DNA from: Candidatus Woesearchaeota archaeon
GTDB lineage: Archaea; Nanobdellota; Nanobdellia; SCGC-AAA011-G17; GW2011-AR17
Direction: 5' to 3'
NCBI GenBank assembly: GCA_017608525.1
Contig: JAFCFS010000002.1
Location: 1 to 40,669, forward strand
DNA: 40,669 nt
How positions within the stretch are numbered: the stretch's first letter is position 1; each line of letters starts with the position of its first letter. Under the pieces are notes generated by a model that saw only the letters and a program-made list of their open reading frames with translations, made no database searches and was not told the DNA's origin. The translations under genes were made by a program, and so were the position numbers. This document shows positions 1 through 40,669 of the stretch, piece after piece.

Positions 1-10
1 AAATATTTTT

Positions 11-1126
11 ATGAAGATAGATGAAAAAGAACTCATTAGTCTTCTTTCTTCTCTTATAAAACAAAAAACGATTAATCCACCAGGAAATGAGTTCCTTGTT
101 GCAAAAATTGTTGAAAAATATTTTAGGAAGAATAAGATAAAATACAAGAAATACGAGAAAATTAAAGGAAGAACAAATCTGCTTGGGTTTATAGGAAAAG
201 GAAGGCCCAGCATAATGATTGCCTGCCATGCAGATGTTGTTCCTCCTGGAAAGGGTTGGAAAACTGATCCATTCAAACCAGTAATTAAAAATGGAAAGAT
301 CTTTGGTAGGGGTGCGGCAGACAATAAAGGGCCTCTAGCAGCAATGCTTGTGCTTGGAAAATTGCTTAAGAAAATAGAGAATCAATTAAAAGGAAGTGTA
401 ATTCTCGCCGTTGTTGCAGATGAAGAAAAGGGGTCAAAGTTTGGTATGTTATATTTGCTTGAAAATGGAATAATTAAACCAGATTATGCCATAATTCCAG
501 ATGTAGAAGGGAATATGAAAAAAATAATTATAGGCGAAAAAGGACTTATTCATATTAGAGTTACTGTTACAGGAAAACAAGCACACGCCTCAACCCCAAA
601 ATCAGGAATTAATGCAATTTATTTAATGAGCGATTTCATTGAGAAGCTTAAAAAATTCAAATTTAAATATAAGCCACACAAACTTTTTTCTCCACCAACT
701 TTAAATGTTGGAAAAATTTCTGGTGGTGTTGCACCGAATGTTGTTCCAGGAGAATGCGTTGCTGAAATAGACGTGAGGTATTTGCCATCACAAAATTATA
801 AAGAAATACTTAAAGAATTAAAAAATTTAGCTGGGAAAAATTTTAAGTTTGAAGTGATAATGCATGTGAAACCATCTGTAATTGAAGAGAAAAATATGCT
901 GCTGAATATTTTAATTAAGAACCTGAAAAAAATAGGGATACACCCGAAAATAAAAGGAATGGGGGGAGTAACAGTTTCTAAAAACCTAGTTCAAAAGGGA
1001 GTTATTTCTTTTGCGTTTGGCCCGGGCGATAAAGTTGCTCATACAGCTAACGAGTACATAAGAATAAAGGAACTAAAAAAATTTATCGAAGTTCTTTATT
1101 TAACAATTACTGAATTTTTAAAATAA
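11..1126 (+). CDS. M20-family metallopeptidase / ArgE-DapE-like deacylase
   Basis: 371-aa ORF; motifs ACHADVVPPG, GRGAADNKGPLAA, DEEKGS, HASTP typical of M20 peptidases. Confidence 0.9.
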   Translation: MKIDEKELISLLSSLIKQKTINPPGNEFLVAKIVEKYFRKNKIKYKKYEKIKGRTNLLGFIGKGRPSIMIACHADVVPPGKGWKTDPFKPVIKNGKIFGRGAADNKGPLAAMLVLGKLLKKIENQLKGSVILAVVADEEKGSKFGMLYLLENGIIKPDYAIIPDVEGNMKKIIIGEKGLIHIRVTVTGKQAHASTPKSGINAIYLMSDFIEKLKKFKFKYKPHKLFSPPTLNVGKISGGVAPNVVPGECVAEIDVRYLPSQNYKEILKELKNLAGKNFKFEVIMHVKPSVIEEKNMLLNILIKNLKKIGIHPKIKGMGGVTVSKNLVQKGVISFAFGPGDKVAHTANEYIRIKELKKFIEVLYLTITEFLK

Positions 1127-1231
1127 ATTTCTATAAAACTTATACTTTTACTTGTTAACCTTTTTAATTTAAAATCAAAAACTCATTAAAAAAACGATAA
1201 ATATTTAATTAAGTTGTATATTCAGAAATGC

Positions 1232-2365
1232 ATGGATAAGGTTTTAAAGCGTAAAAAAGAGGAGATGCTTTTTGTTCCTGAAGTTTTCTTCTTAAAAAAA
1301 GAAAATGAATCCCTAAAAAAAGAGATAAACAAGTTAAGGAGGGAATTGAACAAGTTTAAAAACAGCCCATTATTGGTTTGTGAATTAATTGACTTATTTA
1401 AGGATAAGGCTTTAATCAAAACAAACAATGGAAACCTTCTATATGTTGAAATTCTATCGCCACTTGAAAAAAGTTTGAAAAATGGAGATTTTGTTTTAGT
1501 TGAGCAAAGGTCCATGACTATTGTTGATGTTCTCAAGAATAAATCTTTGGAGGCAAATAAATTTTTAATGGTGGAAAAACCGAAAATCGATTGGAATGAT
1601 ATTGGTGGATTAGCAAACGAGATTAAGGAAATAAAGGAGGTTGTTGAACTTCCGCTAAAAAAACCGGGCTTGTTCAGGAAAGTTGGAATTGAGCCGCCGA
1701 GGGGGGTTTTACTTTACGGGCCATCAGGGTGTGGAAAAACTATGCTTGCCAAAGCTATAGCAAATTCAACAAATTCTACTTTTATAGAGATTGTTGCTTC
1801 GGAATTGGTTCAAAAGTATATTGGTGAAGGAGCAAAACTAGTTAAGAATGTTTTCAGGTTAGCAAGAGAAAACGCGCCAAGTATAATTTTTATAGACGAA
1901 ATTGATGCTATAGCTTCAAAAAGGTACTATGACGATATTTCTGGAGAAAAAGAAGTTCAAAGAACATTTATGCAGTTGCTTGCAGAAATTGATGGTTTTG
2001 ACCCTTTAGGGAATGTAAAGATAATAGGGGCAACAAATAGAATAGATGCTCTTGATCCGGCATTATTGAGACCGGGAAGGCTCGATAGACTTATAGAGGT
2101 AAAAATTCCTAACCAAAAAGGAAGGGAAGAGATATTTAAAATCTATACAAAAAAGATGAATCTAGGAAAAATAAATCTAAAGGAACTAGCTAAAATGACA
2201 AACCAATTTACAGGGGCTGAAATAAAAGCAGTTTGTACAGAAGCAGGATATTTTGCAATACGTGAAAATAGGACAGAAGTGAAGCAGGAAGATTTTGTTA
2301 AGGCTATAAATAAAGTAAAGGAAATTGAAGAGGAAAACAAGGAGTACATGAAGGTATTTGGCTAG
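1232..2365 (+). CDS. Proteasome-activating nucleotidase (PAN)-like AAA ATPase
   Basis: N-terminal coiled coil, OB-like segment, AAA module (GPSGCGKT, IIFIDEIDAIASKR, GATNRIDALDPALLRPGRLDR). Track ORF starts at TTG 1214; ATG 1232 about 26 nt after a TATA-like ataaatattt is more likely. Confidence 0.9.
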   Translation: MDKVLKRKKEEMLFVPEVFFLKKENESLKKEINKLRRELNKFKNSPLLVCELIDLFKDKALIKTNNGNLLYVEILSPLEKSLKNGDFVLVEQRSMTIVDVLKNKSLEANKFLMVEKPKIDWNDIGGLANEIKEIKEVVELPLKKPGLFRKVGIEPPRGVLLYGPSGCGKTMLAKAIANSTNSTFIEIVASELVQKYIGEGAKLVKNVFRLARENAPSIIFIDEIDAIASKRYYDDISGEKEVQRTFMQLLAEIDGFDPLGNVKIIGATNRIDALDPALLRPGRLDRLIEVKIPNQKGREEIFKIYTKKMNLGKINLKELAKMTNQFTGAEIKAVCTEAGYFAIRENRTEVKQEDFVKAINKVKEIEEENKEYMKVFG

Positions 2366-3087
2366 TAATCTCTATTTTTTAGTGTTTCTATAACAAGTTG
2401 CGCCAATCCTTTCTTGTTAAAAATTATATTTTTTAGATTTGCTCCCCTTTTAAGTTCTCCATTTTTAAAATGAATATACGTTAATCCATAATAGTTTCCT
2501 TCATTTAAATTCTCTACAAGTTTTAGTTCCTCTTCGATACTTTTTTTTGAAGGACAAAGAAATTCACAGCTTTCGAAAATGTCATCTGTTGTTTCATAAA
2601 CTTTCCACGCACCATCTTCTTTGTACTCTACCCAACGGTGAGCCCCAGAAACATCCTCAGTTGAAACATACCCGGTTACTAGCCTAACTTTATCCTTTAG
2701 ATGATTAAGGCCCAATTTTTCTACAATATACAAATAATTGCTATAAACAAAAATTGAATAAAAACTACAGTCAGCTTCCCCTTTTTCAAAAGCATCCCTT
2801 CGTTCTTTAAAGGGGAAATCTATGTGCGGAACATAGGTAAGATATTTTGCAGTTACTAGGTGTGCTAGTTTTAAAACCGATAATGGAGTTTTTAAGTCGT
2901 CTTTTAAAAATTTAAGATAGAGATCTGTCTTGCACAATTTTTGAATCTTCTTGCTTTTTATGGCCTTTTTAACATAGATTGGAGGTATAGAATAGTGAAT
3001 TAAAGGATATGCATAACGATCAAACAGAAAAAGTGAAAACAAAACATACAAGATTTTTTTCAATTTTTTTCTTTTCATGCATTTCAT
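2362..3087 (-). CDS. Membrane-anchored transglutaminase-like (TGc) domain protein
   Basis: N-terminal hydrophobic segment; ADCSFYSIFVYS (Cys), GAHRWVEYKEDGAWKVYETTDD (His/Asp) fit a transglutaminase-like triad. Confidence 0.7.
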   Translation of the reverse strand: MKCMKRKKLKKILYVLFSLFLFDRYAYPLIHYSIPPIYVKKAIKSKKIQKLCKTDLYLKFLKDDLKTPLSVLKLAHLVTAKYLTYVPHIDFPFKERRDAFEKGEADCSFYSIFVYSNYLYIVEKLGLNHLKDKVRLVTGYVSTEDVSGAHRWVEYKEDGAWKVYETTDDIFESCEFLCPSKKSIEEELKLVENLNEGNYYGLTYIHFKNGELKRGANLKNIIFNKKGLAQLVIETLKNRDY

Positions 3088-3159
3088 TTTTGCGTTTCAT
3101 TTTTTAAAAGTTTTCCAAATTTAGCAAATTTTTTATATGTTTTTTATTCTGATTTTCTT

Positions 3160-3942
3160 ATGAAGGTTATTAAAATACCAATATCAAAAGGAGCGTTGGG
3201 AAAAAATGACGGTTGCGAAAAAGCTCCTGATTTTGTTGTTAAAAAATTTACTGAAGAAATATGGTGTAAAGAATCTGAAGATATCTTGCCGAAAATAGAA
3301 GTTGGAAATGTAGAAACAGTTGGAGATTTAAAAAAAGATCACGAAACAATTTACAAAAAAGCAAAGGAAAATGGATATCCAGCATTTTACATAGGAGGGG
3401 ACCATTCAATAACATATCCTTTATTTAAGGCATTCTCTGAAAATTTTGAAAACCCTGGATTGATAGTTTTTGATGCACACCCCGATGTCTACAAAGAGCA
3501 CGATTTTGTTACACATCAAGATTGGTTATTCTACTTAGTTGAGGAGGGAACCCTAAAAAAAGAAAACATTGTTTTGGTTGGTTTAAGAAATTGGGATCCA
3601 AAAGAGATAGAGTTTCTAAAAAATATGAAAATTGCATATTTTACAGCCAAAAATATTTTTAAAAATGTAGAAAATGTTTGCGATTTTTTGATGGAAAAGG
3701 CGAGAAGCTTTGATGGGTTTTATTTAAGCATAGACATAGATAGCATCGATCCTGCATTTGCTCCCGGAACTGGTTATATAGAGCCTGCAGGATTGAGTTC
3801 AAGAGAATTATTGTATTTTGTCCAGAGACTAAAAATATTAAAGAATCTTTTTGCAATAGATTTGGTTGAGATAAATCCAGATAAGGATATTAACGAATTA
3901 ACAATTAAACTCGGCGCCAGAATTTTGGGTGAATTGATATGA
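3160..3942 (+). CDS. Arginase/agmatinase (ureohydrolase) family protein
   Basis: IGGDHSITYP, VFDAHPDVY, SIDIDSIDPAFAPGTGYIEPAG motifs. Confidence 0.9.
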   Translation: MKVIKIPISKGALGKNDGCEKAPDFVVKKFTEEIWCKESEDILPKIEVGNVETVGDLKKDHETIYKKAKENGYPAFYIGGDHSITYPLFKAFSENFENPGLIVFDAHPDVYKEHDFVTHQDWLFYLVEEGTLKKENIVLVGLRNWDPKEIEFLKNMKIAYFTAKNIFKNVENVCDFLMEKARSFDGFYLSIDIDSIDPAFAPGTGYIEPAGLSSRELLYFVQRLKILKNLFAIDLVEINPDKDINELTIKLGARILGELI

Positions 3943-4490
3943 GGCTATTTATTTCAATAGAACTGCCGAAAGAGATTAGAGATTATCTTGAAGAACTTAA
4001 GTCTACACTAAGGAGACTTCCAGCAAAAATTAAATGGGTTGCAAAGAAAAATTTACACATAACTCTAAAATTTCTTGGGGAAGTTGAGGATAAAAAAATT
4101 GAAATCTTAAAAAAAAGGTTAGAAAATATTAAAACAAACCCATTTGAGATAGAACTTAGCAGAATAGGTTTTTTTCCGAGTAGCAATTATATAAGAGTAA
4201 TATGGGTTGGTGTTATACCTGAAGAGAACGTTATAAGACTCCAAAGAATGATTGATGGGGAATTAATTGACATGTTTCCAGGAGAGCAAAGATTCGAAGC
4301 GCACATAACAATAGGAAGGGTAAAATTCATAAAGGACAGGGAAAAATTCGTTAAAGAACTCAGCGATGTTCGAATTAAAAATATAAAATTCCGCGTGAAT
4401 AATTTTAAATTGATGAAGAGCACTCTAAGAAGGGAAGGACCAATCTATGAAGAGATTGCATCATTTGAGCTTAAAAATTTTCATCAATAA
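3939..4490 (+). CDS. thpR: RNA 2',3'-cyclic phosphodiesterase (2'-5' RNA ligase family)
   Basis: Two HxTx motifs, HITLKFLGEV and HITIGRVK; MRLFISIELP N-terminus; ATGA overlap with upstream gene. Confidence 0.9.
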   Translation: MRLFISIELPKEIRDYLEELKSTLRRLPAKIKWVAKKNLHITLKFLGEVEDKKIEILKKRLENIKTNPFEIELSRIGFFPSSNYIRVIWVGVIPEENVIRLQRMIDGELIDMFPGEQRFEAHITIGRVKFIKDREKFVKELSDVRIKNIKFRVNNFKLMKSTLRREGPIYEEIASFELKNFHQ

Positions 4491-5100
4491 CTTTAGTTAT
4501 TTCTTCAGCTTTTTTCTTTCCTATTTTCTCAACCTTCATCAAATCTTCCTTTTTTGCATTAAATAAATTTTTAATACTCTTGAATTCTTTTAGCAATTTT
4601 TTAGCAAGCTTCGGCCCTATTCCGGGAAGTGACTCAACAACCAATTGCTGCCTTTCCTTCAAACTTAGTGGTTTCCTTTTTGCAAGAATTCCGAATTCCT
4701 CTTTTTGACGAGATTTTCTTTTTGCTATTGTATACAAAAGTGATGCAGTATCCCTATAATTTCTGGTAGGAATTATGGGTATTTTAAAATCTATAGCTAT
4801 TGAAGCCAACATCCCTCTTATAGCGTTTGGGTGGAGACTTCTTATAGTGTAAATATTATCTTCCCCTTCGATAATAAGGATAGCACTTTCGAAATTCTCT
4901 TTAAGCATCCCTAACTGCCTGATAAGCCTTTTGTCTACTATTGAATTAACAAAATCCTGAATAGTTTTTCTTTCAATTGCTGTATCTCCTATTATGAAAT
5001 CGGCCAAATCTAATTTTTTATACTCTATTACAATTCCCTTCTTTGCCAGTTCCTTTCCTATCCCCGAGCTTCTTTCCCTTTTATCAATTATGACCTTCAC
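4471..5100 (-). CDS. XPF/Hef-type ERCC4 nuclease with C-terminal HhH
   Basis: IIDKRERSSG...IERKTIQDFVNSIVDKRL nuclease motif plus LPGIGPKLAKKLLKEF helix-hairpin-helix. Confidence 0.9.
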   Translation of the reverse strand: MKVIIDKRERSSGIGKELAKKGIVIEYKKLDLADFIIGDTAIERKTIQDFVNSIVDKRLIRQLGMLKENFESAILIIEGEDNIYTIRSLHPNAIRGMLASIAIDFKIPIIPTRNYRDTASLLYTIAKRKSRQKEEFGILAKRKPLSLKERQQLVVESLPGIGPKLAKKLLKEFKSIKNLFNAKKEDLMKVEKIGKKKAEEITKVIDENF

Positions 5101-5152
5101 AAAACTTCAATTTTTTGAGAAATTTTATAAATATTTCCAAATTCTGTTTCAT

Positions 5153-6124
5153 GTGTATAGAAAATTTAAGAAGTTTGGTCTGGTAGCTGTAACATCAATA
5201 ATGTTTGGTGGCTGTATTAAACACATCGATCTATATTTAAAAAACGATTGTAGAATGGCTTGCAAAAAGAAAAACAAAAAAGAGGGCCTCCTAAGGAAAA
5301 TAATTAACCCATTTCTTGAGATATTTGATGATTATGAAAAAAGAACACTTTATTTGAAATCTGATTCAACTCTCGAAGAACTTGTTAATGGAAAAAACTA
5401 TAGGGATAAGGTAAGGATAAAATTTTACGGTACTTTCGGAGGTTTTATTGGTCCATTAAGGGAATATTTTCTGAAGGATTTGGTTGAGATGGCAATAATA
5501 TACAAAGATGATGTTTTGCTTCTTGACGCTGGCTCCATTGATGTTGTTTGTGATAGAGAAGTTTTTAATGAAATTGATGCCATACTTATTTCACATACAC
5601 ATTTTGATCACATCTGGCATCTTTACGGAGTATATAAAAATTTGAGAAAGGAGGGAAAAGAGGTTAAAATTTATTCCCCTCAAAAAGTTCCTTTCTGGAA
5701 TCTGGCTAAAAATGTATCAACCAATATACCAAAGAAAATTAAATCTTTTGAAATAGAATACATAGAAACAAAGCATGATATAAAATGCTACGCCTATAAA
5801 ATTAAGGTAAATGGAAAAGTCATTGGGTATACAGGTGATACGGCCTATTTTGAAGAGTTGGCAGATTTCTTTAAAGATGCGGATGTAATAATAACTGAGG
5901 CAAGTTTGTTAGAAAAGCCAAGGCATATTGATGAAAAGATGGGGATATTTAATAGGCATATGAGTCCACAGTCTGTTATTAAACTTGCAAAAAAAGCAAA
6001 TCCGAAACTCATTGTTTTAACACACTTCAATAATCTCTCACCGAAAAAATTTAAAAAAGCAGTTGAAAAAGAATTCGAAAGAGTAATATACGCTACAAAT
6101 GGGTTAGAATTAATAATTGATTAA
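5153..6124 (+). CDS. MBL-fold metallohydrolase (RNase Z-like)
   Basis: SHTHFDH, GYTGDTAYF, VLTHFNN motifs; start is uncertain (GTG 5153 or ATG 5201); the track ORF start at 4994 overlaps the opposing gene. Confidence 0.8.
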   Translation: MYRKFKKFGLVAVTSIMFGGCIKHIDLYLKNDCRMACKKKNKKEGLLRKIINPFLEIFDDYEKRTLYLKSDSTLEELVNGKNYRDKVRIKFYGTFGGFIGPLREYFLKDLVEMAIIYKDDVLLLDAGSIDVVCDREVFNEIDAILISHTHFDHIWHLYGVYKNLRKEGKEVKIYSPQKVPFWNLAKNVSTNIPKKIKSFEIEYIETKHDIKCYAYKIKVNGKVIGYTGDTAYFEELADFFKDADVIITEASLLEKPRHIDEKMGIFNRHMSPQSVIKLAKKANPKLIVLTHFNNLSPKKFKKAVEKEFERVIYATNGLELIID

Positions 6125-7629
6125 AAGAAATCCAATAGATTTAGTTTTCTTGCTTCCCTTTCCTTCCCCATCTTTTTTAAAACAGACCTCATTAATTTTT
6201 CCTTTCTCTTTGCGCTCCAATAATAGGCTTGATCTCTGCTATTTTTTGTCATAAGAAAGATTATTTTTCCACTCTGTGTCCTTCCAACCCTGCCTATTCT
6301 TTGTATCTTTCTTATTTCGCTTGGAACAATGTCGAAAAATATTGCAACTTTCGCACTTGTTACATCAAGGCCTTCCTCTATGATGCATGTCCCAACAAGG
6401 ATATTGTATTTGCCATTTGCGAAATCTCTCAGCCTTTCAATTTGTTCCTTTTGAGTCATTCCCTCCCTTTGTCCAACAAGCTTAACTGGTTTTACATTTT
6501 TAATTTTTGAGAGTACTTTGACAATCTCTTCAACTGTTGTTCTATAATTTGCAAAAATCATTATTTTTGTGTTTTTATCCCTTTCAAATTCCTTTTTAAC
6601 AATTTCTATGAGCTTTTCCATTTTAGGATGGTTTATCCCTTTATCTAAGAGTTTTTTTGTTAAAGCTTTTGCCTCTATTACATTCTTATCAAAATTAATG
6701 CATGTTGCAGTTCTTCCAACCCCCTTCTCCAGTTTTTCCCAGTATTCTTGTAATGGAATTAAACCTTGGGTTTCTAGAAGTTCGGAAGCATAGCTCAATT
6801 TCAGTGCTTGGCTTGTTAGAGAAATTGCAGAATAATACGCTTTATAACCTTTCTTTACCTTCTTTAAAAACTCATTTTGGTAAACAATTAAATCTTTTTT
6901 TGTTATTTGGCTTGGAGCTTTATTTACATCAAAATTTTTTAATTTTTCAACCCTTTCTTTATAACTTTTTTTAATCAATTTATTTATTTTTTTCATTCCT
7001 TCTGGCAATTCAATCGGTACCCACTCGAACACTTTCTCCTTTATATAATATTTAAGGTCCTCATCTCTTTCAGTTCTTATTTCAACAGCATCTATTCCCA
7101 AATTACTGCAAATTTCATCTATTTTTTCTTTTGTCCCGCCAGGAGAAGCTGTAAGCGCAAGAACCTTAAATTCTCTTGCTTGTCTTTTATACTCATTAGC
7201 TATATAAACATATGCATAATCTTGAACACCATGATGTGCTTCGTCAAATACTACAAGGCTTACATTGCTTAAACTTATTCTTCCTTCAACTAAATCATTT
7301 TTTATGCATTGAGGTGTTGAAAAAACAAGCCTTGAGTTTTCCCAAATTTTTTTTCTGTTTTTTGGTTTGATTTTTCCAGTTATCAAAGCAAATTCTTTTT
7401 TTTCCAAATTTATGTAATTCTTAAAAGTTGTGTAATGTTGCGCTACTAAAGGCCTTGATGGAGCAAGCACCAATATTTTTGACTTTGGATATTTCTTTAT
7501 TCTTTCTATAGCAAGCAAAACAGCAATCAAAGTCTTTCCTGTTCCTGTTGGCAAAACAACCAAACAATTATTTTTTATGCATGTGTTTAGTATATTTTCT
7601 TGGTAAAGTCTCGGTTTTGGTGTATGCAT
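6121..7629 (-). CDS. Hef-type SF2 helicase (stand-alone helicase half)
   Basis: LPTGTGKTLIA, VVFDEAHHGVQDYAY, LTASPGG, RIGRVGRTQSGK; C-terminus stops after the helicase with no ERCC4 domain. Confidence 0.9.
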   Translation of the reverse strand: MHTPKPRLYQENILNTCIKNNCLVVLPTGTGKTLIAVLLAIERIKKYPKSKILVLAPSRPLVAQHYTTFKNYINLEKKEFALITGKIKPKNRKKIWENSRLVFSTPQCIKNDLVEGRISLSNVSLVVFDEAHHGVQDYAYVYIANEYKRQAREFKVLALTASPGGTKEKIDEICSNLGIDAVEIRTERDEDLKYYIKEKVFEWVPIELPEGMKKINKLIKKSYKERVEKLKNFDVNKAPSQITKKDLIVYQNEFLKKVKKGYKAYYSAISLTSQALKLSYASELLETQGLIPLQEYWEKLEKGVGRTATCINFDKNVIEAKALTKKLLDKGINHPKMEKLIEIVKKEFERDKNTKIMIFANYRTTVEEIVKVLSKIKNVKPVKLVGQREGMTQKEQIERLRDFANGKYNILVGTCIIEEGLDVTSAKVAIFFDIVPSEIRKIQRIGRVGRTQSGKIIFLMTKNSRDQAYYWSAKRKEKLMRSVLKKMGKEREARKLNLLDFF

Positions 7630-7679
7630 GAATCTAACTTATAAAAATATTTATATAAATTTTCTCTTTATTTTTTAAT

Positions 7680-7955
7680 ATGCTAACCAGACTTTTGGCA
7701 TTCATGGATTTAATGACAGCTTTAGTGCTATTTTCTTTAAGCCATACTTCTGAAAGAGTTTTTATTATTTTGGCTTGGGTTTGTGTGTGTTACGTACTTT
7801 TCAAGGGATTGATTTTTTTAAGATCTTTTGCAAGCATAATAGATTTATTTTCCATACCATTTATCATCCTTGCGATTTTCAGTAGCTACAGCATAATCAC
7901 TTACCTGTTTGTCATATGGTTTTTGCAGAAATCAATATTGAGTTTTATTTCTTAG
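7680..7955 (+). CDS. Small multi-TM membrane protein, unknown function
   Basis: 91-aa hydrophobic ORF directly after a TATA-rich divergent intergenic region. Confidence 0.6.
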   Translation: MLTRLLAFMDLMTALVLFSLSHTSERVFIILAWVCVCYVLFKGLIFLRSFASIIDLFSIPFIILAIFSSYSIITYLFVIWFLQKSILSFIS

Positions 7956-8919
7956 CCTTAAATGCTGCAGATTCAACTTTTTTGTCTATGTGAACATCTT
8001 TTAGCATGTTCTCCTTTTTTATTTGTTCAGCTACCATATTAACTGCTTCATCAAAAGTTCTTCCAGCTATAAGGCCGCTTGCTATGGCCTTTCCAGGTGC
8101 TGCACCCTTGAAAACATTAAGAAATTCAGCAGGAATCATCATTTTTGCCCCCTTCATATTTTCAAGAGCTTTTATGTAGAGATAGTTTATTGTTCTATCA
8201 TTGAAATTCTTTGTTGCTTCTCCCAATGCTTTAATAACTATTCTTCTTGCTTCTGCTGTAAATCGCTTCGCTTCCAAATTCGCTCTAGAAACCCTTATCT
8301 GCTTTAATGCTTCCATGACTTGCCTTGGGGGTTCAATCTTCTCTACCTCTATATTGTGGACTTTTATTCCCCACCTCCCTTCAACAACCCTATTCATACT
8401 TTCCCTTAACTTTTCAAATATTTTTTCCGCGTTTACAATTAATTGAGTAAATGTAAATTCAGCACATATGTCTCTTATTCTACTAAGAACAAAATCATGG
8501 AGAGCACTTTTATAGTTTCTTACATTTAATATTACTTTTCTAGCATTTTGGATTGAAAAATAAAGAAGTGTTGATAAATTAACCTCAAGACCTTCACTTG
8601 TTATTGTTGGGACAGTAATGTAATCCTTTTGTTCTCTCATATCAACAACTGCACCAATTTTTTCCATCCAAGGTATAACAAAAGTCCATCCTCCCGAAGA
8701 TGCCCTATGGAATCTTCCCCACCTGTATATCAAAGCAACCTCGTATGGTTCAAATTTCCTAAGCATAAGTTTCAAAACTATTCCTATGAAAACAACCCCA
8801 CCAAAAAAGAAAATTACCGGAAAAAGCAATTTGAAATGTATGAGTATTAAAATAAATGCTAAAATTACACCTATGACAATAAACAACCAAACCATAAATT
8901 CTAAAATAGGGCTTGTCAT
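7945..8919 (-). CDS. SPFH/stomatin (band 7) family membrane protein
   Basis: N-terminal TM hairpin, RWGRFHRASSGGWTFVIPWMEKIGAVVDMREQ, VEKIEPPRQVMEAL. Confidence 0.88.
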   Translation of the reverse strand: MTSPILEFMVWLFIVIGVILAFILILIHFKLLFPVIFFFGGVVFIGIVLKLMLRKFEPYEVALIYRWGRFHRASSGGWTFVIPWMEKIGAVVDMREQKDYITVPTITSEGLEVNLSTLLYFSIQNARKVILNVRNYKSALHDFVLSRIRDICAEFTFTQLIVNAEKIFEKLRESMNRVVEGRWGIKVHNIEVEKIEPPRQVMEALKQIRVSRANLEAKRFTAEARRIVIKALGEATKNFNDRTINYLYIKALENMKGAKMMIPAEFLNVFKGAAPGKAIASGLIAGRTFDEAVNMVAEQIKKENMLKDVHIDKKVESAAFKAKK

Positions 8920-8940
8920 TTAAAAATTTTGTGTAGTAAA

Positions 8941-9717
8941 TTATTTATACAATCTCCAGAAAAAAAGAAAAACAAGCAATATGGCAAGAAGAAGGGCGAG
9001 AAGCAGTGCACCAAAACTTCCGATAAATTTCATAAATAAAGTTACGCATAGAATAAAAACGAACGAGAAAATATAAATTGGTACTGAACCGACAAGTACC
9101 TTAAATCCATCGAGCTCTGGAAAAGGAAGCATATGGAAAAGAGCAATCCATGAGTTAATTAAAACTATACTATCAAACATACCATTGAAATTTATTGTAC
9201 TAAAGGCTATTGCTATAAATATGTTAACTAATGGTCCTGCTATTGCTATCTTAGCTTCTTCAAAATCGGTTACATGAATAAATCTTTTTCCAAATCTGCT
9301 AATTCTTTTCATGAACAATTTATAGCTTTCTACAGTTGCAAAATAAAACCTTCCATTGGTGAAAATTGCAAATAAAATCGGTAGTATAATCCCCAAGGGA
9401 AAAGATTCGATTACAAACTTTTTTCCAAATATGCTAATTTTCTTCGGATATTTTGGTTCGGCAAGCGACAGTTTTTTAATCCCCCAAACTCTATGTTCAA
9501 CAGCCAAACCATATCTTTTGGCAACATATTTATGGGCTATGTTGTGTAAATAAATGCTTATCGCAGAAATCACCAAAACTTTGAAGAAATTCGTTATCCA
9601 AAAGCTAAATTCAAATACCGGCCTGCCATCATTATAACCGAAAACAATAGCTAGAACAAGAACGGTAAAGATAAAATTTATTGCTTCTGTTTTACTAAGC
9701 TTTAGCATCTTTTTCAA
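8941..9717 (-). CDS. Site-2-protease-like (M50-like) membrane protein with altered active-site motif
   Basis: IYLHNIAHKYVAKRYG (HNxxH in place of HExxH), AIAGPLVNIFIA, NSWIALFHMLPFPELDGFKV. Confidence 0.75.
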   Translation of the reverse strand: MKKMLKLSKTEAINFIFTVLVLAIVFGYNDGRPVFEFSFWITNFFKVLVISAISIYLHNIAHKYVAKRYGLAVEHRVWGIKKLSLAEPKYPKKISIFGKKFVIESFPLGIILPILFAIFTNGRFYFATVESYKLFMKRISRFGKRFIHVTDFEEAKIAIAGPLVNIFIAIAFSTINFNGMFDSIVLINSWIALFHMLPFPELDGFKVLVGSVPIYIFSFVFILCVTLFMKFIGSFGALLLALLLAILLVFLFFWRLYK

Positions 9718-10372
9718 TTTTTTTTATTTTTGAGATTATGCTTTCTTCGTGACCAGCACCAACAATAGCGACAATCTTTACATTTTTATACCTTGTCATA
9801 AGATTATATAAATTTTGTGCCATTATCCTGTCCCTTTCTTCAATCAGCGTCTTATAAATGGAAGGGTATTTTCTTTTCACTTCCTTTATTAGCTTTCTTA
9901 TAAATTTTTTATCAGGAACTTTTGTTAAATCTATCTTTATGTGCTCTTTTTTGAATACGCCTTTAAATAAATCAAAAATCAATCTCAGGCATTCCTTAAG
10001 CTTAAGTCTTTGCGAAAGCTTTTTTAGGGTTATTGTTATGTCCCTATCTATCAGAGCTATTTTGTATTTATTTTTCATTGCCAATTTTATTGCTTTTTTC
10101 ATTTCGCTTCCAGGCTGTACACCAACAAGTTTTCCAAGCTTTTTTTCAACCCATGCACCAAGCAAATTTAGAACCCATCCTTTAACGCCCAAGATTTTTA
10201 CGTCCCTCAAACTAAAACCTTCTCTTTTTTCCAGAAGTGCAAGAAATCTTTTTTTGTCCAATTCTAAGGCAACAATATCTGGTTTTTCTTTTTCTAAACA
10301 ATGTTCAACCTCTTTTATGCTTTCTATTGCAATATGCGATGTACCTATTATAATTAATTTTTTGTACTTCAT
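9695..10372 (-). CDS. TraB/PrgY family protein
   Basis: IIGTSHIAIESIKEVEHCLEKEKPDIVALELDKKR; GAGHEESI near C-terminus. Confidence 0.8.
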   Translation of the reverse strand: MKYKKLIIIGTSHIAIESIKEVEHCLEKEKPDIVALELDKKRFLALLEKREGFSLRDVKILGVKGWVLNLLGAWVEKKLGKLVGVQPGSEMKKAIKLAMKNKYKIALIDRDITITLKKLSQRLKLKECLRLIFDLFKGVFKKEHIKIDLTKVPDKKFIRKLIKEVKRKYPSIYKTLIEERDRIMAQNLYNLMTRYKNVKIVAIVGAGHEESIISKIKKIEKDAKA

Positions 10373-10480
10373 CCTAATTTTTAAGCAAAAAGCATTTTAA
10401 ATATTTTTTCAAACATTAAAGTAAACACAGGATAATATTTAAATAGTTAAAAATTCTAAAATTAATGGGGAGGAATCAAA

Positions 10481-10744
10481 ATGCCAAGAATAAAAGAAAT
10501 AGATAAAGTATTTAATATGAGAGTTTACACTGAAGACGGCGACTATTTTGGGGATGTTGACGAAGCAATACTTTTTAAAAATAGGGTAAATGGTTGGAGA
10601 GTTAAAGCAACAAAAAATTCATTGCTAAGCAAAATTATAGGTGGAGCAAAAGGGGTAATAGTTCCTCAAACGATGGTTAAAGCAATTGGGGATATCATGA
10701 TTGTTTCGAGAGCAGCAGCGCCATCATTGGGAGAAGAGGAATAA
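10481..10744 (+). CDS. PRC-barrel-like small protein
   Basis: 87 aa; FNMRVYTEDGDYFGDVDEAILFKNRV pattern; upstream GGGGAGGA Shine-Dalgarno sequence. Confidence 0.65.
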   Translation: MPRIKEIDKVFNMRVYTEDGDYFGDVDEAILFKNRVNGWRVKATKNSLLSKIIGGAKGVIVPQTMVKAIGDIMIVSRAAAPSLGEEE

Positions 10745-10789
10745 GTAAGAAAAACATTTATAAACAAAAAAGTATAATTCAGTTTTGTA

Positions 10790-11341
10790 ATGACATCATC
10801 ACTTAGATTAGCTATAGATTTTCTAGAAAAATTTGGTTTTTTTGATGTTATACTACCTTTCCTTCTAATTTTTACAATAGTTTTTGGAATTCTTGAAAAG
10901 ACAAGAATCTTTGGGGTTGAAGAGATTGAAGGAAAAAAGTACCCAAGGAAAAACATAAATGCGATGGTAGCTTTTGTTATAGCCTTCTTTGTTGTTGCAG
11001 CGAAAGAAATTGTGAGAGCAATACAGGTTAGTTTGCCTCAGGTTGCTCTATTGCTAGTTGTTCTTGTTTGCTTTATGATGCTTGCAGGAAGCTTTATGGC
11101 AGATAAAGAATTCAGCTTTGAAAAAAGAAAAGGATGGGTTATTTTCCTTACTGTTACAATGTTTATAGCAATTGTTTTAATATTTATCAATGCTTTTGGA
11201 TGGCTAAAACCCTTTATTGATTGGCTTAAAACATTTCCTCTTACTTTTGTAGTTCCAGTTGTTTTAATCGTTGTTATTATTGCAGCCATATTATTTATTG
11301 TTGGTGGGGGGCCAAAAAAGAAAGAAGGAGGCGAAGAATAA
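10790..11341 (+). CDS. Multi-TM membrane protein, type IV pilus locus accessory paralog 1
   Basis: LPFLLIFTIVFGILEKTRIFG...VAFVIAFFVV shared with the next two genes. Confidence 0.75.
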   Translation: MTSSLRLAIDFLEKFGFFDVILPFLLIFTIVFGILEKTRIFGVEEIEGKKYPRKNINAMVAFVIAFFVVAAKEIVRAIQVSLPQVALLLVVLVCFMMLAGSFMADKEFSFEKRKGWVIFLTVTMFIAIVLIFINAFGWLKPFIDWLKTFPLTFVVPVVLIVVIIAAILFIVGGGPKKKEGGEE

Positions 11342-11899
11342 ATGGTTTTAGAAAGTGTAAACCTTCAAGAATACACAAAAATGCTTGAAGAGATTGGCTT
11401 TTATGATGTTGCACTTCCATTTTTATTAATATTTGCAATAACATTTGCTATCCTTCAAAAAGCAAGAATATTTGGAAAGGAAAGTAGAAAAGTAAATATA
11501 ATAATTGCATTGGTTACAGCATTTCTTGTTATAAGAGTTCAACCAATAGTTAAAATAATTAATATGTTCTTACCAAAAGTATCTTTGTATGTTGTCGTTG
11601 TTATTGCCCTATTGATGGTTCTTGGAATATTTGGGCTACATGCCGAATGGAGAGGATTTATGCTATTAATTGCTGTAATAGTCTCTGTAATAGCAATAAT
11701 ATGGGCTTTGACAACAACAGCAATTCCAGGATTTCCTTCAGCACTTAAGTTATCCACAAAAGATATTGCAGTGTTGTGTTTTGTTGGTGCTGTAGTTCTA
11801 TGTATGTATCTGATAACAAGGGAACCAAAAGGAAGAGGTGGCGGAACAAGCTATTTGGGTAAGTTGCCTGGCGAGCTTGGAAGGGGAAGTGGGGGCTAA
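11342..11899 (+). CDS. Multi-TM membrane protein, paralog 2
   Basis: LPFLLIFAITFAILQKARIFG...; begins directly after the preceding stop. Confidence 0.75.
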   Translation: MVLESVNLQEYTKMLEEIGFYDVALPFLLIFAITFAILQKARIFGKESRKVNIIIALVTAFLVIRVQPIVKIINMFLPKVSLYVVVVIALLMVLGIFGLHAEWRGFMLLIAVIVSVIAIIWALTTTAIPGFPSALKLSTKDIAVLCFVGAVVLCMYLITREPKGRGGGTSYLGKLPGELGRGSGG

Positions 11900-11905
11900 A
11901 TAGAA

Positions 11906-12442
11906 ATGGCCACAATCCTAGATGTTGGTATACTTTCCTATTTCACACCTGTATTTGTTTTCCTTTTTATTTTTGCAATTGTATTTGCAATTCTTGAAAA
12001 GACGAGAATACTTGGAAAAAATAAAGGATTAAACTCTCTTGTCGCATTTGTAATTGCCATGCTTTTCATTCTGACTCCAGAATTAATAGGTGTTGTTAAA
12101 TTGTCTATGCCATGGTTTATCCTTCTTTTGGTTTTAATTGTTTTCATTGTTGTACTTTTCTTATTTGTTGGTGTCAAGGCGGAATCTATTACAGAGGCTT
12201 TTGAAAGGCAAGGAGTTGTTTGGTTTTTGGTTATAATATGTATAATTATATTCTTGTATGGGCTAACTGAAATTTATGGCCCATCTGTTCATGAGATCTA
12301 TGCTGGAAACAAAACAGTTGAGGAACCATCATTTGCAAAACAAGTTGGAAAAATTATATTTCACCCTAGAAGCTTAGGCATAATTTTCCTATTGATAATA
12401 ATCGCTCAGGCTATAAGAATAATTGCAAGAGCCTATACTTAA
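11906..12442 (+). CDS. Multi-TM membrane protein, paralog 3
   Basis: FLFIFAIVFAILEKTRILG...LVAFVIAMLF. Confidence 0.75.
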   Translation: MATILDVGILSYFTPVFVFLFIFAIVFAILEKTRILGKNKGLNSLVAFVIAMLFILTPELIGVVKLSMPWFILLLVLIVFIVVLFLFVGVKAESITEAFERQGVVWFLVIICIIIFLYGLTEIYGPSVHEIYAGNKTVEEPSFAKQVGKIIFHPRSLGIIFLLIIIAQAIRIIARAYT

Positions 12443-13101
12443 GATTTCTTTTCCTTTTTCTTTAGCTCATCGACTATTCTTTTAAGTTCTTTTATGTTTG
12501 TTGTTAGAGGTTCCATTATTTTTTCGAAAACCTTTTCAAGAGCTTTCATTTCGCTTCCGATTGTTTTTATATCTTTTTCATATTCCCTAACTTTTCCGAG
12601 AACAGCAGCCTGTAAATTGTCGAATCTTGATTGAACCCTCAAGACCTCCTGTTTTACAGCTTCCAAATCGTCACTTATTTTGGATTTCCATGTTGTTATG
12701 TCCCCTATTGTTGATAGCACTTCTTCCCATTTTTCTTTTATTACTTCTTCAACAAGGGCGTGAATGTCCTCAATTAGTGGTTTTGCAGGTTTAGCCTTAA
12801 CTTCTTCAATTTTTGGGGCTTCTTTCTTCTCTTCAGTTACAGGAGCGGGTGCTGGAACCTCCTCTTTTTCGCCCTTTTCTGCCTCTTCTTTCTCCTTGCT
12901 TAGTTCAGAAACTTCCATTCCTTCAGGAGGAGTTGGTGCAGGGACTTCCTCCTCTTTTTCAGGATTTTCTTCTTTCATTTTTAACATGGCATTTGATATT
13001 TCAGCAATACTATAGCCCTTTTCTTGCAAGGCTTTTATTATTTCTCCATCACTCAGTTTTTTATTTTTTAGTAACTCTTTTATATCCTCCTTTATCCCAA
13101 T
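12439..13101 (-). CDS. Coiled-coil/Pro-Glu-rich protein of pilus locus
   Basis: Track ORF starts at TTG 13029. The frame is open to 13101, giving IGIKEDIKELLKNKKLSDGEIIKALQEKGYS, with candidate ATT start 6 nt after GGTGA. Confidence 0.65.
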   Translation of the reverse strand: MGIKEDIKELLKNKKLSDGEIIKALQEKGYSIAEISNAMLKMKEENPEKEEEVPAPTPPEGMEVSELSKEKEEAEKGEKEEVPAPAPVTEEKKEAPKIEEVKAKPAKPLIEDIHALVEEVIKEKWEEVLSTIGDITTWKSKISDDLEAVKQEVLRVQSRFDNLQAAVLGKVREYEKDIKTIGSEMKALEKVFEKIMEPLTTNIKELKRIVDELKKKEKKS

Positions 13102-13102
13102 T

Positions 13103-13462
13103 TTATCTCACCTTTTCGAGCTCCTCTTTTACTATTTCTCTTACTTCTTTTTCAGTTACAAACTTAATAGGGTTCCATAAATTAATATATTTTTCTAAAA
13201 CATCAACTTTCTCTTTCTTTGCAAAATTTCCTATTTCATCAGTCATATGTTTGATTATCTTCTTTACATTCTCTAATTCATTTTTTAATTCTTTTAATTC
13301 AAAATCGATTGCTTTAATTTCTTTTGTTAACTTCCTGTACTCTTCAATCATGCTCTTATTTGTTACTAGAAGTTTTTCATTAAGAAGGGTTTGGTTTCCT
13401 TCAACAAGTCTAATCCTGTTTATAATTTCGTTCAATACTTCGCTTATGCTTTTCTCAGCCAT
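13103..13462 (-). CDS. Coiled-coil protein of pilus locus
   Basis: 119-aa charged heptad-rich ORF, 1 nt upstream of the neighbouring gene. Confidence 0.65.
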   Translation of the reverse strand: MAEKSISEVLNEIINRIRLVEGNQTLLNEKLLVTNKSMIEEYRKLTKEIKAIDFELKELKNELENVKKIIKHMTDEIGNFAKKEKVDVLEKYINLWNPIKFVTEKEVREIVKEELEKVR

Positions 13463-13544
13463 TCTCGGTTCCGAAATTATTTTAAGTTAGTAAATAATAT
13501 CTTCTACATAGATATAAACCTTTTGGAACAAGGGGTGCTAAGTC

Positions 13545-15818
13545 TTGGTAGAAACATGTGGATATGAAATAGTGAGAGAGGGAACTGAAGAAATACTTAG
13601 AGTAAATTGTGAGGGTTGTATAAGGGTTCCTTCTATTGAAGATAGTCCAATATGTATGATGAGGACAATAGATAAATTAAGTGAAAATCCAACAGTAACG
13701 AGAATTGTTTTTAGACAAAGAAGATTTTATACATACAACAACGAGCAAACAGCTATGCTTTCTGAAATTGCAAAAATATACAGTTATCTTATAAAAAAGA
13801 AAAAAGCATTAAGCATAAGAGCAATGGGTCTTCCAGGCCAAAGCATTGAAGTTCTAAAACAAAGACATGCTATGCTCCAGTATATTATTCTTAATTTGCT
13901 AAGAACAGACCCAATTGGAGCATATGTAGAACTGAGAAGGTTGTTAAGGGAAGCAAGAATAAAACTTAAAAGAATCTCTAACCCAAAAGAACTTCAGGAT
14001 TTGAAAATTTACATTGATATTCTCGAAGATATTTATAACAGGTTGGATAAAACAACTTTAATAACTAAAGCCAGACCGTATATTGAAGGCTATAAAATTG
14101 GAAATAGAGATGTTTATAAATTATTTTTTAGGCCAACTGTAACTCCTGATTTTATGTTCACACAATTAATGGCAAAGCCACCAATAGAGGGAGAGCAATT
14201 AGATATTTATAGGGTAGAAAATGCAGACGTCACAATTTATTCCATACCTGATGATATAAGACCTTTGTATCATATAGTGCCTCCGGAATTTAAAATATCT
14301 GAAGATAAATACATATTGATTGATACCGCAAAGACTGTTCTCCTTGAACATAAACCGAAGGAAGAAGAATTTCTAGAGCCTGAGAGAATGAGAACAACAT
14401 TTATGAACATAGGGATGGATTTGCTTAGAGAACTTGCAGAGTACAGGGGAATGGAATTAAAACATAAAGAGCTTAAAGAACTTGCAGAAATTTTAGTTAG
14501 ACATACAATTGGATTTGGAGTTATAGAATTAATCCTTAAAGATCCGAAAATACAGGATATAACAATCAATGCACCGATGGGCTCTACCCCTATTTTCTTG
14601 CTCCACCAGGACTATGATGAATGCGTAACTAATATAATTCCAACCCCATCAGATGGTGAAAGTTGGGCAACAAAATTCAGAATGCTTAGTGGAAGACCTC
14701 TTGATGAAGCAAATCCGGTTCTTGATACAGAGCTCAAAATTCCAGGTGCTAGGTCAAGAGTTGCAATTGTTGGAAGACCTCTTAATCCTTTTGGTTTAGG
14801 CTATGCTTTCAGAAGACACAGAGACAAACCATGGACACTTCCTCTGTATGTTCAAAACAGAATGATAAGTCCTTTAGCAGCAGGTCTTTTAAGCTTTTTG
14901 ATTGATGGGGCTAGGACATGTTTGATTGCTGGAACAAGGAGCTCTGGTAAAACATCTATGCTCGGTGCATTTTTGGTAGAGATAATGAGAAAATATAGGA
15001 TTATAACAATTGAAGATACACTGGAATTGCCAACAGAGGCTTTAAGGAGATACGGTTATAATATTCAACCATTAAAAGTTAGATCAGCATTAGTTAAAGG
15101 AGGGGCTGAACTTTCCGCTGATGAAGGTATAAGAACTTCTTTAAGAATGGGTGATAGCTGCCTGATAGTTGGTGAGGTAAGATCTGTAGAAGCACTAGCA
15201 TTATATGAAGCAATGAGGGTTGGTGCTCTAGCAAATGTTGTTGCAGGAACGATACACGGAGAAAGTCCATACGGTGTATTCGATAGAGTGGTTAATGACT
15301 TAGGGGTTCCTAGAACAAGCTTTAAAGCAACAAACATAATTTTGGTTTGCAATCCTCTAAAAAGCCCAGACGGTTTACATAAGTGGAGAAGAGTAACTCA
15401 AATAACAGAAGTTAGAAAACACTGGACAGAAGATCCATTGTTGGAAGGAGGGTTTGTCGACTTGATGAGGTATAATTCAAAAACAGACCAACTTGAACCA
15501 ACAGACGACCTAATTAACGGAAATTCTCAAGTGCTTAAAGACATAGGGGGAAATGTTAAAGAGTGGGCAGGGAATTGGGAGGCTATATGGGACAATATAG
15601 TTTTGAGAGCAAACATTAAGAAATTAATGGTTGATTATGCAAACAGAACAGGAATAAATGACCTCTTAGAAGCAAAATTTGTTATCCAGGCAAATGACGA
15701 ATTTCACAGAATTTCGAGCAGAATTAAGGAAGAGGCTGGGTATTTGGACAGCAAAAGAATATTCCAAGAATTTGAAGATTGGCTGAAGAGAAAAATAAAC
15801 AAAAAGGAGATCAAGTGA
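13545..15818 (+). CDS. Type IV pilus/secretion ATPase (VirB11/FlaI/TadA-like)
   Basis: AGTRSSGKTSMLGAF Walker A, IITIEDTLELPTEAL, RMGDSCLIVGEVRSVEALALYEAMRVGALANVVAGTIHGESPYGVFDRVVNDLGV; TTG start. Confidence 0.92.
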   Translation: MVETCGYEIVREGTEEILRVNCEGCIRVPSIEDSPICMMRTIDKLSENPTVTRIVFRQRRFYTYNNEQTAMLSEIAKIYSYLIKKKKALSIRAMGLPGQSIEVLKQRHAMLQYIILNLLRTDPIGAYVELRRLLREARIKLKRISNPKELQDLKIYIDILEDIYNRLDKTTLITKARPYIEGYKIGNRDVYKLFFRPTVTPDFMFTQLMAKPPIEGEQLDIYRVENADVTIYSIPDDIRPLYHIVPPEFKISEDKYILIDTAKTVLLEHKPKEEEFLEPERMRTTFMNIGMDLLRELAEYRGMELKHKELKELAEILVRHTIGFGVIELILKDPKIQDITINAPMGSTPIFLLHQDYDECVTNIIPTPSDGESWATKFRMLSGRPLDEANPVLDTELKIPGARSRVAIVGRPLNPFGLGYAFRRHRDKPWTLPLYVQNRMISPLAAGLLSFLIDGARTCLIAGTRSSGKTSMLGAFLVEIMRKYRIITIEDTLELPTEALRRYGYNIQPLKVRSALVKGGAELSADEGIRTSLRMGDSCLIVGEVRSVEALALYEAMRVGALANVVAGTIHGESPYGVFDRVVNDLGVPRTSFKATNIILVCNPLKSPDGLHKWRRVTQITEVRKHWTEDPLLEGGFVDLMRYNSKTDQLEPTDDLINGNSQVLKDIGGNVKEWAGNWEAIWDNIVLRANIKKLMVDYANRTGINDLLEAKFVIQANDEFHRISSRIKEEAGYLDSKRIFQEFEDWLKRKINKKEIK

Positions 15819-15819
15819 A

Positions 15820-18009
15820 ATGGTTGACGAAGGGGAAAAGAAAATACTTGAGAAATATGGTGAAAAGCTTGCAAAAAGGATAGGTGAAGAGACGGAAGAA
15901 AAAAAGCCATCTGGGATTTTTACAAGAGAATATGAAATTTTTAGAAAAGAAACCCTTCTCATAACAACAAGTTTTTACGAAAAGGCATGTAAATGGGCAG
16001 AAAATCTTTTGCTAAAATTCTTTAAACCGAAATTAAAAGAAGAGGATGTTAAAAAACTTGAAGAAGCAATAAAGACAGCACATCTCGAAATAACACCTAT
16101 AAGTGCTGCATGCTTGGGCTATGTTGTTTTATTTTTCTCAATATTTCTTGGAATTATTATATCGCTTTTTTCTTTTGCTTTAACAGGCTCTCCAAGCATA
16201 TTGTCAAGTATACTAGTTATAATATTAGGGATTTTTGCAATCAAGCCAATAACAAACTATCCGATAACAGTGGCAACCAAATGGAGAATAGAAGCTTCGA
16301 ATCAAATGGTACCATGCATACTTTATGTTGTTATGTATATGAGGCACACATCAAACTTGGAACATGCGATAAAATTTGCTGGAGAACATGTTGGTCCACC
16401 ATTAGCCTTGGATTTAAGAAAAGTATTCTGGGATGTTGAAGTTAAAAAATACTCAACTATAAGGGAATCGTTGGAAAACTATTTGAATAACTGGAAGAAA
16501 TGGAACTTTGAATTTGTTGAAGCATTCCATCTTATTGAAGCATCCTTGCATGAAGCTGATGAGAAAAAAAGGATTGCCACACTTGAAAAGGCTTTAGAAA
16601 TAATGCTTGAAGGTACATACGAAAAAATGCTTAAGTTTGCACACGAAACAAAAAATCCAATTACTATGCTTCATATGTTTGGTGTAATTCTTCCGATATT
16701 AGGGTTGATAATATTGCCTTTACTTGGGAGTTTCATGAATGTTAAATGGTACCACATTGGAATGCTTTACAATATAGCCTTACCGATTGCTGTTTATTAT
16801 TTTGGTCATACTATCCTTGTGAAAAGACCGACAGGCTATTCACAAACAAAAATAGAAGAAAAAGTCAAAAACTATAAAGAGTTAAGGATGCTTACTGTTT
16901 ATTCAGGTGGAACAAAGAAATACGTTAAGCCGGAAACAATAGCTCTTCTCCTGATTTTAGTATTCACGTTATTTGGAACTATTCCTTTAATAATACACGT
17001 TATTTATCCAGACGCAGATTTTACACTTTTTGAAAATATTAAATTTTTGGGCTATGTTAAAAAGAAGGAAGGTGGTTATGCAGGTCCATTCGGATTGGGT
17101 GCAACACTTTTCAGTTTTGTTATTACTATTGGAATTGCTATAGGACTTGGCATAGCATACAAAATAAAATCAAAAAGGCTAATACGCATAAGAGACAGAA
17201 CAAAAAAATTGGAAAAAGAATTTATATCAGCAATTTTCCAACTAGGTTCTAGAATAGAGAGGGGCCTTCCGGCTGAGCTTGCCTTTGGAAGAGTGGCCCA
17301 GGATTTAGGAGAAACACCAAGTGGCAAATTTTTCTCAATAGTTGCAGCGAATATAAAAAATCTTGGCATGAGTTTAGAAGATGCAATTTTTAATTCTAAG
17401 GTTGGCGCAATAACTAAATTTCCGAGTTCAGTAATTGAAACATCGATGAAGATACTAATAGGGAGTGCGAAAAAAGGCCCAAAAATTGCTGCAAAAAGTT
17501 TAATGGTATTATCAGATTATTTGCATAGAATAGAAAAAGTAAATGAAAGATTGAAAGATCTTTTAGCCGAAATAGTATCTTCAATGAGAGCCCAAATAAA
17601 TTTTCTTACACCATTTATAGCTGGAATTGTCGTTGGTGTTGGCACTATGATGGTTGCAATTATGGGTTCTTTAACTGCGCAAATATCTCAACTTGGTGAA
17701 GGAACAGTTGAGATAGGGGGTTTTGCGGCAGAAGATATAGTAGAAATGTTTCCTCTTGAAAAAATGATACCTCCGTTTTATTTTCAATTGGTAGTTGGAT
17801 TTTATGTTATAGAAGTAATTATCGTCTTAACAATACTTGCAAACGGAATAGAAAATGGAATGGATAAATTAACAGGCGAATATAATTTAGCAAAAAACCT
17901 ATTTAAAAGTCCTCTAATGTACGTTTTAATTGGCATAATAACCACATTTATATTTAATATTATCGCATTGAAAATTGGAGGAGTAAACTTAGGAGGAATG
18001 GGTGGTTGA
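15820..18009 (+). CDS. Type IV pilus platform protein (FlaJ/TadC, two T2SF-like halves)
   Basis: Two repeated T2SF-like cytoplasmic regions (HLIEASLHEADEKKRIATLEKALEIMLEGTYEKM; ISAIFQLGSRIERGLPAELAFGRVAQDLGETPSGKFF) with multiple TM helices. Confidence 0.85.
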   Translation: MVDEGEKKILEKYGEKLAKRIGEETEEKKPSGIFTREYEIFRKETLLITTSFYEKACKWAENLLLKFFKPKLKEEDVKKLEEAIKTAHLEITPISAACLGYVVLFFSIFLGIIISLFSFALTGSPSILSSILVIILGIFAIKPITNYPITVATKWRIEASNQMVPCILYVVMYMRHTSNLEHAIKFAGEHVGPPLALDLRKVFWDVEVKKYSTIRESLENYLNNWKKWNFEFVEAFHLIEASLHEADEKKRIATLEKALEIMLEGTYEKMLKFAHETKNPITMLHMFGVILPILGLIILPLLGSFMNVKWYHIGMLYNIALPIAVYYFGHTILVKRPTGYSQTKIEEKVKNYKELRMLTVYSGGTKKYVKPETIALLLILVFTLFGTIPLIIHVIYPDADFTLFENIKFLGYVKKKEGGYAGPFGLGATLFSFVITIGIAIGLGIAYKIKSKRLIRIRDRTKKLEKEFISAIFQLGSRIERGLPAELAFGRVAQDLGETPSGKFFSIVAANIKNLGMSLEDAIFNSKVGAITKFPSSVIETSMKILIGSAKKGPKIAAKSLMVLSDYLHRIEKVNERLKDLLAEIVSSMRAQINFLTPFIAGIVVGVGTMMVAIMGSLTAQISQLGEGTVEIGGFAAEDIVEMFPLEKMIPPFYFQLVVGFYVIEVIIVLTILANGIENGMDKLTGEYNLAKNLFKSPLMYVLIGIITTFIFNIIALKIGGVNLGGMGG

Positions 18010-18109
18010 TTTGGCTCCAAAAAAATTAATAATGATAATACTTACAATATTACTAGGAGTTATTTTGTTATTAATAATTATAAACCTTAAAAATGCTATG
18101 TTTAAATAA
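18002..18109 (+). CDS. Very small single-TM protein (35 aa), unknown
   Basis: GTG ORF MVDLAPKKLIMIILTILLGVILLLIIINLKNAMFK overlapping the upstream stop; not in the supplied ORF track. Confidence 0.45.
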   Translation: MVDLAPKKLIMIILTILLGVILLLIIINLKNAMFK

Positions 18110-18779
18110 AGGAAAGCTTTCAACCAGAACGCTTGTGGAGCTTATTTTACTGAGTGCTTTTCTTCTTATTGTTGTCATTTTATTTATATCTGTAAAAACC
18201 CAATTCAGTCCGGAATTCTTAAAGCAGTATGCATGTTGGGCAAACAATGCAATGAAGGCAACAAGCTCTGTGTTTAGATACTTTTTGCCAGAAGAATGCC
18301 CGATGCAAGAGAAAATGGATGTAACCCTGGAAGAGCTTGCATCAATGATAAGATCTGTTTGGTGGATGTATGGTAGAGGAAAATGGGATCTTGCATGGAG
18401 AGGAGGTGTTGATGGGCTTTATGTTCATTACATATTCTATCCAAAAGAAGACATAAAAATAAGCGACTTGGTAGTTTATTTGAAAACGCACAGTAATGGA
18501 GAAATTGTTGATGTTACAGATCCAGAATCAGATTGGAATTACCTTCAAGCTGGATCAGTCGGGACAACATTATGCATCGATAAGAAGACAATAGGTAATG
18601 AGTTGAAAAAGGGAGAAAGGTACTTCATTATATTTTATGATTCAAGAGGTATGGTTTTTGATAGCAAGGAAGATAGAGTTGCTATTTCAAAAAATATAAA
18701 TTTTGGCCAAGGTTTTATTCAAAGAATAATTAGGATATTTGACGATGGATGTAAAGAAATTATTTTTTATCAGAAATAA
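18093..18779 (+). CDS. Pilin-like / class III signal-like secreted protein
   Basis: N-terminus NKGKLSTRTLVELILLSAFLLIVVILFI then an extracytoplasmic domain with Cys residues. Confidence 0.65.
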   Translation: MLCLNKGKLSTRTLVELILLSAFLLIVVILFISVKTQFSPEFLKQYACWANNAMKATSSVFRYFLPEECPMQEKMDVTLEELASMIRSVWWMYGRGKWDLAWRGGVDGLYVHYIFYPKEDIKISDLVVYLKTHSNGEIVDVTDPESDWNYLQAGSVGTTLCIDKKTIGNELKKGERYFIIFYDSRGMVFDSKEDRVAISKNINFGQGFIQRIIRIFDDGCKEIIFYQK

Positions 18780-18918
18780 AGGAAAATTGGCATGGGAGTA
18801 TATAGCCGCCTTTATTATCGCTCTTCTCGTTTTGGTACTAATGTTAATATTTTCTAACTATATTAAAGAAAAAGCACTTCATGGTTTAAAATTCCTGCTA
18901 AAACTTTTCGGAAGATGA
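18745..18918 (+). CDS. Minimal pilin-like protein (57 aa)
   Basis: MDVKKLFFIRNKGKLAWEYIAAFIIALLVLVLMLIFSNYIKEKALHGLKFLLKLFGR; KG|KLAWE gives Glu at +5; ATGA overlap with next gene; not in ORF track. Confidence 0.65.
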   Translation: MDVKKLFFIRNKGKLAWEYIAAFIIALLVLVLMLIFSNYIKEKALHGLKFLLKLFGR

Positions 18919-21236
18919 AAAAATCACAAATATCGATTAATCTGGCTATAATTTTAGCAATTCTTATAATATTGGTGCTTTTTTCTCTATTCTTTTTTGT
19001 AGAGAGAAAAGTGGAAAAGACTTCGTTTAAAATTTTTAAGAAAACCGAAACGATTCCTCTTCTCGAGATTGAGGAACAGGAAGGATTTAATTTATTTAAC
19101 AATTTTGTGAAAGGCTTTGAAGAATGCTCTAAAGAAAGTAACTGTTTTTGCGATATTTATAAACTAAAATTTCCCAAAGATTATAAAATTTTTATAGAAA
19201 ATTCAAACGAGAGCATATTATTGCAATTGATTAATCCTGATGGAGAAGTATTGATTTCTGAAAAGATTGATGGTGTGAAAATAGGAAAACTACAAAAGGA
19301 TTTCTCTTGCTTAGAAACTGAAGCTGTTGAAGTATCTTCAGATGGAGAAGAACTCTACATTGATGGAATTTATAGGCTTGCAGGAAGATACGAATTGTTT
19401 AGATCTGGAAAGAACATCTGCTTTATAATAAACAAAACTGGAGTAAATTTTGAATCAGAAAAAAACTTTCCAAGATGCAAATATAAAATCAAAAAGAAAA
19501 GAGAAATTGCATCAAACTATTTAGAAAAAATATCCCAAATGTTTAAGAAGTGTGCGTTAAATAAAATAGACTGTATATGCAAAATTCCGAAAGAAGAAAT
19601 TCCGGAGGGCTACAAAATTATTTTAAGCAATTCTGAGGGAAAAACCGAATTGTCCCTATATGAAAAAAACAATCAAATAAAGAAAGAAGAAATAAATCTT
19701 GGTAATGTTTCTATTGAGAATGAAATAAGTGCAATTGCTGAAAATGCAGAGATTTGTATTTTGGGGAATGAGATCTATAAAAATTGTACAATTCCTTTAG
19801 AGGTTAAATACAACGAAACATACAATTTTCTCTTGTATGAAAAAAATCCAATTTTAATTATCGGTGAAAGAGGAGCAATTTCTTATAATGGAAAATTGCT
19901 AAATAAAGTAAAATTCCCGACTTGTAAAACAGGTGAAGAAAAAATTTACCATAATGGTTGGCCAACTTTGCCGTATAATGGAGCATATTTTATTGATGAA
20001 TGTTTTGGTTTTTATGGTGGAGAGTGTAATAAAGGAATAAAAATTTTGCAGAAAGAAGGTGAAAGTGTTTTTTCAACAGAAGATGGAATTGTTAAAGAAA
20101 TAGACGAGGAAGGAAGAAAAATTGTTATAAAACAAAAGAACGGCATAATTGCAATTTACGAAAATGTTCTTCCAGTAATCAAATTAAAAGAAAGAAACAC
20201 TGTAAAAAAAGGAGAGGAAATCGGGATTGTTGTTCCAAAGCTTAGTGAAGAAAAATCGTATTTGGAATATTCCATAATTTCTCCCTATTTTTCCAATATA
20301 AGCAACGAAAATGTTTGTACTGAAACAAGAGATGGAGCGTTTGTTTATGAAGATGGATTTTATTATGTTAACCCTATATGCTTCTTTGATCCAGAAATAA
20401 GGAAGGATTTAACTTTTTCTAAAAAATGTAGAGATATAGATTGTAGCCTATATGGAAATAAAAAAGAATATACGCCAAAACTTAGAATTTTAGTAATACC
20501 TGTAAATTGGAAGGGAAAATTTTCAGATTTTATTAGATTAGCTAACGACGCCTTAAACAAATTTATAAGCGTTTCTCCATTAAAAGATTGCCCAACAAAT
20601 CTTAAAAAAATAATTCCCTTTGAGAGAACGAATTATGGTAAAAACTGGAATAATGGCTATTGTAGGATTGAAAGCGAGAATAATTGCTTTAAAAATGCCT
20701 TGAGAAAAATTAAGGATTGTGCAGAAGAATTCAAAATGGCAACAGGAAAAGATTACGATTTTGTTATTGGATTAATAGATTCTAATATAGCACTTGCGCC
20801 CAGATGCAACTTTGGAGATAGGGGATGGACCATGCCTGGTTCAAAAGCCATATTCGTTGAAGCGTTTTACGAAAGTGATGTAATCCATGAACTTGGACAC
20901 AAATTTGGATTAGTTGACCAATATTGCGACTGCTCAAAGACAGAAAAAGCATTCCTTTGTGGAGTAGACGCTCTCCCAAATCCTTTAAGAAAAGAATTGG
21001 GTTGCGATCCCTCCAATTGCTGCGGAAAAAGTGAAAAAAGTTTCCCCTATATTAAGGGTTGCAAATGGTGCAGGGGAAATTTTGACATGTATGCTAAAGA
21101 TACAGATGGAGATCTAATACCTGACAGTGGAAATAGAACAGTTATGTCAAATTATCCGAATTCAAAAGCATTTAGCAAGGAGGAATACCAATGGTTGGAA
21201 CTTCAAAAAAAATTGCAATGTGTTCAGCAGAAATAG
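18915..21236 (+). CDS. Pilin-signal-anchored protein: two Cys-motif domains, degenerate LytM-like domain, metzincin-type protease domain
   Basis: MKKSQISINLAIILAILIILVLF; VFSTEDGIVKEIDEEGRKIVIKQKNGIIAIYENV...VKKGEEIGIVV...YLEYSI; DVIHELGHKFGLVDQYCDC. Confidence 0.75.
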   Translation: MKKSQISINLAIILAILIILVLFSLFFFVERKVEKTSFKIFKKTETIPLLEIEEQEGFNLFNNFVKGFEECSKESNCFCDIYKLKFPKDYKIFIENSNESILLQLINPDGEVLISEKIDGVKIGKLQKDFSCLETEAVEVSSDGEELYIDGIYRLAGRYELFRSGKNICFIINKTGVNFESEKNFPRCKYKIKKKREIASNYLEKISQMFKKCALNKIDCICKIPKEEIPEGYKIILSNSEGKTELSLYEKNNQIKKEEINLGNVSIENEISAIAENAEICILGNEIYKNCTIPLEVKYNETYNFLLYEKNPILIIGERGAISYNGKLLNKVKFPTCKTGEEKIYHNGWPTLPYNGAYFIDECFGFYGGECNKGIKILQKEGESVFSTEDGIVKEIDEEGRKIVIKQKNGIIAIYENVLPVIKLKERNTVKKGEEIGIVVPKLSEEKSYLEYSIISPYFSNISNENVCTETRDGAFVYEDGFYYVNPICFFDPEIRKDLTFSKKCRDIDCSLYGNKKEYTPKLRILVIPVNWKGKFSDFIRLANDALNKFISVSPLKDCPTNLKKIIPFERTNYGKNWNNGYCRIESENNCFKNALRKIKDCAEEFKMATGKDYDFVIGLIDSNIALAPRCNFGDRGWTMPGSKAIFVEAFYESDVIHELGHKFGLVDQYCDCSKTEKAFLCGVDALPNPLRKELGCDPSNCCGKSEKSFPYIKGCKWCRGNFDMYAKDTDGDLIPDSGNRTVMSNYPNSKAFSKEEYQWLELQKKLQCVQQK

Positions 21237-21895
21237 TATTTTTAGTCTTGCTCATCAACTTTGTATTTGGATTACAACCAATTTTAGAAATAGATATAGC
21301 AATAACCCCAGAAGACAAAGTAATTTATGATAACACAAGAATTACTTTCGGGAGTGAATCACAAATTGTATACAACCAAGGGAATTATAAAATTGTTATT
21401 TACGATGTTCTGGGAAAAGAAATTTTTTCAGCAAATTATCAGCCTTATTTTTTAATTCAATCCAATCCACCAATGAAAACAGATTATGCGGTAATTAATG
21501 AGAAGGTTGAATACAGAAAAAATATGTTTGTTTTGAAGATTCTACACAACGACAAACCAATTTATGTGAAGTATCTTGACTTTTGCAACGAAAATGGGGT
21601 TTGTGAGGACGGAGAAAACTATATATCATGTAAAGAGGATTGCCCACTAGATAAAAATGATGGCATGTGTATAAATGAAAAAGATTTTGTTTGTGATCCA
21701 GATTGTTTGAAGGGAGAAGACCCGGATTGTAACAATTGGCTTTTGAAACTTTCCTCTATAATTTTCTTTATATTTGTTATTCTTTTAATCTTTTCATTTA
21801 GAGCCCCAAGGAAATTCATTAAAAAAGAGATTAAAATAGCCACAGAAAGATTTAAATATGCTCTTAGCTTTTTTTATAAACGTGGCAAAAGATAA
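21191..21895 (+). CDS. Secreted/anchored protein with Cys-rich CxNGVCEDGE motif and C-terminal TM
   Basis: N-terminal signal peptide, FCNENGVCEDGENYISCKEDCPL...CDPDCLKGEDPDC, then a TM helix and basic tail. Confidence 0.7.
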   Translation: MVGTSKKIAMCSAEIVFLVLLINFVFGLQPILEIDIAITPEDKVIYDNTRITFGSESQIVYNQGNYKIVIYDVLGKEIFSANYQPYFLIQSNPPMKTDYAVINEKVEYRKNMFVLKILHNDKPIYVKYLDFCNENGVCEDGENYISCKEDCPLDKNDGMCINEKDFVCDPDCLKGEDPDCNNWLLKLSSIIFFIFVILLIFSFRAPRKFIKKEIKIATERFKYALSFFYKRGKR

Positions 21896-22388
21896 AAAAG
21901 ATAAAAGAGGTGCGGAAATTTCTATATCGATTTTGGTTGTGTTTGCTATAGCTCTAATTGTACTGGTTTTGGTTGCCCTCTTTTTTATGGGAAAAATGGA
22001 ATGGTTAATAGGGAAAAAAAGTGAAGTAACAAAAACTGTATTAAGTGAAGCTGAAAGAAGTTTGGCACTTGAGAAATGTAAGCTTTACTGTAAACTGGGG
22101 AATAAGGATGGCTATGAAAATCCAGGTTTCTCACAAAAAGTTATTGATGCAGGATTTACAAAATGCAGTGATTTTGACGAGTTGGGACCTTTTGAAGAGG
22201 AATGTTTGACTAAGGAATGCTATGGAACACCAAGTCCATGTGGAGAAAGGTCAGAAGCGGATTGTAAATTTGGTTGTAGTTGGGATGTAGATGCTGGAGA
22301 ATGCAAGGGAAGTCCATATGCATGCAGTAGTATGACAAATGAAGATGATTGCAGGGCAAATGGTTGTACTTGGGGTGTAAGAGGCTAG
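21858..22388 (+). CDS. Pilin-like protein with Cys/Trp-rich tail
   Basis: KDKRGAEISISILVVFAIALIVLVLVALFF class III-like segment; CKFGCSWDVDAGEC...CRANGCTWG tail. Confidence 0.7.
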   Translation: MLLAFFINVAKDKKDKRGAEISISILVVFAIALIVLVLVALFFMGKMEWLIGKKSEVTKTVLSEAERSLALEKCKLYCKLGNKDGYENPGFSQKVIDAGFTKCSDFDELGPFEEECLTKECYGTPSPCGERSEADCKFGCSWDVDAGECKGSPYACSSMTNEDDCRANGCTWGVRG

Positions 22389-22423
22389 AAAGTTTTATAT
22401 TGATGCAATTCTTTGTTCTAAAT

Positions 22424-22591
22424 ATGTATAAAAGAGGAGATATTTCAATAAGGTATGTTGTGTTGTTTGCTTTGGCAATAATTGTTTTGATTGTTGTGAT
22501 ACTTATTTTTCAAAGTGGCGCAAGTGATTTTGCAGCTAAAATTAAGAATTTGATTAAAGAAATATGGTCTTTAAAACCAAAAATAAAATGA
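22424..22591 (+). CDS. Minimal pilin-like protein (55 aa)
   Basis: MYKRGDISIRYVVLFALAIIVLIVVILIFQSGASDFAAKIKNLIKEIWSLKPKIK; TATA-like ttttatatt about 26 nt upstream; ATGA overlap with next gene. Confidence 0.65.
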   Translation: MYKRGDISIRYVVLFALAIIVLIVVILIFQSGASDFAAKIKNLIKEIWSLKPKIK

Positions 22592-24117
22592 AGGCCCAAA
22601 CAGAAAGCTATAGTTTTCTCATAGGACTCATAATTACAATACTTATATTTAGTGTATTTATTGTATGGTTTGTTAATTATACGCAAATGAAAACACCGCT
22701 GGAAGATTGTTTTAATTCTTTAGTAAATTTAACTGAGAATTTGGAAGATGGAAAATACTCCGAGGTCGTCTGCAAAATACCAAAAGGCTCATTTATATCC
22801 ATTAAGCCAAAAGTTGGCACGCCAGAAATTTGTAAGGAACAAGATTGTATTTGTATGTGCAAAAACTGTAAGGGAAAATTTACCATGTGCAAGTCTTTTA
22901 AAGATATAAAGTTTTCAACATGGTATAAGATCAGAGAAGGGAATTACGTATTAAGGGTAGAGAAGCACGGAAATATTGTAGCGATATGCGAATCAAAAGG
23001 TGAACCATGCTTGTTTGAGGAAAGAGAAAAAGCTATTTCTGTTTTTGATCAATTTGTTGAGAAAATAGAAATGTGCTTAAAAACTAAAAAGTCTGATTGT
23101 CTTTGTGAAAAAATAAACATTGGAGAACTCCCAAAATACTACAGTATTCTTCTTTTCAAGAAAGAATATCCGACAATGACTCTTGCTTTAACATATGTTG
23201 ATCCACAAACCCAGAAATATATTATAATTGATGAAAAAGAATTTGTAGGGCAACCATACTTCTTAGAATACAATTATGAAAAGAAAGAATTCGAAGAAAA
23301 AGCTCCAATTACAGGTATAGTGATTGAAGACAAAGGAACTATGAGGGCAGTTGATCTTTCAATAGAGGACTTTAAAGTTAATGGAGAAGTACAACCGTTT
23401 AAGACAAAGGATGGACTTGGATTCGTTAAAAAGGATAAAGTTTTTGATTTTGAGCGAATAAAACTTGATAAAAATTATTGTTCAGAAATGGAATTTGATG
23501 AAATCGGATTTATAGATCTCGGAACATTTAGTGAAAAAACCAATCTTTATTATTTAATTGAGGGATTGGATAAAAATTTAAATAAATTCGTAAAAGTGAT
23601 TAAAACACCAAAGGAAGAGTTGGCTATAAATGATGAGTTACAAATTTTCAAAAGGCGAGCAAGGTGGTTCAGAAAATTACAAAAAAAATTGGGGAATGAA
23701 TTTGAAGATAAATTATTTATTATCTCATTTAGCGCAAATTTTCACGAGAGCCAAGAGAAAAGTTTAAACACAACCATATTTTATTTGAAAAATTCTATCC
23801 TGGGAAAAAAGTTTGCAGAAACGCTTTCAAATTACATAAAAGGTTCTGTAAAAGAGCTTATGGGGGAAGAGGACCAAAACAAATTTTTTATCACGTGCAA
23901 CGAAAAAGAATACCCAATTGTTGACGAACTTAACTCTTATTCCAAGCTTCCAGTTTGCGAGAATAAAAATGAAATCCAAGCAGTATTCGTAGTTCTAGAT
24001 ATTTATGGCTATGCCCAACATGAACTTGAAGATCTATATAAAGAAAACGCTCTTAAAATTGCAAATGGTGTTGAAGAATATTTGAAAGAAAAAACTAAAA
24101 TAGAAAAATTATTTTGA
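22588..24117 (+). CDS. Pilin-signal-anchored protein with Cys-motif domain and degenerate amidase_3-like C-terminus
   Basis: MKAQTESYSFLIGLIITILIFSVFIVWF; EMCLKTKKSDCLC..P..Y.I; KLFIISFSANFHES...TTIFYLKNSILGKKFAETLSNYI...ENALKIANGVEEYL. Confidence 0.6.
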   Translation: MKAQTESYSFLIGLIITILIFSVFIVWFVNYTQMKTPLEDCFNSLVNLTENLEDGKYSEVVCKIPKGSFISIKPKVGTPEICKEQDCICMCKNCKGKFTMCKSFKDIKFSTWYKIREGNYVLRVEKHGNIVAICESKGEPCLFEEREKAISVFDQFVEKIEMCLKTKKSDCLCEKINIGELPKYYSILLFKKEYPTMTLALTYVDPQTQKYIIIDEKEFVGQPYFLEYNYEKKEFEEKAPITGIVIEDKGTMRAVDLSIEDFKVNGEVQPFKTKDGLGFVKKDKVFDFERIKLDKNYCSEMEFDEIGFIDLGTFSEKTNLYYLIEGLDKNLNKFVKVIKTPKEELAINDELQIFKRRARWFRKLQKKLGNEFEDKLFIISFSANFHESQEKSLNTTIFYLKNSILGKKFAETLSNYIKGSVKELMGEEDQNKFFITCNEKEYPIVDELNSYSKLPVCENKNEIQAVFVVLDIYGYAQHELEDLYKENALKIANGVEEYLKEKTKIEKLF

Positions 24118-24188
24118 AATTTCACAGATTTAATCCATATTTTAGCTTATAGTAAAATTTTATATAATTTGGTTCATTCCTAATTATT

Positions 24189-24545
24189 ATGAATAAAAAG
24201 AGTCAAGCAGAGGTATGGGAACTGACTCTCTTATTTGAAGTTATTATAGGAATTGTCGTTGCATTTTTTCTCCTTTATTATTCCACAACATTTAATGTAC
24301 TTTCCGGATATAATGTTGCATATGCTGAAAAGGATATATCTTTTCTAACAGAAGCCGCCCTTTCTTCCCCGAACGACGTTAAGATAGAGTACCCCTTAAG
24401 TGAAGATTATTCAGTTTCAATTGGCGAAAATATAAGCGTAACACATAAGGAGGGATTTTTACCAAAAGATCTTTTTAATAGGAAATCTGTCCTTATAATC
24501 CAGAAGAAAGGAGAAAAATTATTTTTTAGAAGAGAAGAAAAATGA
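24189..24545 (+). CDS. Pilin-like protein
   Basis: MNKKSQAEVWELTLLFEVIIGIVVAFFLLYYS; class III-like KKSQ motif; TATA-rich upstream gap. Confidence 0.65.
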   Translation: MNKKSQAEVWELTLLFEVIIGIVVAFFLLYYSTTFNVLSGYNVAYAEKDISFLTEAALSSPNDVKIEYPLSEDYSVSIGENISVTHKEGFLPKDLFNRKSVLIIQKKGEKLFFRREEK

Positions 24546-24976
24546 AAAACGCACAATACGATTTAAGGAAGGCATTCTATTATGTTATTGTAGTTATAAT
24601 AATAGCCATAATTTTTTTTGTTACGGTAGGCGTTTACCATAGATACCAGGCCAAGGTTGTTGAGAAAGTTAAAAATTTAGAAAATGAAATGATAGTTTTT
24701 GAGCTCATTACTTCTCCTCACTGTTTAGCCTATTACGATAGTGAAATTAGAAGAACTTATCCGTCTATTATAGATATGAATAAATTCGACGAAAAAATCT
24801 TCAAGGAAAATTGTATGAAATACATAAAAAAACCATTCGAAGTTAAAATTGGTGAAAAGACTTTGAAATTTGGGAAGTTAACTGATGGTACCACAATAGA
24901 GAAGTATTTTTTTGTTAAAGAAGGGGAAGAAACAAAGTTAAGAAAGGTTGTTTTTAGAATAGAAAATGAAAAATAA
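24542..24976 (+). CDS. N-terminally anchored pilin-locus protein
   Basis: MKNAQYDLRKAFYYVIVVIIIAIIFFVTVGVYH; ATGA overlap. Confidence 0.6.
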   Translation: MKNAQYDLRKAFYYVIVVIIIAIIFFVTVGVYHRYQAKVVEKVKNLENEMIVFELITSPHCLAYYDSEIRRTYPSIIDMNKFDEKIFKENCMKYIKKPFEVKIGEKTLKFGKLTDGTTIEKYFFVKEGEETKLRKVVFRIENEK

Positions 24977-25499
24977 AAAAGGGCAAATAGAGGACGTCTT
25001 TGCAGATCTTTTTCCTGCAATGCTTATAATAACAATAGCCCTTTTTATTATTAGTACAGGGAATACTATAAGCAGAGACAAAATTGAAATGGAAATTGAA
25101 GGAACAAACGAATATCCTGTAAAAGTTGATATGCTTACTTTGCTAAGATCTAAAATTAAATTCGAAAACTATGAAGGAACTTTTGCTGAAGCATTAAATG
25201 AAATACTCTTCAATAAAACTAAATTTGTAGGAGAACTTTACACCTATCCCGAAGCAAGATATTGTACCCAAGAAACTAGAAATTTTATTGATAAATTTTT
25301 TTCGGATAAAAAATGGATTATTGAGGCCTATGGCGAATCTGGCGAAAATTTATTTATGTGTACAAGTTATGACTTTGAAGAAAAGCTTCTATACAAAGGG
25401 AAAAAGAAAATAGAGGGGATTATAAAATCTGAAATTAAAATACCAACAAAAAACCCTGACGAAACGATAACAATTGTATTTAGAGGTGTAAGAAGATGA
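24966..25499 (+). CDS. Pilin-like protein
   Basis: MKNKKGQIEDVFADLFPAMLIITIALFI; KKGQ class III-like motif. Confidence 0.65.
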   Translation: MKNKKGQIEDVFADLFPAMLIITIALFIISTGNTISRDKIEMEIEGTNEYPVKVDMLTLLRSKIKFENYEGTFAEALNEILFNKTKFVGELYTYPEARYCTQETRNFIDKFFSDKKWIIEAYGESGENLFMCTSYDFEEKLLYKGKKKIEGIIKSEIKIPTKNPDETITIVFRGVRR

Positions 25500-25924
25500 A
25501 AAGGAAATCAACAGTAATATTATTAATAGTTTCTTTTGCTTTTTTAACATCAATGATAATATTTTACTCTACTGCAAATATGCAAATACCTGGAGGGAAA
25601 GAAAAAAAGCATGTTGGAGTTAAAGGGATAGAGGTATTCAAGAGCTATTACCGAGGGGAGGAAATTCTCTATTTTTTAGATTTGGCAGCAAAATATTCTT
25701 ATAACAAAGCAAAAAAATCTGAAAATATTGAAGAAATATTCGAAAATGAGCTATCAAAATACTTAAAAAAAATGAACGAGATTTACGGAACGGATCTAAA
25801 AATAGACGATTTCGATATAGAATTCAAAAAAAATGAAACGATAGGAATCTGCTTAAAAAAAATAACAATATATACTCAGAATTCCGAATATTCTTTTGTT
25901 CCAAATTTTAAAGTAGTGGGATAA
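25496..25924 (+). CDS. N-terminally anchored pilin-locus protein
   Basis: MKRKSTVILLIVSFAFLTSMIIFYSTAN; ATGA overlap. Confidence 0.6.
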   Translation: MKRKSTVILLIVSFAFLTSMIIFYSTANMQIPGGKEKKHVGVKGIEVFKSYYRGEEILYFLDLAAKYSYNKAKKSENIEEIFENELSKYLKKMNEIYGTDLKIDDFDIEFKKNETIGICLKKITIYTQNSEYSFVPNFKVVG

Positions 25925-26133
25925 ACAACAAAATCCTTCTTATTTTCTATAGATTTAATAGATTTTGAACAAATTGAAAAAAGTGCACCAATCAAAATTG
26001 CAGTTAATGCTACCTTTAAGTATTTTCCGATTTTCTTTTCCCTTCTTTTATAATAGAGAAAAACTTCTTCAGCAACTTCGGTATGTTCCTCTATCCTTTC
26101 AATTTCTTTTTTTACCAATTCAGAAAGAGACAT
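25876..26133 (-). CDS. Small protein with one TM helix, unknown
   Basis: Start ATG 26133 (MSLSELVKKEIERIEEH...) preferred over the longer track start; convergent 49-nt overlap with the pilin operon end. Confidence 0.5.
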   Translation of the reverse strand: MSLSELVKKEIERIEEHTEVAEEVFLYYKRREKKIGKYLKVALTAILIGALFSICSKSIKSIENKKDFVVYPTTLKFGTKEYSEF

Positions 26134-26923
26134 CCTTCCACACCTCAAATTTTTTCTTTAAACACTTAAATTGTTCAATACATTTTTCTACCTGTTTTGA
26201 ATAAACCGCCCTCGAAAATTCCCTTTCTATTTTTTCTCTTTCCTTCTGCAATTTTTCTATTTTCCCAAAGGAGCATTCCTCTATTTTCTTCTGAAGTCCA
26301 GAAATTTTCATAGCTAAATTACATAAAGGCCCAATTAAATTTATATTTCCGTTGTAAAGATTGTTGCACTTGTCAAAGTCTTTATATAAACTAAAATATA
26401 TTTTGTTTAATTTTTCAACGCTTTCTTTTGTTGGCTCATTCGAGAATATTTCACTAACCGCAAATTCTTTTGAGGAAATCCTTTTTCTCAGTATAGACAA
26501 TTCTTTCTTAGATTCTTTAACATCTTTTTTGTTTTTTAAAAAGAGCTCTATTTTCTCCATTAGCCTTTCAACTTTTTTAAGTCCTTTATTGTATTTTAGC
26601 AAGATGAATTTATTTTTCAAATCAGAAAGCCGGCAATAATACTTAAGGAACCTCTTCTCTTTAAAAAATATTATTCTTTCAACCTTCTTTTTTATTGTTT
26701 TATATTCATTTTCAAGTTTAATAATCTCTTCGTTTAGCTTTCTTTCTATTAAGTTATAAACTTCTTTTAAGAGTTCTTCATTTTTGCATCTCTCTTTCAA
26801 AAGCATGTCTTTTAATTCAAGGTAATCTTCTATGTCCTCATCTTCGAGTTTCTTTTTTGTTAGTATCTTTGCTTTTAGTTTTTGTATTTCTCCTTCTTTT
26901 AATATTTCTTCCAGACTTTCCAT
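26120..26923 (-). CDS. Coiled-coil protein, unknown
   Basis: 267-aa Lys/Glu-rich ORF. Confidence 0.55.
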   Translation of the reverse strand: MESLEEILKEGEIQKLKAKILTKKKLEDEDIEDYLELKDMLLKERCKNEELLKEVYNLIERKLNEEIIKLENEYKTIKKKVERIIFFKEKRFLKYYCRLSDLKNKFILLKYNKGLKKVERLMEKIELFLKNKKDVKESKKELSILRKRISSKEFAVSEIFSNEPTKESVEKLNKIYFSLYKDFDKCNNLYNGNINLIGPLCNLAMKISGLQKKIEECSFGKIEKLQKEREKIEREFSRAVYSKQVEKCIEQFKCLKKKFEVWKDVSF

Positions 26924-27251
26924 TGTTGAGCCCCCTTAAGTATTTTAGTATCAGTTTGTATTCTTTCCTTTTGTATTCCTTTATGTAACGATTTCTTTTT
27001 ACTATATTTAAAAGTAGAATAAGGTCTTCCCTTCTTTCTTCAACTTTCCCAAGGTAGTTGTAATAGATTGAAAAAATCTTAATTCTCTCTTCCCATTTCC
27101 ATACTCTTTTAAACCCCAAATAATAGTCGCCAGCAAGAACTCTGGCAGCATCACAAATTAATCTATCAAAGATATCTCCATTTGCTTTTTCATTGTAAAA
27201 ATTTCTAATGCTGTTTTTATAAGAGTTTTCTAAAAGGTTGTCCAAGCACAT
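26838..27251 (-). CDS. Unknown protein, long out-of-frame overlap with downstream gene
   Basis: 137-aa ORF MCLDNLLENSYKNS...; last ~28 codons overlap the next ORF. Confidence 0.5.
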   Translation of the reverse strand: MCLDNLLENSYKNSIRNFYNEKANGDIFDRLICDAARVLAGDYYLGFKRVWKWEERIKIFSIYYNYLGKVEERREDLILLLNIVKRNRYIKEYKRKEYKLILKYLRGLNNGKSGRNIKRRRNTKTKSKDTNKKETRR

Positions 27252-27308
27252 AAAAAAACTCTGGCAAATTTTATTTATTACAATTCCCCATAGTTTTTCG
27301 AAAAATTT

Positions 27309-28037
27309 TCAGAAGAAAGAAACGCCTAAAAATTCTTGGAGCTTTGATTTCCTAAATACTTCAGCATAGGGAGGAAGCCTTTTCTTTTTCCCATAACCGC
27401 CAATTCCTTGTTCAGCAACGATAACGCTTCTGAGAGCACTAAGTGATTTCGCAGCAACATCGTACCTGTTCCTTTTTATTTGTGATTTATGGGCCAATAT
27501 AGCTTTAAGCTTTTTTTCCATAATACTCTCTGGAAAATAAAAAGAAAGATTGTATTCGTTATTTGCAAACAATCTCCATAAGCTTTCGTATTCCCATAGA
27601 TCTATATTTCCTCTATAATTTTGAAGAGCCCTTTTTAAAATTTCGACGGAAGTTTTATGTGTTGGATGAAGATCTTTTCTGTGCGGTAAAATGATTATTT
27701 TTGGCTTAATTTTCGACAATTCATCAGAGACCTTTTTTACATCACGGATTGAAAAAATTCCCCTGTCATAAAAATCTAATCTTAAAAATAGTTGATTTAC
27801 TTTCAAAATTTTACACTCCTCCATGCACTCTTTTTCACGTATTTTTATTTTTTCAATTTTTGGCTTATTTCCTTCAACACCCCTATATCCAGTTGTCATA
27901 ACAAAATTGTATACCTTATTTTTTTCTGAAAGAATCGATATTGTTCCACCAACAGAAATAGCCATATCATCTGGATGCGGAGAGATAACAACAATCTTCT
28001 TCCTTTTTGGAGCGTTTTCTTTAAAAAATATTTTCAT
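27309..28037 (-). CDS. PIG-L/LmbE-family deacetylase
   Basis: VVISPHPDDMAISVGGTISIL; LPHRKDLHPTH. Confidence 0.9.
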   Translation of the reverse strand: MKIFFKENAPKRKKIVVISPHPDDMAISVGGTISILSEKNKVYNFVMTTGYRGVEGNKPKIEKIKIREKECMEECKILKVNQLFLRLDFYDRGIFSIRDVKKVSDELSKIKPKIIILPHRKDLHPTHKTSVEILKRALQNYRGNIDLWEYESLWRLFANNEYNLSFYFPESIMEKKLKAILAHKSQIKRNRYDVAAKSLSALRSVIVAEQGIGGYGKKKRLPPYAEVFRKSKLQEFLGVSFF

Positions 28038-28083
28038 ACTTTTTAATAGTCTTTCTTTGTTTATATTCCTTTTTGAAATTTAG

Positions 28084-28098
28084 AAAAAATTTATAAAC
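28084..28098 (+). promoter_or_regulatory. Archaeal BRE/TATA promoter for the 28119 RNA
   Basis: aaaaaatttataaac; TTTATAAA at 28090-28097, centred ~25 nt upstream of 28119 with purine-rich BRE-like stretch before it. Confidence 0.65.
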
Positions 28099-28118
28099 AT
28101 TTAATAGGTTCCTAAATA

Positions 28119-28191
28119 TGCCCGGTCGGTGTAGGCATTATAAACTGGCAGGAATGCTGGTTATGAATAATGCTATCATAGCCGGGCAACA
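28119..28191 (+). ncRNA. Candidate box H/ACA pseudouridylation guide RNA
   Basis: Lower stem UGCCCGGU/GCCGGGCA (7 WC + 1 GU); pocket CGGUGUA/AUCAUA; upper stem GGCAUUAU/AUAAUGCU; K-turn-like UAUGA opposite AA; apical stem closed by GGAA tetraloop; ACA at 28189-28191; 14 nt from upper stem to ACA. Confidence 0.75.
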
Positions 28192-28481
28192 CTTTGCTTC
28201 TTTGAAATTCTATAACAATCCAAGGAGAATAAGATTATTAAAATTGGTAATGCTTTTCCTCCAGTTATTCCGCAAATAATCAAAAATGCCCACAAACAAA
28301 CTAAACTTCTTAAATACCTCCTTAGATAAATGTACCCAAATGGCCCAAAGATTAGTCCAAGAAGTGCAGCCAACCAGGGTTTTGTTTTTTTTGTATGGTC
28401 TTTAAGCTTCGCTCCACAATATGCACAAAAATTATCCCCTTCGTCAACCTTAGAACCGCATTTTTGACAGTAATTTACCAT
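28176..28481 (-). CDS. Zinc-ribbon plus TM protein
   Basis: YCQKCGSKVDEGDNFCAYCGAKL then hydrophobic helices. Confidence 0.75.
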   Translation of the reverse strand: MVNYCQKCGSKVDEGDNFCAYCGAKLKDHTKKTKPWLAALLGLIFGPFGYIYLRRYLRSLVCLWAFLIICGITGGKALPILIILFSLDCYRISKKQSVARL

Positions 28482-30466
28482 TTTAATTCTTTTCCGTTAA
28501 TAGCGCTCAATTTTAATGTCCTCCTTTTCTTACCGACGTAATAAATTTCATAAAATGGATAGTATATTTTTGAGCATCCGATAACTGAAAAACCATACCA
28601 GCCCTGAATAAATCTTTGAATATCGCTATTTTTGATTTTCGCTTTAATGATTTCTCCTTTTAGACAGCTGAATGTTTCTATTTTGGAATCTGCCTTTTTA
28701 ATTTTGGGTATTTTGAAACTTACTGCCAAATCCCATATGTTTGCTCTCCCAGCTTTCCCCGTCCTTATTATTAGGCCTTTCTTCATCAATCCATTTACCA
28801 ATTTATTAACAAAATTCTCTGTAATTTTTAATCTTTCAGCCAATTCCGCATTTGTTAACCTTCCTTTTTTTGACAGCTCCTTTACAACGGAAAGCTCTCT
28901 TTCAGTTAGTCCGATTAGTTTTCCAGAATTGAATTCTTTTTGCGAATCTCCTTTCAATCTAATTATGTTTCCATTTAGCCCATTAAACAATAAACACCTT
29001 TTTTCCAATGCTTCACCAAATAATCTCCTTTTTTTCTTCACAACATCAAATTTAAGGACAGGAAGAAGCTTTAATTTTATCGATTCTATTTTTTCTTTTT
29101 CCGGACCGAAAATAACAAATAATCTCCTTTTTCTTTTTTCAGCAATCTTTCCAATTTCTTTCAGATCTAATTTTGTTTTTATCGTTTCGAATCCTTCTTT
29201 TTTTGGTTTAAGTTCTTTGCCTTTTTTCTTTATATTGTATTCTCCTTTGAATCTTTCCATAAGTTTCTTTACTTCGTCCTCCATAAGTGTCCTGTGTTCA
29301 GTCATCAGCCACCTTACCTTAATTTCTTTTACTTTTTTGTAAGCATCCGGTGAAAATACTAAAAATTCTCCAGGTTTGAGCTTTGGCAGTTTTTCAAACA
29401 TTTTTTTAGTGGAGAGAGATTTTAGTGCAATTGAAACTTTTTTTATGTCCTGTCTTGTTGTTAATCTTCCAATTGCCCATGTTCCGAATTGGGAAAATGC
29501 CTTATAATCAATATCTCCTGGATTTTGTGTTCCAACTATGCAGCCGATTCCATACTTTCTTGCCTGTTTAAAAATCAGCTTTAGTATCTCTTTTGTTACC
29601 GGCTTTTCGGCACCAGCTGGAATGAATGGAGAAATTTCATCAATCATAAAAATGGCTTGAAGTTTTTTTGAAGGATTCTCAAGCATCCATTGATAAAGCT
29701 GTGTTGCTAGTATGGAAAGAAAGAACATCTTTTCTTCTGAAGATTTTAGCGAATTTAGATATATTATGCTTATCTGTGTTTTTCCCTTTCCTTTCCCTAG
29801 AAGTAAATTTATATCAAGTGGAACACCATACTGGAAAATTAGGCTTTTTTCTCCAATAGTTAGGTATTTCAATTTTTTTGCCAACTGAAGCATTTCTTTT
29901 TTCTCAAAAAAAACTTCCCCCTCATTTTTGACATCTTCTGGGAGGCTTAAAACAAGATTAGACAAATCCTCGAAACTATTCAAATTAATACTTTTTTCAG
30001 CGCAGTGTTTTAGAATCAAATACAGTATTGCTTGCGCATTTTTTCCTTTGTCACTTTTTAAATCGTAGCCTAAAATTTTCACTATAGAATTAGAAATTTG
30101 TGTGAGTATCCCGATGAGCTCTTCTTTACCAAATTTCTTTTTCGACAATCTTAAAGGGTTTATACATATCGGTATGCCTTTTGACGATGCAGGAGTAAAA
30201 ATAACAACTTTAACGTATTTTTTAAATTTTTTTAGCTTCTCTATGTTCAAATTTTTCTTTTCAGCTTCTTTATCTGAAATAGGAATTGCAAGACTTGCTA
30301 AATCTCCCTGAGGATCTATTAGTATGGAGGGAATTCCATTTGTTGCAGCTTCTTCAATCAAAACTTTTCCCAAAACAGTTTTTCCAGAACCAGTACTACC
30401 CAAAACAATTAAATGTTTTTTTAGTAGCTCAAGTGGGAAATCTATATTGCCGATGTTTGCTTCCAT
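28475..30466 (-). CDS. HerA/FtsK-superfamily ATPase (DUF87/DUF853-like) with C-terminal winged-helix
   Basis: LGSTGSGKTVLGKVL, SILIDPQGDLASLA, FMIDEISPFIPAG; LTERELSVVKELSKKGRLTNAELAERLKITENFVNKLVNGLMKKGLI. Confidence 0.85.
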   Translation of the reverse strand: MEANIGNIDFPLELLKKHLIVLGSTGSGKTVLGKVLIEEAATNGIPSILIDPQGDLASLAIPISDKEAEKKNLNIEKLKKFKKYVKVVIFTPASSKGIPICINPLRLSKKKFGKEELIGILTQISNSIVKILGYDLKSDKGKNAQAILYLILKHCAEKSINLNSFEDLSNLVLSLPEDVKNEGEVFFEKKEMLQLAKKLKYLTIGEKSLIFQYGVPLDINLLLGKGKGKTQISIIYLNSLKSSEEKMFFLSILATQLYQWMLENPSKKLQAIFMIDEISPFIPAGAEKPVTKEILKLIFKQARKYGIGCIVGTQNPGDIDYKAFSQFGTWAIGRLTTRQDIKKVSIALKSLSTKKMFEKLPKLKPGEFLVFSPDAYKKVKEIKVRWLMTEHRTLMEDEVKKLMERFKGEYNIKKKGKELKPKKEGFETIKTKLDLKEIGKIAEKRKRRLFVIFGPEKEKIESIKLKLLPVLKFDVVKKKRRLFGEALEKRCLLFNGLNGNIIRLKGDSQKEFNSGKLIGLTERELSVVKELSKKGRLTNAELAERLKITENFVNKLVNGLMKKGLIIRTGKAGRANIWDLAVSFKIPKIKKADSKIETFSCLKGEIIKAKIKNSDIQRFIQGWYGFSVIGCSKIYYPFYEIYYVGKKRRTLKLSAINGKELKW

Positions 30467-30497
30467 ATTTTAGTTTTTTATTTAAAAATATATAAAT

Positions 30498-30680
30498 TTA
30501 GCTTTTACCGCTTTCTTTAGTTCTTTTTCCAAATTTATCCCATATATCTCTAAAATTTTTTGGCCAATTGATTATTATACTTTTTAAAAAACTTATCAAA
30601 AGCACGATTATAGATTTAACCAATTTTAAAAGCCATCCCAATACTATTGTTGCTAGACTTTTTGGCTTTTTCTCTTCCAT
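30498..30680 (-). CDS. Small amphipathic/TM protein
   Basis: MEEKKPKSLATIVLGWLLKLVKSIIVLLISFLKSIIINWPKNF; start 30680 avoids overlap with the upstream gene. Confidence 0.5.
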   Translation of the reverse strand: MEEKKPKSLATIVLGWLLKLVKSIIVLLISFLKSIIINWPKNFRDIWDKFGKRTKESGKS

Positions 30681-30700
30681 TTTAAAATAAAAAAGAAAAA

Positions 30701-31639
30701 TTAGTGTCTTGAAGTTCTTCCTAATAGATAAGCTATCACCAATACTATTACTGCTATCGCTACAACAATCCATACTGTTGGTATCTTCATTCCTCCAACA
30801 TCTATAACTTCTGAAGCTTTACACGTCGTTTTTCCTTCAGGACAGGCAGGCTCTTTCATATCTTTAACAAAAGGCAATGTTTTCTCTAATCTTATTTCTC
30901 TATAATCCGAATCTTTCAGTTCTTCTTCAGTTACATATTCTCCATTCATCAAGAGATATTTCCTAACAGTTTCAACTGGTTTTATAACTGTCTTTGTTCC
31001 CTCTACTAATAAAGTTGCATTGTCTTCGTTCGCTTCTTTTAGTGTTATTTCAAGTTCTTTTTTTATTATTTTTGAACCAACTTCAACAGTTTCACTTTCT
31101 CCGTCTATTTCTATTTCGGCCTTTGCAGGTTGTGCTTCTGTTTCATTTGTTGCTTCTGTTTCTGGTGTGTAACTTTTTAAAACAAATGTATGCCCTTCAA
31201 AATCCGTTCCTAAATTTGTTATAGTTATTGTCTCGCTGAATTCGACAGTCTTTTCTTCTTCACCAATGCTTTCCTCTTTAAATGGAATGTATTTAATGGT
31301 GCATCCTCCTTGCTTGTCACCTGGAGTTTCAGATTCAAGTACTAATATCAATGATTTGTAACTGGGTCCTTTGTCGATAACGAACTTTGGGCTTACATAT
31401 TGTGCTTTTCCAGCCCCCACACCTTCTGATGAACTGACAATAACATCATCGGGGCTTGAGCACCATAAGAAACCCAATATTTTATGAGTTGTATCTGTAT
31501 TAACAACATCAAAAATTAGCTGAGCTGCTTTCTTTCCTGCTATCCCTGGATTTGTTCTTGTCATTTTTACTGACACTTGAGCAAATGCAACACTAGTTAA
31601 CAACACCGCTACTAGTAAAAATATGGCAATCTTTTTCAT
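30701..31639 (-). CDS. Secreted, C-terminally TM-anchored surface protein, unknown
   Basis: Signal peptide MKKIAIFLLVAVLLTSVAFA; C-terminal IPTVWIVVAIAVIVLVIAYLLGR; strong GGAGGTGA SD. Confidence 0.7.
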   Translation of the reverse strand: MKKIAIFLLVAVLLTSVAFAQVSVKMTRTNPGIAGKKAAQLIFDVVNTDTTHKILGFLWCSSPDDVIVSSSEGVGAGKAQYVSPKFVIDKGPSYKSLILVLESETPGDKQGGCTIKYIPFKEESIGEEEKTVEFSETITITNLGTDFEGHTFVLKSYTPETEATNETEAQPAKAEIEIDGESETVEVGSKIIKKELEITLKEANEDNATLLVEGTKTVIKPVETVRKYLLMNGEYVTEEELKDSDYREIRLEKTLPFVKDMKEPACPEGKTTCKASEVIDVGGMKIPTVWIVVAIAVIVLVIAYLLGRTSRH

Positions 31640-31685
31640 TTTTCACCTCCATTCTAAATTAAGATATTTATTTTTATAAATTTAT

Positions 31686-31904
31686 TTATCTTCTGGCGAT
31701 CATTGTTCCTACAAAAGCTAACAAAATAAACACAATAAGGATAAACAAGAAAAAAATAATAAAGCCTTTTAAAAAATTTGATATTTTCTTCATTCTTTGT
31801 TTTTCAAATGGTGTCTTCAATTTTTTATCTACTCTAGCACCACATTCTGGACAAAAAATGTCATCTTCATCAAGTTTTGTTCCGCATGTAGGGCATATTT
31901 TCAT
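31686..31904 (-). CDS. Zinc-ribbon plus TM protein
   Basis: CPTCGTKLDEDDIFCPECGARV plus C-terminal TM. Confidence 0.7.
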   Translation of the reverse strand: MKICPTCGTKLDEDDIFCPECGARVDKKLKTPFEKQRMKKISNFLKGFIIFFLFILIVFILLAFVGTMIARR

Positions 31905-33676
31905 TTTGCCTTAACAGGAGCTCCACATTTAGTACAAAATTTAGCTCTTGGTTTAAGCTTACTCCCACATCTTGTGCAATATTTTGGTTTTTTCTTTTTC
32001 CCTTTCTTTAATTCCTTTGCCCTTTTTAACCTTTCAAGCAATGCCAAATACTCTTCATGTATTATCCTTTCATCAGCCTTCAATTTCAACTTTTTAATTA
32101 TTTTTTCTATTGGTGGCGGATTTTCTATGTCTATCTTTTTCTTTAATTTGTACAGTGCTTTAACAACTTTTCTTCTTTCAGCCTCTTCTTTCTCCCTTCT
32201 TTCTATTTCCCTTTTTTCCCTTTCAGCCATAAATTTTAAATAATATTTCCTTCCTTTTGTTGAGCCAAGATAAATCAGGATAACAACCAAAATAAAACAA
32301 CTTATTCCTGCATATACCCACCAACCAATGCTTCTTTCACATTTGTTTGTTTTTAGATTACAAACAAAAGTGTAGAATCTTGTATCAGGAGGGCACCCAC
32401 AATCAACACACGCATTTTGGCTTGTTTCACCTTCCGTACACAAACCATCTCCAGGATTAATTATAGTTATTAGCATTTCTTCTTTTTTTGGGTAATCAAC
32501 ACCTTCGATGTTCGGTGTAATGATTGCTACTAGCTTAACTTTACCAGCACTTTGCCCTTCTATATCAACCGTTACTGATTTTCTATGTTTAGCAGGTATT
32601 ACAATTTCTCCTCCAGTACATTGATTTCCAGTGCAGTCAGCCCCACCAACAACCCCACTTAAAGATGCACCAGTGTTTATATTTAGTGTTATCTTTGTTG
32701 GAACATCTATATCTAATGTATTGTCAGCGCTTATTGTTACGGATGTTTTTTCACCTACGGATATAAAATTTTTTTCACTACTTAGAATTGTGTTAACAGC
32801 TGTAGTGCATTTTTTATCTTTGCTACAATATCCCGACTTACATTGAAATGAACAGCCACAGGTTTCTCCGTCTTCCAAAACACTAACTCTTTCGCATTTT
32901 CCAGTGGCCAAACAAGCTTGGTAACCTTCTTCACAACCACAATGTCCGTTTTGGCAAAGCAAGTCACCGCAATATTTGCCCGGTCTAGTAGTTATTTTTT
33001 CTTCACCAACACATTTATGATTTTTACATATGCCTATTCTTTCAACAACTTTTTCCAAGGTGCTTCTGAAATCAGGTGAACATATAAATTCCCCGAGAGG
33101 TGTTTTTTTTGTTGTGCAATGCTCATCCTTTAAACATTCAACACACCGTCCATTAAAACAATATAAATCAGGACCACAGCCAGCATCTTGTGGGCAACTT
33201 GAACAATCTTCTCCAGGATCTTTTCTCCCGTTGCCACATAAAGGTGCGCATCCTCTTTCATCAGCTCTTGGATTTCCAGGAACACACTCTTCCGACATTC
33301 CACATGAACAATCATAACAATTCATACAATTTTCATCCTCGTCACATCTTCCATTACCACAATAAGTTTCACATCTTCCAAAATTACATCTTTCATAATC
33401 TTTGCAGGGACAATCTACCCAACAATTTCCACAATTTTCACCTTTGTCCTCTTCACAAACCCCATTTCCACATAGTTCAATACATTCACCATCAACACAT
33501 TCTCTATTCTCACCACAAATATCTGCAATTTCTTGTCTATTGCCGCAGCTATCAAACCACCAAGAATCACCATTAAAACATTCTTTATGATCATACAAAG
33601 TACATTCTTGAGCATATGAAAATGAAATTATAGCTAAAAAGAAAATTGCCAAAATTAAAATTCTTAAAATTTTCAT
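31901..33676 (-). CDS. Cys-rich repeat surface protein with TM and C-terminal zinc ribbon
   Basis: Signal peptide; repeats CGNGVCEEDKGENCGNCWVDC, CGNGRCDEDENCMNCYDC, CGNGRKDPGEDCSSC; TM; CTRCGSKLKPRAKFCTKCGAPV. Confidence 0.75.
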   Translation of the reverse strand: MKILRILILAIFFLAIISFSYAQECTLYDHKECFNGDSWWFDSCGNRQEIADICGENRECVDGECIELCGNGVCEEDKGENCGNCWVDCPCKDYERCNFGRCETYCGNGRCDEDENCMNCYDCSCGMSEECVPGNPRADERGCAPLCGNGRKDPGEDCSSCPQDAGCGPDLYCFNGRCVECLKDEHCTTKKTPLGEFICSPDFRSTLEKVVERIGICKNHKCVGEEKITTRPGKYCGDLLCQNGHCGCEEGYQACLATGKCERVSVLEDGETCGCSFQCKSGYCSKDKKCTTAVNTILSSEKNFISVGEKTSVTISADNTLDIDVPTKITLNINTGASLSGVVGGADCTGNQCTGGEIVIPAKHRKSVTVDIEGQSAGKVKLVAIITPNIEGVDYPKKEEMLITIINPGDGLCTEGETSQNACVDCGCPPDTRFYTFVCNLKTNKCERSIGWWVYAGISCFILVVILIYLGSTKGRKYYLKFMAEREKREIERREKEEAERRKVVKALYKLKKKIDIENPPPIEKIIKKLKLKADERIIHEEYLALLERLKRAKELKKGKKKKPKYCTRCGSKLKPRAKFCTKCGAPVKAK

Positions 33677-33769
33677 TCAATTTAAATCAATATTGGAAGC
33701 TATTTTAAATTTTCGCATTTATTTTGATAAAGAAAAAATATAAAAAAGAGGAGAGTTAGAAAAAAACTT

Positions 33770-34786
33770 ATGGGCGTTAATATATCAGAATTATTGCCAA
33801 AGAAGGAGATTAAATTTGAAAATTTGGCAGGGAAAACGATTGCAATAGATTATTTTAATATGGCCTACCAATTTTTGAGTTCTATTAGGCAGAGAGACGG
33901 AACGCCTTTAATGGATAAAAAAGGAAACATAACTTCTGTGTATGTCGGTTTGTTTTCAAGATTAACAAGGCTAATAACTTATGGAATTAGATTATGTGTT
34001 GTTTTTGATGGTGTTCCTCCTAAATTGAAAGCAAAGGAACAAGAAGAAAGAAAATTAAGAAAAGATGAAGCAATGTTTAAACTTAAGGAAGCAATTGCAA
34101 GAGAAGATATAGAGGAGATGTATAAGTATTCAAAAAGAACCTCCTATTTAACAAAGGATATGATTGAAGATTCAAAATTATTGCTTAAAGCTATGGGCAT
34201 TCCAGTAGTACAAGCACCATCCGAAGCAGATGCGCAAATGGCCTATATGAATAAAAATGGAGATGTTTGGGGCTGTGCAACAAATGACATAGATCCTTTA
34301 CTCCATGGGGCACCGAGGTTGATAATGAATCTGACATTTGCACAAAAAAGGAAGCTTCCCTCTGGAAATTTTATATTTATCTATCCTAAAATTATAGAGT
34401 TGGAAAATGTTCTTCAGGAATTAAGTATTGATATTGATAGGCTAATTGCACTTGCCATACTTGTTGGAACAGATTACAATCCTGAAGGGGTTCCTGGGAT
34501 TGGTCCAAAAAGAGCGCTCGATATTGTAAAAAGGTATAAAAAAATCAAAACAATATTCGAGGAAATTAAGCCAGAATTTGATTGGGAAGAAATATTCGGA
34601 TTGTTTAAAAAAATGCCAGTTGAGAAAAAATACAGGCTTGAGTGGAAAGAACCAGACGAGGAAAAAATAAAAGAATTACTTGTGGAAAAGCATGATTTTT
34701 CTCCAGAGAGGGTAGAAAATACCTTAGAAAAATTAAAGAAGGAATTTGAAAAGAAAAAACAAACAGGTTTATCTAAATGGCTTTAA
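33770..34786 (+). CDS. fen: Flap endonuclease 1
   Basis: MGVNISELLPKKEI, VFDGVPPKLKAKE, APSEADAQMAYM, VGTDYNPEGVPGIGPKRAL; C-terminal PIP-like QTGLSKWL. Confidence 0.95.
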   Translation: MGVNISELLPKKEIKFENLAGKTIAIDYFNMAYQFLSSIRQRDGTPLMDKKGNITSVYVGLFSRLTRLITYGIRLCVVFDGVPPKLKAKEQEERKLRKDEAMFKLKEAIAREDIEEMYKYSKRTSYLTKDMIEDSKLLLKAMGIPVVQAPSEADAQMAYMNKNGDVWGCATNDIDPLLHGAPRLIMNLTFAQKRKLPSGNFIFIYPKIIELENVLQELSIDIDRLIALAILVGTDYNPEGVPGIGPKRALDIVKRYKKIKTIFEEIKPEFDWEEIFGLFKKMPVEKKYRLEWKEPDEEKIKELLVEKHDFSPERVENTLEKLKKEFEKKKQTGLSKWL

Positions 34787-34787
34787 G

Positions 34788-36377
34788 ATGAATTTAAAAG
34801 ATGCGCTGAAAGGAAAAATACCAGAAGAAAAAATAAAATACGTTCCTAGATCTTTTGACGTAATTGGGGACATAGCCATATTTCATTCTTTTCCAGAAGA
34901 GTTAAAAATTTATGAAAGATTGATAGGCGAAACACTTCTTAAGTTACACAAAAATGTAAAAACTGTTGCAAAGAAAATAAAAGAATATTCAGGAATTTAT
35001 AGAACGATGAAAATTAAAATAATAGCTGGAAAGAAAAAGAAAATAACATTGCATAAAGAAAACAGGATTGCTTTAAAAATTGATGTAGAAAAATGCTATT
35101 TTTCTCCAAGATTATCGACTGAGAGATTGAGGATTGCGAAATTAGTTAGGCCAGGAGAAGACGTTTTGGTTATGTTCTCAGGTGTGGCACCATACCCTCT
35201 CGTTATTTCTAAAAATTCAGAAGCAAGATTAATTTACGGCGTAGAAATTAATCCAGTAGCTCATAAGTACGCTCTTGAAAATCTGAAACTAAATAAAGCA
35301 AAAAATGTAATCTTGATTAAAGGAGATGTAAGAAAAGAGGTTCCAAAAATTATTGAAGAAAGAAAACCAATAATAGGATTTAAAGCACATTTTGAGGATA
35401 AGCAATTGAAAAATAGATTGGCTCTTAATCCGAAATTAATAGAGTTCTTTTTTTTCGATGGAGATCTAGAAAACAACTATGAAAAAATTGTAGAAAAAAT
35501 AAAGTATTTGAAAAAAAAGAAAATTTTAGTTATGTTGCATCAACCAAATTTTTACAAAGGAAAACTCGTCGATCCAAGCTGCAAAGAATTTATGGAAAAT
35601 ACTATAGAATGCTACAAAAAAATGTATCGTTTGGTAAAAAGGTATAATTTAATTGGTATGGTAGTGCATCCCTTTTTCTATAAAAGAAAAAAATTCGATA
35701 GAGAAGTTTTCCTTGAAACAATATCGAAATTAAAAAAGCAATGTAAGGGCATAGAGAAGAAAATATATTTGGAGAACTTGATTGATCATTGCGCAACGCC
35801 TGAGGAAATTCTTGATTTGTTAAACAGTTCCGGAATAGAAAATACATGCATTGATATTGTTCATGTGTATATACAAACAAAAAGCAATAAAAAATTGGTT
35901 GAGTATATTGAAAAGCTTAAGGGAAAAAACTGTTATTTCCATATAGGTGATACTTTGGGAAATAGAAGCATAAAAAATCACACAATCGAGCTTTTTAAAG
36001 GAAAAATTGATTTTGAGAGAATAAAAGATAAAATTAAAATTGGCGTTATAGAAGTTAAAAGTAAAAACGAAACGCTTGGGAAGGAGGCCATAAGAAGTTA
36101 TAAAAAATTTATGAAACTTATTACCGGCTTAGAAAAATTTGATAGGGTATTGATGCCTCTTCCAAAAAATGCTGAGAACTTCTTGGACCTTGCAATATTT
36201 TCAGTAAAGAAAAAAGGAACAATTCATTTTTACGATTTTCTTCATGAGTCAGAAATTCCAGATGAAGCAATTAAGAAGATTAAAAAACATTGCAAAGCAA
36301 AAATTTTGAACTGGGTAAGGTGTGGTCAATACTCCCCGAGAAAATATAGGGTATGCATAGATTTTCAACCTTTATAG
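34788..36377 (+). CDS. trm5: Trm5-type tRNA (guanine37-N1)-methyltransferase with inserted TIM-barrel domain
   Basis: RSFDVIGDIAIF, LLKLHKNVKTVAKK, CYFSPRLSTERLRIAK, VLVMFSGVAPYPL, YGVEINPVAHKYALENLKLNK ... KFDRVLMPLPKNAENFLDLA; insertion at 35352-36128. Start ATG 34788 preferred. Confidence 0.88.
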   Translation: MNLKDALKGKIPEEKIKYVPRSFDVIGDIAIFHSFPEELKIYERLIGETLLKLHKNVKTVAKKIKEYSGIYRTMKIKIIAGKKKKITLHKENRIALKIDVEKCYFSPRLSTERLRIAKLVRPGEDVLVMFSGVAPYPLVISKNSEARLIYGVEINPVAHKYALENLKLNKAKNVILIKGDVRKEVPKIIEERKPIIGFKAHFEDKQLKNRLALNPKLIEFFFFDGDLENNYEKIVEKIKYLKKKKILVMLHQPNFYKGKLVDPSCKEFMENTIECYKKMYRLVKRYNLIGMVVHPFFYKRKKFDREVFLETISKLKKQCKGIEKKIYLENLIDHCATPEEILDLLNSSGIENTCIDIVHVYIQTKSNKKLVEYIEKLKGKNCYFHIGDTLGNRSIKNHTIELFKGKIDFERIKDKIKIGVIEVKSKNETLGKEAIRSYKKFMKLITGLEKFDRVLMPLPKNAENFLDLAIFSVKKKGTIHFYDFLHESEIPDEAIKKIKKHCKAKILNWVRCGQYSPRKYRVCIDFQPL

Positions 36378-36919
36378 TACTTTGCAATTACATAGATTTC
36401 CTTGCTCCTCTTTTTTGAAGCAGAAGGTTTGTAGCATCTTACAAATCTGAACTTTTTTCTTATCTTTTCTAAAAATTCTTCAACCCCCTTTCCCTGAAAA
36501 ATTTTGCATACAAAGTTCCCACCCATTTTCAATTTTTCATCTGCAATACTAAGCGCTTTTTTACATAACTCAATACTTCTTTCTATATCTATTTCAGGAA
36601 TTCCGCTTATTTTTGGGGAAAGATCACTTAATATCGTATCAAATTTTCCCAAACCCTTCAATAATTCATCATTGAATACGCTCCCTTTTATGAATTTAAC
36701 ACCTTCTATTTTTTCAATTTCTTTTTCATCAATTCCAACAACATATGCTCCTAATTTTTTTGCAACCAAAAGCCAACCTCCAGGCCAACAACCCAAATCG
36801 AGAACTTTATATCCCTTTTTAATAATCTTAAATGCTTTATTTATTTGAAGAAGCTTAAATGCGCTTCTTGCTCTCAATCCAGACTTTTTTGCTGCAGAAG
36901 TATAGAAATCCTTTTTCAT
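36365..36919 (-). CDS. rlmE: RlmE/FtsJ/RrmJ-family rRNA 2'-O-methyltransferase
   Basis: RSAFKLLQINKAFKIIKKGYKVLDLGCWPGGW, ILSDLSPKISG, GGNFVCKIFQG. Confidence 0.9.
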   Translation of the reverse strand: MKKDFYTSAAKKSGLRARSAFKLLQINKAFKIIKKGYKVLDLGCWPGGWLLVAKKLGAYVVGIDEKEIEKIEGVKFIKGSVFNDELLKGLGKFDTILSDLSPKISGIPEIDIERSIELCKKALSIADEKLKMGGNFVCKIFQGKGVEEFLEKIRKKFRFVRCYKPSASKKRSKEIYVIAKYYKG

Positions 36920-37521
36920 CTTGATTTTTCAATCATTTCCTCTATCCTTTTTCTTCTCTTCTTCGAAAGTCTATTTTTCAAGACAAAGAATTTATTTTTA
37001 TTGTATAACACATACTGGTAAGTTACTTTTTCAATTTTGTCTCGGTGTTTCTCTGGTAGATACCTAACAAGAGGAACAGAAATTATTAGAACTTTCTTTT
37101 TCGCAATCCTAATACAATCATCAACAAAATTTTCTATGTAACTTTTAACATTCACATCTTCTGGAACATACTTAAAGCCATCACCACATTTTACCTTTTT
37201 ATAAGGCCTTAAAGGAAGACCGCAACAAATTACATAATCAAAAGTTTTGTCTTCAAAAGGCAACTCCCTTATGTCACCAATTATTCCTTTAATCCCATTC
37301 TTCCTTAACTCCTTTATAAATTCTGGAATAATATCATAACCTATAACATTTTTGTATACCACACCAAAAGAAACAGGTCCACAGCATAAATCTAAAACAA
37401 GTCCTGATAGCTTAATCCCTGCTTTCTTGAGATATTCCTTAAATGCTTCTTCTGCAAATTTTCTATAATCTTTAAATTTATCGCTTATATCGGGAACTTT
37501 ACCCCAATCGTAATTATCCAT
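36916..37521 (-). CDS. SAM-dependent methyltransferase
   Basis: LVLDLCCGPVSFGV, VIGYDIIPEF, GDIRELPFEDKTFDYVICCGLPL; ATG 37521 avoids overlap with the HerA-like gene. Confidence 0.75.
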   Translation of the reverse strand: MDNYDWGKVPDISDKFKDYRKFAEEAFKEYLKKAGIKLSGLVLDLCCGPVSFGVVYKNVIGYDIIPEFIKELRKNGIKGIIGDIRELPFEDKTFDYVICCGLPLRPYKKVKCGDGFKYVPEDVNVKSYIENFVDDCIRIAKKKVLIISVPLVRYLPEKHRDKIEKVTYQYVLYNKNKFFVLKNRLSKKRRKRIEEMIEKSR

Positions 37522-37534
37522 TTCTTTCAACAGT

Positions 37535-38887
37535 TCATGAAGTTTCTTTTTTCTCGAGTTCAAATTCAATCCTCCTTTCAACCCTAATTGCAGTAGGAGC
37601 CTCTCCACCATGCCATGTAAATCTTGGCCTTATTCTCATTGGGTAAAGCCTCTCGCTGTTGTCATCCAATACTATTGCGGCACCCTTTTCTCTTGGTAAA
37701 GCATCCATTTGTTGTGTTAAGGTAGAGGCCATATAGCTTTGGGTCATCTGATTTAGGGCATCAACATCCGGTCTGGCAGTAATTCTATGGCTTATTACTA
37801 TATCTGATTGAGTCATAACATCGGTATGGATTTTTCCCGGTTGTTGTGTACATAGTATCAAACTTACTCCCGGTTGTCTTCCTTCCCTCAAAATTGTAAC
37901 AAGGGCGTCCGTTGCAGGAGTTTTTCCTTTTTCAGGCAATGCTTCGTGTGCCTCATCGAGTATCAACCAAACTAATGGTTTCCTTTCTTTTATTTCAGCC
38001 TCTTCCTCGGTTTTGAAATAGCTATAACCAACTTTAATAGCTTCCAACTCTTCCATCTTTCTTGCTACCATTCTTTCCCTAAACAATTTTTTAGCAACAA
38101 GACCAATAACAAGATTTTTTACACCCCATCCTCCTTCACTGGTTGTATAGCAGCTTATGTCCAAAACAGAAACTTTCCCTCCTATGCACAAATCCTCAAT
38201 TTCTGTTCCTTTTTCTCTAAACAAACCCCATCTTTTAGCAGCCATTAAATGATTTATTGTTGCATTCTTGGTATTGGTATCTGTTTCTTTATCTTCCCTG
38301 ACAGCTTTGATCATGTCATCAATGCTATACTCTTTTACTCCTTTCTCATCAAATTCCCCAAGTATTTTTTCAATCAAAATTCCAACAGGATCGTTCAATG
38401 TCAACCCAAAACTCAAAGCCCAATCCTCAGCTGTTAATTCATTTGGTTTAATTGAAAATGGGTAGTCTGTTGGAAGACCCTCCCTCTTGTATCTTTCGTA
38501 ATACTCATATGGCGTGAATATTTTAATATCTAAACCTTTTCCCTTTAATCCCCATTGCTCAAGTAACTCTGCATCCTTTTCATTTGGGTATTTCATTGTC
38601 CAATAGATTCCCATAGTGTCAAAAATTATTATGCTTATATTTTTCTTTATTTCAGGTGGAAGGTCTATTATCCCTTCAGAGATTACTCCTAAAGTATAAG
38701 ATTTTCCAGATCCCCTTTTTCCACATACGAGTATAACGTGACTTCTTACAACATCTAAATAAACAGGATTTGCCAGAGAGGTTGTCCTCCCCATCTTGAC
38801 ATAGCTCTTTCCAATAAAAACCATGCCTTTTTTTCCAAATTTTTTTCTATCAGATTCATTTCTTCCAATTATAATATCGTATGGCAT
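37535..38887 (-). CDS. HerA-like DNA-translocating ATPase
   Basis: SHVILVCGKRGSGKSYTLGVI, VWLILDEAHEALPEKGKTPATDAL, REGRQPGVSLILCTQQPG, ISHRITARPD. Confidence 0.85.
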   Translation of the reverse strand: MPYDIIIGRNESDRKKFGKKGMVFIGKSYVKMGRTTSLANPVYLDVVRSHVILVCGKRGSGKSYTLGVISEGIIDLPPEIKKNISIIIFDTMGIYWTMKYPNEKDAELLEQWGLKGKGLDIKIFTPYEYYERYKREGLPTDYPFSIKPNELTAEDWALSFGLTLNDPVGILIEKILGEFDEKGVKEYSIDDMIKAVREDKETDTNTKNATINHLMAAKRWGLFREKGTEIEDLCIGGKVSVLDISCYTTSEGGWGVKNLVIGLVAKKLFRERMVARKMEELEAIKVGYSYFKTEEEAEIKERKPLVWLILDEAHEALPEKGKTPATDALVTILREGRQPGVSLILCTQQPGKIHTDVMTQSDIVISHRITARPDVDALNQMTQSYMASTLTQQMDALPREKGAAIVLDDNSERLYPMRIRPRFTWHGGEAPTAIRVERRIEFELEKKETS

Positions 38888-38968
38888 TAAATTAATCTAA
38901 TTGCATCAAAATTATAAGCTTTTCTATCCCGTAAAAATTTTAAACTAGAAAATTCTAAAGGGCTTAAA

Positions 38969-39148
38969 ATGGAAAAATTTATGTCAAAGTACAAAAGCAA
39001 GGTATTCAGAGTAATAAAAAAATATAAGTTAGTTGTTGATGGTGATAAGATATTTGTTTGCCTTAGTGGTGGTAAGGATAGCGGTTCAGCAGCATATCTT
39101 TTAAAAAAATATATTGAAGAAAAAAAACAAGGGAACAAACAAAAATGA
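38969..39148 (+). CDS. TtuA/TtcA-like PP-loop ATPase, N-terminal fragment
   Basis: MEKFMSKYKSKVFRVIKKYKLVVDGDKIFVCLSGGKDSGSAAYLLKKYIEEKKQGNKQK; overlaps next ORF as ATGA. Confidence 0.7.
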   Translation: MEKFMSKYKSKVFRVIKKYKLVVDGDKIFVCLSGGKDSGSAAYLLKKYIEEKKQGNKQK

Positions 39149-39753
39149 TTGGAATACCTCTTATAAAAATAGACGTTTCTGAATACGGTGTTGATATGAA
39201 AAAGATTGCAAAACTTCCAAGGCCTATATGCAGCTCCTGTGGACTAATTAAAAGATATCTTATGAATAAAGTTCCAAGAGAGATGGAGGCAAATAAAATT
39301 GCAACAGGTCATCATGGAGACGATTTTCTAGTTTTCTTCTTCAAAAATATTATGGGAGGAAACATAGAATGGATTGCAAAATTTACGCCCCTTTTAAAAA
39401 GTAGTGGAAAAAGTATTGCAAGGATAAGGCCGTTGTTTTTTGTTGGAAATGAAGATAATGAAAAATTTTGTAATGCTGTTGAATTACCATACATTCGTGA
39501 AGAGCTCTGCCCATATATTAATTTCAAAAGAAAAATAGATAAGTCTAGAAAAAAATGGTTCGAAATAATAAATCAGATTCAGAAGAAAAAACCAGATTTT
39601 AGGGAAAGAATGGTTGATGGCATAGCAAAATTGGCGAAAAGAATTTATTCTTCACTTGAAAAACCAAGGGAATGCAAATTGTGTGGTGAACCAACAAATG
39701 CAGAAATATGCGGATTTTGTAAACTAATTGAAATGTCAAAAAATAAAAAATAA
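39145..39753 (+). CDS. TtuA/TtcA-like tRNA thiolase, C-terminal fragment
   Basis: RPICSSCGLIKRYLMNKVPREMEANKIATGHHGDDFLVFFFKNIMGG; C-terminal CKLCGEPTNAEICGFC zinc motif. Confidence 0.75.
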   Translation: MIGIPLIKIDVSEYGVDMKKIAKLPRPICSSCGLIKRYLMNKVPREMEANKIATGHHGDDFLVFFFKNIMGGNIEWIAKFTPLLKSSGKSIARIRPLFFVGNEDNEKFCNAVELPYIREELCPYINFKRKIDKSRKKWFEIINQIQKKKPDFRERMVDGIAKLAKRIYSSLEKPRECKLCGEPTNAEICGFCKLIEMSKNKK

Positions 39754-39757
39754 AAAA

Positions 39758-40246
39758 TTAGTGCTTTCTCAATTTACTTTGAAAGTCTTCCAATGAAACT
39801 TCACTTCCAAGTTTTATTTTGTATTTTCTTAACAAATCTAAAATTCCCTCTTCGTTATGGTTTATTACTGCGTAAAACTTGCCCGGTGTTGCTTTTTCTG
39901 TCACAACCAATCTTAACATTCTTGTTTCAGGATTAACTTCATAAATCTCTCCGGGAGTTGCTAAAACTTCGTAGCATCTCACGCCTCTCTTTCCAACCAG
40001 CTTAAATTCTTCAATTTTTCTCTCTATTAAATCTGTTATCTCTGCACTTCTTGTCATTGCAAATATACCTAATTTTCTTTTTATTTCTTCAGCAGCCTCC
40101 TTTATCTTTTCTTTGTTTGGGTTTTTAAGTTGATATCTTTCAATAACTTCGGAAATTTCACTTGATAGCTCTTTCAAAATTTTTCCCGTCTCTTCAGTAG
40201 ATTCCTCAAGCAATTTTTTCAAATCTTTTAAATTGAATTTTGGCAT
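39758..40246 (-). CDS. Hypothetical protein
   Basis: MPKFNLKDLKKLLEES... start at 40246 preferred; no motif recognised. Confidence 0.55.
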   Translation of the reverse strand: MPKFNLKDLKKLLEESTEETGKILKELSSEISEVIERYQLKNPNKEKIKEAAEEIKRKLGIFAMTRSAEITDLIERKIEEFKLVGKRGVRCYEVLATPGEIYEVNPETRMLRLVVTEKATPGKFYAVINHNEEGILDLLRKYKIKLGSEVSLEDFQSKLRKH

Positions 40247-40247
40247 T

Positions 40248-40669
40248 TTATTCCTCCTTGTTTTCATAAACTATTTTTTCAGTAACTTTTCTAATAAGAT
40301 CAGGATAATTTTTTTCAAGCCATTTATCTACATCTTCATTTTTTTTGCCCTCAGAAATTAAATTGGAGATTACTATTTCCTTTTCACTGCTTTCAAGTTT
40401 TTCAAAAAAATCGATAAATCTTTCCAGGCTATCTTCATAATATGCTATTGCAAGTTGGATTTTTTTCTCGCATAGGTTTTCTAAAGGAACATCCAATAAC
40501 TTAGAAAAATAGGTTAATTCTTTTAAGTTTTCTAACCCTTTCTCTTTAATATACTGCATAGCAAGACTGAAACCTACTCTAAGCCGGTAATGATTTTTTT
40601 CATCTTTTCCTACCGATACTAACTCTTCTAGTAAACTTTTAAAATCTTCTATGTCCCAATACTTTTCTA
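40248..40669 (-). CDS. Hypothetical protein, 5' end beyond window
   Basis: Frame remains open upstream of the track start to the window edge (EKYWDIEDFKSLLEELVSVGKDEKNHYRLRVGFSLAMQYIKEK...). Confidence 0.6.
   Translation of the reverse strand, partial: EKYWDIEDFKSLLEELVSVGKDEKNHYRLRVGFSLAMQYIKEKGLENLKELTYFSKLLDVPLENLCEKKIQLAIAYYEDSLERFIDFFEKLESSEKEIVISNLISEGKKNEDVDKWLEKNYPDLIRKVTEKIVYENKEE

Follow-up and report, generated by a model that had tools for sequence, protein, structure and literature searches.

The window, i.e. the whole stretch of 40,669 nucleotides analysed, from a Candidatus Woesearchaeota archaeon, hosts a trm5 gene whose product is divided into two parts by a long in-frame insert. 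The main features of the locus are the following:

33770..34786, + strand: upstream FEN1-like nuclease gene, separated from the ATG of Trm5 by a single base
34788..36377, + strand: trm5 with the barrel nested in it; 529 aa from an ATG start, uninterrupted by stops (Pfam and PDB matches)
34788..35351, + strand: N-terminal part of Trm5, residues 1-188, comprising a TYW2_N_2-like domain and the Rossmann methyltransferase as far as the GDVRKEVPK helix (its first half)
35352..36134, + strand: insert, residues 189-449; predicted (beta/alpha)8 barrel (core ~195-445) and short linkers (AlphaFold, Foldseek, ligands, Pfam)
36135..36374, + strand: C-terminal part of Trm5, residues 450-529, KFDRVLMPLP ... 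CGQYSPRKYRVCIDF
36156..36164, + strand: PLP motif, residues 457-459, aligned with N265-L-P of M. jannaschii Trm5b; the first proline is shared with P. abyssi Trm5a/Taw22

A sequence-only reading of the window had described one uninterrupted 529-aa ORF that starts and ends as Trm5. The description holds, as both flanks match Trm5 separately in Pfam and PDB searches, and the coordinates of the insert and the motifs quoted between the two Trm5 halves are all present in the sequence. The insertion site is located between GDV and FDRxMPLP. A separate D1 domain is absent from the N-terminal part.

Two other genes are found nearby. An RrmJ/FtsJ-like methyltransferase gene (36365-36919, minus strand) is convergent, its 3' end overlapping that of trm5 by 13 bases. 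The gene at 31901-33676 (minus strand) encodes a cysteine-rich protein of 591 aa, in which CGNGxCxxxE-type units are repeated, and which has a membrane segment and a zinc-ribbon-like C terminus.

The Trm5 host enzyme

The window protein matches PF02475 in two stretches (1.4e-44 in total; 152 bits against a cut-off of 28), and PF25133 over residues 3-83. The Trm5b structure 5yac aligns in two pieces, corresponding to residues 10-183 and 450-527; the Trm5a structures 5wt1 and 5hji, as well as 2yx1, similarly align in two pieces flanking residues ~190-449. Trm5 is also the nearest structure found by Foldseek with the full chain. In M. jannaschii Trm5 the catalytic positions are Y177, R145 and E185; the alignment to 2yx1 pairs them with Y104, R72 and E112, all three of which are near-invariant in alignment A4. 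The spacing from YFSPR to FDR is two-peaked, measuring 79-87 aa in insert-less and 296-340 aa in insert-bearing Trm5. No other convincing Trm5 is encoded by the 1.03-Mb genome that hosts the chimera.

Residue P457 occupies the position of N265 in M. jannaschii Trm5b. The equivalent residue is also a proline (P260) in P. abyssi Trm5a/Taw22 (PMC7761594), and MPLP is common in insert-less relatives, among which Aenigmarchaeota and Altiarchaeota. The replacement of NLP by PLP, initially regarded as part of the anomaly, is therefore an ordinary Trm5a feature, and cannot be ascribed to the insert, since insert-less relatives have it too. D1 is missing from most Trm5a proteins, and in N. equitans Trm5a is the only Trm5, and makes both m1G and imG2 (PMC7761594). 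The window protein scores 172 bits with the NCBIfam Taw22 equivalog (cut-off 550) and 231 bits with the Trm5b model (cut-off 600), but the subfamily is not decided by these values, because the insert lowers any full-length score. The term Trm5a/Taw22-type is used here for a resemblance, read from the critical residue and from motifs, of a protein that by overall score is nearer to Trm5b.

Fold, family and putative metal site of the insert

The insert had been proposed to be a metal-dependent TIM barrel of the Nfo/xylose-isomerase-like type. A barrel is found in the AlphaFold2 models of both the full chain (43 aligned sequences; pLDDT 95.5, pTM 0.88) and the insert alone (pLDDT 95.5, pTM 0.92). 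The eight predicted strands (residues 195-200, 217-220, 247-251, 290-293, 326-329, 352-356, 381-386, 418-421) alternate with helices. The predicted barrel is complete, beginning right after the Rossmann helix 181-191, and its final helix (432-445) is located just before the Rossmann strand 451-456. As modelled, the insert is a complete, independently folding (beta/alpha)8 barrel set between the third and the fourth Rossmann strands of Trm5. An intein was considered and rejected: the predicted fold is a TIM barrel and not a Hint domain, and the insert ends GLE/KFDR, whereas an intein would have a splice-junction Cys/Ser/Thr and a C-terminal His-Asn. An apparent intein was noticed elsewhere, after LLDE (CLTGKTTIDT...) in a HerA-like ATPase (L125:3708-6026, minus strand).

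The structures nearest to the insert in Foldseek are MJ1311 (3wqo, 1.8e-11), and then D-tagatose 3-epimerases, UlaE, APN1 and endonuclease IV. MJ1311 is also the best match in the PDB profile search made with alignment A2 (3.8e-9), while alignment A5 retrieved endonuclease 4 (5zhz, 3.7e-4), with the H-x-P, H, EN, CxDxxH and H motifs paired to those of endonuclease IV. PF01261 (AP_endonuc_2) matches 15 of 21 homologous inserts, the best at 2e-12, but not the insert of the window. The best NCBIfam match of the latter is CbiR (NF041277; 1.5e-5, 24.7 bits against a cut-off of 105). The nfo model matches 3/21 inserts, at best at 9.5e-4 and below cut-off, and does not match the window insert. Altogether, the weak family-model matches of the inserts are mostly to CbiR, Nfo and UvsE, all models of phosphodiester-cleaving enzymes; the epimerase IolO scored 0.059. 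The earlier proposal thus stands as to the superfamily: structure prediction, Foldseek, PF01261 and ligands place the barrel in the endonuclease IV/xylose-isomerase superfamily. By model cut-off, it is not a bona fide Nfo.

Nine residues are found at the strand ends of the barrel, all on the + strand of the window:

35382..35384, + strand: K199, end of strand 1, conserved in all inserts covering the position
35442..35444, + strand: E219, end of strand 2, conserved in all inserts covering the position
35538..35540, + strand: H251, putative metal ligand, equivalent to H69 of endonuclease IV
35667..35669, + strand: H294, putative metal ligand, equivalent to H109 of endonuclease IV
35772..35774, + strand: E329, putative metal ligand, equivalent to E145 of endonuclease IV
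35853..35864, + strand: D356 and H359 of the CIDxxH motif, putative metal ligands, equivalent to D179 and H182 of endonuclease IV
35940..35942, + strand: H385, putative metal ligand, equivalent to H216 of endonuclease IV
36051..36053, + strand: E422, putative metal ligand at the strand 8 end, equivalent to E261 of endonuclease IV

The E. coli endonuclease IV residues H69, H109, E145, D179, H182, H216 and E261 are the counterparts of the seven putative ligands; six of the seven correspondences are directly visible in the alignment to 5zhz, and E261/E422 was assigned by inspection. In an alignment of 26 inserts, 24 of them complete over these positions, the whole set from K199 to E422 is kept almost everywhere; the exceptions concern L078 (H251), L082 (H359) and L115 (most ligands). 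The third-metal pair D229/H231 of endonuclease IV is mostly not conserved, a histidine being found at the H231 position in 17/26 inserts, and an aspartate at the D229 position in few. To judge from these residues, the barrel resembles an endonuclease-IV-type site with fewer metals. The net charge of the inserts ranges from -12 to +25 and is usually lower than that of the Trm5 core, so that they are not strongly basic overall.

The barrel might be a small-molecule isomerase or epimerase, active on a sugar, a sugar phosphate or a keto-acid, which Trm5 either carries as a passenger or is coupled to in reaction, with no direct role on RNA. The top Foldseek matches (3wqo, 4xsl, 4pfh, UlaE) are D-tagatose 3-epimerase-like folds, the E329/D356/H385/E422-type site is one common to epimerases of the superfamily, and the third-metal pair is mostly missing. 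However, H251 and H294, the counterparts of which bind the first metal in endonuclease IV and are outside the epimerase metal site, are kept in nearly all copies, and IolO is the single epimerase among the weak sequence matches. An isomerase is a conceivable though rather doubtful alternative.

Distribution and evolution of the insert

Among 60 related genomes, 54 gave Trm5 matches, and the insert was found only in that of the window. When the insert was used to search 104 genomes of the order, three further Trm5 came to light (L022-L024), each interrupted at the identical position by a homologous insert. The fusion occurs at the same site in 15 of the 383 genomes searched class-wide, and additional insert-bearing Trm5 were found in a phylum-wide sample. 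A scan of GTDB contigs for FDR[IV]xMPLP, which detects only Trm5 copies bearing this motif, yielded 20 confirmed fusion loci (L063-L082); their carriers are nearly all named Woesearchaeota, Nanoarchaeota or Nanoarchaeia. Two contigs, titled Methanosarcinales (L074, JAFCBX010000099.1) and Desulfobulbaceae (L124, CAMYOP010000008.1), carry DPANN-like Trm5 and are probably misbinned. Empty sites read GDVxxxxPKL-KKFDRI, and the insert is accordingly clean, with one exact insertion site. The joining of two genes by misassembly, indicated at the outset as a possible artefact, is ruled out by the recurrence of this in-frame arrangement in numerous independent MAGs, and by the fusion of locus L071, included within a single contig of 1,301,350 bases.

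The earlier remark that no Trm5 with this architecture was known to have been described agrees with a literature search, in which no description of a Trm5 with a nested barrel was found among the papers covered; Trm5 goes unmentioned in the main text of a survey of archaeal fusions. Both domains come from known families, and it is their nesting, with its behaviour, that appears to be undescribed.

A FEN1-like gene is located directly upstream of trm5 in 21/59 insert-less and 5/22 insert-bearing loci. The fusion can therefore occupy an ordinary trm5 locus. Neighbour genes specific to insert-bearing loci were looked for, and none was found. Taw1 is present in the window genome, and was detected in 13/15 insert-bearing and 26/36 other genomes; the lack of a clear difference speaks against a link of the barrel with wyosine synthesis. 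Nfo-like matches, found in 10/15 insert-bearing and 26/36 other genomes, similarly reveal no link that would make the barrel a replacement for a missing Nfo. No hint of the substrate came from Taw1 or Nfo-like co-occurrence or from gene neighbours.

Median identity is 54-55% for the Trm5 core and about 29% for the insert, and by sequence comparison the barrel thus evolves faster than its host. In a tree of 100 Trm5 cores, presence and absence of the insert change 13 times, and at least four changes are forced by well supported branches. L072, with the insert, and L120, lacking it, are close sisters (support 100/98). The trees of core and insert also disagree. By core, L068 is the partner of L046 (99/99), whereas its insert shares 75% identity with that of L042 and only 31% with that of L046; L067 and L049 share 66-67% identity in the core and only 26% in the insert. 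When core-defined pairs were imposed on the insert tree, the AU test rejected them (p 0.007 and 0.0007); it likewise rejected insert-defined groups imposed on the core tree (p 0.0135 and 0.002), while the remaining groups were not rejected (p 0.129, 0.401, 0.06). These p-values are weakened by the choice of groups after the trees were seen.

Free-standing barrel genes with conserved ligand motifs are found in two genomes (L160:1498-2274 and L161:1492-2223, both on the minus strand). They begin and end at the insert boundaries, nest among the fused copies (p-AU 0.03), and both genomes also carry a separate Trm5. A MazG-like gene adjoins the L161 barrel. In the Trm5 of the L160 genome (L173:844-2115, minus strand) an unrelated segment of ~100-130 aa is found at the same insertion point, and GDV is seemingly altered. 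At the opposite end, barrel-sized inserts devoid of ligands are hosted by otherwise intact Trm5 (L115:3501-5255 and L162:706-2310). These dead barrels imply that the activity of the barrel is dispensable in some lineages.

Dead barrels, along with the partial ligand loss in L078 and L082, would fit a mainly structural or regulatory domain, serving docking, stability or substrate specificity, in which the metal residues are relics. Such a role is unlikely, as ligands are fixed in most copies despite the low median identity of the inserts, and both free-standing copies retain the ligand set. Less probable still is that the barrel is a mobile passenger, tolerated or selfish, spreading among trm5 genes by recombination in the conserved flanks at one permissive site: the exact insertion site, the insert-less close relatives, the 13 changes on the host tree, the core/insert conflict and the nesting of free-standing copies all fit, but no splicing, transposase or homing module was recognised, no viral relative was found in IMG/VR, the tested groups were picked post hoc, and old duplications and losses could mimic part of the conflict.

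The evolution of the barrel is partly uncoupled from that of the host, as seen from its patchy presence, the conflicting trees, and the free-standing and decayed copies. The barrel hence gives the impression of a detachable unit, which has apparently been acquired, lost, exchanged for another version, set free and at times inactivated independently of the host.

Proposed function and comparison with known systems

The reading preferred here, to which we assign a probability of about 0.5, is that of a Trm5a/Taw22-type G37 methyltransferase carrying an active, metal-dependent barrel of the phosphoesterase type. The Trm5 part would methylate G37, next to the anticodon (m1G37), and perhaps also make imG2, as Taw22 does. 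The barrel would hydrolyse phosphoesters; this type of chemistry is suggested by the conservation of both first-site endonuclease IV histidines besides the E/D/H/E site. The substrate may be RNA, a tRNA-derived molecule or a nucleotide phosphoester, Trm5 plausibly acting as the carrier of the barrel. A second activity on tRNA or nucleotides, suggested at the outset, is likewise putative. Against a phosphoesterase stand the ranking of epimerase-like structures above endonuclease IV in Foldseek, the mostly unconserved D229/H231 pair, the missing PF01261 match of the window insert, inserts that are not strongly basic, and ligand-less barrels in at least two Trm5 (L115, L162).

In class I methyltransferases helix C ends, and strand 4 starts, opposite to the SAM side, and the termini of a TIM barrel are opposite to its catalytic mouth. 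Judging from fold topology, the ends of the barrel would attach to the Rossmann side away from SAM and G37. With such opposed attachments the two active sites probably face apart, and channelling within one monomer is unlikely; they may serve different parts of one substrate, or different substrates. A more specific view would have the barrel as a nuclease or phosphodiesterase working on tRNAs held by Trm5, one protein both marking G37 and cutting or repairing the tRNA, and the module being exchanged between DPANN trm5 genes; this is improbable.

Trm5 is a highly conserved archaeal and eukaryotic enzyme that guards the reading frame. The repeated occupation of one of its loops by a metal-enzyme domain is a natural experiment in enzyme nesting, in which an active site is kept while the rest of the barrel diverges, with apparent swapping between lineages, and dead and free-standing versions. 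The nested barrel points to a candidate tRNA-linked activity in DPANN archaea.

Among known systems, archaeal Trm5a/Taw22 (P. abyssi 5wt1, 5hji) are alike in the two-part match over the whole methyltransferase and in the proline at the N265 position. The PYPLVI and HxYDFxHESE motifs of 5wt1 are also found in the window protein, which, as most Trm5a, has no D1, and, as in N. equitans, is the single Trm5 of its genome. Trm5a proteins lack the ~260-aa barrel hosted by the window protein between Rossmann strands 3 and 4, and overall the latter scores nearer to Trm5b (5yac) than to Trm5a. Endonuclease IV (Nfo) is a TIM barrel with the same residues as the insert at H69, H109, E145, D179, H182, H216 and E261. 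The inserts differ in that D229 and, in part, H231 are not conserved, fall under the nfo cut-off, share ~12-16% identity with Nfo in Foldseek, and are located, unlike Nfo, inside a methyltransferase. The D-tagatose 3-epimerase-like MJ1311 (3wqo), first in both the Foldseek and the A2 profile searches, is free-standing, 18-19% identical to the insert, and catalogued as an uncharacterized protein. The cobamide phosphodiesterase CbiR, the best NCBIfam match of the window insert, though far under the cut-off, is a published case of a superfamily member that cuts a non-DNA phosphodiester (PMC7733943).
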